Position numbers and translations under genes: made by a program
NCBI RefSeq assembly: GCF_029338555.1
Contig: NZ_CP119989.1
Coordinates: 1,488,001-1,552,000 of the forward strand
From: Halobaculum marinum
GTDB lineage: Archaea; Halobacteriota; Halobacteria; Halobacteriales; Haloferacaceae
DNA length: 64,000 nt
Direction: 5' to 3'
In this document: in pieces, positions 1 through 64,000 of the stretch
Layout: each line of letters starts with the position of its first letter
How positions within the stretch are numbered: the stretch's first letter is position 1
The notes under the pieces: model-generated
The model's database searches: none
Seen by the model: only the letters and a program-made list of their open reading frames with translations
Told to the model about the DNA's origin: nothing

Positions 1-373
1 CGCCGACCTCGACCGGTTCGCCCTCGGCGTTCGTCGCGCCCGCGGCGTCGACGACTTGGAGGATCACGTCGGCGTCGGTGAGCGCGTCGAGGAACTGGTT
101 GCCGAGGCCCTTCCCCTCGTGGGCGCCGGGGACGAGGCCAGCCACGTCGAGCAGTTCGACCGGGACGTACCGCTTGCCGTCGTGGCAGTCCTCGTCGCCG
201 CAGCGCTCCTCGCGCGACAGGCAGGGACAGTCGGTGCGCACGTGGGTGACGCCGCGGTTCGGGTCGATGGTCGTGAACGGGTAGTTCCCCACGTCCACGT
301 CCGCCATCGTCGCGGCCGTGTAGAAGGTGGACTTGCCCGCGTTGGGCTTGCCCGCGAGCGCGATGGAGATCAT
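1..373 (-). CDS. YchF/OLA1-family GTP-binding protein (3' part outside window)
   Basis: A translation-associated P-loop NTPase of the Obg/YchF (OLA1) group. The visible N-terminal 124 codons begin MISIALAGKPNAGKST, with the G1/Walker A loop at residues 8-16. They continue through a switch region with NYPFTTIDPN, a cysteine-containing insert (CPC...ERCGDEDC, about residues 50-65) and the G3-like DVAGLVPGAHEGKGLG. The insert with clustered Cys/His is usual in archaeal YchF homologues and could bind metal; that is inference. The C-terminal part, including the expected TGS domain, lies beyond the window edge. Start chosen at the ATG immediately preceding the ISIALAG strand. YchF proteins bind ribosomes and often hydrolyse ATP better than GTP. 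Confidence 0.9.
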   Translation of the reverse strand, partial: MISIALAGKPNAGKSTFYTAATMADVDVGNYPFTTIDPNRGVTHVRTDCPCLSREERCGDEDCHDGKRYVPVELLDVAGLVPGAHEGKGLGNQFLDALTDADVILQVVDAAGATNAEGEPVEVG

Positions 374-481
374 GGAGGGGAGTCCTCGGGCCCGCCGAAA
401 GGCGCTTTCGGTCGGCCACCCCACGCGGCAGGCGCACCGGGCCCCCGGAGTTACGGCGCCGGCCCTCGATCGCCACACCGT

Positions 482-1513
482 ATGGTCGTCTCCGTCTCCG
501 CCGCCGTCGACGTCGTGATCCTCGTCGTGGGTGTCGTGGCGCTGTGGGGCGGCGCACAACTGCTGGTCGGCTCGTCGGTACGCCTCGCACGCCGACTCGG
601 GCTCTCGGATCTGCTGATCGGCGTGACCGTCGTCGCCGTCGGCACGTCGAGTCCAGAGATCGTCGTCACGCTGCGGGCGGCCCTCGCGGGCGCGGGCGAC
701 CTGGCAGTCGGGAACGTCGTCGGCTCGAACGTGTTCAACCTCGCGGTCGTCCTGGGCGTCGTCGCCGTGGTCGGGTCGTTCCCCGTCGAGCGCCGGATCG
801 TCCACCGCGACGGCGTCGCACTGTTGTCGGCGACGGGCGCCGCGGCGCTCGCCGTCTCAGACCTCCGCATCATCCCACTGGAGGGGGCGGTCCTGCTCGC
901 TGGGCTGGCCGCCTACACTGTCGTCTCCATTCGGGCCGGCAGGACTCCCGACACCGAAGCCGATCCCGCGACTGCTGCGACGCCAGCGGGTGACCGTGTC
1001 GGCTCTCCACTCGCGTCTGCACCCGTGGATCTCTCGACACCGGCGCGGCGACTCGCGACCGGACCGGGCCGCGACGGGGTACTCCTCTTGCTCGGGCTCG
1101 CGGTCGTCTTGATCGGCGGCGACCTGCTGGTCGGTGCGGCCGTGGACATCGCACGAACGGCGGGCGTCTCCGAGTGGGTCATCGGCGGCACCGTCGTCGC
1201 CGCGGGCACCTCCACCCCGGAGTTCGCCGTCTCGCTCGTCGCGGTGCGGCAGGGGAGTCTCGGCGTCTCCGTCGGCAACGTCGTCGGCTCCAGCGTGTTC
1301 AACGTGCTCGGCGTCCTCGGCCTCGCGTCGTTGCTGACGCCGCTAACCGTCGGGAGCGAGGCACTGTCGAGCGTCGCGTGGCTCGTCGGGCTCACCGTCC
1401 TCGTCGTCGCAGCGCTGTGGTCTGGCCGACGGCTCTCTCGCGTCGAGGGCGTCGCACTGGCGATGTCGGAGGCAGTTCGCTGGGCCGTGAGCCTCCTTCG
1501 GGTGTTCGCCTGA
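482..1513 (+). CDS. Calcium/sodium antiporter, CaCA family (YrbG-like)
   Basis: Polytopic membrane cation exchanger of 343 residues. Two inverted alpha-repeats are visible: GTSSPEIVVTL with GSNVFNLAVVLG in the first half and GTSTPEFAVSL with GSSVFNVLGVLG in the second. These are the ion-binding motifs of the YrbG/NCX fold, and about ten hydrophobic segments surround them. A hydrophilic loop of about 50 residues (TPDTEADPATAATPAG...) joins the halves. The start at ATG 482 was chosen because the upstream in-frame sequence overlaps the divergent YchF gene and is not protein-like. Probably exchanges Ca2+ (or another cation) for Na+ or H+; the substrate cannot be read from sequence. A second, distinct CaCA exchanger is at 17955-18974. 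Confidence 0.88.
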   Translation: MVVSVSAAVDVVILVVGVVALWGGAQLLVGSSVRLARRLGLSDLLIGVTVVAVGTSSPEIVVTLRAALAGAGDLAVGNVVGSNVFNLAVVLGVVAVVGSFPVERRIVHRDGVALLSATGAAALAVSDLRIIPLEGAVLLAGLAAYTVVSIRAGRTPDTEADPATAATPAGDRVGSPLASAPVDLSTPARRLATGPGRDGVLLLLGLAVVLIGGDLLVGAAVDIARTAGVSEWVIGGTVVAAGTSTPEFAVSLVAVRQGSLGVSVGNVVGSSVFNVLGVLGLASLLTPLTVGSEALSSVAWLVGLTVLVVAALWSGRRLSRVEGVALAMSEAVRWAVSLLRVFA

Positions 1514-1556
1514 CACGCGTGCGGGAGACCCCGCTGTGGGGGGCGGTGCCGTTCGC

Positions 1557-1563
1557 TTAAATA
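1557..1563 (+). promoter_or_regulatory. TATA-like box of a leaderless promoter
   Basis: TTAAATA centred about 27 bp before ATG 1586, the spacing expected when the transcript begins at the start codon. No Shine-Dalgarno sequence lies before the ATG. Confidence 0.5.
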
Positions 1564-1585
1564 CGGGCGTCGGCTACTCCGGGGC

Positions 1586-1780
1586 ATGACCACGCTGTCG
1601 TTCGACGAGAAAGGCGTCGACGTCGTGTACGAGGGGACCGAGTTCCGACTGGAGAAGGACCTCATCGAGGAGGCCACCGAGAAGTCCTACATGGACGTGA
1701 CCGACCACGAGGTGCTGCAGATCGTGGAGAAACGGCCGTCGCTGACGGGCGAGCCGCGACGGATCGGCGACATCGTCTGA
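1586..1780 (+). CDS. Small conserved haloarchaeal protein (probably DUF5800 family)
   Basis: 64-residue acidic protein, MTTLSFDEKGVDVVYEGTEF at the N-terminus, followed by a predicted amphipathic helix (LEKDLIEEATEK) and a C-terminal RRIGDIV. I recognise it from memory as the short haloarchaeal family catalogued as DUF5800, of unknown function. The length suits that family. It has its own TATA-like box at 1557-1563 and appears monocistronic. No motif suggests an activity. Confidence 0.75.
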   Translation: MTTLSFDEKGVDVVYEGTEFRLEKDLIEEATEKSYMDVTDHEVLQIVEKRPSLTGEPRRIGDIV

Positions 1781-1816
1781 GCGACCGACCCGACAGCAGT
1801 CCGTCGACGGAGCTGC

Positions 1817-2596
1817 TCAGTTCGCGCCGAGGGTCGTCCCGATCGGATCGTCGTCCGGCACCGTCTCGCGGTGGAGTCGCCCCGCGACCACGTCGGCGAG
1901 CGTCTGGAGGTTCACGGTGTCGTCGCGGTTGTACGAGACGAGCCGCTCCAGCGCTCGTTCGTCGCCGCGCTCGTACTCGTGCCACAGCCGGACCGCGTCG
2001 CGCCCGGTGATCTCCGGGCCGTCGCGGGAGATGCCCAACTCCTTCTCGATCGGTTTGAGGCCACCCGAGAGGCCGACCTTCTTGCAGGGGTACATGAGGT
2101 CGAGGTGGGGCGTGTCGACCTCCATCTCCAGCGACGTCTCCAAGAACGGCACGTCGAAGCGGGCGCCGTTGAACGTGACGAGCAGGTTCGCCGCCTCGAA
2201 CTGCTCGGCGACGGTCTCCGCAGAGAGGTCCTCTCCCTGCACGAGTGTCGTCGTCTCGCCGTCGCGGTGGAACGAGACGGTCGTGACGCGGTTGCGCTCG
2301 GGAGAGAGGCCCGTCGTCTCGATGTCGAAGAAGCACGCGTCGTCGCGGAAGTCCTCGTACAGGCGCCACCGCTCTCCGGAGGGGAATCGTTCGTCGAAGA
2401 AGCGCGCGTCGTGGTCGTCGAGGCGCTCGCCGGCCTCGTCGACGAACGCCTCGATGCGGCCGGCGGTCGTCGCGCCGACGCCGGGCGCGCGGTCGACCCG
2501 GAACTCGTCCCACTCGCGGATCCCGTTCTCCCACATGCGGCGCTCGGTCGTCGCGCCGACCCCCTCGACCGGAATGAAACTGTTTCTGATGCGCAT
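1817..2596 (-). CDS. RNase H-fold 3'-5' exonuclease (DEDD type) with HhH-like N-terminus
   Basis: 259-residue predicted nuclease. The N-terminal about 70 residues hold two helix-hairpin-helix-like turns (PVEGVGATTERRMWE and APGVGATTAGRIEAF). The rest is a ribonuclease H-like exonuclease (YprB/RNase_H_2 type): FFDIETTGL (Exo I, Asp and Glu), VTFNGARFDVPFL (Exo II, Asp) and SYNRDDTVNL (Exo III, Asp). These supply the four metal-binding acids. Start ATG 2596 was preferred because the upstream extension is arginine-rich and unlike the rest. It is transcribed divergently from the SRAP gene at 2812, so a DNA-repair partnership is plausible but unproven. The polarity and DNA/RNA preference are inferred from family. 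Confidence 0.8.
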   Translation of the reverse strand: MRIRNSFIPVEGVGATTERRMWENGIREWDEFRVDRAPGVGATTAGRIEAFVDEAGERLDDHDARFFDERFPSGERWRLYEDFRDDACFFDIETTGLSPERNRVTTVSFHRDGETTTLVQGEDLSAETVAEQFEAANLLVTFNGARFDVPFLETSLEMEVDTPHLDLMYPCKKVGLSGGLKPIEKELGISRDGPEITGRDAVRLWHEYERGDERALERLVSYNRDDTVNLQTLADVVAGRLHRETVPDDDPIGTTLGAN

Positions 2597-2811
2597 GATC
2601 TGCGTGGCGTCGCGGGGCCACCGTGCTCGGTCGCCGGCCCCACGACGACGTGTTCGTTCGATGTGGGGTCGTACCGCGGCTAAAGGGTTCGGATGCGACG
2701 GTGGCGACGAGCGAGTCGCGGGCACCGGTAGACCCGATCCGAAGTCCGCGACGCCGACGAGCTCCGCGGTACCGTTAACCGCCGAGCGGCCGAACGATAC
2801 GGCGATACCCG

Positions 2812-3513
2812 ATGTGCGGACGCTACTCCCTCACCCTCACCGCCCAGGAGCTCTCCGAGCGGTTCGACGCGACCGTCCCCGACGACTGGGGGCCGCGGTA
2901 CAACTGTTCGCCGGGGCAGGAGCTCCCGGTGCTCGCGAGCGACGAGCCCGACGCGTTCCGCCGGATGACGTGGGGGTACACTCCACCGTGGGCCGACGAG
3001 TCGTTCGACCTGATCAACGCGCGCACCGAGACCGTCGACGAGAAGCGCACGTTCGCCGAGTCGTTCGCCTCGCGGCGCTGTCTCGTCCCCGCGGACGGCT
3101 TCTACGAGTGGAGTGACCACGCGGGCGGGAAGCGGCCGTACCGCGTGGCCTTCGACGACGAGCGTACGTTCGCGATGGCCGGCATCCACGCGACGTGGGA
3201 CCCACCACAGCGGCAGGCCGGTCTCGGGGAGTGGGGCGGCGGCAGCGACGACACCGGCGGCGACGACGAGCGCGTCGAGGCGTTCGCCGTCCTCACCACC
3301 GAGCCGAACGACCGGATCCGCGAGTTGCACCACCGGATGGCCGTCGTCTTGCCAGCGGACCGCGAGCGCGACTGGCTCACGGGCGAGATCGGAAAGGCCG
3401 ACATTCTGGCGCCGTACCCCGGCGACGACCTCGGCTGGTACCCCGTCTCGACGCGCGTCAACTCACCCGCCAACGACGACCCGACGCTGATCGAGGAGGT
3501 CGACGTCGCGTAA
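2812..3513 (+). CDS. SOS response-associated peptidase (SRAP/YedK/HMCES family)
   Basis: 233-residue SRAP-domain protein that forms a covalent link with abasic sites in single-stranded DNA. The active-site residues known from YedK are present: MCGRYSL with Cys2 exposed after Met removal, LINARTETV (Asn), GFYEW (Glu) and LHHRM (His). A Gly/Asp-rich insertion of about 20 residues (GGGSDDTGGDDE, about residues 142-158) is probably a surface loop acquired in halophiles. The start is fixed by the obligatory Met-Cys. Divergent from the exonuclease at 1817-2596 with a gap of about 215 bp. Confidence 0.93.
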   Translation: MCGRYSLTLTAQELSERFDATVPDDWGPRYNCSPGQELPVLASDEPDAFRRMTWGYTPPWADESFDLINARTETVDEKRTFAESFASRRCLVPADGFYEWSDHAGGKRPYRVAFDDERTFAMAGIHATWDPPQRQAGLGEWGGGSDDTGGDDERVEAFAVLTTEPNDRIRELHHRMAVVLPADRERDWLTGEIGKADILAPYPGDDLGWYPVSTRVNSPANDDPTLIEEVDVA

Positions 3514-3877
3514 CCGGCACGCCGCATTCGACGCCGCGGCGCACCGGTTCGTGATTGCTGACGCGTCTGCTGCGTCGGCGACACGTTCGTCGGCGAACAG
3601 CTGTCAGCGGACGAGTCGCCGTTTTCCGCACAACTCCCCCTGCCGCCAGCGCATGGTGTCGTGACCGCCGATTTCGGGTCCGATGGAGTATCGAAATCTC
3701 CCACTGTTTCGATATAGCGACATACAATATATCTGGTCGTGGTGGGTCACGAGGAAAATAACAAACGAGTTGAAAGTTTGAACGGCGGAAGAACGTACTG
3801 GGAGGAATCGGGGGAGTGAGACGACGCCACTCGCCGGCTGTTGCCGTCGCTTCGACGCTACTCGGTGGCGCTCACGC
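3514..3877. other. 364-bp non-coding region downstream of the recombinase gene
   Basis: Lies between the 3' ends of the SRAP and recombinase genes, so no promoter is required here. It is unusually A+T-rich for the window between about 3690 and 3780 and contains the inverted repeat at 3689-3714. Short open frames across it are arginine/serine-rich shadows with no recognisable protein character. Confidence 0.6.
3689..3714. repeat. Inverted repeat TATCGAAA-N10-TTTCGATA
   Basis: Perfect 8-bp arms at 3689-3696 and 3707-3714 with a 10-bp spacer, followed by a run of A+T (ATAGCGACATACAATATAT). The total span (26 bp) is close to that of a Xer/dif-type site, and it sits 160 bp beyond the stop codon of a Xer-like recombinase. 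Arms of this length do occur by chance in 64 kb, so the position is the main argument. It could instead be an operator or a remnant. Confidence 0.4.
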
Positions 3878-4942
3878 TCACTCCAAGAGGGAGTAGACGT
3901 GCCGTTCGTACGTCTCGCGGACGTTGTCGCCCCAGTTGTGGGTGTACGTGTCGATGATGTCGCCGGCGACGTCGCCACGGAGGTACTTCACGACGCCGCG
4001 GTCGCCCGTGCGGTCGCGGAGGTGGGTGGTGAAGAAGTGCCGGAAGTAGTGTGGCGTGACGTTCTCGGTCGCCCCGGCGCCGGCCTCGTACCACCCGGCG
4101 TCGCTCGCGTGGTCGCGAACGACGCGGGCGACTTGCTCGGGCGTGAGCCGTTCGCCCCACCCGCTCCCAGTCCCAACGAACAACGGCTCAGCGGGGGATG
4201 CGGCGTCGGGTCGGATCGACAGCCATCGGACGAGCGTCTCGGCGAGTTCGTCGTCGACGGGCACGACGGTGCCGCGTTTGCGCTTGTTCGAGGCGGTCCG
4301 CTCCTCGCCGTTGTAGCGCTCGCCGACGGACGGGTCGCTGGCGACGTACAGCGAGTCCGGCCGACCGTCGAGCTGTGCGCGCCCGCCGAGCGCGTAGCCA
4401 GGCAACTCTCGGTCGAGGGTGAGGTCCCGCAGATCGAGGTTACACAGCTCTCCGACGCGCATCCCGGTCTTCAACAGCGTGACGACGAGCGCTCGTTCGA
4501 GCGGGTGTGAGACGCCGCCGACGAACTCGCGCATTCGGGGAACGGAGATCTCTCGACGCGTCGGGTCGGTGTCGATGCGTTCGTCGAGTTCCTCCATCAC
4601 GAGCGCCATCGGGTTCGCCTCGAACGCGCCGACCTGCGTCATGTACGCGTAGAACCGGTGGAGGTACGCCGCGTACGTCGCGGTCGTCGAGTCAGCCAGA
4701 TCCGGGTCGCGCCGGAGGTCGTGGACGAACGCCATGCAGTCGCGGTGGGACGCGTCCGCGGGGTCGCTCGCGCCGCCGGCGGGGCCGCTCCCGGCGGTCG
4801 CGAGGAACGTCTCGAACCGACGGAGCACGCGCCCGTACTCCGCGCGGGTCCGCTCGCTCTTCCCGTGGAGTTCCATGTCTTCGAGAAAGTAGCCCACGGG
4901 GTCGTCCTCGACACCGGCGTCGTCGCGGGCGGCGGCGCTCAT
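3878..4942 (-). CDS. Tyrosine recombinase/integrase (XerC/D-like)
   Basis: 354-residue site-specific recombinase. An N-terminal SAM-like DNA-binding domain (SERTRAEYGRVLRRFETFL... YAAYLHRFYAYMT, about residues 25-120) precedes the catalytic domain. Catalytic-domain motifs are TGMRVGELCNL (Arg), PHYFRHFFTTHL (His-x-x-Arg) and DTYTHNW (candidate nucleophile Tyr plus His/Trp position). A second C-terminal Tyr-rich stretch, ETYERHVYSL, means the nucleophile should be confirmed by alignment. Its start overlaps the stop of the upstream small gene by four bases (ATGA), so the two are probably translated together. No phage or plasmid genes surround it, so a host role (replicon resolution or chromosome maintenance) is as likely as integration. 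Confidence 0.85.
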   Translation of the reverse strand: MSAAARDDAGVEDDPVGYFLEDMELHGKSERTRAEYGRVLRRFETFLATAGSGPAGGASDPADASHRDCMAFVHDLRRDPDLADSTTATYAAYLHRFYAYMTQVGAFEANPMALVMEELDERIDTDPTRREISVPRMREFVGGVSHPLERALVVTLLKTGMRVGELCNLDLRDLTLDRELPGYALGGRAQLDGRPDSLYVASDPSVGERYNGEERTASNKRKRGTVVPVDDELAETLVRWLSIRPDAASPAEPLFVGTGSGWGERLTPEQVARVVRDHASDAGWYEAGAGATENVTPHYFRHFFTTHLRDRTGDRGVVKYLRGDVAGDIIDTYTHNWGDNVRETYERHVYSLLE

Positions 4943-5400
4943 CGGTCCACCCGGACGTACCCACCGTCGCGACCGCTGTAGCGAACCTGTCCCCGCGACT
5001 GCAACTCACCCATCGTCTCGTCGACGCGTTCTTCGATGTCGCCCGCGACCTCCTCGACCAGTCGGTCGAACGACAGGACACCCTCCCGATCCAGAGCGTC
5101 GAGGAGTCGGGTTTCGAGGCCGTCACCCCCGGGGTTCGTGGGGGGAGAAGCACCCTCCAGATTCCCGGAATCATTTGCTGGTTCCCGCCGATCTGCCGTT
5201 GCTTCCGCTTCGACCCCCGGGGGCGACCCGAACTCCTCGGCGATCCCCAGGTCACGCCGACCCGCCTGGACCATCGTTCGGACGAACTCCGACTGCGACA
5301 TGCCGAGTCGCTCGGCGTCAGCGACCCACGCCTCTTTCTGGTACGCCGGCACCCGGGCGGTCACCGCGACGCGCTCGGTGTCGGCGTCGGCCTCGCTCAT
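4939..5400 (-). CDS. Small protein with RHH-like N-terminus, partner of the recombinase (DUF5805-like)
   Basis: 153-residue protein. The N-terminal 50 residues (ERVAVTARVPAYQKEAWVADAERLGMSQSEFVRTMVQAGRR) have the shape of a ribbon-helix-helix DNA-binding domain. A disordered Gly/Pro/Asn linker follows, then a C-terminal winged-helix-like part (LLDALDREGVLSFDRLVEEV... RYSGRDGGYVRV). From memory this resembles haloarchaeal DUF5805. Start ATG 5400 was chosen because the upstream 13 residues are not conserved-looking and overlap the promoter. Overlap with the recombinase suggests an accessory DNA-binding or regulatory factor for recombination. Confidence 0.75.
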   Translation of the reverse strand: MSEADADTERVAVTARVPAYQKEAWVADAERLGMSQSEFVRTMVQAGRRDLGIAEEFGSPPGVEAEATADRREPANDSGNLEGASPPTNPGGDGLETRLLDALDREGVLSFDRLVEEVAGDIEERVDETMGELQSRGQVRYSGRDGGYVRVDR

Positions 5401-6543
5401 ACCGGCAGCACCGACCCCACCCACATCAATCTGGTGCACACTCGTGTCCTAAGTATCTAATTCTGTGTAATGCACCGAAAGGTAATTCGCAGAGAAGCTT
5501 CGTTAGGGGCCATATAGCGCCCATATACGCCATTTCGGTGGATCGCTCCGCGAGCGACTTGTGGTGCGCATTCGTGTCTTACAAATTGTGGAGACCATCG
5601 AACGTCGGACCGACTCGTGGTATCAGTCGCTGCATCAGAGGAGTGAGTCTAGTGCTCGCGCCTCCATCGGTGAGGTCGAGTCGGCCAGCCGATGGATCCT
5701 TCGATGGCCCCTGGTCGCCGAGAGCTGGGGCCATCGTGAGCGACTCTCCCTGTTACTGGTTCCCGACGCGTCCGACTGGTCGGCCGCCCGACCCGGCTCC
5801 AACGGCTGCGACAGCGAGCACGAGGATGGATCGATGGCGTGGAGTCAGTGCCGACTGTTCGCCCAGTGTACTCCATCAGCGGTTTCGCCCCCGCGTCCTC
5901 GGGCTCGCAGTGTGACACGACGCCTGGGTCTGCGCCTGTCCAAGTTGGTGATCTGGCTGCTATCACGCGGAACGAGAGTGGTTCTCCGCCGACTCATCAA
6001 TCGTATGCCGCGATACCCAAGTCGACCCCCGACAGTGGAGAACTGACGACTGTGGATCGGGGGAGTTGCCCGATGTGTGACCGTCCTCTATGGCAGACGG
6101 TCCGGTGTCGATGAACCGGGTTCCGGCGTCGACCGTTAAGATCGTTCTGGTCGACGGCTGTCCGGGGAGGCCCAGACGCGGAGCTCTCCACCCGAACCAG
6201 ATTCACACCCAACGGCCCGTGTCGCTGTTGGCTCGGTCGGTCGGTCGTAGTGGAAGGATCTGACCGCCTTCCAGCACGTAGTGGATAGTTGTCGGGGAGT
6301 GGGATCGTCCTACCCGGGAATTTCGTCTTATAACAAAGTCGTCGGCGCACCTGTTGGGTGCAAGTAATTTGGAATGAGCGGTTCGCACCTACCCTACCCA
6401 CGAAATTGCTATCGCGTGAACCCGGTCGGAACACGTCCAGACGGGGCTTCGAGAGGTCACGATGAAGTCGGAGCTCCGCACAGCGACGTTCGGCGTCGGT
6501 GCGGCCCCGCTGACCATCCGATCGACGGTGGGTGGAGGCGGCG
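5401..6543. other. 1.1-kb stretch without a supportable gene; less GC-rich than neighbours
   Basis: Open frames here (for example 5561-6046 on plus and 5997-6593 on minus) lack haloarchaeal acidic composition, hydrophobic periodicity or known motifs. The DNA is visibly poorer in G+C than flanking genes. Near 5433-5476, inside the probable promoter of the 4939-5400 gene, GGTGCA (5433-5438) and TGCACC (5471-5476) form an inverted repeat with a 32-bp spacer around AAGTATCTAA. The rest may be decayed coding sequence: two plus-strand frames between 5740 and 6110 end in stops close to one another, as in a frameshifted pseudogene, but I cannot name a parent. Confidence 0.45.
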
Positions 6544-7767
6544 ATGGTCGTAATCACGCTCCTCGTCGTCGGGACGCTGCTCGGCCTCAGCATCGTGCTC
6601 TACTCGGCGCGGGTCCAGCGATCGGAACAGTATCAGGCGCTGGTCGTCCCGCTCGCGAACATCATGGACATCGGGTTCGTCGCGATGACGCCGATCATCG
6701 TGCTCATCACTGGGCTCGACTCGCCGCTGACGATGCTCGGCCTCTCGGCGGTCGGGTTCGCGATGGGCGGGGTGATGCGATACAACATCCGGATGTTCGA
6801 GCCGGTGGCCGACGAGAAGGGGGTCCTCCAGCGGGTCGCGACCATCTCGCAGGCCTCGTTGATTGTCGCGTCGCTCGTGAACGTCGCCTACTACCTACAG
6901 CTGATGGCCGCAGTCGTCGTTCTGCTGGTGGTGTTGCCATTTGGCGTCGACGCCATCGCACAGGTCAACGTGAGTGCCACCGTCGTCATCGCCGTCTGCT
7001 CGCTGGTCGCGCTCGGGCTCATCGGCTACTACTTCGGGTTGGAGAAGCTGAACGCATTGGGTGAGCGCACGACGGCGTTCAACCTTGCGGCCATCGCGGC
7101 GATCATCGTCGGCTTCCTCGCGTACAACGTGGATGTCGCACTGGCGGGCAACTGGTCGCTTCCCGCGTACAACCCGCCACTCACGTCCCAGTCGGCCCGC
7201 CAAGTGATCGGCTTCTTCGCCATCGTCCAGGGCTTCGAGGCGTCGCGCTACCTCGGAGAACACTACAGCGCAGCGGTTCGCTCCAAGACGATGCGGGCCG
7301 CTCAGATCATCGCTGCGGTCGCGTTCGTGCTCTTCCCGGCGTCGGCGCTGCTGCTCTTCGCAGAGGTTCGCCCCGAATTAGAGCCGATCGCGGTGGTACA
7401 GATCGCACAGGTCGCCAGCCCCGTACTCCCCTGGCTCATCCTGCTCCTCGCGGTCGGGAGCCAGGCGTCCGCCTCCGTCAACGCGATATCCTCACGCTCC
7501 GACGTCTTGATCGAACTGACCAACTCCGAGATCCCACGTCGGTTTACCTACCCGATGCTCGCGCTGGGTGCCGTCGCGGTTGTACTCGTCACGGACGTGC
7601 TCGCGGCGGTCGCAGTGGCGTCGCGAGTGTTCGCGGTGTTCTTCGCGCTACAGTGTGTGATTGCGGTGATCGTGGCCAGCCGCTCCAAGCAGTGGCTGCA
7701 CGTCGTGGGCATCGTCCTGGTCGGTCTGGCGATGGTGACCATCGCGATATTCGGGGTCTCGTCGTGA
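6544..7767 (+). CDS. Polytopic membrane protein, possibly APC-superfamily transporter-like
   Basis: 407 residues, very hydrophobic, with about 11-12 predicted transmembrane helices and few charged loops. The start ATG 6544 is preceded by a good Shine-Dalgarno sequence (GGAGG at 6534-6538, five bases upstream), unlike many leaderless genes here. Segments such as VIGFFAIVQGFEASRYLGEHYS and AVGSQASASVNAISSRSDVLIEL, with helix-breaking Gly/Ser, recall amino-acid permease-like folds. I cannot match a specific family and the substrate is unknown. It is isolated between two long non-coding stretches, which suggests an accessory gene. Confidence 0.65.
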   Translation: MVVITLLVVGTLLGLSIVLYSARVQRSEQYQALVVPLANIMDIGFVAMTPIIVLITGLDSPLTMLGLSAVGFAMGGVMRYNIRMFEPVADEKGVLQRVATISQASLIVASLVNVAYYLQLMAAVVVLLVVLPFGVDAIAQVNVSATVVIAVCSLVALGLIGYYFGLEKLNALGERTTAFNLAAIAAIIVGFLAYNVDVALAGNWSLPAYNPPLTSQSARQVIGFFAIVQGFEASRYLGEHYSAAVRSKTMRAAQIIAAVAFVLFPASALLLFAEVRPELEPIAVVQIAQVASPVLPWLILLLAVGSQASASVNAISSRSDVLIELTNSEIPRRFTYPMLALGAVAVVLVTDVLAAVAVASRVFAVFFALQCVIAVIVASRSKQWLHVVGIVLVGLAMVTIAIFGVSS

Positions 7768-8470
7768 TCCGGCTGTGACCCACGGAACGGCCAGCGGAGA
7801 GGTCGCGCACCGTCCCCGAGCTTCACGGAGGTGCCCTCCCCGATCGACGAGGTCGACGTGGCCTCTCGTCTCGCTATCGCCCGTCGAGAGCTCCGCCATG
7901 ACCGACGATAACGGCGGTGCGTTCACTCCTCGGCGGCCCCGTAGCGTTCCTCGATGACTGCGGCGGGAGCGTCGTGATCCTCGGTGTGACGGACGCAGGC
8001 GCTCTGCAGCCGTGTCGTCGACGACGTGCGCCTCGGGTCGATCACGATTGCACACGGACCCGAAAGCCGTTCACAACGCGGCTTTGGCCTCCTTGTCGCA
8101 ACCTTGCCGGACGAAGTAGGCGGCGTCGGTGTCGGTAACCCCCGCGACCACGTGAGTAGCCCAGCGGGGAGACAATCGAACTCGTCGCACCCATCCATGT
8201 GCGTATCTGGAACTCGCAGTGTCCCTTCGCATCCCCTCGGGTGTGTCTCGTGCATCGTCGTTCGGCATCGGCGTTCGGCGACGGGTCGCTCGAGTCGTCG
8301 CCGAGACCGGCGCGGTTTTGAGACGGCTGTCCGAGGCACTCGTATGGGCTCACCGCTCGACCGATCGGGCTCGCCGAGGGGTTCACTCGTGCCCCGACTC
8401 GACCGCCCGTGGACTGACCGCTACGGCTCCTGCTTGCCTCGCGCGAGTCCCGCTGGCCGAGGAGTGAGCG
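7768..8470. other. 0.7-kb stretch with no supportable intact gene; possible pseudogene remnants
   Basis: On the minus strand two short protein-like tails occur in different frames: one ending AYFVRQGCDKEAKAAL (stop near 8071) and one ending AAVIEERYGAAEE (stop near 7923). They read like the C-terminal parts of decayed haloarchaeal proteins but lack intact N-termini. Nothing on the plus strand looks coding until the kinase at 8471. Confidence 0.4.
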
Positions 8471-9454
8471 ATGCGTGACGGCGACGGCGATCGGACCGGT
8501 GACTCCTCGCCCGCCGACGTCGGCGACGTTCCTCCGGTCGTCACCGTCGGAGCCGCCACCGTCGACCGCACGTACCACGTCTCGAACATCCCCGCTCCCG
8601 ACGGGGGAGCGTACGCGGACACAGTGCGCGAGTCGTTCGGCGGGGTCGGGGCGAACGTCGCCGTCGCCGTCTCGCGCCTGGGCCGCTCGGCGGGGTTGGT
8701 CGCCCGCCTCGGTGACGACGACGTCGGTGCCCGCGTGGCCGTCGACCTCGAGGAGTCTGCCGTCGACGACCGACGTGTGCGACGGAAGTCGGGGACCAGT
8801 ACCCACTGCGTGGTGCTTCGCGACGGCGACGGGAGACGGAGCATCGTCACTGCTGGAGACTCGGCACGGCGGCTCCGCTTGAGCGATGCCGACCACCGCT
8901 ACCTCGCGGCCGCCGACGTGGTGTTCCTCACGGCGTACAACCCGGACGCGGTGCAACGCGACCTCCTCGCGCTGGCGAGTGAACCGGACGCGCCACCGTT
9001 CGTGTTCGACCTGTCTGGGCCGCTCCCGGAGTTGGCCGGGCGGAGCGCGCGCGAGGAGACGATCGACCGCTGGGTCGAGGCGGCGGATCTGTTCGTCGTC
9101 GGTGACGTTGCGGCAGAGTCGTACCTCGGCTGTTCAGGGGGCGAGGCCGCCGCGGAACTACGATCGCGGGGAGCCGACCGCGTCGCCGCGACTTCCGGTG
9201 CGGCAGGTGCCGTGCTGGCAGACGACACCGGTCTGCACGAGCTTTCGGCGTTCGATGTAGACGTCGTGGACGAGACTGGCGCTGGCGACGCCTACGTGGC
9301 CGGGCTGATCGATCGGTGGATCCTCGGCGACGCGTCTGCGGTCGACGCCGGGCGGTTCGCAGCCGCCGCCGCAGCGCTCAACGTCGCCGCCGACGGCGCC
9401 CGTGGAGGACTGGCGAGTCGCGACGAGGTCGAGGCGTTCCTCCGAGAGCGGTAG
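8471..9454 (+). CDS. PfkB-family carbohydrate/nucleoside kinase
   Basis: 327-residue ribokinase-fold sugar kinase. The N-terminal PfkB signature region (GGVGANVAVAVSRLGRSAGLVARLGDDDVG, about residues 57-86) and the C-terminal catalytic motif DETGAGDAYVAGL (about residues 266-278; anion hole GAGD with catalytic Asp) are both present. An unstructured acidic N-terminal extension of about 20 residues precedes the first strand. The phosphorylated substrate cannot be deduced. It is convergent with btpA-like 9524-10333, separated by about 70 bp; PfkB and BtpA genes are often neighbours in archaea, which may point to pentose or nucleoside metabolism. Confidence 0.88.
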   Translation: MRDGDGDRTGDSSPADVGDVPPVVTVGAATVDRTYHVSNIPAPDGGAYADTVRESFGGVGANVAVAVSRLGRSAGLVARLGDDDVGARVAVDLEESAVDDRRVRRKSGTSTHCVVLRDGDGRRSIVTAGDSARRLRLSDADHRYLAAADVVFLTAYNPDAVQRDLLALASEPDAPPFVFDLSGPLPELAGRSAREETIDRWVEAADLFVVGDVAAESYLGCSGGEAAAELRSRGADRVAATSGAAGAVLADDTGLHELSAFDVDVVDETGAGDAYVAGLIDRWILGDASAVDAGRFAAAAAALNVAADGARGGLASRDEVEAFLRER

Positions 9455-9523
9455 CCTCCGTCGGGGTGCCGTCGTCGACCGCCGCCCCGAGGCTACCCAC
9501 AACCCTGCCCGTCGTAGCTCCGG

Positions 9524-10333
9524 TTACGAGCGCGCCGCGTCCACCAGTGCTCGGACGCGTTCCTCCGACACCGGCTTCCCGACGTCACCGTCTTCCTTGA
9601 GCGCCGTGCCGACGATGACGCCGTCCGCGAGGTCGAGCAGGTCGTCCACGTTGTCTGCGTCGACGCCGCTCCCGACAAGCACCGGCACGTCGAGGTCGTT
9701 CGCGTCGCGGCGGTCGACCGCGTGTTCCAAGTCCGAACGGGCGGTCTCGTGACCGGTTCCGCTCCCGCTGACGACGATACCGTCCGCGAGGCCGCGCTCG
9801 ACGCCGTCGGCGACCGACTCGGCGGTGAAGTCGCCTGCGGCGATCGGTGCGGAGTGTTTCACGTCGTGATCGGCGAGGACGGCCACGTCCGCGCCGAGTC
9901 GCTCGCGCAGGCGCATCGTCTCGTGAGCCTTCCCGTCGACGACGCCTTGGTCGGTGACGCGGGAACCAGTGTGGACGTTGATCCGAACGAAGTCAGCGCC
10001 GACAGCCGCCGCGACCGACAGGGCCGCGGCGCCGTCGTTCCGGAGCACGTTCACGCCCACCGGCACGTCGACGGTCTCGACGACCGCACGCGCGGCGCGT
10101 GTCATGCTCGCGACCACGTGTTTCGGCACGTCGTCCGGGTAGAACGGGGCGTCGCCGAAGTTCTCGACCATGATCGCGTCCACGCCGCCCGCGGCGAGTC
10201 TGCGCGCGTCGCGTTCGGCGGCGTCGAGAATCGCGCTGCGATCGCCGTCGAACTTCGGTGCACCGGGAAGTGGATGCAGGTGGACCATCCCGATTACGGG
10301 CTGGCTGCCGTCTGCGAACAGCGAGTCGAACAT
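9524..10333 (-). CDS. BtpA-family TIM-barrel protein
   Basis: 269-residue protein of the BtpA/SgcQ family, a (beta/alpha)8 barrel related to indole-glycerol/phosphoribosylanthranilate enzymes. Recognisable segments: VIGMVHLHPLPGAPKF at the N-terminus, VDAIMVENFGDAPFYP, VGVNVLRNDGAAALSVAAAVGADFVRINV, VLADHDVKHS and VLVGSGVDADNVDDLLDLADGVIVGTALK. BtpA in cyanobacteria affects photosystem I, but archaeal members must do something else, probably a sugar-phosphate reaction. Start ATG 10333 was chosen because the upstream 80 codons cover a promoter-like A+T-rich region. Confidence 0.88.
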   Translation of the reverse strand: MFDSLFADGSQPVIGMVHLHPLPGAPKFDGDRSAILDAAERDARRLAAGGVDAIMVENFGDAPFYPDDVPKHVVASMTRAARAVVETVDVPVGVNVLRNDGAAALSVAAAVGADFVRINVHTGSRVTDQGVVDGKAHETMRLRERLGADVAVLADHDVKHSAPIAAGDFTAESVADGVERGLADGIVVSGSGTGHETARSDLEHAVDRRDANDLDVPVLVGSGVDADNVDDLLDLADGVIVGTALKEDGDVGKPVSEERVRALVDAARS

Positions 10334-10682
10334 GGCACTCGCTTCCCCCCGTTTTGGCCTTACTCTGGCGGTCGACGTCCAGTTCTGTTGGTTGAAATCC
10401 AACTCAATGCTGTTCGATGTGCAGCAAACAAACCGTATATCGCTATATCTAATTGGCCGGTGTGGCCCGAGCTCAGACAACGTGAGGCCTGGGCAACTGC
10501 GGGCGTCCTCTGTACCCGTCGCGAGCGAGGTGAGGCCGTTCGTCAGCGTCATCGGGTGGCGGACGCTGCGCTCACGCATTGTGTTCCACTGCTGTCGTCG
10601 GAGAACTTGACCTCGTTACTGGCGACGAACGAGCGTCGGAGGACGCAGAACGACGGGGGTAGTCACGCCGCCACGTCGTCGG
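10334..10682. other. 349-bp non-coding region containing the btpA-like promoter
   Basis: Upstream of the BtpA-like gene, reading leftward, is an A+T-rich block at about 10425-10455 (TATATCGCTATATCTAATT on plus) suited to a TATA box, then the inverted repeat at 10387-10403. The rightward half, 10460-10682, lies between this promoter and the 3' end of the HisG-like gene; I see no gene in it. Confidence 0.5.
10387..10403. promoter_or_regulatory. Candidate operator GTTGG-N7-CCAAC upstream of the BtpA-like gene
   Basis: Five-base inverted arms at 10387-10391 and 10399-10403 lie between the A+T-rich promoter block and the start codon at 10333, near the expected transcription start. Short arms make this weak evidence alone. 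Confidence 0.3.
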
Positions 10683-11582
10683 TCACTCGGGGGACAGCGC
10701 CGTCTCGACCCCGCTCGCCAGGGCGATTTCGAGCGAGCGCGTCGCCTTCGTCGCCTCCGCCTCGTTCTCCATCAGCACGGTCTCGCTCGGGAACAGGTTC
10801 TCGCCGAGGACGAGACCGTGGTCGCGTGCGGTGCCGCCGGTGACGGTGAGGTAGACGCCGACGCCGGCCTCGGCGATGGCGGCCTCCTCCTCTTGGCCGG
10901 GGTCGGGGTAGACGAACTCGACGCCGTCGAGCGCGTCGGTCCCGAGGACGGCCTCGACGAGGCGCTCGTAGCGAGGCGAGATGCACAGCGCCCCCTCGTA
11001 GTCGGCGACGAACGAGCGGTCGAGCGACGCGCCGTCGGGGACGGACTCCGGCGTCGCCATCAGCGTGTGGCGGACCGTGTCGCCGAGGCCGGTCGCGACG
11101 CGCACGTCAGTGTCGCGGGGATCGATCCGAGCGTTCACGTCCGAGAGGTTCCGGACGCCGTCGGGTTCGAGGCCGACCACCTCCTCTAACACGAGGTCCG
11201 CAGAGTCGAAGCCGAGCGCCACGTCGTGGGTGCGCAGCGCGCGGAACGGCTCCTCGCGACCGACGAGGCGGACCTCGTGGTCGTCCACCTCGACGAGCGC
11301 GGAGTCGAAGACGATCCGTCGGGGGTGGCCCTCGCGGTCGTCGCGGACGAGCGTGTACTCCGGGCCACGCCCCGCGGGGTCGCTGTAGGCGGCGAGTCGG
11401 TCGTACACGCCGCGGTCGTCCGACTGCGCGCCCTTCGTCAGCGCCTTCTCGTAGCGCAGCGTCGAGGAGACGTCGTCCGCCAGCGCCGCCACGTCGTCGC
11501 CCGCGACCGCCGCGAACCGTTCGAGGGTGGCCTCCAGCGGCCGCCCCTTCCGGGGGACGGCGACGGAGACGGGTCTACTCAT
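10683..11582 (-). CDS. HisG-like conserved haloarchaeal protein of unknown function
   Basis: 299 residues. The N-terminus MSRPVSVAVPRKGRPLEATLERFA resembles the first strand and helix of ATP phosphoribosyltransferase (HisG), and later LRTHDVALGFDSADLVLEE and AGVGVYLTVTGGTARDHGLVLGENLFPSETVLMEN fit a periplasmic-binding-protein-like fold. The conserved phosphoribosyl-pyrophosphate motif of HisG is not obvious and no his genes are adjacent. I therefore call it HisG-like rather than hisG. It is immediately downstream of the coiled-coil gene 11640-13307 on the same strand (57-bp gap). Confidence 0.55.
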   Translation of the reverse strand: MSRPVSVAVPRKGRPLEATLERFAAVAGDDVAALADDVSSTLRYEKALTKGAQSDDRGVYDRLAAYSDPAGRGPEYTLVRDDREGHPRRIVFDSALVEVDDHEVRLVGREEPFRALRTHDVALGFDSADLVLEEVVGLEPDGVRNLSDVNARIDPRDTDVRVATGLGDTVRHTLMATPESVPDGASLDRSFVADYEGALCISPRYERLVEAVLGTDALDGVEFVYPDPGQEEEAAIAEAGVGVYLTVTGGTARDHGLVLGENLFPSETVLMENEAEATKATRSLEIALASGVETALSPE

Positions 11583-11639
11583 TGGCGGAACGTCGTACCG
11601 GCGGTGGAAAAACGGCGCGTTTCGGACCGCGAGGCCGCG

Positions 11640-13307
11640 TTACTCTTCGTCCGAGTCGTCCGCAGTTGCGCCGGCACCGGCACCGCCCGGTCCGAACACC
11701 GACGAGAGGCGCTCGCGGAACTCCTCGAAGTCGGCGATCTCGTCGTGGACCGCCTCCATCTCCGCGCGCACCTCCGACAGCTCGTCGTCGACCATCGCGG
11801 AGACGGACTCCACGTCGTCGGCGACCGACGCGAGTTCCTCGCGCACCTCGGCGACCGCCTCGTCCTCGTCTGCGACCTCTTCGGCGAGGTCGTCGAGGTC
11901 AGCGCTGACCTCAGCCAGCGACGACTCAAGCGACTCCTCGGTCGCCGCCAGGTCGTCGCTCCAGCCGTCGACCTCGTCCCAGACGGCGTCGACCTCCTCG
12001 TTGGCGGCCGCGACCTCCGAGCGCAGCGACTCGACCTCCTCCCGGAGGTCCTCGCGCTCGTCGGCTGCCGTGTCGAGTTCCGTCCACGTCTCGGAGAGCG
12101 ACTCGTCCAGTTCGTCGAGGTCCGTCTGCAGGCCGTCCATCCACTCGGAGGCGATGCCGTTCTCGTCGATGAACTCCTCCATCGCGTCGGCGTAGGCGGC
12201 CATGTCCTCGACCTTCGACTGGAGGCGAGCGATCCGCGCGTCCACGCTCGTGGAGTAGTCGAGTTCCAACTCCTCTTTCAGCACCTCGCGGTCGGCCTCG
12301 GAGACGTCCCCGGAGCGGAGTTCCTCTGCCAGCGCCGCCGCGACCCCGCCGGCCGCGACGCCGCCGACCGCCCCCGCGTCGGGCGCGCTCGCCGCCTCGT
12401 CGGACTCGTCGACCGCGTCGACGACCGCCTCGTCGGTGGACTCCTCGGCTGGTTCGTCCGCGTCGCCGAGGTCGAGCGGTTCGTCGGCGGACGCCTCGCC
12501 GGCGGCGTCCGAGTCCACGGCGTCGTCCACCTCGGCTGCCTCTTCGGTGTCAGCCTCGACGGACTCGTCGCCGTCGAGGTCGAGCAGGTCTTCTGCCTCG
12601 TCTGCTTCGGACGGGTCCTCGGACGCGTCTTCGTCGTACTCCTCGGCGCCGTACTCGTCGTACTCGTCGTCGTCCTCCGCGACGGACTCGGCGTCGGCGT
12701 CGAGGTCGAGCAGGTCCTCTGGCTCATCCGGCTCGGCCGGCTCCTCGGCGGCGTCCACGTCGTCGACTTCATCGGCGTCGTACTCGTCGTCCACGCTGCC
12801 CGCGTCGAGGTCGGCTTCCGCGCCTGCGAGGTCGAGGCCGTCGTCGGCCTCGTCGCCGCCGGCGAGGACGTCGCGGACGGCCTGCGAGGAGTCGTCCCCG
12901 AGCACGTCGGCCACGTCGCCGACGGGGTCGTCGTCCTCGGACACCTCGTCGACGGTCGGTTCGGTGAGGAACCGCGATCCGTCCTCCTCCGTCGGGTCGT
13001 CCACGCGGATGCCGTACACCGTGACGACCTCCTCGCCGGGGTCGAGCCGGCGGCGGTACTCGACGCGGTGGTCCTGGTACGCCGTCCAGTGTTCGGACTC
13101 GTACTCCGGGTGGAAGCCGATGCGGTCCATCGGGAACTCCTCCGGGATGGAGTCGACGAGACTGAACTCTGTCGCCTGCTCCCGGTCGGAACGGAGGGTG
13201 AATTCGATCGCGGGTACGGGGAACTCGTCGGCGGTGAAGCGCTTCTCGACGGTCACACCGTCCCCCTCGACGGTGACGCCGCCGTCTGCGTCGGGCCCCT
13301 GGCTCAT
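11640..13307 (-). CDS. Large acidic protein with disordered centre and C-terminal coiled coil
   Basis: 555 residues in three parts. Residues 1 to about 120 form a folded domain with beta-strand character (VEKRFTADEFPVPAIEFTLRSDREQATEFSLVDSIPEEFP... EEVVTVYGIRV). About 120-330 is low-complexity Asp/Glu/Ala/Ser, with DLLDLD repeated several times. About 350-550 is a long heptad-type coiled coil (VEDMAAYADAMEEF... LREEVESLRSEVAAANEEV... AEMEAVHDEIADFEEF). The start at ATG 13307 omits an upstream ATG six codons earlier with no better signal. Function unknown; the architecture suits a scaffold, chemoreceptor-like or chromosome-associated protein. Possibly cotranscribed with the HisG-like gene. Confidence 0.75.
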   Translation of the reverse strand: MSQGPDADGGVTVEGDGVTVEKRFTADEFPVPAIEFTLRSDREQATEFSLVDSIPEEFPMDRIGFHPEYESEHWTAYQDHRVEYRRRLDPGEEVVTVYGIRVDDPTEEDGSRFLTEPTVDEVSEDDDPVGDVADVLGDDSSQAVRDVLAGGDEADDGLDLAGAEADLDAGSVDDEYDADEVDDVDAAEEPAEPDEPEDLLDLDADAESVAEDDDEYDEYGAEEYDEDASEDPSEADEAEDLLDLDGDESVEADTEEAAEVDDAVDSDAAGEASADEPLDLGDADEPAEESTDEAVVDAVDESDEAASAPDAGAVGGVAAGGVAAALAEELRSGDVSEADREVLKEELELDYSTSVDARIARLQSKVEDMAAYADAMEEFIDENGIASEWMDGLQTDLDELDESLSETWTELDTAADEREDLREEVESLRSEVAAANEEVDAVWDEVDGWSDDLAATEESLESSLAEVSADLDDLAEEVADEDEAVAEVREELASVADDVESVSAMVDDELSEVRAEMEAVHDEIADFEEFRERLSSVFGPGGAGAGATADDSDEE

Positions 13308-13418
13308 GGATACACGGTGCCTCACCCGATATAAAAAGCCACCGGGCCGATTATCGGTTCGGCGGTGACACGCCGTCGTCGCACCAGCCGACGCGACCGT
13401 CGCGGCGACGAGGAGGCG

Positions 13419-13865
13419 TCACTCGGTGACGACCGTCACCGGCCGCTCGGCGTCGAGGATGATCCGCTGGGTGTCGTCGCCGAACAGCGCCTTCCCGGTC
13501 GGCGAGCGCTGCTTTCCGGTGATGAACACGTGGTCGCAGCCGCGCTCGCGCGCTTCGCGGAGGACGACCTCCGCGCGGTCGCCGACGCTGCCGACGGCCT
13601 CGTACTCGATGCCGACCCCCTCCAGTACCTCCCGACCGATGTCGCTGGCGTACGCGCGCGCGCCCTCGACGGCTTGGCCGACGCTGTAGGTGGAGTCACC
13701 ACGGGTCACCTGCTGGAGCTGTTCGCGCTGTTCGTCGTACTCGTCCTCGTCGGTGACGTGGAGGAGCGTGAGTTGCGCGTCGACGCCGGCGGCGAGTTCG
13801 CCCGCCTCGCGAGTCAGTGTCTTGGCCGTCTCGGTCGGTCCGACGACTGCGAGTGCGTGGTCCAT
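13419..13865 (-). CDS. Universal stress protein (UspA family)
   Basis: 148-residue alpha/beta nucleotide-binding protein. The first strand MDHALAVVGPTETAKTL has the family's start, and the C-terminal motif GKQRSPTGKALFGDDTQRIILDAERPVTVV corresponds to the ATP-binding GxxG-type loop followed by the last strand. Haloarchaea carry many paralogues; another is at 44050-44556. No hint of a specific signal. Confidence 0.88.
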   Translation of the reverse strand: MDHALAVVGPTETAKTLTREAGELAAGVDAQLTLLHVTDEDEYDEQREQLQQVTRGDSTYSVGQAVEGARAYASDIGREVLEGVGIEYEAVGSVGDRAEVVLREARERGCDHVFITGKQRSPTGKALFGDDTQRIILDAERPVTVVTE

Positions 13866-13957
13866 ACTGGCCGACGGGGAAGGTGGATGAAAAACCCCGA
13901 GGGTTCGGGAGCGTGTTGACGTGTCACACGGTGGGTAGCGGCCGACCTGTCTCCGGA

Positions 13958-14809
13958 TTAGAGGTCGACCCGATCCCCGATCTCGACGATCTCCAGGCGC
14001 TCGGGATACTCGAAGCTCCGCGTGTGCTCGTGGAGCGCGGTCGGGTCCGCCGTTAGCCCCTTCCACATGTCCCAGTGGCTCGGGAGCAGGCGGTCGGCTT
14101 GGAGTGCCTCGGCAATCTCGACGGCCTGGTTCTCGTCGCAGTACCAGCGCGTGCGCTGTGGCTCGCGCGTCTCCTTGTCGGGGACGCGACCGACCGACCC
14201 GAACGCGACGACGGCCAGGTCGATGTCGTAGCGCTCGCCGAGGTCGGCGAAGCCGTCGTGGGGCTTGGTGTCGCCGCCGTGGAAGATCGTGGTGTCGCCG
14301 TGCTGGATCACGTAGCCGACGGGGTGGGTCGCGTCGGCGTCTGCGACGCGCACCACGTCGACGTCGAAGCCGCCCACTGAGAAGGAGTCGCCCTCCTCGA
14401 CCTCGACGAGTTGGTCGGCGTCGACGTCCCAGTGTTCGGTCCACCCCTCCTCGTCGGTCACGGCGAGGGAGTCGTCGGCGGCGTAGAAGTCCGCCTGAGC
14501 GTTGGCGAGGATCGGCGCCTGCGAGGGCCCGTGCGTGTGGTCGGTGTGCTCGTGGGTCGCGAACACCGCGTCGGCGTCGTACACGTCGTGGGGGTCGAAC
14601 GGTACCGGGATCATCCGGACGGTGCGCGGCGGGTCGCCGAGGCCGACGTACGGGTCGATCCAGACGCTCGTCTCGTCGCTCGCCTTCAGCACGAAGCCGT
14701 TGCAGCCGAGGTACCAGATCGCTACGCCGTCTGGCTCTGCCGCCTCGATCGTTCGTGGGAGCCAGTCGCCCCAGTCCGACGTGATCTGCGGGTCGCTCGA
14801 GTCGCTCAT
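13958..14809 (-). CDS. Metallo-beta-lactamase-fold hydrolase (UlaG-like)
   Basis: 283 residues. The metal-binding motif THEHTDHTHG (about residues 85-94) gives the HxHxDH ligands, with further ligands in FHGGDTKPHDG (Asp) and LLPSHWDMW (His). The N-terminal WYLGCNGFVLKASDETSVWIDPY is the first beta-strand pair typical of the UlaG/RomA-like subgroup, which hydrolyse lactones or phosphodiesters. The substrate is unknown. Upstream of the Usp gene on the same strand but separated by about 90 bp, so separate transcription is possible. Confidence 0.87.
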   Translation of the reverse strand: MSDSSDPQITSDWGDWLPRTIEAAEPDGVAIWYLGCNGFVLKASDETSVWIDPYVGLGDPPRTVRMIPVPFDPHDVYDADAVFATHEHTDHTHGPSQAPILANAQADFYAADDSLAVTDEEGWTEHWDVDADQLVEVEEGDSFSVGGFDVDVVRVADADATHPVGYVIQHGDTTIFHGGDTKPHDGFADLGERYDIDLAVVAFGSVGRVPDKETREPQRTRWYCDENQAVEIAEALQADRLLPSHWDMWKGLTADPTALHEHTRSFEYPERLEIVEIGDRVDL

Positions 14810-14950
14810 AGGCCGTCGTTCCCGGAGCGACGGGTAATGTCTGTCGGCTCGGACGAAGGGTACCGATCAGCCGCCTGCGGCTGGTTGGGCCTGGATAACC
14901 GCCGAAGTGAGCGACTAACTATCACCCGTGGTAGCATTGCCCGAAGCTAT

Positions 14951-15085
14951 ATGATGGACGGTTCCCCAGACGCCGACATGGAGACGGGAGTACATCGGAC
15001 GCTGGAGTTCGCGACGATGCGCGACAACATCACGGCGTGCATCGACCTGCTCGACACGCAGACCTTCGGCCGGCGGGCGGATTAG
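14951..15085 (+). CDS. Possible 44-residue small protein
   Basis: Starts MMDGSPDADMETGVHRTLEF and ends DTQTFGRRAD. Composition is acidic and haloarchaeal rather than shadow-like, with a central hydrophobic/amphipathic helix (MRDNITACIDLLD). A TATA-like TAACTAT near 14919-14925 lies about 28 bp upstream, consistent with a leaderless start. It overlaps the 3' end of the opposing membrane-protein gene by four bases. No known family; could be a regulatory microprotein or not expressed. Confidence 0.42.
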   Translation: MMDGSPDADMETGVHRTLEFATMRDNITACIDLLDTQTFGRRAD

Positions 15086-15654
15086 CGACCCTCCCACGCC
15101 CGATAGAGGTCGTGCCCGACCACGCCGATCCCCGGGAGGGTGACGGCCCAGTTGATCAGGCCGCCGACCAGCGGAATCGCGGTCAGGAGTGACAGGACGA
15201 GCGCCCCAAGGACCACGTCCGTGCCGCCGGGACGGTCGTCCTTCGTGATCGCGCTCCCGACGAGCACCACGACGACCGCCGATCCGAGGATTCCGACGCC
15301 GGCGAGCACGAGCATCCCTGGGATAGCGACGATCAACCCGATCAGCGTGGCCGCGAGGACGACCAGCACGATCGGAACGCCGATCCCGACGATCAACCCC
15401 CAGACGACCGTCTCGCCGGGGTCGCTCCGGAACTCGTCGAGTTTCTCCGCGGCGTAGCCAGGGTTGGCGACGACGAGCACGCCACCGAGCAGGAGGTTGA
15501 CCACGAGTCCGGCGGCGAAGTTGACCGCGATGGACGCTCCGAAATCCAGCCCCGTCTGCGGATGTTCGAATCCAGACTGTGCGGCTGCGACGCCGACGAG
15601 CGCGAGCGCGGTGCACGCGCCGACGGCTCTCGCGAGTGTGCGTGTGGAGGGCAT
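15082..15654 (-). CDS. Membrane protein with signal-like N-terminus and four to five TM helices
   Basis: 190 residues: a signal-like N-terminus (ARAVGACTALALVGVAAAQSG) followed by hydrophobic segments at about 38-60, 83-105, 106-130 and 145-180, and a basic/acidic tail DLYRAWEGR. The middle segment GLIVGIGVPIVLVVLAATLIGLIVAIPGMLVL resembles haloarchaeal polymer-forming-associated (bactofilin-linked) membrane proteins, but no bactofilin is adjacent and I do not assign it. The 5' end and upstream sequence are present as a second, degraded copy at 15801-15876. Confidence 0.7.
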   Translation of the reverse strand: MPSTRTLARAVGACTALALVGVAAAQSGFEHPQTGLDFGASIAVNFAAGLVVNLLLGGVLVVANPGYAAEKLDEFRSDPGETVVWGLIVGIGVPIVLVVLAATLIGLIVAIPGMLVLAGVGILGSAVVVVLVGSAITKDDRPGGTDVVLGALVLSLLTAIPLVGGLINWAVTLPGIGVVGHDLYRAWEGR

Positions 15655-15876
15655 CGTCTGGGGACGTGTCTTCGAGGACGAATGTGTTCCGATCCGGCGT
15701 CGCGTCCGGAGGTTCCGAACGGCCTATAGGGGGCGAGGCAAGGCGACGTATTGAGCAGGGGGTCCGCTCTGAGTGCGTCGCCGACGAGGCCCCACCAGTG
15801 CGTGTGTAGGGCATCGACGACGGTGGCGCGGCGAGAACGAGTCGTCTCCGATCCACCGTCACGTCTGGCGGTTCCG
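15641..15876. repeat. Imperfect direct duplication of a gene start and its upstream region
   Basis: Segment 15641-15717 (first codons of the membrane-protein gene plus its upstream region) is repeated imperfectly at 15801-15876, offset by about 160 bp. Shared blocks are CGTGTG(G/T)AGGGCATCG at the start and TCCGATCC..CGTC.CGTC.GG.GGTTCCG at the end. In the distal copy the minus-strand reading begins MPYTRT (MPSTRT in the gene), then diverges. It looks like the remnant of a duplicated neighbour mostly lost by deletion. Confidence 0.7.
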
Positions 15877-15881
15877 TCCGC

Positions 15882-16919
15882 CTACCAGGTGCCGTGGAAC
15901 GTGTCGAACTGGAGGTTCTCCAGCGGTTCGTTGCCGACCGCGATCTCGTACTCGCCCGGCGTGAGCATCGGCTTGTGGAAGCGCGGGCCGTCGTCGGTCG
16001 TGATGCGCGGACAGCCGGTGTTGACGAACGCGTCGAAGTCGAAGTTGCGGAGGCGGTCCGGCGTGACCTCGTCCATCGTGATCAGGTGGGCGTTGTCGTT
16101 CTCCTCGACGATCTCTTCGGCCTTCTCCCAGCGGCCCTGCCCGATCTTCGTGCAGAAGATGACGCCGAAGGTGTCGGCGTCCATCGCGCGGTGGACGGCG
16201 CCGTAGCGCTGCTTGAGGAACTTCTCGGTGTCTGCCACCTTCACAACGTTGTTAACGGGGTCGCCGATGACGACCGTCTTGTCGGGGTGCTCCATCGCGA
16301 GGCCGAGCGGGTGGAACTTCCCGCCGCCGACGTAGAGGACTTGGTCGGCGTCGATGTCGGCGCTCGCGTAGTTGCAGCCGAGCACCTGTCCCTCGTGGGT
16401 GAGGCGGTCGTCGCCGCGGCGCGTGTGCACCTCGTAGCCGCGCTCCTCCAGCCAGTCGACCATGTCGCCGAAGAGGTTCATGTGCTGGGCGGTCGTGACG
16501 AGGCCCACGTCCGGGTCGTCCTCGGGGTCAGCGAGTTCGTCGAGCGACTCCTCCATGATCGGGAAGGGGTCGACGTTGGAGAACAGGGGGACGTAGATGA
16601 TCTTGTCCGACTCCTTCATCGGCGAGTGACCGAAGTGGACGAACACGTCACACCGCCGCATCAGGTAGGTGTCGAGGTCGCAGGCGCCGTAACACGGCTG
16701 CCCGGAGATGAGGTAGGTGACGTCGTCGGTCAACTCGCGGAGGTCGTCGGCGACGGCTGGCGCGCGGCGCTTCAGCCCCTCGGGGAACTGGAGGCCGACC
16801 TTGTCGGCGTCGCGCTCCTCGACCGCCTCGACGATCCGGTCGAGTTCGTAGTCCCACTCGCGGTCGTGTTTGAGCGACATCCCGGTCTTCGTGAGGTCGC
16901 CCTCGCTCCGCTGGCTCAT
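15882..16919 (-). CDS. dph2: Diphthamide biosynthesis enzyme Dph2
   Basis: 345 residues. Catalyses the first step of diphthamide formation on elongation factor 2, transferring the 3-amino-3-carboxypropyl group of SAM to a histidine by a non-canonical 4Fe-4S radical mechanism. The three cluster cysteines sit in ISGQPCYGACD, LGCNYASADID and FVNTGCPRI, one in each of three similar domains, as in archaeal homodimeric Dph2. Length matches the family. SAM could come from the MAT encoded at 23062. Confidence 0.95.
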   Translation of the reverse strand: MSQRSEGDLTKTGMSLKHDREWDYELDRIVEAVEERDADKVGLQFPEGLKRRAPAVADDLRELTDDVTYLISGQPCYGACDLDTYLMRRCDVFVHFGHSPMKESDKIIYVPLFSNVDPFPIMEESLDELADPEDDPDVGLVTTAQHMNLFGDMVDWLEERGYEVHTRRGDDRLTHEGQVLGCNYASADIDADQVLYVGGGKFHPLGLAMEHPDKTVVIGDPVNNVVKVADTEKFLKQRYGAVHRAMDADTFGVIFCTKIGQGRWEKAEEIVEENDNAHLITMDEVTPDRLRNFDFDAFVNTGCPRITTDDGPRFHKPMLTPGEYEIAVGNEPLENLQFDTFHGTW

Positions 16920-17028
16920 TGGCCATCGCTACCGACCGGAGGCGGTTAAGCGACGCGCTCCGGGAAGCCCGCGAGAGGGAGTCTCACGCCACCGACACGA
17001 CCATCTGACGGCGTCACGATCCGTCGGT

Positions 17029-17916
17029 ATGAGCGGTCACTCGTTCCACACGGTCGACGTGTTCACCCGCGGCGACGAACGGTTCACCGGGAACCAACTC
17101 GCCGTGTTCCACGACGCCGCCGACGTCGACGCCGACGAGGCGCTCGCGCTCACCCGCGAGACGAACTTCTCGGAGTGTACGTTCGTCGACCGCCGACGCG
17201 ACGACGGGAGCTACGACGTCCGGATCTTCGACCCCGCCGAGGAGATTCCGTTTGCGGGCCACCCGACGCTCGGCACCGCCGCGGTGCTCCGGGAACTGAC
17301 GGGCGACGACCCCGGCGACGACCTCACCCTGAACCTCGGTGTTGGCTCCATCGACGTGTGGGTCGAGAACGGCGAGCGCGGGGACGAGTACTGGATGCGC
17401 CAGATTCCGCCCGAGTTCGGTGAGACGGTCGCCCCAGATCGGATCGCGCCAGCCCTCGGACTCGACACGGACGACCTCGCCGTCGATGCGCCCGTCCAGT
17501 CGGTGTCGACGGGGCTCCCGACGTTCGTCGTCCCCCTCGCCTCGGTCGACGCTGTGGCCCGCGCGTCGACGACCGACCCGGCGTACACCGAGTTCATCGA
17601 TGCGGTCGGCGAGCACAACCTCCTCGTCGTCGCGCGCGGCGGCGTCGACGGCGGCGACCTCCACGCCCGGGTGTTCGCGGACTACGCCGGCGTCCCGGAG
17701 GACCCTGCGACGGGGTCGGCGGCCGGGTGTCTCGCCGGGTGGCTCGTCGAACATCGGTGGCTCGGCGAGGGACCCGTCGCCGCGACGGTCGAGCAAGGGT
17801 ACGAGATGGGTCGCCCGTCGCGACTCCGGCTGCGCGCCGAGCGCGGCGACGACGGCGGTCCCGTCGTCGAGGTCGGCGGAGCGGCCGTCCCGGTCGCTGA
17901 AGGACGACTCCTGTAG
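17029..17916 (+). CDS. PhzF-family isomerase/epimerase
   Basis: 295 residues of the PhzF/diaminopimelate-epimerase fold. Family signatures are visible: FTVDVFT-like N-terminus (HSFHTVDVFTRGDERFTGNQLAV), ETNFSECTFV with the catalytic Glu, FDPAEEIPFAGHPTLGTA, and EDPATGSAAGCLAGWLVEH in the second half. No phenazine genes are present; archaeal members have unknown substrates. Start ATG 17029 gives the canonical N-terminus; the longer frame runs into the dph2 promoter. Confidence 0.92.
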   Translation: MSGHSFHTVDVFTRGDERFTGNQLAVFHDAADVDADEALALTRETNFSECTFVDRRRDDGSYDVRIFDPAEEIPFAGHPTLGTAAVLRELTGDDPGDDLTLNLGVGSIDVWVENGERGDEYWMRQIPPEFGETVAPDRIAPALGLDTDDLAVDAPVQSVSTGLPTFVVPLASVDAVARASTTDPAYTEFIDAVGEHNLLVVARGGVDGGDLHARVFADYAGVPEDPATGSAAGCLAGWLVEHRWLGEGPVAATVEQGYEMGRPSRLRLRAERGDDGGPVVEVGGAAVPVAEGRLL

Positions 17917-17954
17917 CGACCCCGCGCCTCAACCTCCAGCACCCCAGGTCGGGG

Positions 17955-18974
17955 TCAGACTCCTGGCACGAGCGCAGTGACGCCGAGCGTCTCCAGTATC
18001 ATCCACACGATGAACACGACGTACAGCATGAGGAGGGCCACCGCCTCGGGCCGGTCGAGTTCGAGGTCGGTCCGCGTGACGACGAGGAACCCGAGTGTCG
18101 CGACCGTGAGAAAGCCCATCATCGGGACCGCCGTGCCGAAGTCGAGAGCGATCCGGCCGCCGGGCACGAGCAACACGCCGACGGGGACGGCGACGAGCAG
18201 GTCGAAGGTGTTGCTCCCGAGGACGTTCGCGAGGCTCGTCGGGCCACGCCCGGCCTCCGCCGCCCGAACCGAGACGACCGTGTCGGGGAGGCTCGTCCCG
18301 GCGGCGACGACGGTCAGGCCCCAGACTGCCGAGGGGACGCCGAGGGTGGCCTCCAGCGACACCGCCGCTTCGACGAGCGCCTCGACGCCGACGAGGATGC
18401 CCAGAATCGACCCGACGAGGAGCAGCCACTGGCGACGCGCGTTCACGTCGTTCACCTCGGGCGCGTCGTAGTCGGAGACGTCCTGCGATTGGATGAACAG
18501 GTACACGGCGTACAGCGCGAGCGGGATGAGCGCCAGCGGCCGGGTCAGCGTCGACGTGAGTCCGTTCGCCACGGGCTGGGGTTCGTAGATCACGCCCAGC
18601 GAGAAGGTGAGCAGCAGCACCGCGACCGCGAGCATGTAGAACTGCGTCTCCTTGTACACCACGTCGCGGTCGGCGCGGAGCCCCCGCCCGCGCAGCGCGC
18701 TCCACCCGGGGATGACGAGGATGTTGAACACCGCCGACCCGACGATTGCACCGACCCCGAGGTCGAAGTTGTCGTACAGCAACACCGAGAAGACGACGCT
18801 CGTCAGTTCCGGGAACGACGATCCGATCGCGGCGATCACCGCACCCTGGACCACCGCGGGGAGCCCGTAGTGTGCGCCGAGGCGCTCGCTCGCCGATTCG
18901 AGGCGACCGCCGGCGACCCAGACGATAGCCGTCCCGACGACGATGAGGCCGACCGCGCCGAAGACAGAGACCAT
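17955..18974 (-). CDS. Sodium/calcium exchanger, CaCA family
   Basis: 339 residues, about ten TM helices. Alpha-repeats: IGSSFPELTSVV with VGSAVFNILVIPG in the first half, and AGTSLPDTVVSVR with LGSNTFDLLVAVP in the second. The acidic residue of the second repeat is Asp (SLPDT) where the 482-1513 paralogue has Glu (STPEF), so ion selectivity may differ. A cytoplasmic loop with a charged segment (DVSDYDAPEVNDVNARR) joins the halves. Convergent with PhzF. Confidence 0.88.
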   Translation of the reverse strand: MVSVFGAVGLIVVGTAIVWVAGGRLESASERLGAHYGLPAVVQGAVIAAIGSSFPELTSVVFSVLLYDNFDLGVGAIVGSAVFNILVIPGWSALRGRGLRADRDVVYKETQFYMLAVAVLLLTFSLGVIYEPQPVANGLTSTLTRPLALIPLALYAVYLFIQSQDVSDYDAPEVNDVNARRQWLLLVGSILGILVGVEALVEAAVSLEATLGVPSAVWGLTVVAAGTSLPDTVVSVRAAEAGRGPTSLANVLGSNTFDLLVAVPVGVLLVPGGRIALDFGTAVPMMGFLTVATLGFLVVTRTDLELDRPEAVALLMLYVVFIVWMILETLGVTALVPGV

Positions 18975-19011
18975 ACCGGCCGCGCGGGCGCCGAGGGCGA
19001 AAACCCACCGA

Positions 19012-19638
19012 CTACGCGATGTCGCGCGAGGTGTCGATGGCGACCTGCTCCTCCAGCTTCAGCTTCACCGTCTCGTCGAGCGCGCGCCCGCCGCGGAACT
19101 TCGGGACCGCGAGTTTGTTCACCACGTCGCTGCCTCGGACCTGGGTGTCGAGGTCCCACACGACGTCGGCGACGTGCTCGGTCATCCCGCGGTTGTCCGG
19201 TTCGCTGGCGCCCTTCATCGCGTGGAGGAACGCGACGCTCCCGGTGTTGACCATCGCCGTCTGGAGTTCGTTGAGGAAGCGCCGGTAGCGGGTTCGGTCG
19301 GTGCGCTCCAGCGGGTCGACCACGTCGACGACGAGGTTCGCGCTCTCGGGGAGCGCGCTGACGAGTCGATTGGCCGCGTCCAGTGGGGCGTCACCGCCGA
19401 CATCGCGGATCGTGGGCGTGCCGACGCGCGAGCGCGTGCGGTCGAGCGCGTCCGAGACGGCCTGGTCCGAGCGCAAGGTCGTGAGGTACAGCGTCCCGCG
19501 AGCGGCCGTGAGTTCGTACAACAACAGTTCCGACTGGCTCGCCGGATCCGCCGAGAACAGGACGATGCTGCCCGCCGGGATGCCGCCGTCGAGACGGCGG
19601 TCGAGTACCTCGATCCCAGTCGGCAGTCGCCCCTGCAT
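19012..19638 (-). CDS. HTR-like RecA/KaiC-superfamily protein with degenerate Walker A
   Basis: 208 residues beginning MQGRLPTGIEVLDRRLDGGIPAGSIVLFSADPASQSELLLYEL, the RecA/KaiC N-terminal layout. The P-loop position reads SADPASQSE: no GxxGxGKT and no Lys, so ATP hydrolysis is unlikely. A Walker B-like LVVDVVDPLERT remains. From memory such proteins are annotated HTR-like in haloarchaea. It precedes the opposite-end MinD-like gene (19676-20356) on the same strand, upstream to downstream order MinD-like then HTR-like with a 37-bp gap, so an operon is likely. Confidence 0.8.
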   Translation of the reverse strand: MQGRLPTGIEVLDRRLDGGIPAGSIVLFSADPASQSELLLYELTAARGTLYLTTLRSDQAVSDALDRTRSRVGTPTIRDVGGDAPLDAANRLVSALPESANLVVDVVDPLERTDRTRYRRFLNELQTAMVNTGSVAFLHAMKGASEPDNRGMTEHVADVVWDLDTQVRGSDVVNKLAVPKFRGGRALDETVKLKLEEQVAIDTSRDIA

Positions 19639-19675
19639 GTCACGATGTCACGAACTACTGGGGCATAATCGTTTC

Positions 19676-20356
19676 TCACACCGTCCGACGGGATTTTACG
19701 GACGGCTCGTCGTCGGCCACCTGCGCCGCTATCGCCCGGTAGGCCGCTCGGCCGCGCGCAGACGCCTCCACCGCGCCGTCGACGCCGGGAACGCACCCGA
19801 GCACCGGACAGCCCAACACCGCGTCCACTCCCGACGGGACGACCGCCGCCCGCGTCACCACGGCGCCCGCGACCGAGGTGTCGACCCGCCTCGCCACCGC
19901 CGCGGTCTTGGCGGCGTCACGGAGCGCTGCCGCGCACGCCTCGGTGACGAGGAGCGCGCGGTCGGCGGCCCGCACCGGAGCGACGGCGTCGGGTGCCGCG
20001 CCCGCCGGACAGTCGACGAGCACCGTCGTCTCCGGGTCGGCGCCGTCGGCGACCACTCGGAACGTGTCGTGTGGCTCCAAATCGGTGGGTCGCTCCGGCG
20101 CGGGGAGCACGTGGAGGCTGGCGTCCCCGTCTTCATCCCAGTCTCCGTCGACGGCGACACCCCGCTCGGGCGCGCGTCGCGGCTCCTCGGGGTAGTCGAC
20201 CCGGCGGGAGCGTCCCGCGAGTGCACCGAGGTCCGGGAGGTCCCAGTCGCCGTCGACCACGAGGACGCTCCGTCCCCGCGCGACCAGCGCACGCCCCAGT
20301 GCGAGTGTCGTCGTCGTCTTCCCCGTGCCGCCTTTCCCGCCGGTGATCGCGATCAC
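19676..20356 (-). CDS. MinD/ParA-family ATPase
   Basis: 226 residues. Deviant Walker A KGGTGKTTTTLALG at residues 8-21 with the signature Lys, switch I-like VLVVDGDWDLPDLG and switch II-like VLVDCPAGAAPD. No C-terminal amphipathic helix of classical MinD is evident: the C-terminus is DDEPSVKSRRTV. Haloarchaea encode several MinD homologues (MinD4 positions motility machinery in Haloferax); this one is not assignable to a numbered paralogue. Likely cotranscribed with the HTR-like gene. Confidence 0.88.
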   Translation of the reverse strand: MIAITGGKGGTGKTTTTLALGRALVARGRSVLVVDGDWDLPDLGALAGRSRRVDYPEEPRRAPERGVAVDGDWDEDGDASLHVLPAPERPTDLEPHDTFRVVADGADPETTVLVDCPAGAAPDAVAPVRAADRALLVTEACAAALRDAAKTAAVARRVDTSVAGAVVTRAAVVPSGVDAVLGCPVLGCVPGVDGAVEASARGRAAYRAIAAQVADDEPSVKSRRTV

Positions 20357-20480
20357 GGGGTGGTTGTGTCGCGATCCGGTTTGAACTCTCGTCGCGGCGT
20401 GTCGAGGTGTCGAGACGGTGTGGCGGTGCCGCGGCTACCGGGTGGAAGGCGAGAGAACGCGCGGCGGGAGGTAGGAGTCG

Positions 20481-20879
20481 TCAGTCCTTACAGCAGCCGC
20501 CCGCCTCGCCGCCGAAGTCGACCGCGAGGGAGTCGGAGATCGCCTGGTTGAGCGTCTCCAGTCGCGCCTGGAGGTCGTCTTGCGCCTCGACGTACTCCTT
20601 CATCACGGGGAGCGCGTGGAGCTCTTGTTGCGCCTCCTGTACCTTCTCCATCGTCTCGTCGTCGGCGCGCCCGGCTTGCCGGGCCATCGCGAACTCCTGG
20701 CGGAGCTGTTCGAACTCTGCGATGCGCTCTTGGGCCTCCTCGTCGTTCTGGACCGCCGCCTTCGCCTCCTCGAAGCGGCGGTACGTCTGCGTCTCGGCGA
20801 TCGCGTCGCCCAGTCGGGACGCGAGGACCTCGACCGAGTCGTCCGTCGCCGACTCCGGCACATCGGTCTCGATGCTCAT
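20481..20879 (-). CDS. YlbF/YmcA-family helical protein
   Basis: 132 residues. An extended helical bundle (VEVLASRLGDAIAETQTYRRFEEAKAAVQNDEEAQERIAEFEQLRQEF... PVMKEYVEAQDDLQARLETLNQAISDSLAVDF) matches the Com_YlbF family. Bacillus YlbF/YmcA/YaaT influence RNase Y-dependent RNA turnover; archaeal roles are unknown. The C-terminus GGEAGGCCKD carries a Cys pair that may bind metal or a 4Fe-4S cluster, as in the Bacillus complex; that is inference. Confidence 0.85.
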   Translation of the reverse strand: MSIETDVPESATDDSVEVLASRLGDAIAETQTYRRFEEAKAAVQNDEEAQERIAEFEQLRQEFAMARQAGRADDETMEKVQEAQQELHALPVMKEYVEAQDDLQARLETLNQAISDSLAVDFGGEAGGCCKD

Positions 20880-20933
20880 AGCTCGGCTACGAGGTGGCGG
20901 CTGTTAAGCTCCGCGACTGGGGAAGTGGCCCGT

Positions 20934-21194
20934 TCAGACCAGCGCCGCGTACACCGCGGCGCCGACGGTGACGACCCCGACGAGGATCATCCAGTTCCGG
21001 TGGGTGTCGAGGGTGCCGTACGGGCCGCCCTTCCGCGTGAACAGGTACACGAAGTAGACAGCCAGCGGCGCGAGTCGGAGCAGCGTCGGCACCGCGACGC
21101 CGGCGACGAGGTCGACGCCGACGGTGAGGACGAGCGCTCCCGCGGCGGCCGTGGCCGCGACGAGCAGGTCGTCGCGCGCGTCGGAGAGATCCAT
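20934..21194 (-). CDS. Small membrane protein, two to three TM helices
   Basis: 86 residues. Hydrophobic segments at about 8-32, 36-54 and 66-86 separated by TRKGGPYGTLDTHRNW. Start ATG 21194 is followed by a short acidic cytoplasmic N-terminus (MDLSDARDD). Transcribed between the FKBP and YlbF genes on the same strand. No known function. Confidence 0.7.
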   Translation of the reverse strand: MDLSDARDDLLVAATAAAGALVLTVGVDLVAGVAVPTLLRLAPLAVYFVYLFTRKGGPYGTLDTHRNWMILVGVVTVGAAVYAALV

Positions 21195-21264
21195 CTACTC
21201 GGGAATCGGCGAAACGGAAGTAATCGGTGTCGATTCGGCGCCGCGACCGGGGAGCGATCGGGCG

Positions 21265-22266
21265 TTACTCCTCGGCGTCTTCGAGCTCCTCGACGAGCTC
21301 GTCGGCGTCGACGTCGACGTCGTCCATGTCCACGTCGTCCATGGCCTCTTCGAGCTCCTCGGCGCCCATGCCGCCGCCCATGCCGCCCATCATGCCGCCC
21401 ATGCCGCCCATCATGCCGCCGGAGCCGTCGATGATCTCCTCGACGACGACGCGGTCGAGGTCGAGGCGGCCCATGATGTCCTGGGCGATCTGCTGCTTCG
21501 AGAACATCCACTGCTGGTTCATCTGCATCATCGGCGTGGCCTCGATGTACAGCGAGCGCTTCTCGACCTCCTGCGTCTCGGTCTCGGGTTCGCCGTCCTC
21601 GTCGTCGGACTCGACGGTGACCTCCTCCTCGACGGTCTCCTCCTCGATGCGGACCTCGGGGGTCTCCTGGAGGTACATGCCGATGAGGCCGGCGGCCTTC
21701 TCCTCGTCGTCGTCGACGAGGCCGACGATCTCGTACTCGTACTCGAGGTCGTCACCCGCCAGCGGGTGGTTGAAGTCGACGCGCGAGCGCCCGCCGATGA
21801 CGGTCTCGACGTAGCCCTGCTCGCCGTCGATGGTGACCTGTGCGCCGGGGTAGCGGTCGTCCTCCGGGATCTTCTCGGCGCTCACCGTGCGCACGTCGTC
21901 GGGGTCGAACTCGCCGAACGCCTCGGCGGCGGGGACGGTGACGGTGTTCTCGTCGCCGACCTCCTTCCCGAGCAGGTCCTCGTCGACGGCGCCGAACACG
22001 TGGCCCTCGCCCACGACGATGGTGCGCGGGGAGAAGTCGTACTCGTCGTCGTCGATACCGGCCTCCTCGGCGACCTCCACGCGCGTGGTGTCGACGACGC
22101 GGCCCTCCTCGTCGTCGTCCTCGGTCGCCGTCCGGACGGTGTAGTCCAGTCGGACGAAGTCGCCGTTCTGGATCCCGTCGGCGGACTCCTCGGTCTCGGC
22201 GTCCTCGCTCGCCTCATCGCCGGCGTCTGCGGCTTCCGCCGCCTCCGCCTGCTCTTCTTCGCTCAT
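21265..22266 (-). CDS. FKBP-type peptidyl-prolyl isomerase (SlyD-like, long archaeal form)
   Basis: 333 residues. After an acidic N-terminal tail of about 35 residues, the FKBP/IF-domain core spans about 36-190: GDFVRLDYTVRT, RTIVVGEGHVFGAVDEDLLGKEVGDENTVTVPAAEAFGEFDP and VDFNHPLAGDDLEYEYEIV. The C-terminal region adds an acidic EEETVEEEVTVESDDEDGEPE linker, a helical segment with MMQMNQQWMFSKQQIAQDIMGRL, and a run of Met/Gly (GGMMGGMGG-type, about 285-303) before a final acidic helix. The Met/Gly run resembles flexible chaperonin tails. Cytosolic protein-folding role expected. Confidence 0.9.
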   Translation of the reverse strand: MSEEEQAEAAEAADAGDEASEDAETEESADGIQNGDFVRLDYTVRTATEDDDEEGRVVDTTRVEVAEEAGIDDDEYDFSPRTIVVGEGHVFGAVDEDLLGKEVGDENTVTVPAAEAFGEFDPDDVRTVSAEKIPEDDRYPGAQVTIDGEQGYVETVIGGRSRVDFNHPLAGDDLEYEYEIVGLVDDDEEKAAGLIGMYLQETPEVRIEEETVEEEVTVESDDEDGEPETETQEVEKRSLYIEATPMMQMNQQWMFSKQQIAQDIMGRLDLDRVVVEEIIDGSGGMMGGMGGMMGGMGGGMGAEELEEAMDDVDMDDVDVDADELVEELEDAEE

Positions 22267-22401
22267 GTCCGCACCGTCGCTCGTGCGCTTCTTAACAGTC
22301 ACGTTTCCGACGTGCGCGCGACGACAAGCGGGATCGACGGACGTCGCCGGCGTCGACCGGCTCACGCCACCCTTTTGCTCGGCGACCGCGACGCCGCGTG
22401 T

Positions 22402-22977
22402 ATGTACGAGGTCGAGGTGAAGGTCCGCGCCGACCACGACGACGTGCGCGCCCGGTTGGCCGGCATCGACGCCGAGCGACGACACCGCGTCGAGCAGGTC
22501 GACACCTACTACGACGCGCCCCATCGCGACTTCGCCGACACCGACGAGGCGCTCCGGATCCGCCGCGAGACGGTCCACCGCGGCGACGACGAGGCCGCCG
22601 AACCCGGCGACGGTGACTCGACGACGACGAAGGTGACGTACAAGGGACCGCTGGTCGAGGCCGAGTCCAAGACCCGGGAGGAGTTCGAGACGGCGGTCGC
22701 GGACGCCGACGCCGCCGAAGGGATCCTCGCGGGACTCGGCTTCGACCCCGCCGCGACCGTCGAGAAGGAGCGGACGTTCTACGCGACGGACGGCTACACG
22801 GTCACGCTCGACCGGGTGGCGGGCCTCGGCGAGTTCGTCGAGGTGGAACGCGAAGCAGCGGAGGCGGACATCGAGCGCGTCCGCGAGGGTGCCTACGAGG
22901 TGCTGGAAGCGCTCGGTCTGGACCCCGCCGAACAGATCCGGACCTCGTACCTGGGGCTCCTGCTCGACGGGCAATAG
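22402..22977 (+). CDS. CYTH-domain enzyme (class IV adenylate cyclase/CyaB-like)
   Basis: 191 residues. The CYTH N-terminal signature MYEVEVKVRA (ExExK) is followed by VDTYYDAPHRDF, ALRIRRE, KVTYKGPLVEAESKTREEFE, KERTFYATDGYTVTLDRVAGLGEFVEVE and a C-terminal EQIRTSYLGLLL. CYTH proteins bind triphosphate substrates through tunnel-facing acids and bases. Members of this CyaB subgroup make cAMP in Aeromonas and Yersinia, but archaeal relatives may be thiamine-triphosphatase- or polyphosphatase-like. Confidence 0.9.
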   Translation: MYEVEVKVRADHDDVRARLAGIDAERRHRVEQVDTYYDAPHRDFADTDEALRIRRETVHRGDDEAAEPGDGDSTTTKVTYKGPLVEAESKTREEFETAVADADAAEGILAGLGFDPAATVEKERTFYATDGYTVTLDRVAGLGEFVEVEREAAEADIERVREGAYEVLEALGLDPAEQIRTSYLGLLLDGQ

Positions 22978-23029
22978 TCGCCCGAACATACCTCCGAGTT
23001 ATCTCACACCGGCTGGCTGTTTTCGCAAG

Positions 23030-23036
23030 TTATAGT
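23030..23036 (+). promoter_or_regulatory. TATA-like box for the MAT gene
   Basis: TTATAGT centred 29 bp before ATG 23062, consistent with leaderless transcription. Confidence 0.5.
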
Positions 23037-23061
23037 GCGGCCCGTGTCCTCACCGCGGACA

Positions 23062-24294
23062 ATGAGGAACATCCAAGTCTCCGAACTCGACCGCCGTGCC
23101 GTCGAGGACCAGGAGGTAGAGATCGTCGAGCGGAAGGGGATCGGCCACCCCGACTCCATCTGCGACGGCATCGCCGAGGCCGTCTCCCGCGGGCTCTCGC
23201 AGTTGTATCTCGACCGCGTCGGCCACGTGCTCCACTACAACACCGACGAGACGCAGTTGGTCGCGGGCAACGCCGCGCCCGCGTTCGGTGGCGGCGAGAT
23301 GGTCGACCCGATCTACATCCTGATCGTCGGCCGCGCGACGAAGAAGTACGTGAAGGAGGTCGACGGCGAAGAACGGGTGATCACACTGCCCGTCGGCCGT
23401 GTCGCACTGGAGTCCGCCCGGGAGTACCTCCGCGAGAACATCCCAGAACTGGACGTCGGCACCGACGTCGTCGTCGACGTGAAACTCGGCGAGGGCTCTG
23501 GCGACCTCCAAGACGTCTTCGGCGAGGATGACGTGCAGGTGCCGATGGCGAACGACACGTCGTTCGGCGTCGGTCACGCGCCGCTCACGGAGACCGAGCG
23601 GATCGTCCTCGAGGCCGAACGCTCGCTCAACGGGCCGTACGCGGCGGACCACCCCGAACTCGGGCCCGACGTGAAGATCATGGGCAAGCGCGAGGGCGAC
23701 CACATCGACATCACGGTCGCCGCCGCGATGGTCGACGCCCACGTCACCGACCTCGACGAGTACGTGGCCGCGACCGAACGGGTGGAGGCGCACGTCACCG
23801 ACCTCGCGGAGGAGTACACTGATCGCTCGGTCGACGTGCAGGTGAACACCGCTGACGACTTGGAGGACCCCGACGAGCCGTCCATCTACCTCACGACGAC
23901 GGGCACCTCCGCAGAGCAGGGTGACGACGGATCCGTCGGTCGCGGCAACCGTGCGAACGGACTCATCACGCCGAACCGCCCGATGAGCATGGAGGCCACC
24001 TCCGGGAAGAACCCCGTCAACCACATCGGCAAGATCTACAATCTCCTCTCGACGGACATCGCCGAGGCCGTCACCGACGAGGTCGACGGCATCCGCGACC
24101 TGCAGGTGCGCCTGCTGTCGCAGATCGGTCGCCCCATCGACCAGCCGCACGTGGCGGACGCGCAGGTCGTGACGGAGGAGGGCGTCGCCGTCTCCGACAT
24201 CGAGGAAGAGGCGACCGAGATCATCGACGAGCGACTCGCGAACGTCACCGACGTGACCCGCCGGGTCATCGAGGGCGAGCTGTCGACGTTCTGA
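23062..24294 (+). CDS. mat: Archaeal-type methionine adenosyltransferase (SAM synthetase)
   Basis: 410 residues; forms S-adenosylmethionine from methionine and ATP. It belongs to the archaeal MAT family, distinct from bacterial MetK. Conserved blocks include [115 protein letters not shown] and [12 protein letters not shown]. Length fits the family. Start at ATG 23062 follows the TATA box; an upstream in-frame ATG would include the promoter. Confidence 0.96.
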
Positions 24295-24501
24295 GCGGCT
24301 CCGATTCGCGGTCCCCGCTCCCGATCACGGGAGCCGTCACCACACCAGTTTTCTCGTGCTTTCTCGGGGGCGAACACCCGGCGGTCGCGTCGCTCGCGCG
24401 GTGGGTCCGCCGGGACTTCGCTGCCCGCCGCGCGGCCGTCGTCAGCGCACGCGGGGGGTGGTCCCGGTTTGGGTGAAGAAGGTTCGGCAGAGCGCGTCGG
24501 C

Positions 24502-24876
24502 TCAGTCGGCGCCGAGTTCGCGCGCGAGGTACGTCGCGATGTCGGTGTCGGCGGACTCGACGAAGCGTGCGACCTCCTCGCCGTCGTCGAAGACGATCAC
24601 CGTCGGGATGTGGGTGACGCCGTACTCGTCCATCCCCGGGCCCTGCTTCTCGCCGTCCACCTTCTCGACGGGGAACTGCTCGACGCGGTCGCCGGAGACG
24701 CCCGCCGCGTCGAGGGCGGCGGCGAACTGCGGCAGTTGTCCGGTGCAGTCGGGACACCAGTCGCCGCCCCACACCTTGTACGTCAGACTGTCGGCGCCGA
24801 GGGCGGCGACCACGTCGGCGTTGCCGTCGGCGTCGAACTCCGCGTCCGGTTCCATCGTCGAAAGCGTCGCGCTCAT
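24502..24876 (-). CDS. Thioredoxin-fold protein
   Basis: 124 residues. Redox motif WCPDC in KVWGGDWCPDCTGQLPQFAA (about residues 39-43) and the cis-Pro loop GVTHIPTVIVFDDGEEVARFVES. WCPDC is less common than WCGPC and suggests a different redox potential. Sits between the MAT gene and cysteine synthase; it may serve as a general disulfide reductase. The start at ATG 24876 is followed by an acidic leader (MSATLSTMEPDAEFDADGN); a shorter start at the second Met is possible. Confidence 0.88.
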   Translation of the reverse strand: MSATLSTMEPDAEFDADGNADVVAALGADSLTYKVWGGDWCPDCTGQLPQFAAALDAAGVSGDRVEQFPVEKVDGEKQGPGMDEYGVTHIPTVIVFDDGEEVARFVESADTDIATYLARELGAD

Positions 24877-25060
24877 GTGCCGAGGTGGGAGGGCTGCCGG
24901 GTTAAGCGCGACGCCGACGGCAGATCCGACGGTCGTCGGCGACGCTCCAACGTCGGACCAGTGTCGGCTGGTTCGCGTCGGCACCCGCTCGTGCGCGCCG
25001 ACCGCCCGAGGGCTTGCCGTCGACGCGAGGCCCTTTAGGCGCGACGACAGTATCGACGGT

Positions 25061-26032
25061 ATGGACGAATCCGTACTCGACACCATCGGCACGCCGTTGG
25101 TTCGGGTGAACTCGCCGCCGGGGGCGACGGTGGCGGCGAAGTTGGAATCGCGCAACCCCGGCGGCTCCGCGAAGGACCGCCCCGCGCTCAACATGATCGA
25201 GCGCGCGGAGGCCACCGGAGCGATCGAACCCGGCGACGAACTCGTCGAGCCGACCTCCGGCAACACGGGTATCGGCCTCGCGATGGCTGGCGCTGCGAAG
25301 GGGTACGACGTGACGCTCGTGATGCCCGCCTCCAAGAGCGCGGAGCGCCGCCAGGTGATGGCGGCGTACGGCGCCGACCTCGAACTCGTCGAGGGCGACA
25401 TCGAGGACGCGAAGGCCCGCGCCGACGAGTTGGAGGCCGAGGGGATGGTCCAACTCCGGCAGTTCGACAACCCCGCGAACCCCGACGCCCACTACGAGAC
25501 GACCGGGCCGGAGATTCTCGACCAACTCGACGGTCGCGAACCGGACGCGCTCGTCGCCGGCGTCGGCACCGGCGGCACGATCAGCGGCATCGGCCGCCGC
25601 CTCCGCGAGGAGTTCCCCGAGATGGACGTGGTCGCCGTCGAACCGGCGGACTCGGCGGTGTTGTCGGGCGAAGAACCGACCGCCGACTCCTTCCAGGGGA
25701 TGGGTCCCGGGTTCGTCAGCCCGAACCTGGAAACGGACCTCCTCGACGGCGTGCTCACGGTCGAACTGGACGAGGCGGAGACCGAGTGTCGCCGACTCGC
25801 CCGCGAGGAGGGGATTCTCGTCGGGCAGTCGTCGGGTGCGTCGATGGTCCGCGCGTACGACGTCGCCGCGGCGTTCGCCGCCGGGGAGGACCCCGGCTAC
25901 CGCGACATCGCCGTCGACGGGTGGGAGCCTCGCGACGACGGCGCCGTCGGCGTCGCCGGCGACGACCCGCTGGTGCTCACGGCCTTTTGGGACTCCGGCG
26001 AACGCTACCTCTCGACCGGCCTGTTCGACTGA
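25061..26032 (+). CDS. Cysteine synthase (PLP-dependent, CysK/CysM fold)
   Basis: 323 residues. PLP-lysine motif NPGGSAKDRPALNMI, substrate loop PTSGNTGIGLAMAGAAKGYDVTLVMP, phosphate-binding GVGTGGTISGIGRRL and GQSSGASMVRAYDVA. It makes cysteine from O-acetylserine (or O-phosphoserine) and sulfide; which donor is used cannot be read. TATA-like CTTTAG near 25032 lies about 30 bp before ATG 25061, so it is probably leaderless. Long upstream in-frame extension rejected as non-coding. Confidence 0.93.
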   Translation: MDESVLDTIGTPLVRVNSPPGATVAAKLESRNPGGSAKDRPALNMIERAEATGAIEPGDELVEPTSGNTGIGLAMAGAAKGYDVTLVMPASKSAERRQVMAAYGADLELVEGDIEDAKARADELEAEGMVQLRQFDNPANPDAHYETTGPEILDQLDGREPDALVAGVGTGGTISGIGRRLREEFPEMDVVAVEPADSAVLSGEEPTADSFQGMGPGFVSPNLETDLLDGVLTVELDEAETECRRLAREEGILVGQSSGASMVRAYDVAAAFAAGEDPGYRDIAVDGWEPRDDGAVGVAGDDPLVLTAFWDSGERYLSTGLFD

Positions 26033-26062
26033 TCGGACACTGACGACGGCGACCCGCTCCAG

Positions 26063-26518
26063 TCAGCCCTCGAACTCCTCGCGCGTCACCCGGACGCCGA
26101 CCGTCTCCTCGACGTCGCGGAGGTCGTACTCCGGCAACTCGACACCGTCGGCGCGCGCGAGGTACATCGGCTCCACCAGTCGGCCCTCCTCGACGCCGTA
26201 CACTTTCAGGAACTGGTCCGTCTCCTCGCGGCGGATAGCGTCGTTGCGGACTGCCGTCGCGAGGTCGCGCGAGAGCCACTCGTCGGTGGAGACGGACGGC
26301 TCCCGGATCAGCACCTCGTCGACGAAGCGGACGAGGTACCAGTTCAGGTCGTTGCACAGCGACACCGCGGCGCCGAGGCTGACGGTGTCGAGCGCCAGCG
26401 AGTTCTCGAACGGCGAGCGCAGGTCGTAGGTGGCGAGCGCGTCCCGCGCCGTCTCCCGCGAGAGCAACTCGAAGCGCAGGTCGGCCTCGGGGTCGCCGAC
26501 GAGACAGACCGTGGTCAT
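26063..26518 (-). CDS. Conserved haloarchaeal protein (probably DUF5804)
   Basis: 151 residues, acidic, MTTVCLVGDPEADLRFELLSRETARDAL... with YDLRSPFENSLALDTVSLGAAVSLCNDLNWYLVRFVDEVLIREPSVS in the middle. I recall this as the haloarchaeal family DUF5804; function unknown. The composition suggests a soluble alpha/beta protein. It starts 64 bp after the stop of the YyaL-type gene at 26582 on the same strand; cotranscription is possible. Confidence 0.78.
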   Translation of the reverse strand: MTTVCLVGDPEADLRFELLSRETARDALATYDLRSPFENSLALDTVSLGAAVSLCNDLNWYLVRFVDEVLIREPSVSTDEWLSRDLATAVRNDAIRREETDQFLKVYGVEEGRLVEPMYLARADGVELPEYDLRDVEETVGVRVTREEFEG

Positions 26519-26581
26519 ACTGGCGGGTCGCCGCCGCCGGGCAAAGCGGTTACGCTCCCCGGACCGACTCCGTCGGGGGCG

Positions 26582-28765
26582 TCACTCGCCGGCAGCCCAC
26601 TCCAGCGCCGCGCGCAGGTCGTGGTCCGGCGGCGAGCAGGTGAAGTCGCGGCAGGCGTACGCCGTCGCCGCCCCGTCCCGGGCGTCGCGTCCCCGCCACA
26701 CCGGCGGCGCTTCCGACAGGTCGAGCGCGTCGAGCCACGACTCCAGGTCGTCCTCGGTCGGCGGCCGGGGCGCGACGATCACACCCGGGAGGTAGCGACT
26801 CGCGAGCGTGTCCCACCACTCCTCGGGCAGGTCGTCGCACGCGAGCGTCAACTCGAACGGGCCGCTCTCGGCGCGGGCGGCCGCCAGCGCCAGCGTCACG
26901 TGCTCCAGCGGCGAGGTCGTCACCGCGCTCGCGTGGGTCGCGAGCACGTCGTGGGCGACCGCCTCGAAGTCGGCGTCCGGTGTGAACACGTCGAGGTCGA
27001 GCAGGAGACGCGTCGCCACCCCGAGGCTCGACGGGGTGGAGGCGTCGGTGGGCTCCTGTGGGCGGACGACGAGCTCCTCGCCGTCGGCGGGTGTCGCGTA
27101 GATGGTGCCGTCGGCCTCGTCGTAGAACGCGTCGACGACGACCCGCGCCAACTCCAGCGCGAACGCGAGGTGGTCCACCTCGCCGGTGACGCCGTACAAC
27201 TCCAGCGCCGCCCGCCCGAGGTAGGCGTAGTCCTCCAGGTAGCCGACGCCCTTCACCTCGCCGTCGCCGACGGCGTCGCCCTCGCGTTCGATGTAGCGGC
27301 GGCTGAGACGCTCGCCGTCCCACAGGTGCTCGCGCACGAACGACAGCGCGCGCTCGCCCCGATCCGCCAGCGCCGGGTCGAGCGTCCGGGCGCCCGCGGC
27401 GAACGCCGAGATAGCCAGTCCGTTCCACCCCGCGAGCACCTTCTCGTCGCGCGGCGGGCGCTCGCGCTCGGCCTCCCGGAAGTCGAACAACGCGGTGCGG
27501 GCGCGCATCAGGCGCTCGCGCACCTCGTCGACGGACAGGTCGTACTCGTCGGCGAGGTCGTCGACGGGGGTCGCCCGCGTGAGCACCGTCGTGCCCCGCT
27601 CGAAGTTGCCGCCCGATTCGACGCCGAACCGGTCACAGACCAGGTCGACCGTCTCCTCGTCGTCGATACCGTCGGCTTCGAGTGCCTCGGCGACGGTGTC
27701 GGGTGTCCACACGTAGAACTCGCCCTCGCCCTCGCCGGAGTCGGCGTCGAGGGTACCGTAGAAGCCGCCGTCGGGGTGGGACAACTCGCGGTCCATGAAC
27801 GCGAGCGTCTCCTGTGCGGTCCGGGCGTACGTCGGGCGCCCCACGAGGCGGTGGGCGTCGAGGTAGACGCGCGCCAACTCGGCGTTGTCGTACAGCATCT
27901 TCTCGAAGTGGGGGACCACCCACTCACGGTCGGTGCAGTAGCGGTGGAAGCCGCCGCCCACCTGGTCGTACAGGCCGCCGCCGGCCATCGCGTCGAGCGT
28001 CTCGACGGCGACGTTCAGCGGTTCCTCGCGGCCGCTGCGCGCGTACGCCTGCATGAGGAGGTCGAGGCGCCCCGTCTGGGGGAACTTCGGCCCCTGCCGC
28101 CCGAAGCCGCCGTACTCGCGGTCGGCGCTGCGCAGCGCTGCCGTCACGGCGTCCGAGAGCACGTCCGCGTCGGGGAGCGCGTCTGCGAGCGTCGGCGCGT
28201 CGCCGTCGTCGCTCACGTCGGGCGCGTCGCTCCCGGTCGACTCCAACTCGTCGCGCGCGGCGCCGGTCCACTGCTCGGCGCGCGCCTCCATGTCCGACCG
28301 CTGGTCGGGGTCGCTCCACGAGTTCGCGAGGTTGCGACAGACCTCGAGGAAGCCCGGCATCCCCTGGCGCCCGTCGCGGGGGAAGTACGTCCCAACGTAG
28401 AACGGCTTTCCGTCGGGCGTGAGCCAGACGGAGAGGGGCCACCCACCCCGCCCGTTCACGAGGTGGTTCACGGTCTGGTACACGCGGTCGACGTCGGGGC
28501 GCTCCTCGCGGTCGACTTTCACCGGGACGAACTCCTCGTTGAGTACCTCGGCGACGGCCTCGTCTTCGAACGACTCCTCCTCCATCACGTGACACCAGTG
28601 GCACGCGGAGTAGCCGACCGAGAGGAAGATCGGCACGTCGCGCTCGCGGGCGGCGGCGAGCGCGTCGTCGTCCCACGGCTGCCAGTGCACCGGGTTGTCG
28701 GCGTGCTGGCGCAGGTACGGACTGGCCTCCTCCGCCAGCCGGTTTCGCGCCGTCGGATCGCTCAT
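26582..28765 (-). CDS. Thioredoxin-domain protein of the YyaL/SSP411 (DUF255) family
   Basis: 727 residues. N-terminal DUF255 thioredoxin-like domain (about 1-165): NRLAEEASPYLRQHADNPVHWQPW, then FLSVGYSACHWCHVMEEESFED with the redox-type CHWCH, and FVPVKVDREERPDVD. The remainder is an (alpha/alpha)6-barrel-like region related to N-acylglucosamine 2-epimerases: GGFGRQGPKFPQ, GGGLYDQVGGGFHRYCTDREWVVPHFEKMLYDNAEL, DEKVLAGWNGLAISAFA. Length matches the family. Function is unsettled; human SSP411 is spermatid-associated. Start ATG 28765 gives the conserved N-terminus. Confidence 0.92.
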   Translation of the reverse strand: MSDPTARNRLAEEASPYLRQHADNPVHWQPWDDDALAAARERDVPIFLSVGYSACHWCHVMEEESFEDEAVAEVLNEEFVPVKVDREERPDVDRVYQTVNHLVNGRGGWPLSVWLTPDGKPFYVGTYFPRDGRQGMPGFLEVCRNLANSWSDPDQRSDMEARAEQWTGAARDELESTGSDAPDVSDDGDAPTLADALPDADVLSDAVTAALRSADREYGGFGRQGPKFPQTGRLDLLMQAYARSGREEPLNVAVETLDAMAGGGLYDQVGGGFHRYCTDREWVVPHFEKMLYDNAELARVYLDAHRLVGRPTYARTAQETLAFMDRELSHPDGGFYGTLDADSGEGEGEFYVWTPDTVAEALEADGIDDEETVDLVCDRFGVESGGNFERGTTVLTRATPVDDLADEYDLSVDEVRERLMRARTALFDFREAERERPPRDEKVLAGWNGLAISAFAAGARTLDPALADRGERALSFVREHLWDGERLSRRYIEREGDAVGDGEVKGVGYLEDYAYLGRAALELYGVTGEVDHLAFALELARVVVDAFYDEADGTIYATPADGEELVVRPQEPTDASTPSSLGVATRLLLDLDVFTPDADFEAVAHDVLATHASAVTTSPLEHVTLALAAARAESGPFELTLACDDLPEEWWDTLASRYLPGVIVAPRPPTEDDLESWLDALDLSEAPPVWRGRDARDGAATAYACRDFTCSPPDHDLRAALEWAAGE

Positions 28766-28945
28766 TGTCGGCGCGTCGGCGGCGGGAGGGATAAGCGAGG
28801 CGGCCGCGGCCCGGCGTGACACGCGCTCCCGTCCCATCGCCGCACGGGGCCGCTCGGCGATCAGCGCGACAGCGATGCACGAACACGCACAACGAGTCTC
28901 GCAGACACCGCAAGGATTACACGCCCGTGCACGGCATCGTCGGGT

Positions 28946-30232
28946 ATGACGGAGACCGTGCTCCTCGTCGGCGGCGGCGGTCGCGAACACGCCATCGCCC
29001 GCGCGCTGGCCGACGACGCCGCCCTGTACGCCTGTGCGAGCAACCGCAACCCCGGCATCGCCGCGCTCGCCGACGGCTTCGAGACGGCCGACGAACGCGA
29101 CGCCGACGCCATCGTCGCGTACGCCGAAGACGTCGGCGCCGACCTCGCGGTCATCGGCCCGGAGTCCGCGCTGGAGGCGGGCGTCGCCGACGCACTCGAC
29201 GAGGCCGGCGTGTACACGTTCGGGCCGCGCGCCGACGAGGCGCGCATCGAGACGGACAAGGCGTTCCAGCGGCGGTTCATGGACGACCACGACGTCCCCG
29301 GCAACCCGGACTTCGCGACGTTCGACGACGCCGAGGCCGCCGCCGACTACGTCGCCGAGTACGACGGCGACGTGGCGGTGAAGCCCGTGGGGCTCACCGG
29401 CGGGAAGGGCGTCCGCGTGACGGGCGACCAACTGACGACGGAGGCGGCGGTCGACTACATCCTCGACGCCGAGTGGGACGAGTGGGTCATCGAGGAGCGT
29501 CTCGTCGGCGAGGAGTTCACCGTCCAGGCGTTCGTCGCCGACGGCGAGGTGCGCACGACGCCCGCGGTGCAGGACCACAAGCGCGCCTACGAGGGCGACG
29601 AGGGGCCCAACACCGGCGGGATGGGGAGCTACACCGACACCGGACTGACGCTCCCGTTCATGGACGAGGGTGACTACGACGCCGCCGTCGACGTCATCGA
29701 GGCGGTCGTCGACGCGCTCCCCGAGTACAAGGGCGTGCTGTACGGGCAGTTCATGCTCACTGCCGAGGGGCCGAAGGTGGTGGAGTTCAACGCCCGCTTC
29801 GGCGACCCCGAGGCGATGAACACCCTGCCCGTGCTGGAGACGCCGTTCCTCGACGTGCTGACGGCCGCTCGCGACGGCGACTCGCTCCCGGAGCTCGACT
29901 TCTCGGGGGAGGCGACCGTCTGCAAGTACGCGGTGCCCGCGGGCTACCCGGTCGAACCGGACGCCGGCGCGCGCATCGAGGTCGACGAGTCCAGCGTCGG
30001 CGACGCCCTCCTCTTCTACGCGAGCGTCGACCAGCGCGAGGACGGCCTGTACACGACGACCTCGCGCTCGTTCGCGGTCGTCGGCCACGGCGACTCCATC
30101 GCCGACGCCGAGGCGGACGCGGAGGCGGCACTGTCGATGGTCGACGAGGGGTTCCACGTCCGCCACGACATCGGCACGGCGGATCTGGTGCAGTCGCGCG
30201 TCGACCACATGGCCGAGTTGCGCGGCGAGTAA
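28946..30232 (+). CDS. purD: Phosphoribosylamine-glycine ligase (GAR synthetase)
   Basis: 428 residues, second step of purine biosynthesis. ATP-grasp enzyme: N-domain VLLVGGGGREHAIARAL, then IGPESALEAGVADAL, ATP-grasp lid VKPVGLTGGKGVRVT, GEEFTVQAFVADG, metal site VVEFNARFGDPEAMNTLP, and the C-terminal VCKYAVPAGYPVEPD domain. Some characteristic residues vary (FGPRADEARIETDKAFQRRFMDDHDVPG) but the architecture is complete. No other pur genes are nearby, as is common in haloarchaea. Confidence 0.94.
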   Translation: MTETVLLVGGGGREHAIARALADDAALYACASNRNPGIAALADGFETADERDADAIVAYAEDVGADLAVIGPESALEAGVADALDEAGVYTFGPRADEARIETDKAFQRRFMDDHDVPGNPDFATFDDAEAAADYVAEYDGDVAVKPVGLTGGKGVRVTGDQLTTEAAVDYILDAEWDEWVIEERLVGEEFTVQAFVADGEVRTTPAVQDHKRAYEGDEGPNTGGMGSYTDTGLTLPFMDEGDYDAAVDVIEAVVDALPEYKGVLYGQFMLTAEGPKVVEFNARFGDPEAMNTLPVLETPFLDVLTAARDGDSLPELDFSGEATVCKYAVPAGYPVEPDAGARIEVDESSVGDALLFYASVDQREDGLYTTTSRSFAVVGHGDSIADAEADAEAALSMVDEGFHVRHDIGTADLVQSRVDHMAELRGE

Positions 30233-30293
30233 CCCACAGCAGGCGTCAGGAACCGGAGCTATCCTTTTCTCGTCCTGATACCTACACCCTCGT

Positions 30294-30938
30294 ATGCGCT
30301 ACTTCGGTCGACGCCTCCTAGCCGCGTTCATCGTCGTCGCGATGGCGGGCGCGAGCGCCCTCGCGCTCCCGTCGCTCCCCGCGCAGGTGGCGACCCACTG
30401 GAACGCCGCGGGCCAACCCGACGACACGATGCCGCGACTGGTGGGCGCGTTCCTCCTGCCTGCGATCACCGCGGGCGTCACGCTCCTGCTGTACGTCGCA
30501 CCGCGGTTCGACCCGCGGTACGAGAGCATCGAGTCGTTCCGCGGCGGGTACGAGTGGTTCGTCGTCGGCATGGTCGCGTTCCTCGCGTACGTCCACGGGA
30601 TGACGCTCGCGTGGAACCTCGGCCTCCGGTTCTCGTTCACCGCCGCGATGGCGCTCCCGCTCGCCGGACTGTTCCTCGGCCTCGGCGAACTCCTGGCTCG
30701 CGCGCGGCCGAACTGGACCATCGGCATCCGGACGCCGTGGACGCTGTCGGACGACGACGTGTGGACCGAGACGCACCGCCGCGGCGCGTGGGCGTTCCGC
30801 GCGCTGGGGGTTGCGACGCTCGTCGCCGTCGCGGTTCCCGACCTGCTGCTCCCGGTCGTGCTCGGCGGGGCGCTGCTCGTGGCGGGGTACACGATGGCGT
30901 TCTCCTACGTCGCGTACCGCAGGCGACACGCCGGCTGA
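30294..30938 (+). CDS. SdpI/DUF1648-family membrane protein
   Basis: 214 residues, about six TM helices. The DUF1648 N-terminal motif LPSLPAQVATHWNAAGQPDDTMPRL and the SdpI-type C-terminal GIRTPWTLSDDDVWTETHRRGAWAFRALG are clear. SdpI of Bacillus is an immunity/signal protein against the SdpC toxin; archaeal homologues have no known toxin partner and none is adjacent. The gene has its own start 61 bp after purD and could be cotranscribed. Confidence 0.88.
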   Translation: MRYFGRRLLAAFIVVAMAGASALALPSLPAQVATHWNAAGQPDDTMPRLVGAFLLPAITAGVTLLLYVAPRFDPRYESIESFRGGYEWFVVGMVAFLAYVHGMTLAWNLGLRFSFTAAMALPLAGLFLGLGELLARARPNWTIGIRTPWTLSDDDVWTETHRRGAWAFRALGVATLVAVAVPDLLLPVVLGGALLVAGYTMAFSYVAYRRRHAG

Positions 30939-30951
30939 ACGGAGTGGCGGA

Positions 30952-32184
30952 CTACCCCCGACCGCTCGCCAGTTTGCTCGCGTCGTCACTGCGCCGCAAG
31001 ACCAGCATGGCGAGCGTCCCGACGAGGGGCCCGACCGCCAGCGGTGCGAACGCCCACCGCCAACCGACCGCCGCGGCGACGACTGGCGTGAGTTGGATCG
31101 AGCCGACGGTGAGCAGGAAGCCGACGGCGGTCTGGAGCGTGAGCGCAGAGCCGACGTACGCCTCGTCGGCGAGTTCGGTGACGGCCGCCGAGAACTGCGC
31201 GGAGTCGGCGACGATCAGGAACCCCCACGCGAGGACAAAGGGCGCGAGCACGACGGTCGACGCGCCGAACACCACCCCAGAGAGCACGCACGCCGCGCCC
31301 GACCCGACCATGCTGACCGACGTGACCGTGGTCCGACCGACCCTGTCTGCCGCCGCGCCGAACGTCCACGCGCCGACGCCGCCGACGGCGATGGCGCCGA
31401 ACGTGAGCAGTGAGGCGGTCGTCGAGACGGCGGGTGCACCGCGGGCGGCGTAACTCGCCGCCAGGTACACCGGGAGCCACGTCCAGACGGCGTACAGTTC
31501 CCACATGTGGCCGAAGTACCCCAGGTCGGCGAGCACGAGCCCTCTGTTCCGAGCGATTCGGACGACGGCACGTGGGTCGAACGGCGACGCCGGCGCGGCG
31601 TACGGACCGGGGCGCACGCCGAGCATCAACAGCGCGCCGACGGTCGCGAGTCCCGCCGCCCCCAGCATGACGAGTCGCGGGTCGCCGACCGACCCGGCGC
31701 CACCGCCGACCGCTCGAAGCAAGTGCGGTGTCGCCGACCCGACGGTGAGCGCGGCGACGAGCACGCCGATGGCGAGTCCGCGACCGCGCCGGAACCAGCC
31801 CGCGAGAATCTTCATCCCCGTCGGGTAGACGCCGGCGAGCGCGACGCCGGTGAGGAACCTGAGCGCGATGGCCGGCGCCGCCGAGTCGACGAACAGGGCG
31901 ATGGCGGCGGTCGCGACCGCGCCGAGCACCGCCGACGCCGCCAGCAACACCCGCGGGCGGAGGACGTCGGCCAGGGTCAGCGCCGCGGAGGCGAGCGCGC
32001 CGACGACGAACCCGAGTTGGACGGCGGTCGTGAGCAGGCCCGCCTCCGTGGGCGAGAGGTCCCACAGCGCCGTCAACTCCGGCGCGACCGCGGAGGCGCT
32101 GAACCACAGCGTCATCGCAAGGAGTTCCGCGACGCCGACGAGCGCGAGCGCGCGGCGGCGACCCGGAGCCGCGTCGGATCCCAT
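30952..32184 (-). CDS. Major facilitator superfamily transporter
   Basis: 410 residues, about 12 TM helices. An MFS-like first half (ELLAMTLWFSASAVAPELTALWDLSPTEAGLLTTAVQLGFVVGALASAALTLADVLRPR) and an arginine-containing loop GWFRRGRGLAIGVLVAALTVG. A substrate is not predictable; the pattern resembles nitrate/cyanate-like MFS members. GTG at 32187 also precedes in frame; ATG 32184 chosen. Converges on SdpI with a 13-bp gap. Confidence 0.85.
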   Translation of the reverse strand: MGSDAAPGRRRALALVGVAELLAMTLWFSASAVAPELTALWDLSPTEAGLLTTAVQLGFVVGALASAALTLADVLRPRVLLAASAVLGAVATAAIALFVDSAAPAIALRFLTGVALAGVYPTGMKILAGWFRRGRGLAIGVLVAALTVGSATPHLLRAVGGGAGSVGDPRLVMLGAAGLATVGALLMLGVRPGPYAAPASPFDPRAVVRIARNRGLVLADLGYFGHMWELYAVWTWLPVYLAASYAARGAPAVSTTASLLTFGAIAVGGVGAWTFGAAADRVGRTTVTSVSMVGSGAACVLSGVVFGASTVVLAPFVLAWGFLIVADSAQFSAAVTELADEAYVGSALTLQTAVGFLLTVGSIQLTPVVAAAVGWRWAFAPLAVGPLVGTLAMLVLRRSDDASKLASGRG

Positions 32185-32283
32185 CACCGATCAGTCAGGT
32201 CAAAGAGAGGTGAACGTTCCGGCGGGGTCGCCGCGACCGCCCGGACGCACGAGATTGATTAGCGGGCGCGCCGACTGGCCGGT

Positions 32284-32853
32284 GTGACCTCCGACGACGC
32301 CGTCGACCCGACCGACGACGGCCCGCCCGCGCGCTACGACCGACTCGAGCGACACTCCACGCCCGGCGGCCGCAACTCCCTGCGCTACTGGACGGACGCC
32401 AAGTCGCCGTTGACGGTGGCGCTCAACTACCTCGTCGTGTGGCTGATCCGCGTGTCGCCGAGCCTCCGGCTGAAGTCCTGGCTCCTGCGCCGCCTCGGCG
32501 CCACCGTCGGGAGTGGCGTCTCGTGGGGCCTGGAGGCGACGCCGGACGTGTTCTGGCCCGAGCGGGTCGTCCTCGGCGACGACGTCATCGTCGGCTACGA
32601 CTCGGTGCTCCTGTGCCACGAGTTCCTGCAAGACGAGTACCGCCTCGGCGACGTGGTCGTCGGCGACCGCGCGATGCTCGGTGCGAACGTCACCGTCCTC
32701 CCCGGCGTCCACATCGGCGCCGACGCGCAGGTGGCGGCGAACTCCCTCGTCGCCGACGACGTGGCGCCCGGCGAGACGGTGGCTGGCGTGCCGGCGACAC
32801 CGGTCGAGCGGAGCGGTGACGGCGGGGAACGCGAGAACGAGAACGAGAGTTAG
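32284..32853 (+). CDS. Acyltransferase with left-handed beta-helix (hexapeptide repeats)
   Basis: 189 residues starting from GTG. The C-terminal two-thirds show hexapeptide-type turns: VVLGDDVIVGYDSVLLCHEFLQDEYRLGDVVVGDRAMLGANVTVLPGVHIGADAQVAANSLVADDVAPGETVAGVPATPV. The N-terminal part includes a hydrophobic membrane-proximal helix (LTVALNYLVVWLIRVSPSLRLKSWLLRRLGA). Probably O-acetylates a sugar or another small acceptor near the membrane, using an acyl-CoA donor. Confidence 0.85.
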   Translation: MTSDDAVDPTDDGPPARYDRLERHSTPGGRNSLRYWTDAKSPLTVALNYLVVWLIRVSPSLRLKSWLLRRLGATVGSGVSWGLEATPDVFWPERVVLGDDVIVGYDSVLLCHEFLQDEYRLGDVVVGDRAMLGANVTVLPGVHIGADAQVAANSLVADDVAPGETVAGVPATPVERSGDGGERENENES

Positions 32854-32889
32854 AACGAGAATGGGGACGCGGCCGAGTGATCGGTTCGA

Positions 32890-33762
32890 TTACTCGCGGA
32901 TGCGGACGACGCCGTCGGTGAACGCGCGTCGGTTCGGCACCACGTACTCGGCGCCCTCGCTCTCGACGTGCGTGACGAACACGTTCACCTCCTGCACGAC
33001 GCCGTCGGTGTCGCCGATGCGGACGCGGTCGCCGATGCTGTACGGTTGTTCCAGCAGGAGGTAGAAGCCCGCGGCGCCAGACGCCAACAGGTCGCGGAAG
33101 GCGAGGCCACCGAACATCACGAGTGCGAACCCGTACGTGCCCAGCAGGACCACGAGCGCGTTCGTGGCGACGCCGAGTTGTCCGAGCGCCACGAGTGCGG
33201 CGACGAAGATGACCGACCACTTGGCGAGCGTCGGGACGACGCCCGTCTGCGGGAGTTTCACGCCGCGGAGGCGGTCGTTGACGAGCAGTTCCACCTTGTC
33301 GCCGACGACGAGGCCGACGATGAGGACGAGCGCCGCGAGGAACAGCGCGGGGAGGAACTCGGCGGCGCGGTTCCAGAACGTCGAGATGTAGCGCACCCGC
33401 GCGATGGTGAGTGCGACGATGACGCTGAGGATGAAGATGAAGTACCCCGAGAGGTTCGCCACCAGCGAGACGGTGGAGGTGCCGAACTCGCGAGCGGTTC
33501 GCTCGAAGGCGGTGCCCTCGATGGTGCCGGGGACCCCCGCGCTCACGAGGATGCGGCGGTTGATACGGACGACGAGGTAGCCGAGGAACGCGCCGAGGAC
33601 CAGGACCCCGAGCGCCAGCCACAGGCGGGCCGGGACGCTCGTCAGGGCGTTCCCGACGGCGTCGGTCGCCGACTGGGCCGGGAGTGGCAGCGGGTGCGCG
33701 CTCACGGGTGCGGCCGCGGGAGCACCGCTGGCGGCCCCCGGCGGGATGACTGGTCGAGTCAT
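32890..33762 (-). CDS. Small-conductance mechanosensitive channel (MscS family)
   Basis: 290 residues. Four or so TM helices, then the MscS pore helix/vestibule region: ALVVLLGTYGFALVMFGGLAFRDLLASGAAGFYLLLEQPYSIGDRVRIGDTDGVVQEVNVFVTHVESEGAEYVVPNRRAFTDGVVRI. The C-terminal part is short compared with E. coli MscS. The N-terminal 35 residues are Pro/Ala-rich. Start ATG 33762 is two bases after the dacZ stop (TGA GG ATG), so it is translationally coupled to the diadenylate cyclase. Channel gating by osmolarity and c-di-AMP signalling is therefore a likely functional unit. Confidence 0.92.
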   Translation of the reverse strand: MTRPVIPPGAASGAPAAAPVSAHPLPLPAQSATDAVGNALTSVPARLWLALGVLVLGAFLGYLVVRINRRILVSAGVPGTIEGTAFERTAREFGTSTVSLVANLSGYFIFILSVIVALTIARVRYISTFWNRAAEFLPALFLAALVLIVGLVVGDKVELLVNDRLRGVKLPQTGVVPTLAKWSVIFVAALVALGQLGVATNALVVLLGTYGFALVMFGGLAFRDLLASGAAGFYLLLEQPYSIGDRVRIGDTDGVVQEVNVFVTHVESEGAEYVVPNRRAFTDGVVRIRE

Positions 33763-33764
33763 CC

Positions 33765-34577
33765 TCAGTACTCCTCCGGGTCGAGTTCGAGGACGAGCGA
33801 CCCGCCCTTGAACGCGCGGACGAGGCCGTCCGACTCCGAGAGCACGATGGCGATGGCGTTCGTGTCGCGGGTGATGGCGCCGCCGGCCATGTGCCGCGCG
33901 CCCAGCCCCTTCGGGATGTCGACGCCCTCGGCGCCCGGTTCGAGGTAGCGGTACGCCGACACGATCTTGCCGGAGTCGCTGATGACGAACGCGCCGTCGA
34001 GCCGCGAGAACTCCTTGAGCATCACGTTCACGATGGGGTCGCCGACGTGGACGTGCGACTTCTCGAAGGGGTTGTAGCTCAGCGGCCGGGACTTGTTCAT
34101 CACCTTGCCCGCGTCGCCGACGACGAACAGCGCGCCGACGGGCTTGCCCTTCTGTCCCTTCTTCCCGAGTTCGATCGCCACGTCGAACACGTCGCGGACG
34201 ACGTTCGGGTCCGGGCGGGAGTTGGCGAACAGGTCGTAGATGCCCGAGTGCATCGACTCGGTGACGGGCGTGCGGATCACGCCGTCGATGGGGTCGCCGA
34301 ACACGCCGACCGCGCAGGCGATCACGTCGCCCTCTGCGCAGTAGCCGTGGTCCATCGCACCCTCGATGCCGAAGCGGATCCGGTCGCGGACGTTGTCGAA
34401 CTCCAGCGGCAGTTCGACGTAGCGCTCGGCGTCGAGGTCGTCCTCCGGGGCGACGACGACGACGGCCTCGTCGTCGATTTCGCGGTAGTCGTCGTAGGTC
34501 GATCCCGTTGGCGAGAAGAGGAACACCTCGTCGACGTCCGCGACGAGGTCGGCGAGGAGGTCGGCCGAGGTAGTCAT
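33765..34577 (-). CDS. dacZ: Diadenylate cyclase DacZ (c-di-AMP synthase)
   Basis: 270 residues. N-terminal about 110 residues form an alpha/beta domain specific to archaeal DacZ (LADLVADVDEVFLFSPTGSTYDDYREI). The C-terminal DisA_N (DAC) domain carries the catalytic motifs DGAFVISDSGKIVSAYRYL (DGA) and GARHMAGGAITRDTNAIAIVLSESDG (RHx type). The second motif reads RHMA rather than the bacterial RHR, as I recall for archaeal DacZ. Makes c-di-AMP from two ATP; in Haloferax volcanii the enzyme is essential and c-di-AMP affects osmotic adaptation. First gene of an operon with mscS. A 12-bp palindrome lies just upstream of the ATG. Confidence 0.93.
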   Translation of the reverse strand: MTTSADLLADLVADVDEVFLFSPTGSTYDDYREIDDEAVVVVAPEDDLDAERYVELPLEFDNVRDRIRFGIEGAMDHGYCAEGDVIACAVGVFGDPIDGVIRTPVTESMHSGIYDLFANSRPDPNVVRDVFDVAIELGKKGQKGKPVGALFVVGDAGKVMNKSRPLSYNPFEKSHVHVGDPIVNVMLKEFSRLDGAFVISDSGKIVSAYRYLEPGAEGVDIPKGLGARHMAGGAITRDTNAIAIVLSESDGLVRAFKGGSLVLELDPEEY

Positions 34578-34580
34578 GCT

Positions 34581-34592
34581 CGAAACGTTTCG
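34581..34592. promoter_or_regulatory. Perfect 12-bp palindrome CGAAACGTTTCG abutting the dacZ start
   Basis: Lies three bases upstream of the dacZ ATG (34577-34575 on minus), after a TATA-like CATATC near 34602-34607 read on plus. In a leaderless or near-leaderless promoter, a protein bound here would block initiation. Twelve-base palindromes are not rare in 64 kb; position is what makes it interesting. Confidence 0.4.
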
Positions 34593-34719
34593 TGGCGCGT
34601 TCATATCGGTTTCGGCGCCGTCTTGCGTCCGGCGTACGGCCGTCTCCCCCGCGTCGTGCACCGGCCCGCACGACTCGGCCGCCGGAATACATACGAGCGT
34701 TGACGGCGTTCGCTTAGCG

Positions 34720-35652
34720 ATGGAGAGTGGCGAGGGAGAACGGCGGCGAGGGGGTCTCGGCGACGTGTTCGAGCGCGTCGCCCCCGGCGAACCGCTCTCG
34801 ACGGCCGAGGTCGCCCGCCACCTCGCGGTCGACGAGCACGAGGCGACACGGCGCCTCCGGGCCGCCGCCGCCGCGGGGAGCGTCCGGAGCAAGGCGTTCC
34901 CCGGCGCCGGGAGAGCCTGGTGGCGACCCGCAGACGGCGAGGGGGCACCGACCGACGACGCGCTCGTCGAGGTCGAGTACAGGTCGACGGCGCTGGCGAC
35001 GCCGTTCCTCGACGCGTTCGAGGCGGTCCCCCCCGAGGGAGAGACGGTCCCGACCGACGCCCGCATCGACGCGACCATCGAGTCTGTCGTCCCAGTGCGC
35101 GACGGGATGCTCCAGTACTACACCGCTCGCGGCGTGTCGCCGAAGCGCTACCTCGCGGCCCTCCGCACGGTCCCGGGGGTGTCTCGGGCGCGACTCCTGT
35201 CGACCGACGGGGACCGCGTCCGGGTGGAAGTACGGATCGACGGCGACGACCTCACCAACCTGTTCGAGGCGTTCGGCGGGTGGGTCACCGGTGGTGCGCT
35301 GCTCGACGGCACGGTCCGGATACGCGGGACGGTGCCGAAGGCGACAGACGTGGCCGAGGTGACCGACACCGTCCGGGAGTGGGTGCCCGACGCCGAACTC
35401 ACGAGCACGCGGGCGGTGTACACTCCGCGAGCCGTCCGCGACCTCGTGAACGAGCGGCTGTCCGACCAACAGCGTGCCGCGCTGGAGGCCGCCTACTACG
35501 GCGGCTACTTCGCGGTGCCTCGTGACAGCACCGGCGAGGACATCGCCACGGCGCTGGGCATCACTCGACAGACGTTCAATCACCACCTCAGACTCGCCGA
35601 ACTCGCGGTCGTCCGACAGCTGTTCGACGCCACCGAGCGCGACGCGCTCTGA
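34720..35652 (+). CDS. Bacterio-opsin-activator-type HTH transcriptional regulator
   Basis: 310 residues. N-terminal winged-helix (GLGDVFERVAPGEPLSTAEVARHLAVDEHEATRRLRAAAAAGSVRSK), a middle sensory region (VEVEYRSTALATPFLDAF...), and the C-terminal HTH_10 domain LSDQQRAALEAAYYGGYFAVPRDSTGEDIATALGITRQTFNHHLRLAE typical of haloarchaeal Bat-type activators. An upstream ATACATAC at 34687-34694 is about 28 bp from ATG 34720, suggesting a leaderless mRNA. It is divergent from dacZ with a 142-bp intergenic region, so it is a candidate regulator of that operon; target unproven. Confidence 0.88.
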   Translation: MESGEGERRRGGLGDVFERVAPGEPLSTAEVARHLAVDEHEATRRLRAAAAAGSVRSKAFPGAGRAWWRPADGEGAPTDDALVEVEYRSTALATPFLDAFEAVPPEGETVPTDARIDATIESVVPVRDGMLQYYTARGVSPKRYLAALRTVPGVSRARLLSTDGDRVRVEVRIDGDDLTNLFEAFGGWVTGGALLDGTVRIRGTVPKATDVAEVTDTVREWVPDAELTSTRAVYTPRAVRDLVNERLSDQQRAALEAAYYGGYFAVPRDSTGEDIATALGITRQTFNHHLRLAELAVVRQLFDATERDAL

Positions 35653-35699
35653 CTGGTCAGCGTGACCGTTTATGGGCGGTAGTGGGGTGTCTAGGTAGC

Positions 35700-36041
35700 A
35701 TGGAAGAGCGCGTGCGTGCTCCCGGTGGTGCGGGGGCTGGGGTGGTGGCAGAGTTCGACGCGGTCGCCGGGGTTCGATTCGAACCGCTTCGGGACGCCTA
35801 CCGTGTCCAGAAGCGACGCGACCATCCCGAACCGGTCTCGTACCTCGTCGTCGAAGCCGTCGCCGCCGTGACTGGGACGTCGATGATGGATCTCGACCCG
35901 CTACACGAGACGATCGATGCGGACGCGCTCGACGCCGTCCTCACGGCACCCGAACACGTCGGTGCGATCGTCCGCTTCGACTACGGGGGCTGTCGGATCG
36001 AGGCCTCGAGCGGCGGCGAACTCCTGATCACCGAGCGCTGA
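35700..36041 (+). CDS. Solo HalOD1 output-domain protein
   Basis: 113 residues. HalOD1 features: PVSYLVVEAVAAVTGTSMMDLDPLHETIDADALDAVL followed by GAIVRFDYGGCRIEASSGGELLIT. The start ATG 35700 follows TTTATG at 35669-35674, 28-30 bp upstream, so it is probably leaderless. HalOD1 usually sits at the C-terminus of two-component or Bat-type proteins; standing alone, it may work in trans with the preceding regulator. A related solo protein is at 56615-56938. Confidence 0.85.
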   Translation: MEERVRAPGGAGAGVVAEFDAVAGVRFEPLRDAYRVQKRRDHPEPVSYLVVEAVAAVTGTSMMDLDPLHETIDADALDAVLTAPEHVGAIVRFDYGGCRIEASSGGELLITER

Positions 36042-36089
36042 CGAAACCCCGTTCGCGACGAGGCAGGGGCAGTCGCCGCCCGGCGCGAC

Positions 36090-37235
36090 TCAAGCGACGT
36101 CCCGACCACACAGTTGGACCGCCCAAGCGCCTCCATCCGTGGGATCGACACCGGCCCCGAGCCACGGCTCTCGCCCGACCGGGTCGCCGTCTTCGGGCGT
36201 CGGCGCCCTGACGACCGCCTTCGTCCGCGAGGAGAGGCTCGACAGGGGGAACTCGTCGTCCGGTCGGAAGCCGCACCGACCGAGCACCGTCGCCGGCATC
36301 GGGGCGCCACAGCACTTCAGCACGTCGGCGTCGGCGCCGTCCTCAACGACCGCCGAGAGCAGCGCCTCGTAGCTGTCCGCGGGCGCCGACCCGTCCGCCG
36401 GGAGGGTGTCCAGCACCCACACGCGTCGGAGGTCCTCGTCGTCGCTCGTCGCCGCGATGACGCTCGCGACGACCCCGCCGTCCGCCTTCGCGAGGTACGT
36501 CGTCGTCTCCCAGCGAGGGTTGCCGAACCGCCAGTTGTAGAACGCCTCGTCACGCCTGATATGGACCCTGTCGGGCACGCCTGACTCATAGAGCTGGACC
36601 AGCGTCTCGGCCGGCACCGTCTCGTGGCGCTCGACCGTGTACTCGCTGGGACCTCCGAGAGAGGTGAGCGACGACACGCCCCGGGCCAGCGAGAGGCCCG
36701 CCTGCCCGATGGCGAGCATCCCCTTCGCCGCGAGTCGGTCGGTCGACAGTCGCGCGCCGGCGAGGCGTTCGACGTCCTGTATCCGGTAGTAGGTGGGGAC
36801 CGTGCCGATCTCCTGCCAGCCCAGCTTCTTGAGCCCGGGCATGATCGCGTCTGAAGGGAAGTTGTAGTAGCAGGACTCGGGGCCGTCTGCGTAGTCCTCG
36901 AGCAGGCGCTCGGTCATCCGGGTGAACAAGCCCCGCCGCCGGTGGTCGGGGTGGACCATCCAGTCGGCGGGCTGGAACGCGATGACGGTCTCGTCGCCGA
37001 CCGCGAGCGGGAACACCACACACGGCTCCGCGCCGGCCAACTGCCCGTCCGCGTCGGCGACGACCATCGGGACCTCGTCGACGTAGGGGTTCGCCTCGAA
37101 GCGCCACTCGAACCACTCGGCGCTCTTGCGGCGCCCCCACACCGCCTCGTACAGGTCGAGGAATCCGTCCGTATCGCCCGGCTCGAACGGTCGAATCGTC
37201 GCCTGGTTCTGTTCCTGTGTCTGCGTCAGTCCCAT
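36090..37235 (-). CDS. GNAT-family N-acetyltransferase
   Basis: 381 residues. N-terminal GNAT domain (about 15-150): IRPFEPGDTDGFLDLYEAVWGRRKS, then WMVHPDHRRRGLFTRMTERLLEDYA, where PDHRRRGL is the acetyl-CoA pyrophosphate-binding loop (V/I-x-x-x-x-R-x-x-G). The C-terminal half (FYNWRFGNPRWETTTYLAKADGGVVASVIAA) resembles a second degenerate GNAT domain, as in haloarchaeal proteins associated with surface polysaccharide. Substrate unknown. Upstream sequence contains the hairpin at 37271-37294. Confidence 0.8.
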   Translation of the reverse strand: MGLTQTQEQNQATIRPFEPGDTDGFLDLYEAVWGRRKSAEWFEWRFEANPYVDEVPMVVADADGQLAGAEPCVVFPLAVGDETVIAFQPADWMVHPDHRRRGLFTRMTERLLEDYADGPESCYYNFPSDAIMPGLKKLGWQEIGTVPTYYRIQDVERLAGARLSTDRLAAKGMLAIGQAGLSLARGVSSLTSLGGPSEYTVERHETVPAETLVQLYESGVPDRVHIRRDEAFYNWRFGNPRWETTTYLAKADGGVVASVIAATSDDEDLRRVWVLDTLPADGSAPADSYEALLSAVVEDGADADVLKCCGAPMPATVLGRCGFRPDDEFPLSSLSSRTKAVVRAPTPEDGDPVGREPWLGAGVDPTDGGAWAVQLCGRDVA

Positions 37236-37270
37236 CGAGGCGGACAGACACGTGCTACTTTGTTGGTAAT

Positions 37271-37294
37271 GATGCGGCTTCTCCGCGCCGCATC
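37271..37294 (-). promoter_or_regulatory. 8-bp-arm hairpin upstream of the GNAT gene
   Basis: GATGCGGC (37271-37278) and GCCGCATC (37287-37294) with an 8-base loop, about 36 bases upstream of the ATG at 37235. Could be a 5' UTR hairpin or operator. Arms of this size are expected occasionally by chance. Confidence 0.35.
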
Positions 37295-37450
37295 CGAGAC
37301 GACAACGGGCCGCAACCGTGCCACAGGGCGCTCGCTGCTGTCGATAAGCTTGTCTTACCCTCGGGGGAATACGGTTGCGACCCGAGTACCAGCCGACGCA
37401 AGGGTGGCGTCGCTCGTCGGTCGAGGCGCTTCGGCCGGTGACGGAGGAAG

Positions 37451-37539
37451 ATGCGCGGGACCGGATTCGAACCGCGGTCGGACGTGCTCGGCTCGCTTCC
37501 GCTCGCCTCCGCGCGACCTCCCTGGTTCGAACCCGTTCC
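37451..37539 (-). repeat. tRNA-tail-flanked element, copy A (next to tRNA-Leu)
   Basis: Read in the tRNA's direction it follows tRNA-Leu by about 43 bp. It consists of an inverted T-arm copy (37524-37539), a 50-bp core (37474-37523), and a 23-bp exact copy of the tRNA-Leu 3' end (37451-37473, identical to 37581-37603). The inverted copy pairs with 37458-37473 at 14 of 16 positions. The core is nearly identical to that of copy B at 47406-47454, including GGTCGGACGTGCTCGGCTCG on plus. Possible natures: a small mobile element with tRNA-specific ends, an integration scar, or a structured transcript. Confidence 0.8.
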
Positions 37540-37581
37540 GTGTCGATTCTCACGGCTCTCCCGTTTGGTCGAGCCGGAGAA

Positions 37582-37666
37582 TGCGCGGGACCGGATTCGA
37601 ACCGGCGGACCCCTATGGGACAGCGTCCTAAGCGCTGCGCCGTTGGCCTGGCTTGGCTACCCGCGC
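37582..37666 (-). tRNA. tRNA-Leu (anticodon UAG)
   Basis: 85-nt class II tRNA without encoded CCA. Acceptor stem GCGCGGG/CCCGCGC, U8-A9, D-arm GCC...GGC with AGCCAGG, anticodon stem CAGCG/CGCTG with loop CTTAGGA (anticodon TAG), an extra arm, and T-arm ending GGTTCGAATCC. Discriminator A. It reads CTA codons (and possibly other CTN). A TATA-like TACTTA on the minus strand at about 37692-37697 lies about 27-31 bp upstream of its 5' end. Confidence 0.93.
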
Positions 37667-37719
37667 TCGCCCCCACGTACCCCGAATCGCCGTAAGTAGC
37701 TGTCGAACCGGGGCGACGA

Positions 37720-37726
37720 TTTATAC
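37720..37726 (+). promoter_or_regulatory. TATA box of the TFB-like gene
   Basis: TTTATAC centred about 28 bp before ATG 37751; leaderless promoter. It is divergent from the tRNA-Leu promoter. Confidence 0.5.
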
Positions 37727-37750
37727 GCGGCGACCGCGAAGCGCCGGCAG

Positions 37751-38059
37751 ATGTACCGGGCACGTGACGAGGTCGAGAACGAGGAGTGGCTCGCGCGCCT
37801 CCGGCAGGCCGCCGAGTCGCTCGACCTCTCGCCGGAGGCCCGCTCGAACGCGACTGACCTGTTCCTCTCGGGCGTGCCGGAGGCGGACCGCTCGAAACCC
37901 GCGATGGCCGCCGCGTCGCTGTACGCCGGCGCGCTGATCGCCGGCGACGAGCGCCCGCAGACCGCCGTCGCCGACGCGATGGACGTCACTCGCCTCTCGG
38001 TCCAACAGCACTGGAAAGACGTGCTCGAAGACGCCGGCTTCCGGCCACCGACGTGGTAA
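37751..38059 (+). CDS. Solo cyclin-fold TFB/TFIIB-like protein
   Basis: 102 residues resembling a single TFIIB core (cyclin) repeat: LARLRQAAESLDLSPEARSNATDLFLSGVPEADRSKPAMAAASLYAGALIAGDERPQTAVADAMDVTRLSVQQHWKDVLEDAGF. The last segment is the helix-turn-helix that in TFB contacts the BRE. The zinc ribbon, B-finger/linker and second cyclin repeat of a functional TFB are all absent. It could be a modulator that competes with or binds next to TFB. Haloarchaea have many full TFBs. Confidence 0.82.
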   Translation: MYRARDEVENEEWLARLRQAAESLDLSPEARSNATDLFLSGVPEADRSKPAMAAASLYAGALIAGDERPQTAVADAMDVTRLSVQQHWKDVLEDAGFRPPTW

Positions 38060-38089
38060 GCGGCGCGGTGGCGCCGCGCTCGATGCGGC

Positions 38090-38305
38090 CTACTCGGTGA
38101 GGAGTCGATACGCCAGCAGGGCCAGCCCCGCGAACGCCGCGAGTTGGCCGACGAGGAACAGCGCGCCGCCGACGTACGCGAGGAGGCTGTCGGGGTCGCG
38201 CCCGGCGACACGGATCGCCTGGTACCCGACGAGCAAGGCGAGGCCGCCGACGAGGAGCAACTGCGTGGAGCGCGACCGACGGGCGAGCCAGCCGGCGGCG
38301 TCCAT
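38090..38305 (-). CDS. Small membrane protein, two TM helices
   Basis: 71 residues: basic N-terminus (ARRSRSTQ), TM1 LLLVGGLALLVGYQAI, a loop RVAGRDPDSLLAY, TM2 VGGALFLVGQLAAFAGLALLAYRLL. It begins immediately after the coaD stop codon with no gap, so it is translated from the same mRNA. Function unknown. Confidence 0.72.
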   Translation of the reverse strand: MDAAGWLARRSRSTQLLLVGGLALLVGYQAIRVAGRDPDSLLAYVGGALFLVGQLAAFAGLALLAYRLLTE

Positions 38306-38806
38306 CTACTCCGCGTCCGGCGGCGCGGTGCCGCGCCCCTCGCGCTCGGGGGTGACGTTGCCGTGGCGGTCGATCTCGCCACGCACGATCCGCGTCGAGG
38401 AGATGCGCTTGCCGTCCTCGGCGGGGACGTGGTCGACGACCTCGATCCGGAGGCTGGGGAGCCCCTTCTGCTCGCGAATCTCGTTGACCCGCTCGGCGCC
38501 CGACTGCGTCTCGGGGGAGACGATCAGCGCGTCGAACCCCGGTTCGACGGCGATGCCCGTGGGCTTCGTGAGTTCGCGAATCTCGTACTCGCGGTCGTGT
38601 TCGGCGGCCAGCGGCGCCAACTCCGCGTCGAGGTCGCGCTTCCGGTCGGCGAACGGGCGGACGTAGCGGTCCGTGTGACGGGTCTTCGGGGCCAACTCGT
38701 CGGAGGTGAGCCCGACGGTGAGGTCCCCGAGCTCGAACGCGCGCTCGAACAGCGCGCGGTGGCCGTCGTGGACCGGATCGAACGTCCCGCCCAGCGCGAC
38801 GTGCAT
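38306..38806 (-). CDS. coaD: Phosphopantetheine adenylyltransferase, archaeal type
   Basis: 166 residues; nucleotidyltransferase-fold enzyme that makes dephospho-CoA from 4'-phosphopantetheine and ATP. MHVALGGTFDPVHDGHRALFERAFELG carries the T/HxGH motif (DPVHDGH), with later KTRHTDRYVRPFADRKRDLDAELA and the ISSTRI motif (GKRISSTRIVRGEID). The C-terminal tail is short and charged. First gene of a pair with the 71-residue membrane protein. Start at ATG 38806. Confidence 0.93.
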   Translation of the reverse strand: MHVALGGTFDPVHDGHRALFERAFELGDLTVGLTSDELAPKTRHTDRYVRPFADRKRDLDAELAPLAAEHDREYEIRELTKPTGIAVEPGFDALIVSPETQSGAERVNEIREQKGLPSLRIEVVDHVPAEDGKRISSTRIVRGEIDRHGNVTPEREGRGTAPPDAE

Positions 38807-38987
38807 ACCCGCCGGTGGGCGCCCCGGCACCTAAAAGCGACGTTACTCCCCGTCGAGTAGCCGGCACGAGTGGGGCACGACCACGACCGTCTGTCAGTCG
38901 TGGGTGGGGTCGCCGGGGACCGTCGGCGTACTCGATTGATGCGAGCCCGGCGGCCGGCAGACGACCACCGTCGGGTCCGGTCCGTCG

Positions 38988-39512
38988 TCAGTCCTCGTCG
39001 TCGGGGCGCTCGACGGAGATACTGACGGGGTCGTCGCCGTCGTCCGAGCCGCCGTCCCCGCTCAACTGGGCGTCCAGGTTGAACACGGTGTTCAACTGGT
39101 CTTGCACCTCGCCGACGACGCCCTCGACGAGTTCCGACGGTTCGATCGCCTCGTACTCGTAGGGGTTGTTGCCAGCGCCCGCCGCCTCACGTTTCGTCCG
39201 CGTCACCGTCTCCTCGCCGTGGAGCTCCGCCAGCGCCTCGCGGACGGTGCTGGGGTACAGCCCCGTCCCTTCGGCGACCTCGTCGCTCGTCGACCCGGGG
39301 TGTTCACGGAGGTACACGTAGATCCGAGCGCGCGTCTCCGTGTCGAGCAGCCACGAGAGCAGGTCGACGATCCGTTCGTCGAACCCGCCGGCGACCTCGG
39401 TGGCGCCCTCTTCGAGCCGCTCGGCAGCCTCGCGTAGCTCCCCGCGCGGGGAGTTCTCGTCGGCGGTGTTCTCCGCGTCGCCGCCGTCCTCGGGGGCCTC
39501 GTCCGTAGACAT
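38988..39512 (-). CDS. Winged-helix transcriptional regulator
   Basis: 174 residues. Acidic unstructured N-terminus of about 35 residues, a helix, then a wHTH: LLSWLLDTETRARIYVYLREHPGSTSDEVAEGTGLYPSTVREALAELHGEETVTRTKREAAGAGNNPYEYEAIEPSELVEG (about 50-130). An acidic, probably disordered tail follows. Related to the ArsR/TrmB-like haloarchaeal HTH group; no effector domain is visible. Same strand as gshA (upstream, 88 bp away). Targets are unknown. Confidence 0.83.
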   Translation of the reverse strand: MSTDEAPEDGGDAENTADENSPRGELREAAERLEEGATEVAGGFDERIVDLLSWLLDTETRARIYVYLREHPGSTSDEVAEGTGLYPSTVREALAELHGEETVTRTKREAAGAGNNPYEYEAIEPSELVEGVVGEVQDQLNTVFNLDAQLSGDGGSDDGDDPVSISVERPDDED

Positions 39513-39600
39513 ATGTCGCGTTTCGGCGGTCAGAACTCCGTAGTGAAAACCCCGTCGCCCGTATCGGTTCCCGATAACGCGACCGACGCGTGTTCCTCGG

Positions 39601-40713
39601 TCAGCGACCGTGCTCGTCGAGCAGCAAGTCGTGACACAGCGCCGCTATCCCGTCGTTCTCTCGGATCCTGCGCTGGCGCGCCGACCCCGACTCGCGCTCC
39701 AGCAGGAACCGGGGGCCTTCGACGCCGAGGCGGTCGCACGCGCGCTCGACGACCGTCGGGATGTCGACGACCGACTCGCCGTCGCGAGCGACGAAGGTGG
39801 CGTCTTCCCCGTGGCGCATCGCCCGCCACTTGTTCTCGTCGAGGAGTTCGCGCCGGAGGCCGTGGTCGCCGCCGAACCCGGCGTCGGGGTCGCTCTCGTC
39901 CTCGTAGCGCTCGGCGAGGTCGGTGACGAGCGCGTGGACCCACTCGACGAACGCGACGGTGACGTCCGGGTCCGACTGGGCGTCGGGCGTGCGCACCTCG
40001 ACGGTGCCGTGCCCCGTGTGGGGGCGCACGTCGAACCACAGTTCGCCGCGGTCTTCGATCGAGCCGTGCTCGACCATCCGGCGCTCGAACGACTCGTAGG
40101 CCTCGAAGGAGTCGAAGTAGCCCGGCATCCCGGTGTTCGGGAGGTTCTCGAACACCTTCGCGCGAGCCGACGCCAACCCGGTGTCGAAGCCGTTCCAGAA
40201 CGGGGAGTTGGCCGACAGCGCGAGCATCGGCGGGAGGGACCACCGGAGTTCGTTCGCGACCCACGTCGCCTTGTCCGCGTCGTCGACGCCGACGTGGACG
40301 TGCAGTCCGGCGGTCGTGTTCCGGTGTTGCGGGTACTGGATGCGGTCGAGTTGCGAGCGGTACCGGGGCTTCTCGGCGTGGTCGAGTTCGCGCCACACCG
40401 CCGCCGGGTGGAGGCCGGCGGCGGCGACCTGCAGGTCGTACGACGCGGCGTGCTCGACGAGCGCCTCGCGGACGGCGACGACGTTGTCCCGGACCGACCC
40501 GGGGTCTTCGATCAACGGGGTCTGGGTCTCGACGACGGACTTGAACAGTTCGTGGTCGATGCGTCCCCCGAGCGGTTCGGGCGGCTCACGGTCGCCGTAG
40601 ACGAGTTCGTCGCTCCCGGCGGTCGGGCGCCCGTCGCCGTCGACGACGTAGAACTCCTCCTCGACACCGAGGGTGCCCATCCGATCGAACGCCGCGGCCG
40701 AACCCGTGTCCAT
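39601..40713 (-). CDS. gshA: Glutamate-cysteine ligase, haloarchaeal type (GCS2 fold)
   Basis: 370 residues; makes gamma-glutamylcysteine, the main low-molecular-weight thiol of haloarchaea, which lack glutathione synthetase. GCS2 features: [19 protein letters not shown] (Glu-rich metal/ATP site), [64 protein letters not shown], and [20 protein letters not shown]-terminal [17 protein letters not shown] is also conserved. Functionally linked to cysteine synthase at 25061. Confidence 0.93.
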
Positions 40714-40837
40714 CGGCGACGGCTTGGACGTGGGGCGATAAATAGGTCGGGAAACCGGGTGGCACGTGTCCGTCGCCGTGACAGTCCGGTGGGCCGGTCG
40801 CCTCCGTCGTCGAGCGGCGGTGTGGCGCCCGCCGCCG

Positions 40838-41473
40838 TCACTTCGGCGTCGCGACGACGCCGAGGTGGTCCTCGTGGAACCGGTCTAACTCGCGCGTCTC
40901 CAGCACCTCGTACATCTCGCGGAGGTCCCCGAGCACCTCGTCGAACACCGCATTGGGGTCGGCGGCGACGTCCTCAGAACGGGCCTTCACCGCCAGCAGG
41001 AGTCTGCCGTCGTCGGCGAGGAACTGCCGGTTGCGGACGGCCACGTCGGCCTGGCCGCGAGTCGCCACGTCCTGCACGAGCACGTCGCAGTCGGCCTCGA
41101 CGACGTGGGCGTACGTCTCCGGGCGGCGGGCGTCTTTGAGGAGGGGGAACAGGGTCGCGCGCGACTCGCAGGCGTCGAGCAGGTCGCGGACGGGGCGCGG
41201 CGAGAACTCGACGGCGTACGTCGGTCCGGCGAAGTCGGCGACGTGGCTCACGGTCGTGCCGTTCGCGGCACCGAGGTAGAGCACCGTCTCGTCGCCGACG
41301 AGGCCGGTGTCCATCCCGAGTTCGAGCATCCCGCCGAGTTTCGAGCGCCCGGCGTCCCACGCGCGCCACCCGTCGTCAGTCGGCTCACCGTACACTGGTT
41401 CGCCGCGGGTACAGAGCCGCTCGCGACCGTCGAACTCGCGTCGCTCCACCCCGTCGGGGAGGTGCTCACTCAT
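40838..41473 (-). CDS. flpA: Fibrillarin-like rRNA/tRNA 2'-O-methyltransferase
   Basis: 211 residues; methyltransferase of archaeal box C/D RNPs. SAM-binding Rossmann motif [36 protein letters not shown], then [51 protein letters not shown], and a C-terminal EDHLGVV. The N-terminal [31 protein letters not shown] is typical. The start ATG 41473 overlaps the nop5 stop by 8 bases, indicating translational coupling. Confidence 0.95.
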
Positions 41474-42365
41474 CGTCGGCACCTCCGTCGTCGTCCTCGG
41501 CGCGGGCGCGGATGGTCTGCATGCGCTCGTCCAACTCCGCCTCCAACTCGGGCCGGTAGTCGCCCGAGTAGTGGTCGATCCGAGCGGCGATGGTCAGTTT
41601 GCCCGCCAGCGCGCGCGAGGCCGACCCGCGGTCTTCGGGTCGGGTGCCGCGGACGTACTCGTGGGTGTAGATGACGCCGTGTTTCGGCGAGGAGCCGTGA
41701 CCGCGCAGGTGCGCGAACAGCGCGTCCTCTGCGCCGAGCACCTGGAGCGTGCCGGAGGGCTTCTTCGCCAGCGGCTCCAGCCCGCCCGCCAGCGAGATGA
41801 GTCGCGCGGCCAGCACCGGCCCCGCGAGCGCCGCGAGGTTCGGTGCGGCGACGGGCGCGCGCGACTCAATGAAGGCCTCCAACTCGTCCGCTTCGGCAGC
41901 GAGGTCGGCGACCCGCGTCGCCAGCGAGACGACGCGCTCCTCGGCGGGGCCCTCCGGGTCGCGCTCGGCGAGGGCCACACAGCCGTCGACACCCGTGCCG
42001 GCGTCCTCGAACAGCGTCCCGGCCCACTCGGACACGCGCTCCGCGAGTTCGTTGGCGACGCGCTCGGCGTCGTCCATCGCGCGGACCGCGTGGAGCAGTT
42101 GGCGGTCGTCGGCGCGCTCGCGCTCGTCCACCGCGGCGCGAGTCGCCTCGACGGTCGCCTCGCGGAGTTGTTCGTAGTAGTCCTCTTCGTCGGTCGCGGC
42201 GCCCGACTCGACGGCCAGCGCCGGCCAGTCTGCCGGCGCGGCCGCCGTGCCGTCGCGGACGCGGTCCGCGGGCGACTCGTCGTCGCCGACGGCGAACCAC
42301 GCCGCCGCCTCGGCCCCGGCGGCGTCGCCGGGAGCGCGGCCCGCGGCGTCGTCGTCTGTGGTCAT
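41466..42365 (-). CDS. nop5: Nop5/Nop56/58 family box C/D RNP core protein
   Basis: 299 residues. N-domain (about 15-100) is acidic; a coiled-coil region (REATVEATRAAVDERERADDRQLLHAVRAMDDAERVANELAERVSEW) precedes the Nop domain: ESRAPVAAPNLAALAGPVLAARLISLAGGLEPLAKKPSGTLQVLGAEDALFAHLRGHGSSPKHGVIYTHEYVR. The GAEDALFAHL stretch contacts the K-turn RNA with L7Ae. Forms the scaffold for fibrillarin; the operon order nop5-flpA is conserved in archaea. Confidence 0.95.
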   Translation of the reverse strand: MTTDDDAAGRAPGDAAGAEAAAWFAVGDDESPADRVRDGTAAAPADWPALAVESGAATDEEDYYEQLREATVEATRAAVDERERADDRQLLHAVRAMDDAERVANELAERVSEWAGTLFEDAGTGVDGCVALAERDPEGPAEERVVSLATRVADLAAEADELEAFIESRAPVAAPNLAALAGPVLAARLISLAGGLEPLAKKPSGTLQVLGAEDALFAHLRGHGSSPKHGVIYTHEYVRGTRPEDRGSASRALAGKLTIAARIDHYSGDYRPELEAELDERMQTIRARAEDDDGGADDE

Positions 42366-42460
42366 GCACGTCCGTTCCCGTCGACCGTTGATTAGCGTTG
42401 TCTCCGCGGGCGCGGATACGAACCGAGTAACCTTTGGCCGCTACGCCGCACACCTCGCCC

Positions 42461-43663
42461 ATGCAACAGCCGGAACTCGACCGTTTCGAGGCGCCCGACG
42501 TCAGCGAATTGACGCCGCCGACCCGGACCCTGATGGGGCCGGGCCCGAGCGACGTCCACCCGCGCGTGCTCCGCGCGATGAGCACGCCGCTGGTCGGCCA
42601 CCTCGACCCCTCGTTCGTCGAGATCATGGACGAGACGCAGGAACTGCTCCGGTACACGTTCCAGACCGACAACCAGTGGACCATCCCCGTCTCCGGCACC
42701 GGGTCGGCGTCGATGGAGGCCGCCATCGGCAACCTCGTCGAACCGGACGACACGATGCTCGTCCCGACGAACGGCTACTTCGGCGGGCGGATGGCCGAGA
42801 TGGCCCGCCGCGCCGGGGGTAACGTCGTCGAGGTCGACGCACCGTGGGGGGAGCCGCTCGACCCCGTCGACGTGGAAGCCGCCTTCGACGAACACCAGCC
42901 CGACGTGTTCGGCTTCGTCCACGCCGAGACCTCGACGGGTGTCCGCCAGCCCGACGTGCCCGAACTGACGAGCATCGCCCACGACCACGACGCGTACGTG
43001 ATCGCCGACTGCGTCACCTCGCTGGGTGGCGTCTCGCTGAAGGTCGACGAGTGGGACGTCGACGTCGCCTACTCCGGGCCGCAGAAGTGCCTCTCGTGCC
43101 CGCCGGGCGCGTCGCCGCTGACGCTCAACGACCGCGCGATGGACAAGGTGCTCTCCCGGGAGGAGCCGTCGCGGTCGTGGTACCTCGACCTCTCGCTGCT
43201 GGAGGGGTACTGGGGCGAGGAGCGCGCGTACCACCACACCGCGCCGATCACGAACGTGTACGCGCTGCGCGAGGCGCTGCGCCTCGTCGCCGAGGAAGGG
43301 ATCGAGTCGCGCTGGCAGCGCCACCGTGACACTGCGGGCGCCCTGAAGGCGGGCGTCGAGGCGATGGGGCTGGAGATGAACGCGGACGACGAGTTCTGGC
43401 TGCCGAGCCTCAACGCCGTCCGCGTCCCGGAGGGCGTGGACGACGGCGCCGTCATCGCGGACCTGCTGGAGCAGTACGACCTCGAGATCGTCTCCGGGCT
43501 CGGCGATCTGGAGGGTGAGATCTTCCGTATCGGCTGCATGGGTCACTCCGCACGCCCGGAGAACGTCTCGCTGCTCGTCTCCGCGCTCGGCCAGACGCTC
43601 GCCGAACACGGCGCCGACGTGGACGTTGGCGCAGGCGTCGAGGCGACCGCCCAGCGACTGTAA
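42461..43663 (+). CDS. Alanine-glyoxylate/serine-type aminotransferase (class V)
   Basis: 400 residues, PLP enzyme. LTPPTRTLMGPGPSDVHPRVLRAMSTPLVGHLDPSF is the class V N-terminus, VSGTGSASMEAAIGNL is the cofactor phosphate loop, and VAYSGPQKCLSCPPG has the Schiff-base Lys. RIGCMGHSARPENV supplies the substrate-carboxylate Arg region. Reactions in the family include alanine:glyoxylate, serine:pyruvate and phosphonate aminotransfer; the exact one is unknown. Start ATG 42461; longer frame overlaps promoter. Divergent from nop5. Confidence 0.9.
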   Translation: MQQPELDRFEAPDVSELTPPTRTLMGPGPSDVHPRVLRAMSTPLVGHLDPSFVEIMDETQELLRYTFQTDNQWTIPVSGTGSASMEAAIGNLVEPDDTMLVPTNGYFGGRMAEMARRAGGNVVEVDAPWGEPLDPVDVEAAFDEHQPDVFGFVHAETSTGVRQPDVPELTSIAHDHDAYVIADCVTSLGGVSLKVDEWDVDVAYSGPQKCLSCPPGASPLTLNDRAMDKVLSREEPSRSWYLDLSLLEGYWGEERAYHHTAPITNVYALREALRLVAEEGIESRWQRHRDTAGALKAGVEAMGLEMNADDEFWLPSLNAVRVPEGVDDGAVIADLLEQYDLEIVSGLGDLEGEIFRIGCMGHSARPENVSLLVSALGQTLAEHGADVDVGAGVEATAQRL

Positions 43664-43750
43664 GCGACCCGACCACCCCGACTCGCCACGCCACACCCAC
43701 ACACCCTGGCCACCAGCCCCAAGTGCGAGGCGTGGGCACAAGCGGGGCGC

Positions 43751-43978
43751 ATGGACGAGGTACTCGAGGCCGCGGAGGTCGTGGCGGACTCGGAACTGGA
43801 GGGGGCAGTCGTCTGGCTACTCAGGGTGGTCGGCATCCTCCTCGCGCTCGGTGGCGCCGGCCTGTGGCTGTTCACGAGCGCGGGACTGCTGTGGCTCCCG
43901 GCGCTGTTGATGGTCGCGGGGGTGCTGCTGGCGACCATCCCCGGGATCCTGTTAGAACTGCTGGAGTTGTTCGCGTAG
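43751..43978 (+). CDS. Small membrane protein, two TM helices
   Basis: 75 residues: acidic N-terminus (MDEVLEAAEVVADSELEG), then two close hydrophobic helices (WLLRVVGILLALGGAGLWLFTSAG and LLWLPALLMVAGVLLATIPGILLELLELF). No family recognised. Lies between the aminotransferase and a Usp gene. Confidence 0.72.
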   Translation: MDEVLEAAEVVADSELEGAVVWLLRVVGILLALGGAGLWLFTSAGLLWLPALLMVAGVLLATIPGILLELLELFA

Positions 43979-44049
43979 ACCGTCGACGGATCCCGGAGAC
44001 GGGGAGGCGGCGACCTCTTTTTCACCCCACCACACCAACACGAGAACGT

Positions 44050-44556
44050 ATGTACGAGGACATTCTGCTGGCGACCAACGGGGGCGTCGCGTCGATCAAC
44101 GCCACCGAACACGCGCTGGAGTTGGCGGCCGACCGCGCCCGACTGCTCGACGACCTGGACGTCGCCGTCGAGCGCGAGGCGACCCTGCACGCGCTGTTCG
44201 TCGTCGACGAGGCCGCCATCACGACGTACTCGGGCGACGAGTACGTCGACGGCCACGAGGGGCCGGAGTACGGTTTCGAAGACGTCGGCGAGGAGACACT
44301 CGCAGACGTGCGCGAGCGCGGTGAGGCCGCTGGCGTCCGCGTGGAGACGCACCTCCAGCACGGCACCCCCGAGGAGACCATCCTGGAGGTCGCCGACGAC
44401 ATCGACGCCGACCTGGTCGTGGCGGGGAGCCAGCGTCGCCCCGACGAGTACCGGATGCTCGTCGGCAGCGTCACCGAGCGCGTCGTCCGCGCGAGCGACC
44501 GGCCCGTGCTGGTCGTGAAGACGCCCGTCGACGAGGCGGGCGAGCCGATGGTGTGA
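44050..44556 (+). CDS. Universal stress protein (UspA family)
   Basis: 168 residues. YEDILLATNGGVASINATEHALELA... LHALFVVDEAAI gives the family N-terminus, and LVVAGSQRRPDEYRMLVGSVTERVVRASDRPVLVVKTP the C-terminal nucleotide loop. The loop reads SQRRPDEYRMLVGSVTERV with the expected Gly-Ser spacing. TTTTTC at 44018-44024 is about 28 bp upstream of ATG 44050, consistent with leaderless expression. Confidence 0.88.
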   Translation: MYEDILLATNGGVASINATEHALELAADRARLLDDLDVAVEREATLHALFVVDEAAITTYSGDEYVDGHEGPEYGFEDVGEETLADVRERGEAAGVRVETHLQHGTPEETILEVADDIDADLVVAGSQRRPDEYRMLVGSVTERVVRASDRPVLVVKTPVDEAGEPMV

Positions 44557-44598
44557 GCAGGTCCGAACCGCGTCGCCGTCGGGTGGTGTCCGCCCCGG

Positions 44599-45855
44599 CT
44601 ACCACTCCCTGAGCGCGCTCGCGCCGTGGTAGTGGCGGAGCACGCCCAGGAACGTGAGCGCGCCGAGGACCGCGAAGCCGCCGCCCACGTAGAACACCCA
44701 CTCCATTCCAACCGACCCCATCAGCCACCCGGCCGCGACGGGGGCGATGACCGATCCAGGTCGCCACACGAGTTCTCGGATGCCGAAACTGGAGGCGACG
44801 CCGTCGCCGTCGCTCCCCTCGTCGGCGAACAGCGCCATACTCGCGGGTTCGCGGAAACTGTCGGCGATGCCGAGTCCCGCGTTCAACACGAGGAGCGGGA
44901 GGAAGGCCGCCGAGACGACGCCGAGCACCGGCAGCGACGAGGGGAGGCCGAGGAGGTCGCCGACCATCGGCGTGAACGGGACCAGCACGGCGACCACCCC
45001 GTAGGCGCCGCCGCCGGCGAACACGAACAGCGAGCGCCCCGTGGTGTCCGAGAGGCGACCGGTGTACGGCTGGAGGAGCATGTTGGTGAACTTCTCCGAG
45101 ACGGTAATGACGGAGACGGCGAACGCCGGCATCGCCAACCCGCCGCTGGCGGCCGCGTACCCTGCGAACACGGGGATCCAGTTGCGGACCATCATCACGG
45201 CGACCGCGTACTGCGCACGGAAGGAGGTGAGCGTGAGGATGCGGCGGTTGAGCGCGAGGTCGGTGAAGGGGAACCCCTCGACGCGCGTCTCGTCTTCGGA
45301 CAGCAGGAGGCCGGTGCCGAGGAACGTGATCACGTACAGGCCGGTGATGAGCAAGAACAGTTCGCGCGACCCGCCGAAGTAGTCGTAGAGAAAGCCCGCC
45401 GAGAGGCCGCCGATGATCGACGCCGCGAACGACGCCGCGTTGGCGCGGCCGATGTGGCTCGCGCGACTCTGTTTCGTCGCGAGTTCGCCGACCAGTCCGA
45501 GCGTCATCAGCCCCATCCCGGTGAACACGATGCCCTGCATCGCCCGCACCGCGAGCAGGCCCGTGCCGTCGGTGACGACGCTGAACGCCGCGTACGTCGC
45601 GATCCCGACGGCGAGTGTGCCGAGGAGCACGAGGCGTTTGTCGTAGCGGTCGCCCGCCCACGCCAGCGGCACGACCGCGACCGTCTGTGCCAGCGTGTAC
45701 GCCGCGTACAGGAAGCCGAACGCGACGCCGTCGATGCCGAGGTCGGTGGCGATCTTCGGGAGGACGATGATGAGCGCGATGCTCCCGAAGCCGCCGGCGA
45801 ACCGCGAGAGGTACAGCGTCCAGAACTGGAGGCGCGAGGCGGACGAGTCGGTCAC
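44599..45855 (-). CDS. Major facilitator superfamily transporter
   Basis: 418 residues from GTG 45855 (VTDSSASRLQFWTLYLSRFAGGFG). An alternative ATG at 45909 would leave only 34 bp to the divergent thioesterase start, which is too little for two promoters, so GTG is favoured. About 12 TM helices and the MFS loop WAGDRYDKRLVLLG between helices 2 and 3. The middle loop LLLSEDETRVEGFPFTDLALNRR is hydrophilic. Substrate unknown. Confidence 0.83.
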   Translation of the reverse strand: MTDSSASRLQFWTLYLSRFAGGFGSIALIIVLPKIATDLGIDGVAFGFLYAAYTLAQTVAVVPLAWAGDRYDKRLVLLGTLAVGIATYAAFSVVTDGTGLLAVRAMQGIVFTGMGLMTLGLVGELATKQSRASHIGRANAASFAASIIGGLSAGFLYDYFGGSRELFLLITGLYVITFLGTGLLLSEDETRVEGFPFTDLALNRRILTLTSFRAQYAVAVMMVRNWIPVFAGYAAASGGLAMPAFAVSVITVSEKFTNMLLQPYTGRLSDTTGRSLFVFAGGGAYGVVAVLVPFTPMVGDLLGLPSSLPVLGVVSAAFLPLLVLNAGLGIADSFREPASMALFADEGSDGDGVASSFGIRELVWRPGSVIAPVAAGWLMGSVGMEWVFYVGGGFAVLGALTFLGVLRHYHGASALREW

Positions 45856-45943
45856 GTGTCGCCGTTCGCGGGGGGAGTCAAATGGCCGTCGAACCGTCGC
45901 GGTCGACACGGACGCTCTTCACCCGGGGCGCCGTCTCCCGCGT

Positions 45944-46405
45944 ATGGTCACGCTGCTCGACACGTACATCGAGAATCGCGAACGCGTCCAGCCGGACGAC
46001 ACGAACAACTACGACACGGCCCACGGCGGCAACGTCGCCAAGTGGATGGACGAGGTCGGCGCGATGTCGGCGATGCGCCTCGCGGGCCACCCGTGCGTCA
46101 CCGCCAGCATCGACCGCCTCGACTTCGCGCGGCCGATCCCACGCGGCGACACCTGCGTCATCGAGTCGTACGTGTACGCGACCGGTAGAACCTCCGTTCG
46201 CGTCCGCCTTCGGGCGTTTCGCGAGACGCCGGAGACGGGCGAGCGCGAGTTGACGACGGAGGCGACGTTCGTGTTCGTCGCGCTCGACGAGGAGCGCCGC
46301 CCGACGCCGGTGCCGGAGTTGACCGTCGAGAGCGAGCGCGAAGCGGACCTCCGTCGGGCGGCGCTGGCGGCCGAGTCGGACGGTTCGGGCGAGTCGACCG
46401 AGTGA
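45944..46405 (+). CDS. Acyl-CoA thioesterase, hotdog fold
   Basis: 153 residues. The hotdog signature DTNNYDTAHGGNVAKWMDEVGAMSAMRLAGHPCVTASIDRLDFARPIPRGDTCVIESYVYATGRTSVRVRLRAF includes the AHGGNVAKWMDE central helix of the acyl-CoA hydrolase (YciA/BACH) subgroup. C-terminal tail is acidic and likely disordered. Start ATG 45944. Confidence 0.9.
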   Translation: MVTLLDTYIENRERVQPDDTNNYDTAHGGNVAKWMDEVGAMSAMRLAGHPCVTASIDRLDFARPIPRGDTCVIESYVYATGRTSVRVRLRAFRETPETGERELTTEATFVFVALDEERRPTPVPELTVESEREADLRRAALAAESDGSGESTE

Positions 46406-46455
46406 GGCGCTGGGCCGGGAGCAACCGATACCTCGGTGCGTCGCGTACCTCGGGT

Positions 46456-46890
46456 GTGAGCGACCTCGACACCCTCCGGGCGCACCTCGACGACCTCGCG
46501 TTGTCGGCCCACCTCGCGACCGCCGTCGACGACCGCCCGCACGTCGCGCCGGTGTGGTTCGTCCTCGACGACGACGCTGACGCGCTGTGGCTGTTCACCG
46601 GCGGCAGAAAGCTGGAGAACCTCGCTCGCAACCCTCGCGTCGCGCTGTCGGTCGAGTCCGCCGACCGCGCCGGCACCGTCGACTGGCAGGCGACCGTCTT
46701 CGGCACCGCCCACCGGGTCGACGACGACGCGCGTGCGGCGTGGGTGGAGCGCCGCTTGGCGGCGACGTACGCGATGCACGAGGCCGACCCAGACGCACTC
46801 GGCGGCGACGACGCGGACGACGAGGCCACGGTGTCGAGCGAGGGGCTGGTTCGCGTCGACGTGGGGAGCGTGAGCCTGACAGAGTTTTGA
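46456..46890 (+). CDS. Pyridoxamine 5'-phosphate oxidase-fold FMN/F420-binding protein
   Basis: 144 residues from GTG 46456. Split-barrel fold: LALSAHLATAVDDRPHVAPVWFVLDDDADALWLFTGGRKLENLARNPRVALSVESADRAG, then VFGTAHRVDDDARAAWVERRLAATY. The arrangement PHVAPVWFV... KLENLARNPRVAL is typical of FMN- or F420-dependent oxidoreductases of this family. Cofactor and substrate are uncertain. Possibly cotranscribed with the thioesterase (51-bp gap). Confidence 0.85.
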   Translation: MSDLDTLRAHLDDLALSAHLATAVDDRPHVAPVWFVLDDDADALWLFTGGRKLENLARNPRVALSVESADRAGTVDWQATVFGTAHRVDDDARAAWVERRLAATYAMHEADPDALGGDDADDEATVSSEGLVRVDVGSVSLTEF

Positions 46891-46950
46891 GCGGCGCCCG
46901 AAGTCGCACCCGGCGGTAGGCTTATTCCTGTGAGGTCAAACCCCGCGGCA

Positions 46951-47328
46951 GTGAGTTCACCACGGCCGCCGCAGGTACTCGACGAAGAAATCGTTGTCAG
47001 CGACGACCACGGCGACCGGCGACTTGTCGTCGCCGGACCGCCAACCGCGCTCGACGCCGCGGCGTCGGACGTGACGGACGCGGTCGTCCTCGGCGACGGC
47101 GGCTCCGTCTCGACGTTCTTCCGCGGGTTCACGACGACCGCGTTGCCGGGACCGCCGGCGGCGTGGGACCTCAACTTCGACCGCGAGGTGTGGGGACCGC
47201 GCGACGGCTGGGTGTCGTTCACGACCGACCAGACGTTCCTCGGCGGAACCGACGACCCCGCCGACGTGCTCGCTGAGTTGCGGGTGGTGGCTGGGCAACT
47301 CGACGAGTTGGAAGCCATCGACCGTTGA
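46951..47328 (+). CDS. Conserved haloarchaeal protein of unknown function
   Basis: 125 residues starting from GTG 46951 (VSSPRPPQVLDEEIVVSDDHGDRRLVVAGPP). A TATA-like CTTATT at 46921-46926 places a leaderless transcript start at this GTG rather than at GTG 46930. A beta-rich pattern continues with FFRGFTTTALPGPPAAWDLNFDREVWGPRDGWVSFTTDQTFLGG. No family identified. Followed by the tRNA-associated element B. Confidence 0.65.
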   Translation: MSSPRPPQVLDEEIVVSDDHGDRRLVVAGPPTALDAAASDVTDAVVLGDGGSVSTFFRGFTTTALPGPPAAWDLNFDREVWGPRDGWVSFTTDQTFLGGTDDPADVLAELRVVAGQLDELEAIDR

Positions 47329-47382
47329 CGATCCTACGTGGAGCTGAGACGCTCCGAAGTCGTGTGGTGCGCCGCGAGAAGT

Positions 47383-47468
47383 ACGGGCTTGGAGGGAGTT
47401 GAACCACGGTCGGACGTGCTCGGCTCGCTTCGCTCGCCTGTGCGTGACCTCCCTGCTTCAACTCCCTC
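47383..47468 (-). repeat. tRNA-tail-flanked element, copy B (next to tRNA-Lys)
   Basis: Read in the tRNA's direction it follows tRNA-Lys by about 76 bp. It has the inverted copy of the T-arm (47457-47468, exact 12-bp complement of 47392-47403), a 49-bp core (47406-47454), and a 23-bp exact copy of the tRNA-Lys 3' end (47383-47405, identical to 47544-47566). The core shares about 45 of 50 positions with copy A although the two tRNA tails differ. The stems therefore follow the neighbouring tRNA while the core is common. Confidence 0.82.
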
Positions 47469-47544
47469 GGACGACCGTTAGTCGGTGCGGTTCCTCGACC
47501 CGTGCGCTCCGCTCCCGGATCTCCTCACAGTGCGCCTCGAAGAA

Positions 47545-47618
47545 CGGGCTTGGAGGGAGTTGAACCCCCGACCGACGGATTAAGAGTCCGTCGCTCTCCC
47601 TGACTGAGCTACAAGCCC
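47545..47618 (-). tRNA. tRNA-Lys (anticodon CUU)
   Basis: 74-nt tRNA without encoded CCA. Acceptor stem GGGCTTG/CAAGCCC, D-arm GCTC...GAGC, anticodon stem ACGGA/TCCGT with loop CTCTTAA (anticodon CTT), T-arm GGGGGTTCAACTCCC. Discriminator base reads G. It decodes AAG. TATA-like TAAAAT on plus (ATTTTA on minus) at 47646-47651 lies 28-33 bp upstream. Confidence 0.94.
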
Positions 47619-47645
47619 TTGCGTTCCCAAGAACCGGGGGGACGG

Positions 47646-47651
47646 TAAAAT
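47646..47651 (-). promoter_or_regulatory. TATA box of tRNA-Lys
   Basis: ATTTTA on the minus strand, about 30 bp upstream of the tRNA 5' end at 47618. Confidence 0.5.
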
Positions 47652-47727
47652 GCCTTCCGTTTCCCGGACGGCGCCGTCGTGAACGAACATCACCGCTTAA
47701 GTGCCGTCCGGCCCGATTTCGCCTCAC

Positions 47728-49206
47728 ATGAGTACCGGGGTCACCGTCTCCTCGATGTCGACCTACGCCATTCTCGGCTGTGGGAGCGTCGGCCACGCGG
47801 TCGCCGACGAACTGGCCGACGAGGAGAAGGACGTGCTGATCCTCGACCGTGACGAGTCGCGCGTCGAGGCGCTGCGCGACCAGGACCTGAACGCGAAGGT
47901 GCAGGACATCGCCGAACCGGACGTGGTCGATGCGGTCGCCGACCGAGACGTGATCCTGATCCTCTCGTCGGACGTGGACGCGAACAAGGCCGCCGTCCGC
48001 GCGATCCGCGAGCACGGCAGCGACCAGTACGTGGTCGTCCGCGCCTCCGACCCCGTCAGTGAGGACGAACTGGCGGATCTGGGCGCCGACGTGGTGATCA
48101 ACCCCTCGACGGTGATCGCCGACTCCGCGCTGCGCTCGCTGGAGTCTGGTGAGTTGGAGTACAAGGCCCGCCAACTCGCGGACATCCTCCGGGCGACCAA
48201 CGGGAAACTCGCGATCCTCGCACACGACAACCCCGACCCCGACTCCATCGCCGCCGCGGTCGCGCTCAAGGCCATCGCCGCAGAGTACGACGTCGACGCC
48301 GACATCCTCTACGACGGGGAGATCGGCCACCAGGAGAACCGGGCGTTCGTCAACACGCTCGGGATCGACCTCCACGCGCGCGACGACGCCCAACCGCTCG
48401 ATGAGTACGGCGCGCTCGCGCTCGTCGACTACGCCGAGACCGGCGGCAACGAGATCGACGCCGAGGTCGACGTGTACATCGACCACGACGAACCGGACAC
48501 GGTGATCGACGCGGCGTTCACCGACATCCGCAAGAACGTCTCGGCGACGTCGACGATCCTCACGAAGTACCTCCAGGAGTTCGACCTCTCGCCCGACGAG
48601 ACGGTCGCGACGGCGCTGCTGTACGGAATCCGCGCGGAGACGGTCGACTTCAAACGCGACACCACCCCCGCGGACCTGACGGCGGCGGCGTACCTCCACC
48701 CGTTCGCCAACCACGACACGCTCGAGGACGTGGAGTCGCCGAGCATGAGCCCCGAGACGCTGGACGTGCTCGCGGAGGCGATCCAGAACCGCGAGGTGCA
48801 CGGCAGTCACCTCATCTCCAACGCGGGGTTCGTCCGCGACCGCGAGGCGCTCGCGCAAGCGGCCCAACAGCTCCTGAACCTGGAGGGGATCACCACCTCC
48901 GCCGTCTTCGGCATCGCCGAGGACACGATCACCCTCGCGGCTCGGTCGAAGGACATCCGCATCAACATCGGGAACGTGCTCCGTGAGGGGTTCTCCGACG
49001 TGGGCGAGGCCGCGGGCCACTCCAAGCAGGGGACCGCCGAGATTCCGCTGGGGCTGTTCACCGGCATCGAGACGACCGAGTCGAACCGCGACACGCTGCT
49101 CCAGCTGTCTGAGGAGGCGGTCCGGAAGAAGCTGTTCGACGCGATGGGCGTCGAGAGCTCCGCGACTCCCGGTTCCGGGTCGGGCGAGTCAAGCAACGGC
49201 TCGTAA
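47728..49206 (+). CDS. TrkA-N/DHH-DHHA1 phosphoesterase fusion
   Basis: 492 residues. N-terminal Rossmann RCK/TrkA-N domain (YAILGCGSVGHAVADELADEEKDVLILDRDES, about 12-45). A DHH phosphoesterase domain follows: LAILAHDNPDPDSIAAAVAL (about 160-180) and VDVYIDHDEPDTVIDAAF (about 247-264). A C-terminal DHHA1 substrate domain has INIGNVLREGFSDVGEAAGHSKQGTAEIPLGLF (about 410-445). Substrates of such fusions are nanoRNA or c-di-AMP/pApA in other lineages. The gene is 13 kb from dacZ, so it is a candidate c-di-AMP phosphodiesterase; this is inference. CTTAAG at 47696-47701 suits a leaderless start at 47728; ATG 47755 is an alternative. Confidence 0.9.
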   Translation: MSTGVTVSSMSTYAILGCGSVGHAVADELADEEKDVLILDRDESRVEALRDQDLNAKVQDIAEPDVVDAVADRDVILILSSDVDANKAAVRAIREHGSDQYVVVRASDPVSEDELADLGADVVINPSTVIADSALRSLESGELEYKARQLADILRATNGKLAILAHDNPDPDSIAAAVALKAIAAEYDVDADILYDGEIGHQENRAFVNTLGIDLHARDDAQPLDEYGALALVDYAETGGNEIDAEVDVYIDHDEPDTVIDAAFTDIRKNVSATSTILTKYLQEFDLSPDETVATALLYGIRAETVDFKRDTTPADLTAAAYLHPFANHDTLEDVESPSMSPETLDVLAEAIQNREVHGSHLISNAGFVRDREALAQAAQQLLNLEGITTSAVFGIAEDTITLAARSKDIRINIGNVLREGFSDVGEAAGHSKQGTAEIPLGLFTGIETTESNRDTLLQLSEEAVRKKLFDAMGVESSATPGSGSGESSNGS

Positions 49207-49334
49207 CGGGCGACGAACTTCCTGCGGTGTCCGGTTCTGGGAGCGTCCCTCGTCTGTCACTACCCGTCAGCGACCGCGCCGACAGTTCTCCGATCCGATA
49301 GCTTCGGAGCAACGCTTATGTGGTATACGGTAGC

Positions 49335-49493
49335 ATGCATCATACAGAGGAGGTGGTCGTCATCACAGGACACACACGGACGGGCGACCGGGACCGACCG
49401 ACCGATCCGCGCCGCGCGGACGGTCGTACCTACGGCCACGACGAGGACTGCGCGGGAGGCGGGTATCGAGCGGAAACCGGGACAGCCCAGTAA
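49335..49493 (+). CDS. Possible 52-residue ORF, uncertain
   Basis: MHHTEEVVVITGHTRTGDRD... to TGTAQ. Acidic-basic mixed composition. CTTATG at about 49315-49320 sits only about 18 bp upstream, short for a leaderless promoter. It runs into the first decayed repeat units, so the end may be an accident of the repeat. Weak support. Confidence 0.22.
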   Translation: MHHTEEVVVITGHTRTGDRDRPTDPRRADGRTYGHDEDCAGGGYRAETGTAQ

Positions 49494-49510
49494 CCGAGTA
49501 CCGAGCACAG

Positions 49511-49650
49511 AACGGAACAGCGCGGTAGACAGGCATCGAACGCAGAACGGAACAGCGCGGTAGACAGGCATCGAACGCAGAACGGAACAGCGCGGTAGAC
49601 AAGGATCGAGCGCAGAACGGAACAGCGCGGTAGACAGGCATCGAACGCAG
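49511..49650. repeat. Tandem minisatellite, four 35-bp units
   Basis: Units 49511-49545, 49546-49580, 49581-49615 and 49616-49650; units 1, 2 and 4 are identical, unit 3 differs at three positions (AAGGATCGAG for AGGCATCGAA). The unit begins AACGGAACAGCGCGGTAGAC. Degenerate relatives continue on both sides (about 49475-49510, and about 49740-49795 with GGAACAGCGCGGA). No spacers, so this is not a CRISPR array. Located between the DHH gene and the cdpB-like gene. Confidence 0.93.
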
Positions 49651-49933
49651 AACGGGAACGGAGGGAACGACGGGCCGGTCGAACGCGAGACCCGAGAGGT
49701 GATCGGGGGAGGTCTCCACTCGAACGGCGGCGGCGAATCGAGCGGTGAACGGAACAGCGCGGATAACGGGACAGCGCGGACGAACGGAACAGGGCGGGAG
49801 TCACCATCGTTCCGACGGGTGTATCGCCGGCCCGGCCGCGTGCCGGGCCGCGACCGACGTTCAGAACTGGTGAGCAGTCGCTGTGCGAGTTCGACGACTA
49901 GTGGCGTGTCCGCCGAATCGGCGGCGCCCCGAC

Positions 49934-50227
49934 TCAGACCTGCTGTTCCTCGGCCGTCTCGTCTTTGAGACGTTCGATCGTGTCGTTGATCAAGATGACG
50001 TCGCCGACCGCGCGGACCCACCGGTACGGGATCATCACTCCCTTGCCCGGCTCGATCCGGCTGGCGAACAGCTCCTCGCTCAACTGCGACAGCGCGAGCC
50101 CGGTGACGGCCTGCGCGTCCAGGTCGAGGCGGACGTCCTCGACCTCCCCCACGAAGACGCCGTTGTTGGAGTAGACCTCCCGACCGACGAGGGTCGTGAT
50201 CTCCTGCGGCGTCGCGTCTGCGTGCAT
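49934..50227 (-). CDS. PRC-barrel protein, CdpB1-like cell-division factor
   Basis: 97 residues, a single PRC-barrel: TTLVGREVYSNNGVFVGEVEDVRLDLDAQAVTGLALSQLSEELFASRIEPGKGVMIPYRWVRAVGDVILINDTIERL. Solo PRC-barrel proteins of this type in Haloferax (CdpB1/CdpB2) bind SepF and act at the division ring. From memory the genomic neighbourhood (DHH-TrkA protein on one side, lactate-oxidation genes on the other) matches CdpB1. I leave the symbol empty because the CdpB1/CdpB2 choice rests on synteny recall. Upstream of it is the lactate locus on the same strand. Confidence 0.85.
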   Translation of the reverse strand: MHADATPQEITTLVGREVYSNNGVFVGEVEDVRLDLDAQAVTGLALSQLSEELFASRIEPGKGVMIPYRWVRAVGDVILINDTIERLKDETAEEQQV

Positions 50228-50328
50228 ACGGCGTCCTGCGGCGCGGCGGGTCTTAAAATCGTTCCTCGGTCACGGACGTGCGTCCGACGCGCGACCGACG
50301 ACCGGCTCGCGGCCGTACCGCGACCGGA

Positions 50329-52569
50329 CTACTCGGGTGCGATAGCCTCGATCGGATGCTCGGCTGGTTCGCCCAACAGGGCGTCCAACTGCTCACAGCA
50401 GGAGGTACCCGAAGCCAGCACGCGCCCCGCGTCGCCGAACTGCTCGGCGAGCGGTTCACCCACGTCCATCGACAGCGTGTAGTACGCCGACTTGTAGCCG
50501 AAACTCCCCGCCATCCCGCAACACTCCGTGTCGCTCGTCGTCACCTCGTAGCCGAGTCGTTCCAGCACCGCGACAGTGTGGCCCTCGAGGCCGAGCGTGC
50601 GCTGCTGACAGTGGGCGTGGTACGCCACCCGCTCGCCGTCGCCGTCGGTCAGGCCGCCGGGGTCGGCGCCGTTCTCCAGCAACCCGAACACGTACTCCAG
50701 CACCTCGTAGCTGTTCGTGGCGAGGCGGTCGGCGTCGTCCTCGTCGATTAGCTTCCCGTACTCGCGGTCGAACGCCGCCAGGTCGCTGGGCTCGATCACG
50801 ACCACGTCGCGCCCGGCGTCGATCGCTGGAGCGAGTGCGTCCACACACCGCCGTGCCTTCCGCCGGGCCGTCTCGACCATCCCCTGCGAGAGCGGAGCGC
50901 GACCGCTGCCAACCGCCGCCGAGGCGGGAACGTGGACGCGGACGCCGAGCGCCTCCAGCGCGCGAACCGCCGCCTTCCCCCGGTCGACGGCGACGTGGTT
51001 CGTGTACACGTCGGGGTACACCACCGCCTCGCGGCGGGCCACTCCTTCGCTCACCCGCGGGCCGCCGCGGGCGTCGAACCAGTCGACGAGCGTCTCGCGC
51101 TCGAACGACGGGAGGTCGCGTTCGCGGGCGACGCCGAGCCAGCGGTCCATCGCGGCGCGTACCGGCCCGAGGTCCGCGCCCCAGTTCGACAGCGGCGCCG
51201 TCGCGCTCCCCAGTTTCGCCAGCGTCTCGAAGTTGCCGAACAGCCGCTTGGCCGGGTCGAGTCCGGCGGGTTCGTCGTCTGGGGTGAGCCCTTCGACGAG
51301 CGGGTCGAACGTGCCGGGGTCGGCGCCGCGGTTGATGCGGTCGCGGACGACGGTGTTGATCCACGGGATGTCGATCTCGACGGGACACGCCGGGACACAG
51401 CGGGTACAGCCCGTACAGAGGTCGTTGAACTCGGCGGCGGTGTCGAGCCCTTCGACGCCGGCCTCCCACCCGGTCGCGATGCCACCGGAGTACGTCTCGC
51501 CGCCGAAGGCGTGGCCGCCGACCGACTGGAAGTTGCCACACGAGTTCGAGCAGGCGCCACACCGGATACAGTACAGCGTCTCGCGGAGGTCGTCGTCCTC
51601 GCGCATCGCGAGGCGACCGTTGTCGACGAGCACGAGGTGGAACTCGCGGTCGGGGTGTGGCTCGGTCGCCCCGTCGCCCGACGCGGTTCCCGACGCCGCC
51701 ATCGGCTCGTCCGGATCGGCGAAGTCCACCGGCGGCGACGGCGTCGGCGGCGTGAGCAACGACACGTACGAGGTGATGTCCTGGCCGGTTCCCGAGCGAC
51801 CGATCAACTCGACGAACGGTGCGAGGTCCTCGACGCTGGGAATCACCTTCTCAACGCCCGCGACCGCGACGTGGGTGTCGGGGACGACCGCCGTCTTGCG
51901 GGCGTTCCCCTCGCTGGTGACGAGCGCCACGGTCCCGGAGTCGGCGGTGAGGAAGTTCGCACCCGTCACGCCCACGTCGGCCTCGCGAATCTCGGCCAGC
52001 AGTTCGTCGCGGGCGAAGCGCGTCAGTTCCTCGGCGGTCTCCGGGCGGTCGTCGGGGGGCAGGTCGAACGACTCGGCGAACAGGTCGGCGATGCTCTCGC
52101 GGGACTTGTGTATCGCGGGGCCGACGATGTGGCTCGGCGCCTCGTCGGCCAACTGGAGCACCCACTCCCCGAGATCCGTCTCGGTGACGCGCGCGCCGTC
52201 GGCTTCCAGCGCCGCGTTCAACTCCAACTCCTCGGTGGTCATCGACTTGCTCTTGACCACGTTCCCGCCGTCGACCACCGCCGACACGTAGGCGTTCGCG
52301 TCGGCAGCGTCGTCGGCGACGTACAGGTGCCCGCCACGAGCCTCGACCGCCTCTCGGAGGTCGTCGAGCAGGTCCGGGAGACGCTCGATGGCGTCCTCCT
52401 TGATCCCCCGCGCCTCCCGCTTCAACGCCTCGTAGTCGTCGAGGTCGGCGGTCGAGTCGATGCGGCCACGGTTGAAGCCGCGCGTGTTCTCGGCGACCGA
52501 GTCGCCCTCCGTCTCTAGCAGGTGTTCGATACGGCGAGCCGTCTCCGATCGGGAGTCGGGCTTACTCAT
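50329..52569 (-). CDS. LUD/4Fe-4S/CCG-domain protein (LutB-LutA-type fusion)
   Basis: 746 residues. N-terminal LUD domain (about 70-280; VGVTGANFLTADSGTVALVTSEGNARKTAVVPDTHVAV), then two 4Fe-4S motifs CIRCGACSNSC (about 330) and CTGCTRCVPACPVEI (about 383). A C-terminal pair of CCG-type motifs follows: HAHCQQRT (about 650) and ECCGMAGSFGYKS (about 683). It combines what are separate LutB and LutA in Bacillus. Probably the electron-transferring subunit of lactate or glycolate oxidation. Overlaps the lutC-like start region by 8 bp. Its C-terminal ~430 residues resemble those of the FAD protein at 53238. Confidence 0.9.
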   Translation of the reverse strand: MSKPDSRSETARRIEHLLETEGDSVAENTRGFNRGRIDSTADLDDYEALKREARGIKEDAIERLPDLLDDLREAVEARGGHLYVADDAADANAYVSAVVDGGNVVKSKSMTTEELELNAALEADGARVTETDLGEWVLQLADEAPSHIVGPAIHKSRESIADLFAESFDLPPDDRPETAEELTRFARDELLAEIREADVGVTGANFLTADSGTVALVTSEGNARKTAVVPDTHVAVAGVEKVIPSVEDLAPFVELIGRSGTGQDITSYVSLLTPPTPSPPVDFADPDEPMAASGTASGDGATEPHPDREFHLVLVDNGRLAMREDDDLRETLYCIRCGACSNSCGNFQSVGGHAFGGETYSGGIATGWEAGVEGLDTAAEFNDLCTGCTRCVPACPVEIDIPWINTVVRDRINRGADPGTFDPLVEGLTPDDEPAGLDPAKRLFGNFETLAKLGSATAPLSNWGADLGPVRAAMDRWLGVARERDLPSFERETLVDWFDARGGPRVSEGVARREAVVYPDVYTNHVAVDRGKAAVRALEALGVRVHVPASAAVGSGRAPLSQGMVETARRKARRCVDALAPAIDAGRDVVVIEPSDLAAFDREYGKLIDEDDADRLATNSYEVLEYVFGLLENGADPGGLTDGDGERVAYHAHCQQRTLGLEGHTVAVLERLGYEVTTSDTECCGMAGSFGYKSAYYTLSMDVGEPLAEQFGDAGRVLASGTSCCEQLDALLGEPAEHPIEAIAPE

Positions 52570-53125
52570 CGGGACCTCCTTCCGTGTCGGCCGTTGCGGT
52601 GTCGTCGCCGGCGCCCTCGGTGTCGTCCGGCTCCTCCACGAGCACGACGTCGACCTCGCGAGGCCCGTGCGCGCCGATGACGAGGTCGCCCATGTCGGCG
52701 GTCGCCGAGGGGCCGGTGGCCAGCACGGCGCTGGCGCCGTCGCGGAGTCGGTCCCCCAGAGCGCCGACGGCCTCGCGCATCCCCGGCACCAGGTCGGTGG
52801 CCCGGAGGACGACGACGTGGCGTTCGGGGAACAGCGACACCTGCTCGCTGCCGGCGGCGTCGGCGGCGAGCACGACCGTCCCGTAGTCGGCGATACCGAG
52901 ACTCGCCGCGGTGACGCCGGTGGCCGCGGCGTCCAGATCTGCGGGCGTCGGGTCGGTGACGACCGACGGCGGCAGGTCGAGGCCGTCAGGGAGGCTGACG
53001 CCGACGGCGGGCGGATCGAGCACCGCCGCGACCGCGTCGGCGACGCCTTCGGGAGCGACCCGGTGGACAGTCGCGTGGTGCCGCTCGACGTTATCGACGA
53101 ACGCCGATCGGGTGTCCGTGGTCAT
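52562..53125 (-). CDS. LutC-like LUD-domain protein
   Basis: 187 residues; LUD domain with GVTAASLGIADYGTVVLAADAAGSEQVSLFPERHVVVLRATDLVPGM and SAVLATGPSATADMGDLVIGAHGPREVDVVLVE. The C-terminal 20 residues are acidic and disordered. First gene of the minus-strand lactate operon; its 3' end overlaps the 746-residue gene by 8 bases. Role in lactate oxidation is inferred from the LutABC analogy. Confidence 0.88.
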   Translation of the reverse strand: MTTDTRSAFVDNVERHHATVHRVAPEGVADAVAAVLDPPAVGVSLPDGLDLPPSVVTDPTPADLDAAATGVTAASLGIADYGTVVLAADAAGSEQVSLFPERHVVVLRATDLVPGMREAVGALGDRLRDGASAVLATGPSATADMGDLVIGAHGPREVDVVLVEEPDDTEGAGDDTATADTEGGPDE

Positions 53126-53237
53126 GTCGAGTCATTGCGAAGCCGGGCGCTTGTGTGTTGCGTTGGCACAGATCGGGGGCAGCGGACGCGGTCCCCCGCG
53201 GGCTTATGTCACTCGCACACACACCGGGAGACAACCG
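53126..53237. promoter_or_regulatory. Divergent promoter region of the lactate-oxidation locus
   Basis: 112 bp between two divergently transcribed units. On plus, GCTTATGTCAC at about 53200-53210 provides a TATA-like element about 30 bp before ATG 53238. On minus, the TGTGTGTTGCGTTGG segment near 53150-53166 is the other candidate region. Shared control, for example by lactate, is likely; no clear palindromic operator seen. Confidence 0.5.
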
Positions 53238-56200
53238 ATGTCTTCCGATATCCCGTCCCCGCCCGACGACGGGCCGGACCTAACCGACGCCGACTACGAC
53301 TACGCCGCAGACGACGTGGCCCAACCGGGGCTGGTCGCCGACCTGGAGGAACTCGTCGACGGGGACGTGCGCTTCGACACCTACTCCAAGCAACTGTACG
53401 CGACCGACGCCTCGGCGTACCGACGCACGCCGATCGGCGTCGTCCTCCCGCGCCACACCGACGACGTGGCGGCGGTGATGTCGTACTGTGCCGACGAGGA
53501 GATCCCGGTGCTCCCGCGGGGCGGCGGCACGTCACTGGCGGGGCAGACGGTGAACGAGGCCGTCGTCCTCGACTTCACGCGCTACATGGACGAGATCCAC
53601 GAGGTCGACCCCGACGCCAGCGAGGCGACCGTCGACGCCGGCGCCATCGTCGAGGAGATCAACGAAGCCGCCGCACCCCACGGGCTGAAGTTCGGGCCGG
53701 ACCCCGCGTGGCGCGACAAGTCCGCCATCGGCGGCGCCATCGGCAACAACTCCACGGGGTCGCACTCGCTGAAGTACGGCAAGACCGACGCGTACGTCGA
53801 GGAGGCGGAGGTCGTCCTCGCGGACGGCTCAGTCGAGACGTTCGGCGAAATCGCGGTCGAGACGATGCGCGAGGAGGCCGACCCCGACGGGGAGGTACTC
53901 GAACGGATCTACGCCGAACTCGTCCGCATCATCGACGAGGAGGGCGACGCGGTGACCGAGCGCTACCCGGACATGAAGCGCAACGTCTCCGGGTACAACC
54001 TCGACGTGCTCGTCGACGAGGCGCGCGGCGAGTGGGCCGACCAAGGGATCGGCGCCGGCGGCTCCGGCGAGCCTGGCACGGTCAACCTCGCGCGACTCAT
54101 GTGCGGGAGCGAGGGCACGCTCGGCATCGTCACGGAGGCGACCGTCTCGCTGGTCAAGGTGCCCGAGACGAAGGCCGTGGCGCTGCTCACGTACGACTCA
54201 CTGAACGAGGCGATGGACGACGTGGCACCGATCCTCGAACACGACCCGGCAGCCGTCGAGGTGCTTGACGACACCCTGCTGGACCTGGCCCGCGAGACGA
54301 CCGAGTTCGGCGACGTCGTCGGCCTCCTCCCGGACGGCACCGACTCCGTCCTGTTGGTGGAGTTCTACGCGGACGACGACGACGAGGGCCGGCAGAAGGT
54401 TGCCGACCTCGTGGCCGACCGCTGCCCCGGCACCGACACGGTCGTCGACCCAGCCGACGGACGGGTCGACACCGACGAGCCGATCCGAGCGGGCGCAGCG
54501 ATGGAGGCCCACGACGCCGACGAGCGGGCGACGTTCTGGAAGATGCGCAAGTCTGGGCTCCCTATCCTCCTCGGGCGCACCTCCGACGCCAAGCATATCT
54601 CGTTCATCGAGGACTGTGCGGTGCCCCCAGAGCACCTCTCGGCGTACGCCGCCGACTTCCAGGACCTGCTGGAGGAGGTTGGTACGTTCGCCTCCTTCTA
54701 CGCCCACGCCGGGCCGGGCGTGCTCCACGTCCGCCCGCTCGTCGACACGAAGTCGCTTGAGGGGATGGAGCAGTTGGAGCGCATCGCCGAGGGGGCGACA
54801 GACCTCGTCGTGAAGTACGGCGGCAGCGTCTCTGGCGAGCACGGCGACGGTCGCGCGCGCACCCAGTGGAACCGCAAACTGTACGGCGACGACCTGTGGA
54901 ACACGTTCCGCGATCTCAAGACGGCGTTCGACCCCGACTGGCTGCTCAACCCGGGCAACGTCTGCGGCGACCACTCACTCACCGAGCACCTCCGATTCGA
55001 CCCGGAGTACGCCTTCGACGCGGGGTTCGACCCCGCGCTCAACTGGGACAACGAGAACGGCTTCCAGGGGATGGCAGAGCTGTGTCACGGCTGTGGCGGC
55101 TGTCGTGGCGGTCAGTCGACGACTGGCGGCGTGATGTGCCCGACGTTCCGCGCGGCCGACGAGGAGATCCAGAGCACGCGCGGCCGGGCGAACCTCCTTC
55201 GGGGGGCGATGTCGGGGGACCTCCCGGCGGACCCGTTCTCCGAGGAGTTCGCCGACGAGGTCATGGACCTCTGTATCGGCTGTAAGGGCTGCAAGCGCAA
55301 CTGTCCCAGCGGCGTCGACATGGCGAAACTGAAGGCCGAAGTCGCCCACGAGCGCCACGAGCGCGAGGGGCCGAGCCTCCGGGACCGGCTGTTCGCCAAC
55401 ATCAACCTCGTCTCGCGCGTCGGGTCGGCGCTGGCCCCGGTGTCGAACTGGGCGGCGAAGCTCCCCGGCTCGGGATTGGTCGCCGAGAAGGCCCTCGGGA
55501 TCGCCAGCGAGCGCGACCTCCCGGCGTTCCACCGCACGACGCTGCGCGACTGGTACGAGGCGCGCGGCGGGTCGACGGTGACCGAGGCCGACGCCGACCG
55601 CACCGCGGTGCTCGTCCCCGACACGTACACGAACTACAACCACCCCGATGCGGGGAAGGCGGCCGTTCGGGTGCTGGAAGCGGCGGGCGTGCGCGTCGAG
55701 TTGGCCGACGTGGAGGACACCGGTCGCCCGGCACACAGTATGGGCTTCCTCGACACGGCGCGCGAGCGGACGGCGGCGGCGGTCGACGACCTCGCACCAC
55801 GAGTCGCCGACGGTCGCGACGTGGTCGTCGTCGAACCGAGCGAGGCGGTGATGTTGCAGTCTGACCTGCTGGACCTGCACGACTCCGAGGCAGCGGCGAC
55901 GGTCGCCGCCAACAGCTACGGCGTGTTGGAGTACGTCGACGCGTTCCGCCTCGACGAGGCGATGGACCTCGACGGCGCAGGGTCGCTCACCTACCACGGC
56001 CACTGCCACCAGAAGGCGACCAAGAAGGACCACCACGCGGTCGGCGTCCTCCGGCGCGCGGGGTACACGGTCGACCCACTCGACTCGACGTGTTGCGGGA
56101 TGGCCGGGAGCTTCGGCTACGAGGCCGAGCACTACTCGATGAGCACGGCCATCGCGAACATCCTGTTCGACCAGGTAACCGAGAGCCCCGGGACGGAGGT

Positions 56201-56303
56201 GACGGCGCCGGGCGCATCCTGCCGCTCCCAACTGGCCGACCGCGAGGGCGCCGACGGCGACCCGCCCCACCCGGTGGAGAAGGTCGCGGCGGCCCTGCGG
56301 TGA
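53238..56303 (+). CDS. FAD-linked D-lactate dehydrogenase-type oxidase with 4Fe-4S and CCG modules
   Basis: 1021 residues. N-terminal FAD-binding (PCMH-type) domain with LPRGGGTSLAGQTVNEAVVLDF (about 92-113) and SAIGGAIGNNSTGSHSLKYGKTD. A FAD-oxidase C-domain follows: HISFIEDCAVPPEHLSAY... YAHAGPGVLHVRPL, ending in GEHGDGRARTQW. 4Fe-4S motifs are CHGCGGCRGGQ...C (about 615) and CIGCKGCKRNCPSGVD (about 678). CCG motifs are GHCHQKATKK (about 922) and TCCGMAGSFGYE (about 952). In bacteria these are split over several genes. It likely oxidises D-lactate or glycolate and passes electrons to quinone. Confidence 0.92.
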   Translation: MSSDIPSPPDDGPDLTDADYDYAADDVAQPGLVADLEELVDGDVRFDTYSKQLYATDASAYRRTPIGVVLPRHTDDVAAVMSYCADEEIPVLPRGGGTSLAGQTVNEAVVLDFTRYMDEIHEVDPDASEATVDAGAIVEEINEAAAPHGLKFGPDPAWRDKSAIGGAIGNNSTGSHSLKYGKTDAYVEEAEVVLADGSVETFGEIAVETMREEADPDGEVLERIYAELVRIIDEEGDAVTERYPDMKRNVSGYNLDVLVDEARGEWADQGIGAGGSGEPGTVNLARLMCGSEGTLGIVTEATVSLVKVPETKAVALLTYDSLNEAMDDVAPILEHDPAAVEVLDDTLLDLARETTEFGDVVGLLPDGTDSVLLVEFYADDDDEGRQKVADLVADRCPGTDTVVDPADGRVDTDEPIRAGAAMEAHDADERATFWKMRKSGLPILLGRTSDAKHISFIEDCAVPPEHLSAYAADFQDLLEEVGTFASFYAHAGPGVLHVRPLVDTKSLEGMEQLERIAEGATDLVVKYGGSVSGEHGDGRARTQWNRKLYGDDLWNTFRDLKTAFDPDWLLNPGNVCGDHSLTEHLRFDPEYAFDAGFDPALNWDNENGFQGMAELCHGCGGCRGGQSTTGGVMCPTFRAADEEIQSTRGRANLLRGAMSGDLPADPFSEEFADEVMDLCIGCKGCKRNCPSGVDMAKLKAEVAHERHEREGPSLRDRLFANINLVSRVGSALAPVSNWAAKLPGSGLVAEKALGIASERDLPAFHRTTLRDWYEARGGSTVTEADADRTAVLVPDTYTNYNHPDAGKAAVRVLEAAGVRVELADVEDTGRPAHSMGFLDTARERTAAAVDDLAPRVADGRDVVVVEPSEAVMLQSDLLDLHDSEAAATVAANSYGVLEYVDAFRLDEAMDLDGAGSLTYHGHCHQKATKKDHHAVGVLRRAGYTVDPLDSTCCGMAGSFGYEAEHYSMSTAIANILFDQVTESPGTEVTAPGASCRSQLADREGADGDPPHPVEKVAAALR

Positions 56304-56373
56304 GTCGCGCGTCGGGAACGGGCCGCTCCCGGGGTCGCGACACCGTTAACACGTGGCGTGCCAACCCGCCCGT

Positions 56374-56568
56374 ATGAACCGACTGACTGCGCTCCCGCTG
56401 TTCGGCTTCCTCTCGGTGTTCGGCGTCCTCTACGTCGCCGGCGCCTTCGACGGCGTCCCCGCCGCCGACCGCGTCGGCGGGTTCGTGCTCGGACTGCTCG
56501 CGGTGGTCGCGCTCGTCGCGGGCTACTCGTTCGCGCGTGGCTACCGGGGAGACGAGGCTGGTGAGTAG
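56374..56568 (+). CDS. Small membrane protein, two TM helices
   Basis: 64 residues: MNRLTALPLFGFLSVFGVLYVAGAFDG... RVGGFVLGLLAVVALVAGYSFARGYRGDEAGE. Start ATG 56374 follows the hydrophobic pattern; a longer frame begins in non-hydrophobic sequence. Downstream of the FAD oxidase (70-bp gap); cotranscription possible. Confidence 0.68.
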   Translation: MNRLTALPLFGFLSVFGVLYVAGAFDGVPAADRVGGFVLGLLAVVALVAGYSFARGYRGDEAGE

Positions 56569-56614
56569 AGAAGGGGCCAGCGTCCCGACCGCCGCCGGTG
56601 ACAGTTCGCGGCGT

Positions 56615-56938
56615 TCAGGCGACGAACGCGTTCGAGAACGCCGTGTCGTCGACGACGACGGTGCCGTCGCCGTGGACGGCGATGGAGTGGTCGTCCACGT
56701 CGAACGCGAACGTCCACTCGGTCCCGTGGTGGACCGCGAGGAGTCGCAGCGCGTCCGTGTCGAACGTCTCGTGGAGACGGGGGTCGACCGCCGTGATGTC
56801 GACGCCCTCGACGGCGGCGATGGCCGCGACGACGGCGACCTCCGGCGCGGCGTACTCCACGTCGAGAGTGTCGGCCGAACGGGTGTCGGCAGAGAGGGTC
56901 TGTTGGCTGTCGGTTCTGCGGATGTGTTGGTGACTCAT
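56615..56938 (-). CDS. Solo HalOD1 output-domain protein
   Basis: 107 residues. LDVEYAAPEVAVVAAIAAVEGVDITAVDPRLHETFDTDALRLLAVHHGTEWTFAFDVDDHSIAVHGDGTVVVDD matches the HalOD1 layout of the protein at 35700-36041. It is preceded by an unstructured N-terminus (MSHQHIRRTDSQQTLSADTRSADT). A TATA-like TATAAAT at 57048-57054 (plus) could serve it with a leader of 80-90 nt. Confidence 0.83.
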   Translation of the reverse strand: MSHQHIRRTDSQQTLSADTRSADTLDVEYAAPEVAVVAAIAAVEGVDITAVDPRLHETFDTDALRLLAVHHGTEWTFAFDVDDHSIAVHGDGTVVVDDTAFSNAFVA

Positions 56939-57039
56939 CGTGGGGAGATTCGTTGTGAGATATCGACGCCGCTCCCGATGTAGCGGAAGCACGGCGCGGA
57001 GTACGGTGCCTCGTTCTGGTAGTGAAGCGGTAGACGCGT

Positions 57040-57061
57040 GACATCGATATAAATGTATGTC
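57040..57061 (-). promoter_or_regulatory. TATA region flanked by a short inverted repeat
   Basis: GACAT (57040-57044) and ATGTC (57057-57061) flank CGATATAAATGT, which contains TATAAAT at 57048-57054. Upstream of the HalOD1 gene. Short arms; modest evidence. Confidence 0.3.
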
Positions 57062-57129
57062 GGGGAGAGAGCCGCTGTCACCCGATTATCCCCAGTCGCC
57101 TCGAACGAGCGCGCGGAGCGCGATGCCGG

Positions 57130-58266
57130 CTACAGGTCGTCGAGGACCGCGCTGAACGCGTCCAGCGCCGCCGCACAGTCCTCGGGGTCGCGCCCGAGCG
57201 AGACGCGGACACCCTCGTCCAGTCCGAAGAAGCGCCCCGGCACGACGAGCACGCCGGCCTCCCAGGCCGCCTGGCTCACCGCGTCGCCGTCGGCGCGCTC
57301 GTGTTCGACGTAGCCGAACGGGGAACCGGGGTCGACGCGCCCCGCGAGGTCGTCGCGCTCGTCGAGGAACGTCCGCAGGAGGTCGTGGTTCTCGCGGCAG
57401 TGGTCGCGCGCGTCGGCGACCAACTCGTCGCGGTGGGCGAAGAACCGGCGCGCGAGCGCCACGCTCGGCGCCGCCAGCGTCGGGAGGTAGTGGCCCACTT
57501 GCCGGGCGCGCTCGACGAACTCCTCCGGGCCGATGATCCAGCCCACGCGGAGGCCGCCGAGCCCGTGGAACTTCGTGAGCGACCCGACGGCGACGGTCGA
57601 GGGGAGGTCCGCCGCGGTTGGCCCGCCGAACGGGCCGGCGCCGTCGTCGCAGGTGTACGGTGCGTACACCTCGTCGACGAGGAGGTAGCCGTCGCCGACG
57701 GCGTCGACGACCGCGGCGGTGTCCGCCAGCGTCGAGCGCGTCGCCAGCCGACCGGTGGGGTTGTGCCGGTTCGTCACCGTCACGTGTGCCAGCGGCCCCG
57801 TCAGGTCGGCGGCGGCGGCCTCGACTCGTTCGGGGTCGAGCACGGCGTTCGGGTCCAGGCGGCGGAACCGCGCGACCTGCATGTCCAACGCCCGCGGCGT
57901 CTCGACCAGCGGCTCGTACCCCGGCTTCTCCACCAGCGCCCAGGGCTGGGGCACCTCCTCGCCGTCGTCCGTTGCGGCGGCGACGCGCTCACGCGTGAGC
58001 GTCCCCGCGGTAGCACACGCGAGGAAGCCGGCGTGGCTCGCCCCCGCCGTCAGCAGGACGCGCGACTCGTCGACGTCGTACTCGGCGGCGACTCGTTCGG
58101 TCAGCGACGCGTCCTCCTCCGGCGGCGACAGCCCAGCGAGCCGGGCCGGGACGGGGTCGTCGGGGCCGACGGGCGGGAGCCGACGGAGGTCGCTGGAGCC
58201 GAGGTCGTACTCTGCGGCCTCCGGGCGCCCCTCGATCCACTGCAAGTACGCGAGCGGCGGGAACAT
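57130..58266 (-). CDS. Class I/II aminotransferase, PLP-dependent
   Basis: 378 residues. LLTAGASHAGFLACATAG (cofactor loop), VTNRHNPTGRLATRSTL (NPTG motif), GYLLVDEVYAPY (Asp contacting pyridine N), SLTKFHGLGGLRVGWIIG (Schiff-base Lys) and a C-terminal GVRVSLGRDPED with the carboxylate Arg. The N-terminal 90 residues (YLQWIEGRPEAAEYDLGSSDLRRLP) are typical of haloarchaeal members. Amino donor and acceptor unknown. Start ATG 58266; the longer frame is a DUF123 shadow. Confidence 0.88.
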   Translation of the reverse strand: MFPPLAYLQWIEGRPEAAEYDLGSSDLRRLPPVGPDDPVPARLAGLSPPEEDASLTERVAAEYDVDESRVLLTAGASHAGFLACATAGTLTRERVAAATDDGEEVPQPWALVEKPGYEPLVETPRALDMQVARFRRLDPNAVLDPERVEAAAADLTGPLAHVTVTNRHNPTGRLATRSTLADTAAVVDAVGDGYLLVDEVYAPYTCDDGAGPFGGPTAADLPSTVAVGSLTKFHGLGGLRVGWIIGPEEFVERARQVGHYLPTLAAPSVALARRFFAHRDELVADARDHCRENHDLLRTFLDERDDLAGRVDPGSPFGYVEHERADGDAVSQAAWEAGVLVVPGRFFGLDEGVRVSLGRDPEDCAAALDAFSAVLDDL

Positions 58267-58345
58267 ACTCCGCGGGTTCGGGGGCCAGCGGAAAAACGCT
58301 CCGTCCGCGGTGTCTCCCCGCCGTGGCCACGGCGACCTGGTGCGG

Positions 58346-58765
58346 TCACCCGTCGATCCGTTCGTACGCGGCGGCGACGGCGTCCTCGGCGGTCTCGGCG
58401 TCGGGGTAATGGGCGAGGTGGGAGTCGCACCCGCAGTCGGAGGCGCCGAACCCCGGGATGGGGCCGTCAGCGAGCGCGCTCGCGAGACGGCACTCCTCGT
58501 CACGACCGCCGCCGACGCGCTCGACCCCGACGAGGGACACGCTCGGGTGGCCACCGAGGTAGTCGACGTGCCAGTGCCGGACGTCGTGCTCGCCGGCGGC
58601 GACGCGGCGGTGGCGGTCGACCCGCGAGAAGCCGCCGCTCCCGAGCGCGCTGCCGGTGTACGCGTAGCCGCCCGCGGGGAACTCGTGGGTGCCGAGCGCG
58701 CCCACCGCGACGGAGCATGACTCCGGGACCGCGAACACGAGCGTGTAGGTGCCCGCGTCGATCAC
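58346..58765 (-). CDS. DUF123 GIY-YIG-like nuclease-domain protein
   Basis: 139 residues starting from GTG 58765. DUF123 features: GTYTLVFAVPESCSVAVGALGTHEFPAGGYAYTGSALGSGGFSRVDRHRRVAAGEHDVRHWHVDYLGGHPSVSLVGVERV, then a Cys-rich CGCDSHLAHYPD. The GIY-YIG core reads GGYAYTGSALGSGG. In other archaea the domain is fused to endonuclease III. It overlaps the ogt stop by GTGA, so it is cotranslated with the alkyltransferase; a role in base repair is likely. Confidence 0.85.
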   Translation of the reverse strand: MIDAGTYTLVFAVPESCSVAVGALGTHEFPAGGYAYTGSALGSGGFSRVDRHRRVAAGEHDVRHWHVDYLGGHPSVSLVGVERVGGGRDEECRLASALADGPIPGFGASDCGCDSHLAHYPDAETAEDAVAAAYERIDG

Positions 58766-59250
58766 GAATCGTCGGCGTAGGCGGCGTCGGTTGACTCGGC
58801 GGAGTCGGCGAGCGTCGTCTGGACCGACCCGCTGCGCTCGTGTTCGAGCAGGCGTCGCTTCAGTTCGGGGCCACCCTCGGCCGAGAAGCCGCCGACGCCG
58901 TCGGCGGCGACGACGCGGTGACACGGGATGAGCAGCGGGATGGGGTTGCGCCCGCAGGCCGCGCCGACCGGTTGGGGTGCGTTGCCGAGGTCGGCCGCGA
59001 GCTCGCCGTACGTCCGCGTCTCGCCGTAGGGAATCGTCGACATCGCGCCCATCACGCGACCGGTGAAGCCGTCGGGGTACCGGAGCGGGAGGTCGAACTC
59101 GCGGCGACTCCCGTCGCGGTACTCCCGGACCTGCCGTCGTATCTCCGCCGTCGGCGCGTCGACGTACGCCGCATCGAGCGTGATCCGGCCGCCGGGAACC
59201 CCCACCGTCACCGGGTCGCGCTCCCTCGCCGCGTTCGCCGTCGGATCCAT
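58762..59250 (-). CDS. ogt: Methylated-DNA-protein-cysteine S-methyltransferase
   Basis: 162 residues; removes O6-alkyl groups from guanine in a suicide reaction. IPYGETRTYGELAADLGNAPQPVGAACGRNPIPLLIPCHRVVAADGVGGFSAEGG contains the acceptor Cys in PCHRVV and the Arg finger/HTH region. C-terminal tail is acidic. Start ATG 59250; GTG codons further upstream are possible. Operon with DUF123. Confidence 0.93.
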   Translation of the reverse strand: MDPTANAARERDPVTVGVPGGRITLDAAYVDAPTAEIRRQVREYRDGSRREFDLPLRYPDGFTGRVMGAMSTIPYGETRTYGELAADLGNAPQPVGAACGRNPIPLLIPCHRVVAADGVGGFSAEGGPELKRRLLEHERSGSVQTTLADSAESTDAAYADDS

Positions 59251-59349
59251 GTCGGCACTCACGCGTCGGAGGTATTCAACCCCGCGGCGCCCCGGCGCCG
59301 GAGCGAACCGACGGGAGCGTTTTTGCCGACAGCGGGCGAATGACGCCGT

Positions 59350-59808
59350 ATGCGACATCCGGCCGACAGGCTCGCGGCACTCCCGGACGCGGCGTTCGCC
59401 TCGTTCGCGGAACGCCTCGGGGGTGTCTGGCCGGAGTACGAGGCGAGCGCCTCCCCGGTCACCCCTGAGGGAACCGTCGAACTCTCGCTGGTCCGCGAGC
59501 GGAGCGTGGTCCACGACCGGGCCGACCCTGACCGAGCGGTCGTGAGGCTGTGCCGGGCCGATATCGACGTGGACGCGGTGAACGACTTCGCGGTGTTCGC
59601 CGCCGAGCGCGGCCTCACGTTCGCGGTGTTGGCGACGGTCGGCGAGGTCGACCCGGACGCCACTCGCCGCGCCCGCTCGGCACCGGTCGACGTGTACGAC
59701 GGCGTGGGCATCGTCTCGCTCGCGCGAGACGCCGGCATCGCCATCCCCGGCGGCGGCGGAATCGACGCCGACGCCGACACCGACCCCGAGCGCGAGTCGG
59801 GGACGTGA
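59350..59808 (+). CDS. Conserved haloarchaeal protein, possibly PD-(D/E)xK-like
   Basis: 152 residues. The centre DRAVVRLCRADIDVDAVNDFAVFAAERGLTFAVLATVGEVDPDATRRARSAPVDVYDGVGIVSLARDAGI has the alternation of strands and helices seen in restriction endonuclease-like Mrr/PD-(D/E)xK domains, but I do not see a full catalytic motif. Acidic C-terminus. Its stop overlaps the start of the next gene by GTGA. Confidence 0.6.
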   Translation: MRHPADRLAALPDAAFASFAERLGGVWPEYEASASPVTPEGTVELSLVRERSVVHDRADPDRAVVRLCRADIDVDAVNDFAVFAAERGLTFAVLATVGEVDPDATRRARSAPVDVYDGVGIVSLARDAGIAIPGGGGIDADADTDPERESGT

Positions 59809-60266
59809 CCCGCGTCGCCGTCGGCGTCGAAGTCGACGCCCCGCCCGCGACGGTGTGGAGCGTCTTGACCGCCTTCGACGCGTACCCCGACTGGAACCCG
59901 CTCGTCCGGCGAGTCCGCGGCCGCGTCGAGGAGGGGCGGCGCCTCCGGGTGGTGATCACCCAGCGGGGCGTGCCGCCAGCGGTCATCGCACCGCGAGTGA
60001 CGCGCGTCGTCCCAGAGCGGGAACTGTCGTGGCGGTCGGCGCTGCCGGTTCCGGGCGCGTTCGACGCGACCCACCGGTTCCTGCTGGAGCCGTTGGACGG
60101 GGGCGAGCGGACGCGCTTCACCCAAGAGGAGACGTTCGGCGGGGTCGCGGGCGCCGCGGTCCCCCGCGCCGTCCGCGACCGCCTCCGGGCCGGCTTCGCC
60201 GACATGAGCGACGCCCTCAAGCGCCGGGCCGAGTCGGCGATTCCCGTGTGCGACTCGGACCGGTGA
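59805..60266 (+). CDS. SRPBCC (START-like) domain protein
   Basis: 153 residues from GTG 59805. VAVGVEVDAPPATVWSVLTAFDAYPDWNPLVRRVRGRVEEGRRLRVVI... ERELSWRSALPVPGAFDATHRFLLEPLDGGERTRFTQEETFGG is the polyketide cyclase/dehydrase-like beta-barrel with a large ligand cavity. C-terminal helix DMSDALKRRAES. Probably a binding or isomerase-like protein; ligand unknown. Translationally coupled to the preceding gene. Confidence 0.86.
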   Translation: MTRVAVGVEVDAPPATVWSVLTAFDAYPDWNPLVRRVRGRVEEGRRLRVVITQRGVPPAVIAPRVTRVVPERELSWRSALPVPGAFDATHRFLLEPLDGGERTRFTQEETFGGVAGAAVPRAVRDRLRAGFADMSDALKRRAESAIPVCDSDR

Positions 60267-60329
60267 CACACTCGCGGAGGTGGGGACGACCGGAACCCGT
60301 AAGCGCCGTCGTGCCCGACATCGACCAAC

Positions 60330-62699
60330 GTGGACGACACCGTCGAGTGGCTCCGCTCGCGCCCCTACTACGAGGGACAGGTCGCCGACAGCCGCACCCT
60401 CCCGGGTCGTGAGGCGGCTTTCGCGGACGTGGACCTCGAACCGCGGCTGGCGAGCGCGCTCGCCGACGACGGCATCGACTCGCTGTACCGCCACCAGGCC
60501 GAGGCCGTCGAGGCGGTGCGCGACGGCGGCGACGTGGTCCTCGCGACCCAGACCGCGAGCGGAAAGTCGCTCGCGTACACCGTCCCAGCCTTCGAACGCG
60601 CGATGGACCACGGCGGCCGGACGTTGTACCTCGCGCCGCAGAACGCCCTCATCGCCGACCAAGAGGAGACGCTCTCCGAACTGGCCCACGGGCTCGGATT
60701 CGGCTCTCGGGTCTCCGTCGCACAGTACACGGGACGGCTGTCGAAGTCCGAGAAGCGCGACGTGCGCGACCGCCAGCCGACCGTGCTCCTGTCGAACCCC
60801 GACATGCTCCACTACGGACTGCTCCCGTGGGCGTACAAGCACTGGGAGTGGTTCTTCGGGTCGCTGGAGACGGTCGTCATCGACGAGGTGCACGGCTACC
60901 GCGGCGTGTTCGGGAGCCACGTCGCGCTGGTGATGCGCCGCCTCAACCGGATCTGCGAGCGATACGGCGCCGACCCGCAGTTCGTCTGCTGCTCGGCGAC
61001 CATCGGCAACCCCGTCGAGCACGCCGCGCGCGTCACTGCTCGGCCCGAGTCGAACTTCACGCTCGTCGACGAGGACACTTCCGCGCGGGGGCCGCGCCAC
61101 TGGGTGCTGTGGAACCCGCCGGAGTACACCGGCGAGCAGGCCGACCGCCAGTCCGGACGGCGAAAGTCCAGTCACACCGAGACGAAGCGACTGTTCTGCG
61201 ACCTCGTGCAGGAGGGGTACCAGACCCTCGTGTTCACGAGGGCGCGCCAAACCGCCGAGCGGTACGCGACCGACTCCGCGAAGGAGTTGCGCCGCCGCGG
61301 CGAGCACGACCTCGCGAACCAGATCGAGGCGTACCAGGCGAGCCTCACGAACGAGCGTCGCCGCGAGATCGAACGTGGCCTCCACTCCGGCGACGTGGCC
61401 GGCGTGTGGTCGACGAACGCGCTCGAACTCGGTGTCGACGTGGGCGGGCTCGACGCGGTGATCCTCGACGGCTACCCCGGCACCCGGATGTCGGCGTTCC
61501 AGCAGGCGGGGCGCGCAGGGCGGGGGACCGACGACGCGCTCGTCGTCATGGTCGGCGGCGAGGACCAACTGGACCAGTACCTGATGACGAACCCGGACGA
61601 CCTGTTCGAGGGCGACCCCGAGCGCGCGATGGTCGACCCAGAGAACGGCGAACTCCTCCCCACCCACGTCGCCAGCGCCGCCGACGAGAACTGGCTCCGT
61701 CCGGAGGACGCGAGCCACTTCGGCGACACGTTCGAGTCGGTCGTCGAGTCGCTAGAGGCCGACGGCACCCTCGAGCGGATGGACACCTCCCGCGGCGACC
61801 GCTGGACGTACGACGGTCCCGGCAGCGCCCAGCACTCGATGAGCCTGCGTACCATCGACGACCGCGAGGTCGACCTCATGGACGCCCGCAACAACGACAC
61901 TATCGCGTCGCTGTCGTTCGGCGACGCCCTGCGCGACGCCCACCCGGGCGCCATCTACCACCACCAGGGCCAGACGTACGAGGTGGACGAGTTGGACCTC
62001 GACAAAGACGTGGCCCGCCTCCGCCCGACGTGGGCCGACTACTACACGCGCGTCCTCACCGACAAGGACGTGACCGTCAACGAAGACCTGCGCTCGCGAC
62101 CGCTCGACGCCCGTGAGGACACCGAGGTCCGGTTCGCGGACATCACCGTCACCGAACAGATCACGGGGTTCGAGCGCAGGGACGGGTCGACGGGCGAGAC
62201 GATGGGCGCGGAGATGGTGGACCTCCCAGAGACGGAACTGCGGACGCGGGCGCTGTACTACACCGTCCCCGAAGACGTGGAGCGCGAGATGCGCGAACTG
62301 GCGAGCGACGCCGGGCGAGGCGAGGCGGGATTCAACGGCGGCATCCACGCCGCCGAACACGGCTCCATCTCGCTCATGCCGCTGGACCTGTTGTGTGACC
62401 GGGCGGACATCGGCGGCGTCTCGACGCCGTTCCACCCGCACACGGGTCAGTCGACGGTGTTCATCTACGACGGCTACCCCGGGGGAGTCGGGCTCACTCG
62501 GGAGTCGTACCGGTCTGCCGACCGCCTCCTCGCGCGGACGGCGAAGATGATCGCGGCGTGTGACTGCGCCGACGGCTGTCCAGCGTGTGTCCAGTCGCCC
62601 CACTGTGGCAACGCGAACGAACCGCTGTCGAAGCCCGAGGCGGTCACCCTGTTGAACGCGCTCGCGGGGACCGACGAACCGATCCCGTCGGTGGAGTAA
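60330..62699 (+). CDS. DEAD/DEAH-box helicase, MrfA/YprA-like with C-terminal cysteine cluster
   Basis: 789 residues from GTG 60330. RecA-like domain 1: YRHQAEAVEAVRDGGDVVLATQTASGKSLAYT (motif I ATxTASGKS), VVIDEVHGYRGVFGSH (DEVH motif II), CSATIGNP (SAT, motif III). Domain 2: LVFTRARQTAERYA, GVWSTNALELGVDVGGLDAVILDGYPGTRMSAFQQAGRAGRG (motifs V, VI). The C-terminal DUF1998-type region ends CDCADGCPACVQSPHCG, a four-Cys cluster as in MrfA, which repairs mitomycin-type DNA damage in Bacillus. Likely a 3'-5' DNA repair helicase. Confidence 0.92.
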   Translation: MDDTVEWLRSRPYYEGQVADSRTLPGREAAFADVDLEPRLASALADDGIDSLYRHQAEAVEAVRDGGDVVLATQTASGKSLAYTVPAFERAMDHGGRTLYLAPQNALIADQEETLSELAHGLGFGSRVSVAQYTGRLSKSEKRDVRDRQPTVLLSNPDMLHYGLLPWAYKHWEWFFGSLETVVIDEVHGYRGVFGSHVALVMRRLNRICERYGADPQFVCCSATIGNPVEHAARVTARPESNFTLVDEDTSARGPRHWVLWNPPEYTGEQADRQSGRRKSSHTETKRLFCDLVQEGYQTLVFTRARQTAERYATDSAKELRRRGEHDLANQIEAYQASLTNERRREIERGLHSGDVAGVWSTNALELGVDVGGLDAVILDGYPGTRMSAFQQAGRAGRGTDDALVVMVGGEDQLDQYLMTNPDDLFEGDPERAMVDPENGELLPTHVASAADENWLRPEDASHFGDTFESVVESLEADGTLERMDTSRGDRWTYDGPGSAQHSMSLRTIDDREVDLMDARNNDTIASLSFGDALRDAHPGAIYHHQGQTYEVDELDLDKDVARLRPTWADYYTRVLTDKDVTVNEDLRSRPLDAREDTEVRFADITVTEQITGFERRDGSTGETMGAEMVDLPETELRTRALYYTVPEDVEREMRELASDAGRGEAGFNGGIHAAEHGSISLMPLDLLCDRADIGGVSTPFHPHTGQSTVFIYDGYPGGVGLTRESYRSADRLLARTAKMIAACDCADGCPACVQSPHCGNANEPLSKPEAVTLLNALAGTDEPIPSVE

Positions 62700-62755
62700 C
62701 CGGTCGACACCCGATCGGAAGCGTGATATCATCTATCTGATTAATATTGCCTATA

Positions 62756-62775
62756 TCGAAAAGCGCCGATTTCGA
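62756..62775. promoter_or_regulatory. TCGAAA-N8-TTTCGA inverted repeat upstream of the ABC transporter gene
   Basis: 6-bp arms at 62756-62761 and 62770-62775 lie upstream of the long palindrome. A further TTCGAAAA occurs near 62825-62831. Similar CGAAA/TTTCG half-sites are seen at 3689-3714 and 34581-34592. Confidence 0.35.
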
Positions 62776-62777
62776 GA

Positions 62778-62797
62778 GGTACAACAGCTGTTGTACC
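62778..62797. promoter_or_regulatory. Perfect 20-bp palindrome, probable operator
   Basis: Half-site GGTACAACAG followed by its exact reverse complement, with no spacer. A chance 20-bp palindrome is expected well below once in this window. It lies about 90 bp before the start of the sugar-binding-protein gene, upstream of the likely TATA element. Probably the binding site of a dimeric repressor or activator of the transport operon. Confidence 0.65.
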
Positions 62798-62804
62798 ATA
62801 TTTT

Positions 62805-62820
62805 CACTCGCAGCGGAGTA
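62805..62820 (+). promoter_or_regulatory. TrmB-like half-palindrome CACT-N7-GAGTA
   Basis: CACT at 62805-62808, seven bases, GAGTA at 62816-62820. The published Halobacterium TrmB consensus is TACT-N7-8-GAGTA; only the first base differs. TrmB controls sugar transport and metabolism in haloarchaea, which suits the downstream gene. Confidence 0.5.
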
Positions 62821-62874
62821 AACTTCGAAAAGTCTTAAGTGTCGGCTATGGGTACTCACAGGCGGCTCCACTAC

Positions 62875-62880
62875 GGAGGA
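62875..62880 (+). promoter_or_regulatory. Shine-Dalgarno sequence deciding the start of the ABC gene
   Basis: GGAGGA lies 3 bases before ATG 62884 and 6 before ATG 62887, favouring the second ATG. It shows this gene has a 5' leader. CTTAAG at 62833-62838 is the likely TATA-like element, placing the transcription start near 62860. Confidence 0.5.
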
Positions 62881-62886
62881 ACGATG

Positions 62887-64000
62887 ATGAAGGACACGGA
62901 ACTCAACAGACGAGACGTACTGAAGGGCGCTGGTGGCGTCGGCGCCGCCGGCATGCTCGGACTCGCAGGCTGCATGGGCGGCGGCGGTGGCGGCAGCGAC
63001 GCGCCCGTCGAGGTCCTGCACGGCTGGACCGGCGGCGACGGTGCGACCGCCGCAGAGGCGCTCGAGGAGGCGTTCAACGAGGCGCACCCCGACACCGAAC
63101 TGGACATGAACCCCATCGGCGGGGGCGGCAACCAGAACCTGGACGCCGTCGTCGCCAACCGCCTGCAGAACGACAACCCGCCGAGTTCGTTCGCGAACTG
63201 GCCGGGCCCCAACCTCGCACGCTACGAGGGCGTGCTGGGCGACGTCTCCGACCTGTGGGACGAAGCCGGCTTCACGGACTCCCACGTCGACGAGGCGGTC
63301 GACCTGCACCAGTACAACGGCGCGTTCCGCGCGGTGCCGCTGGGCTCGCACCGCCTGAACTGCCTGTTCTACAACAGCGCGGTCGTCGAGGAGGCGGGGG
63401 TCGACCCCGAGTCGCTGACGAGCGCGGAGGACCTGCTCGGTGCGCTGGAGACGGTCGCCTCCGAGACGGACAAGATCCCAATGACCCACGGTGGGAGCGG
63501 GACCTGGACGAAGGCGCAGCTGTTCGGCGTCATGCTGCTGTCGACCGCAGGCTACGACAGCTACATGAGCTTCGTCGACGGCAGCCCGAACCGCGACGAC
63601 GTGGTCGGTGCGCTCGACGCGCTCGCGACGGTGTTCGAGAACTACATCAACGAGGACTCGGCGTCCATCGGGCTGACGGAGTCCAACCAGAACATCATCG
63701 AGGGCGAGGCCGCCTTCATCCACCAGGGTAACTGGGCGGCTGGCGCCTATCGGAACGCGGAGGGCTTCGACTACAACGAGGACTGGGGCTTCAAGACGTT
63801 CCCCGGCACCGAGGGGATGTACACGCTCCACTTCGACTCGTTCCTCTACCCGTCGAACAACCCGAGCCCCGAGGGGACGCGGACGTGGCTCGAGTTCGTC
63901 GGCGGTCCCGAGGCGCAGATCGCGTTCAACCAGTACAAGGGCTCCATCCCGACCCGGACGGACGTCGACAAGAGCGAGTTCGGGCCGTACCTGCAGGAGA
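62887..64000 (+). CDS. ABC transporter substrate-binding lipoprotein, carbohydrate type (3' end outside window)
   Basis: At least 371 residues visible. Signal with twin-arginine motif NRRDVLKGAGG and lipobox LAGC (about residue 26-29), so it is exported folded by Tat and anchored by lipid, usual for haloarchaeal binding proteins. The mature part starts with a Gly/Ser-rich linker, then VEVLHGWTGGDGATAAEALEEAFNEAHPDTELDMNPIGGGGNQNLDAVVANRLQNDNPPSSF, and AFIHQGNWAAGAYRNAEGFDYNEDW. This is the type I carbohydrate-binding fold (COG1653/GtsA-like). It likely binds glucose or another sugar for permease genes beyond the window. Confidence 0.92.
   Translation, partial: MKDTELNRRDVLKGAGGVGAAGMLGLAGCMGGGGGGSDAPVEVLHGWTGGDGATAAEALEEAFNEAHPDTELDMNPIGGGGNQNLDAVVANRLQNDNPPSSFANWPGPNLARYEGVLGDVSDLWDEAGFTDSHVDEAVDLHQYNGAFRAVPLGSHRLNCLFYNSAVVEEAGVDPESLTSAEDLLGALETVASETDKIPMTHGGSGTWTKAQLFGVMLLSTAGYDSYMSFVDGSPNRDDVVGALDALATVFENYINEDSASIGLTESNQNIIEGEAAFIHQGNWAAGAYRNAEGFDYNEDWGFKTFPGTEGMYTLHFDSFLYPSNNPSPEGTRTWLEFVGGPEAQIAFNQYKGSIPTRTDVDKSEFGPYLQE

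Follow-up and report, generated by a model that had tools for sequence, protein, structure and literature searches.

tRNA-matched hairpin units behind haloarchaeal tRNA genes point to a tiny, undescribed mobile DNA

Our data show that tRNA genes across the class Halobacteria can be followed by short hairpin units without genes, whose ends are matched to the tRNA in front of them. Their repeated, precise gain and loss at one spot points to an undescribed mobile DNA of very small size that fits itself to the individual tRNA gene. About 70% of the sampled haloarchaeal genomes contain the core pattern, and units can follow half of a genome's tRNA genes. We tentatively postulate, with a confidence somewhat short of even, that the units are mobile cassettes without genes that recombine at the T-loop of tRNAs via a folded hairpin site. 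If mobile, they would rank among the smallest strictly site-selective DNA cassettes, and their tRNA-following arms would show an element being retargeted by base pairing. The units would also be relevant to annotation (partial tRNA copies) and to att-site mapping of haloarchaeal viruses, and they may provide a lead to a new recombinase; the genetics of Haloferax, Halobacterium, and Haloarcula would make direct testing possible if these genera carry units.

Unit anatomy and tRNA-matched arms

The window, that is, the whole stretch of 64,000 nt of Halobaculum marinum DNA subjected to our analysis, contains two tRNA genes, tRNA-Leu(TAG) and tRNA-Lys(CTT), both identified on the minus strand by ARAGORN and Rfam. 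Each is followed by a unit, referred to as copies A and B, with the following features:

37582-37666, minus strand: tRNA-Leu(TAG), host of copy A (ARAGORN; Rfam)
37542-37581, minus strand: hairpin 1 of copy A, with a T-rich start immediately after the tRNA (DNA fold z of -3.7)
37526-37541, minus strand: inverted T-arm copy of copy A, the 5' arm of hairpin 2
37473-37525, minus strand: core of copy A, CAGGGAG...CGACCGCG, with a variable terminal hairpin
37452-37473, minus strand: tRNA-Leu 3'-end copy of copy A, spanning the first T-loop base through the discriminator, the 3' arm of hairpin 2
47545-47618, minus strand: tRNA-Lys(CTT), host of copy B (ARAGORN; Rfam)
47473-47544, minus strand: hairpin 1 region of copy B (also compared across species of the genus)
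47457-47472, minus strand: inverted T-arm copy of copy B
47405-47456, minus strand: core of copy B, CAGGGAG...CGACCGTG
47384-47404, minus strand: tRNA-Lys 3'-end copy of copy B

Read along the minus strand, copy A passes from the tRNA through TTCTCCGGCTCGACC...GAGAATCGAC (hairpin 1) and ACGGAACGGGTTCGAA (inverted T-arm) into the core, ccagggaggtcgcgcggaggcgagcggaagcgagccgagcacgtccgaccgcg, and finishes with GTTCGAATCCGGTCCCGCGCA, the tRNA 3' end. The elements of copy B follow one another in the same way, with arms made of tRNA-Lys sequence. The original prediction had placed behind tRNA-Leu a unit with an inverted T-arm at 37524-37539 and ends pairing at 14 of 16 positions, a perfect repeat of the tRNA's 3' end (here at 37452-37473), and a core nearly identical to that of copy B. 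All three were borne out, the last by an alignment in which the cores differ by few substitutions and one indel. Its description of arm, core, and end copy stood, and what it had missed was hairpin 1 and many further core types. A repeat finder additionally paired 37446-37474 of copy A with 37576-37604 at 93%.

The sense strands of hairpin 2 in copies A and B gave RNA-fold z values of about -4.1 each. In the DNA fold, copy B reached z -3.3, and copy A (z -0.17) folds with DNA parameters no better than shuffled sequence. Within the window, the gathering score of Rfam models was reached by the two tRNAs alone, and the units had no Rfam match. We take copies A and B to be more than chance because such units recur across the class Halobacteria.

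Further copies near other tRNAs, whose presence had been set beforehand as a test, were found behind tRNAs of 31 anticodons, the extracted set comprising 188 units in 133 occupied tRNA contexts; the accompanying test of the copy ends against the neighboring tRNA revealed that they match their own tRNA. Among 123 occupied tRNAs, the 3'-end copy and the tRNA showed 93-100% identity over the stretch from the G of GTTC through the discriminator base, a copied segment of 21-22 nt. Outside this border, identity between copy and tRNA was 92% at the preceding G, 24% at the next base upstream, and 57% at the first base downstream of the tRNA. Given this sharp drop on both sides, all tRNAs share one border, with the copy running from the start of the T-loop to the tRNA 3' end. 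Since the copies inspected stop at the genomic discriminator base and lack CCA, a retrocopy of the mature tRNA, which the original prediction had offered as one explanation (retro-type insertion), is unsupported and was rejected.

The inverted arms follow their own tRNA and not others. Their complementarity to the own tRNA exceeded 0.9 at most of the first eight positions and was about 0.56 at position 12, and a comparison of own versus other tRNAs gave 0.96 versus 0.48 at position 4, 0.74 versus 0.43 at position 10, and 0.58 versus 0.27 at position 11. Across the 188 units, the arms of hairpin 2 measure 8-12 nt and enclose, by inspection, an internal loop of 3-5 nt, and the arm and end sequence follows the tRNA T-loop (GTTCRANTCC), varying with the tRNA. 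For this reason, a resemblance of GTTGAAGC to a CRISPR handle was dropped. In the 3'-end copies of some units, such as those at L124, L127, L036, and L144, the T-loop is changed to GTTCACGATCC or GTTCACAATCC, so that one or two extra bases are present at an identical position in different genomes.

Distribution, turnover, and arrays

We searched for the core pattern CAGGGAG - 6 to 36 bases - CGACCGYGGTTC, with the reversed pattern as the control, and found it in 283 of 391 haloarchaeal genomes (reversed control, 0). In a phylum sample, 33 of 53 haloarchaeal genomes contained the pattern versus 1 of 242 genomes from other classes (p about 1e-28, a value that, like all p-values given here, is optimistic because the counts are drawn from related sequences and partly query-biased loci), and the single match outside the class looks like chance. 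The conserved core with its fixed flanks, CAGGGAG and CGACCGYGG, is class-wide and was detected almost exclusively in the class. In named genomes, a 19-base piece of the core matched beside tRNA genes in Halobonum, Halobaculum, and two MAGs and at a tRNA-like end in Halolamina; its bacterial matches were attributed to chance. Similar cores were found at Leu, Lys, Arg, His, and further tRNAs. There are also other core types (among them CCCTGCAAGTCGC...CTTGCTCCG, GTAGAC...GGCGTG, and CCCAGAGGAC...GTCCTCGCG), and every core type has one layout, consisting of arm, short internal loop, stem, and loop.

At 29 of 30 sampled haloarchaeal loci, a tRNA gene (Thr, Met, Arg, Ile, Val, Leu, Lys, His, or Gln) is located directly upstream on the same strand, and the remaining locus has a tRNA-like remnant in this place. 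Units were always downstream and on the tRNA strand at the inspected loci, and a genome-wide view revealed no comparable copy upstream of tRNAs except neighboring tRNA genes. Together with its 3'-end copy, a unit mostly spans 90-165 nt; the lengths of the units range from 42 to 246 nt. Unit-free tRNAs are mostly followed by a T-rich stretch and then ordinary sequence. In the genome of H. marinum, the source of the window, 7 of 45 tRNA genes carry a unit (Gly-CCC, Lys-TTT, Lys-CTT, Ser-GGA, Arg-TCT, Ser-CGA, and Leu-TAG). In the genome designated G064, units stand behind ~23 of 46 tRNA genes, some of them in rows of two to four; at one locus of this genome (L183), tRNA-Gly(CCC) genes lie in tandem ~143 nt apart with identical spacers.

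Two consecutive units in Halolamina rubra (L030) have no recognizable tRNA. We rejected the reading of this locus as a non-tRNA site, since the ends of the first unit resemble the 3' end of tRNA-Thr (GTTC...ATCCCTCC.CCGGCT); judging from these ends, the locus probably represents a tRNA site that has decayed or been displaced, and a unit may therefore outlast the loss of its tRNA or be displaced. Viral contigs were likewise rejected as carriers, their 12 matches having no tRNA-matched arms in the flanks shown and being judged chance, as were phage matches, which were mycobacterial and inside hydrolase genes.

Across the genus, tRNA-Leu(TAG) and tRNA-Lys(CTT) are followed by one unit, two units, other cores, or none. 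When empty and occupied species are compared, the empty flank, starting at the base right behind the tRNA, aligns with the sequence behind the last copy; empty sites differ from their occupied relatives by exactly the unit. The cleanest pair concerns tRNA-Leu(CAA), where H. marinum is empty (L204), with the flank GCCGGGGTC... directly behind the tRNA, and L155, from another family, has a 94-nt unit exactly between the tRNA and the conserved flank. Such precise empty sites can alternatively originate from homologous deletion between the 21-22-bp repeats. The original prediction had considered a mobile element using tRNA 3' ends, and this part of its interpretation, which was partly supported overall, is supported by the precise empty/occupied pairs and by the recurrence of one core at different tRNAs. 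The flank behind tRNA-Leu(CAA), GATGC.GAAG...CTTCCCTCGCA, is kept between families (L204, L155, and L214) and is possibly a processing or terminator structure of its own.

The position of a copy within an array is also informative. In 36 arrays, fidelity to the tRNA was higher in the first copy than in the last in 18 cases and lower in 4 (p = 0.004, with the same optimism), so that the copy nearest the tRNA is the freshest, in line with an entry of new units at the tRNA. At most loci, hairpin 1 bears no relation to the flank downstream. In three loci (Leu-CAA, L214; Asp, L218; Arg-GCG, L229), it reproduces the host flank as far as the inverted arm, which suggests that units can form from local sequence and the shared core. 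At tRNA-Lys within the genus, the sequence of hairpin 1 changes and its hairpin form stays.

Structural signals, proposed mechanism, and rival explanations

Wobble pairs outnumbered A-C mismatches by 81:11 in the tRNA stems at the unit loci, as opposed to ratios of 16:24 in hairpin 1, 9:36 in the core, and 25:60 in the units together (Fisher p at most 3e-8 versus tRNA, again optimistic). Selection on a transcribed helix should give a picture like that of the tRNAs, and the units show the opposite; an RNA structure under selection, with G-U not enriched, is thus unsupported and was rejected, and with it the functional transcribed structure suggested at the outset. Among double mismatches, GA/GA on the tRNA-sense strand predominates, with 94 cases, and TC/TC does not belong to the common types. 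The GA-hairpin motif was in the sense orientation in 74 units and antisense in 3, and comparison loci gave 6 matches in 138.5 kb. In single-stranded DNA, both tandem G-A pairs and GCGAAGC loops have very high stability. Strand-specific tandem G-A without G-U excess therefore favors folded single-stranded DNA rather than RNA, with the caveats that the sequences compared are related and that the DNA fold of copy A is weak. As a counterpoint, a slightly better tolerance of G-T than of A-C is expected in single-stranded DNA, and the unit helices showed no such bias.

The mechanism that we infer involves enzyme-driven mobility on a single-stranded DNA substrate, with the genesis of cassettes by local copying. 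A non-coding, non-autonomous cassette would insert site-specifically at the first base of the tRNA T-loop and, by carrying the segment from T-loop to 3' end, would leave the tRNA intact and displace the old 3' end downstream. Hairpin 2 (inverted T-arm, mismatched loop, core stem, and T-arm) would be the recombination site; the tRNA-sense strand would fold into a short duplex of T-loop and T-stem sequence, then the internal loop, then the variable terminal stem. An enzyme supplied in trans may act on this folded single strand, comparable to integron integrase on attC or guided TnpA on IS200/605 ends. A new tRNA-specific cassette could arise when the shared core, flanked by universal T-loop sequence, is joined to a copy of the local tRNA 3' end and flank. 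Since the arms vary with the tRNA, they speak for recognition by base pairing. It is possible, albeit less than probable, that the units represent an integron-like system unrelated to known integrases, in which tRNA T-loops are docking sites and arms rewritten for each tRNA make the system self-retargeting.

Arms that vary with the tRNA would fit pairing-based recognition in transposition of the IS200/605 type, which we consider unlikely. Hairpins 1 and 2 would then be the left and right ends and the inverted T-arm a long guide for a Y1 (HUH) transposase, with insertion after GGTT of the T-loop, and the units would be tRNA-targeted relatives of the palindrome-associated elements (PATEs) of Haloquadratum. 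The order of guide, hairpin, and cleavage site is that of IS608 ends, whose target is chosen by guide pairing (PMC5934647), and PATEs are described as small, non-coding elements with near-terminal palindromes and without terminal inverted repeats or target duplication (PMC3119063). However, the IS608 guide has 4 nt versus 8-12 here, none was seen beside hairpin 1, and PATEs are not reported at tRNA genes in the available part of their description (PMC3119063). Moreover, IS200-type TnpA (PF01797) was present in 31 of 38 high-copy genomes (six or more units) and in 27 of 41 zero-copy genomes, a difference that is not significant (Fisher p = 0.22, computed with 30/38 in place of 31/38). With no PF01797 match in 7 of the 38 high-copy genomes and no significant difference between the groups, TnpA probably neither explains the presence of units nor is required, and a Y1 transposase was rejected as the driver. 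Host replication errors, in which extra-stable GA mini-hairpins and the T-loop palindrome would lead to fold-back template switching with no dedicated enzyme, appear quite improbable. The three loci in which hairpin 1 is a native-flank copy ending inside the inverted arm are in line with such errors, as are the short T-stem-complementary stretch adjoining the flank copy in at least one of them, a hairpin 1 (L109) that looks like native flank plus its inverted copy, and the occurrence of tandem copies. Yet errors should show no fixed relation to the tRNA 3' end, whereas the borders are identical at 123 tRNAs and a core with fixed flanks (CAGGGAG / CGACCGYGG) is class-wide and was detected almost only within the class.

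A host-beneficial RNA, that is, a transcribed trailer that regulates tRNA 3' processing or gives small RNAs, would account for the tRNA strand and downstream position at all inspected loci, the strong sense-strand RNA fold (z about -4.1), and a changing hairpin 1 that remains a hairpin at tRNA-Lys in the genus. It nevertheless has a slim chance in our estimate, as the helices show no G-U excess over A-C, contrary to the tRNAs of the same set, and occupancy at one tRNA turns over within the genus, with units at only 7 of 45 tRNAs in H. marinum. In addition, hairpin 1 is often T-rich at its start like an archaeal terminator, and hairpin 2 may consequently be little transcribed. Very unlikely, in our view, is an origin of the units as scars of tRNA-integrated viruses or plasmids, i.e., attL/attR remnants after deletion of the body. 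Full-size integrase elements do occur at tRNA-Leu(TAG) in several genomes, and T-loop crossover with 3'-end repeats is typical of tRNA-integrating elements (PMC4383910; PMC1762012), but the right repeat of two such elements (L138 and L139) begins in the anticodon arm and not in the T-loop, and the units lie outside and are independent of them. As the original prediction had argued against phage att scars from the common core, scars would not give a shared core or tRNA-matched inverted arms, here at 31 anticodons, nor would clustering at 90-165 nt be expected of them. Three integrase-bearing elements (L138, L139, and L140) are integrated in tRNA-Leu(TAG), with hairpin units beyond attR.

Relation to known systems and a plasmid tRNA array

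The gene-less cassette reading was compared with known mobile systems. In integron attC sites, the ends pair over 9-11 nt, with an unpaired central spacer, a variable terminal structure, and poor sequence conservation (PMC2727003). This fold of paired ends, unpaired spacer, and variable terminal stem was found across the 188 units, which thus share a short folded site with attC and also resemble integron cassettes in their polar tandem arrays and use of one strand (PMC2727003). Unlike integron cassettes, the units are archaeal and gene-less, target the T-loop, and have the tRNA-sense strand as the structured one; the attC R''/R' boxes (RYYYAAC / GTTRRRY) are absent from the unit ends, which track the T-loop of each tRNA rather than a fixed R box. 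With tRNA-integrating islands of the T-loop class, the units share the T-loop crossover, restoration of the tRNA by the element, and a displaced 3' fragment that marks the far end (PMC4383910), and both restoration and displacement were observed at the 123 tRNA borders and empty sites. They differ in being ~100 nt long, gene-less, and arranged in arrays, with an inverted T-arm and a core common to different tRNAs; at 42-246 nt, they are too short to encode a tyrosine integrase.

The guide in IS608 lies 5' of a hairpin and base-pairs with the cleavage/target site (PMC5934647). IS200/605 ends, REP elements, and PATEs resemble the units in being gene-less hairpins with guide/cleavage-site pairing and strand asymmetry (PMC5934647; PMC3119063). 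The units depart from IS200/605 elements and PATEs by a long tRNA-matched guide, a fixed tRNA target, a repeated segment of 21-22 nt, and no significant association with Y1 transposase; the repeated tRNA segment is compatible with being either carried or duplicated. Casposons and CRISPR repeat-spacer growth have insertion by tRNA 3' ends and target duplication in common with the units (PMC4046053), but the casposon target overlaps just the last 4-7 nt of the tRNA gene (PMC4046053), and casposons are large, with Cas1 and PolB and no inverted target copy. Neither a Cas1-family integrase nor PolB is present in units of 42-246 nt. The nearest haloarchaeal gene-less elements are PATEs and the small mobile repeats of Haloquadratum, which the available part of their description does not place at tRNAs with matched arms. 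Within the open-access literature, no published description of tRNA-matched hairpin cassettes was found, in agreement with the original statement that the element is undescribed. No known family has all of its defining features represented here, and we therefore rate the kind as new.

A related arrangement was found on a plasmid of Haloarcula halophila (NZ_CP119561.1), where an array of at least 21 tRNA genes (L283:2844-5979) is flanked by genes for a B-family DNA polymerase and TROVE (Ro60-like) and is missing from the PLSDB gene table. A TROVE/Y-RNA link was dropped, the adjacent tRNA array accounting for the match. In the tRNA-Cys of this array, hairpin 1 and the core stand directly in the T-loop, with the break at GGT^TC and without a duplicated 3' end, and the core is of a different, related type (86% identical over 44 nt). 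This tRNA-Cys marks the same insertion point as the units. Besides tRNA-Cys, at least one other tRNA in the plasmid array has a T-loop insertion.

Follow-up and report, generated by a model that had tools for sequence, protein, structure and literature searches.

The 35-bp tandem repeats analyzed here probably lie within an unannotated, genus-restricted noncoding RNA gene with a repeat-bearing tail, a reading that we hold with moderate confidence. The window, meaning the whole stretch of 64,000 nucleotides that was analyzed, is a piece of a 3.5-Mb haloarchaeal genome (G000:C1:1488001-1552000). As read from the sequence, the candidate gene would be ~0.5 kb long and run on the plus strand from ~49345, between a gene for a TrkA_N-DHH protein upstream (ending at 49206, plus strand) and a convergent cdpB-like gene for a PRC-barrel protein (ending at 49934, minus strand); both gene ends had been placed correctly in the original prediction. 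The element would go back to an ancestor inside the genus Halobaculum. Its conserved portion would comprise a promoter, the initial ~40 nt and, with weaker support, a 5' hairpin; the remainder would be a weakly folded tail, rich in A and poor in U, whose ~17/35-nt units expand and become homogenized by slippage or unequal recombination.

The Repeat Array

TRF reports a period of 35 with 4.2 copies and 94% matches at 49508-49655, where a 35-bp array had been predicted, and its score of 275 is the highest among the 113 TRF rows in the window. The lag-35 autocorrelation in G000, the genome under study, is 12.4 standard deviations above dinucleotide shuffles. Three of the four full units are identical in the TRF register, as had been noticed earlier, and the third deviates at three positions. 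Decayed copies had been described on both sides, and these correspond to unit 1 and to a stretch with 17-bp period (Table 1). The unit core is confined to this locus: four exact copies exist in G000, every one within the array, with one further copy at two mismatches (outside the array) and nine at three mismatches (one in the array tail). With the core so local, a dispersed repeat family is ruled out, as is a CRISPR array, the units being contiguous at 35-bp spacing and without unique spacers. A plasmid origin and a viral origin were also rejected, the spacer having no match in plasmids and two exact patterns having none in viral contigs.

Table 1. Positions in the window of the array and of the predicted features around it
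Feature	Position	Strand	Remarks
TATA-like box CTTATG, predicted promoter	49315..49320	+	alignment A2; BRE-like stretch immediately upstream
Conserved 5' block of predicted RNA, AGAGGAGGUGGUCGUCAUC..., SD-like	49346..49385	+	AGGTGGT.G.CATC invariant across 7 species
Predicted 12-pair hairpin, one bulged base	49399..49426	+	two compensatory changes G000/G004
Unit 1, decayed, 35 bp	49464..49498	+	66-69% to other G000 units, 74% to G004 units 1/3
Units 2-5, 35 bp each	49499..49638	+	starts 49499, 49534, 49569, 49604; then partial unit to 49655
Degenerate 17-bp-period array of half-units (GAACGGAACAGCGCGG type)	49742..49797	+	TRF score 75; families D2/D3
Perfect 9-bp GC-rich inverted repeat	49828..49850		no T-run after

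The rarity of such arrays was gauged in 80 named haloarchaeal cdpB loci (484 kb; TRF score at least 150, period at least 15), which include three Halobaculum species and one MAG (G009 below). Nine TRF rows pass, representing six distinct arrays. Five of the six fall within stop-free frames of at least 705 nt (frames, not gene calls), so strong arrays outside long frames are uncommon in this sample, in keeping with the rarity originally suggested. The Haladaptatus pallidirubidus locus (L114:5186-5455) has a perfect 123-bp tandem repeat of 2.2 copies (score 540), and no long frame covers that region.

A Conserved Promoter-Like Block

Across the genus (11 genomes) the DHH and cdpB genes are always convergent, with 13 to 1,135 bp between them, and each genome has a second, more distant cdpB copy. 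A conserved block occurs in this gap in seven genomes (G000, G001, G004, G006, G007, G008, and G010; G001 is Halobaculum gomorrense, G004 H. litoreum, and G008 H. saliterrae) and is absent from four (G002, G003, G005, and G009). It consists of a BRE/TATA-like box followed by an invariant AGGTGGT-G-CATC (alignment A2, seven species). The distance from the box to an AGAG-type start, at ~49345 in the window, is 24-25 nt in 7/7. Compared with the haloarchaeal consensus given in PMC4983044 (TTWT and CGAAA), TTAT is found in 4/7 boxes; the BRE/TATA boxes are good in G006 and G008 and weak in G000, G004, and G010. By eye, the sequence that separates the TATA-like box from the predicted start (49315-49345, and its counterparts in the six remaining species) comes close to an interrupted palindrome (GTGNTAC...GTACCAC type) and is possibly an operator.

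From the predicted start onward the plus strand is A-rich and T-poor in all seven species. Measured in 50-nt bins, AT skew ranges from -0.12 to +0.26 immediately upstream of the start, whereas the bin that follows the start has +0.30 to +0.56 in 7/7, results that are not independent, since the loci are homologous. Over the whole body of the element the skew is +0.33 to +0.55; 4.2% of 200-nt windows in the 80 haloarchaeal loci attain an absolute skew of 0.33. From promoter to unit 1, G000 and G004 are identical at 157/196 positions without gaps. This is higher than the rate at four-fold sites of the DHH gene (182/259; Fisher p = 0.022) and in the upstream spacer (59/88, with 15 gap columns; p = 0.024). 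Hence the first description of the array, as a mere minisatellite in a spacer, is not supported: it stands downstream of a conserved promoter-like block, which has a fixed orientation and is present in 7/11 genomes.

The roles once suggested for the array, in termination or in protein binding, lack positive support. The spacer in G000 has no run of four or more T on either strand and no terminator-like site; intergenic terminators of Haloferax volcanii are described as T-stretches (PMC7237163). With no such T-run in the gap, transcription may continue into cdpB in antisense. The inverted repeat at the far end of the spacer (Table 1) may possibly form a 3' end structure of the candidate RNA and/or the cdpB mRNA, and G001, G006, G007, and G008 likewise have a GC-rich hairpin close to the unit's end.

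Distribution and History

Halobaculum litoreum (G004) has a diverged 35-bp array of 2.6 copies at the orthologous place (lag-35 z 8.2). The suspicion of an assembly artefact, which had been named as a possible refutation, did not hold, because this array is independent of the one in G000. Units 2-5 of G000 are 86-97% alike and the three units of G004 66-80%, compared with 57-74% between the species, which agrees with the suggestion that the array is recent or homogenized. Unit 1 of G000 resembles the G004 units slightly more (71-74%) than it does its neighbors in G000 (66-69%). The simplest history would be an ancestral array of ~3 units, expanded and homogenized in G000. Variation in unit number, originally expected among strains, is seen between species (about five units in G000 vs. 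three in G004). G007 shows weaker periodicity, near 18 or 36, and G009 has an array of 18-bp units; homology is not claimed for either. K-mers common to the tails of different species did not clearly exceed shuffles, and a shared tail motif (ACAGCGC-like) found in 4/7 species was inside the shuffle range and was dropped.

A tree of the genus genomes, built from three proteins, places G005 (13 bp between DHH and cdpB) as sister of the block-bearing G006 with support 100, which makes one loss or more well supported; support at other within-genus nodes is 43 to 97. Its absence in 4/11 species also indicates that the element is dispensable. In G001 the element and cdpB are separated by an ORF on the strand of cdpB (L010:832-1488; 218 aa, beginning MHATGIDPIDRRLGGGVPVGSLTALVAPVGS), whose product may be RecA/KaiC-like. 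Similar ORFs are present in the gaps of G003, G007, and G008, and G006 seemingly retains the first bases only.

A sequence model of the seven blocks recovered all seven, with E values no higher than 2.5e-15, and had no other match below 0.005 in the 11 genus genomes. We also scanned 392 genomes of the order with model R1; these include part of the genus, and G004, G006, and G008 were covered by the 11-genome search. Strong matches (E 2.5e-15 or better) are confined to the genus. Outside it are 16 weak matches (best E 1.2e-5, others 8e-5 to 9e-4), which were set aside by eye, as the best precedes an apparent start codon and several others read as coding. The motif GAGGTGGT was sought in the DHH-cdpB gap of 54 of the 80 loci, the 26 loci without a DHH match being left out of the count, and is found only in the three Halobaculum species; in the remaining judged loci DHH and cdpB mostly overlap or sit within a few hundred bases. 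Family-wide short patterns were too unspecific to interpret. Rfam has no match at the element, and only two tRNAs in the window, at the gathering cut-off. Open-licence PMC papers yielded none on the element.

Coding Potential, Structure, and Possible 16S Pairing

A GTG frame just after the predicted start is open for 26-46 codons in 7/7. Its third-position GC is 65-86%, vs. 90-93% in three neighboring genes. Variable sites by codon position number 7/12/7 between G000 and G004 and 8/6/10 (neutral) among G001, G006, G007, and G008. The low third-position GC and the 7/12/7 pattern suggest that the block is noncoding, with a leaderless microprotein still conceivable.

Support for RNA structure is mixed, so that structure appears to be local at best. 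The predicted hairpin (Table 1) has helices at columns 58-85 and 65-79 of the G000/G004 alignment; a helix of at least 6 with two compensations arose in 3/300 column shuffles, and any helix of at least 5 in 7/300. RNAalifold favors another pairing at 49399-49426, and alternative pairings exist. Among G001, G006, G007, and G008, 0/52 RNAalifold pairs are doubly compensated and the covariation term is unfavorable. Folding of the whole predicted RNA does not surpass that of shuffles (z +1.76), and for the array it is worse (z +2.34). A consensus structure for the whole RNA, unsupported by folding and alignments, was rejected.

The 16S 3' end of G000, located through an Rfam search, reads GGCTGGATCACCTCC. 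The predicted 5' end of the RNA, GGAGGUGGUC, could pair with it over 10 positions (one G-U); outside G000 and G004, the remaining five species carry GAGAGGTGGT, shortening the pairing by one position. A second SD-like motif (GAGAGGTGATCG) is present at 49692-49704, within the tail of the predicted RNA. Bases just downstream of the 16S 3' end (L217; CACAGAACGGGAC) match the repeat unit (CACAGAACGGAAC) at 12/13 positions, a likeness that is probably due to chance and that the G004 units do not have. Many H. volcanii sRNAs are reported to show ribosome occupancy without coding potential (PMC12482152), and by analogy with these we would guess that the predicted RNA is a ribosome-associated sRNA.

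Competing Explanations

We infer that the candidate RNA is made and that its SD-like 5' end or its tail may bind the ribosome, an mRNA, or a protein. The repeats would then be a tolerated, perhaps multivalent, tail and not an essential part, the array itself being probably a product of slippage tolerated in an unstructured tail. An ordinary neutral minisatellite, generated by slippage in a low-constraint spacer and preceded by a block that is a decaying remnant and yields no functional RNA, is unlikely. The gap is not needed, given that DHH and cdpB often abut in other genera among the 80 loci; the element is missing from four of the 11 genomes; the tail diverges fast; and homogenization of units requires no function. 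Against this reading are the promoter-like block, which is free of gaps and exceeds both four-fold sites and spacer in conservation, as well as the constant spacing and the switch in skew at the predicted start.

Two further readings place the function elsewhere. It is quite unlikely that the element is a cis regulator of cdpB, acting either through a plus-strand RNA that extends toward cdpB, and perhaps enters it as antisense, or as a pyrimidine-rich minus-strand array that spreads the 3' ends of cdpB mRNA. The convergent orientation in 11/11, the lack of a strong terminator between element and cdpB, and the T-richness of the tail's minus strand (a consequence of the A-rich plus strand) are all compatible with it. 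However, a further minus-strand ORF parts the element from cdpB in G001 (and, by eye, in G007 and G008), and the skew, which goes with the plus-strand start, ends short of the cdpB stop in G000. A leaderless small protein of 26-46 codons, translated from the GTG at 49353 and leaving the array to its 3' UTR, is very unlikely. The GTG lies ~4-8 nt past the predicted start, in-frame ORFs occur in every block-bearing species, the 8/6/10 count leans slightly to third positions, and 72% of H. volcanii coding transcripts are given as leaderless (PMC4983044); the 7/12/7 sites, the low third-position GC, and ORF ends that differ among species all speak against such a protein. The noncoding RNA that we prefer can be given a more specific role, in which its SD-like 5' end and its concertedly homogenized, rapidly evolving repeat tail occupy small ribosomal subunits or a repeat-binding protein and so tune cdpB, a scheme that we consider a long shot.

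Relation to Known Systems

PRC-barrel proteins CdpB1 and CdpB2 of H. volcanii are described as divisome components (PMC12186497). If the RNA is made, the locus, which adjoins an archaeal divisome gene, offers a compact case of a noncoding RNA whose promoter and 5' end are constant but whose repeat units are gained and lost from one sister species to another. Otherwise the array is an ordinary minisatellite.

Among bacterial RNAs, those of the CsrB/RsmZ type are repeat-bearing sponges that display their repeats on hairpins. The candidate resembles them in having a motif repeated along a putative noncoding RNA, but the Halobaculum array folds less than shuffles. A plausible model of action comes from rancRNA_s194 of H. 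volcanii (PMC6104027), given the complementarity of the predicted 5' end to the 16S 3' end, and likewise from the ribosome-occupying sRNAs of that species (PMC12482152); compared with rancRNA_s194 as described there, the link to the ribosome here consists of complementarity alone. The expressed sRNA132 of Haloferax, for which a phenotype is reported (PMC6560208), differs in that the Halobaculum element is known from its sequence alone, and the passages on sRNA132 that bear on this comparison mention no repeat array. Like sRNA132, an example of the intergenic sRNAs of haloarchaea that are limited to a genus, the element is intergenic, confined to one genus, and syntenic between conserved genes.
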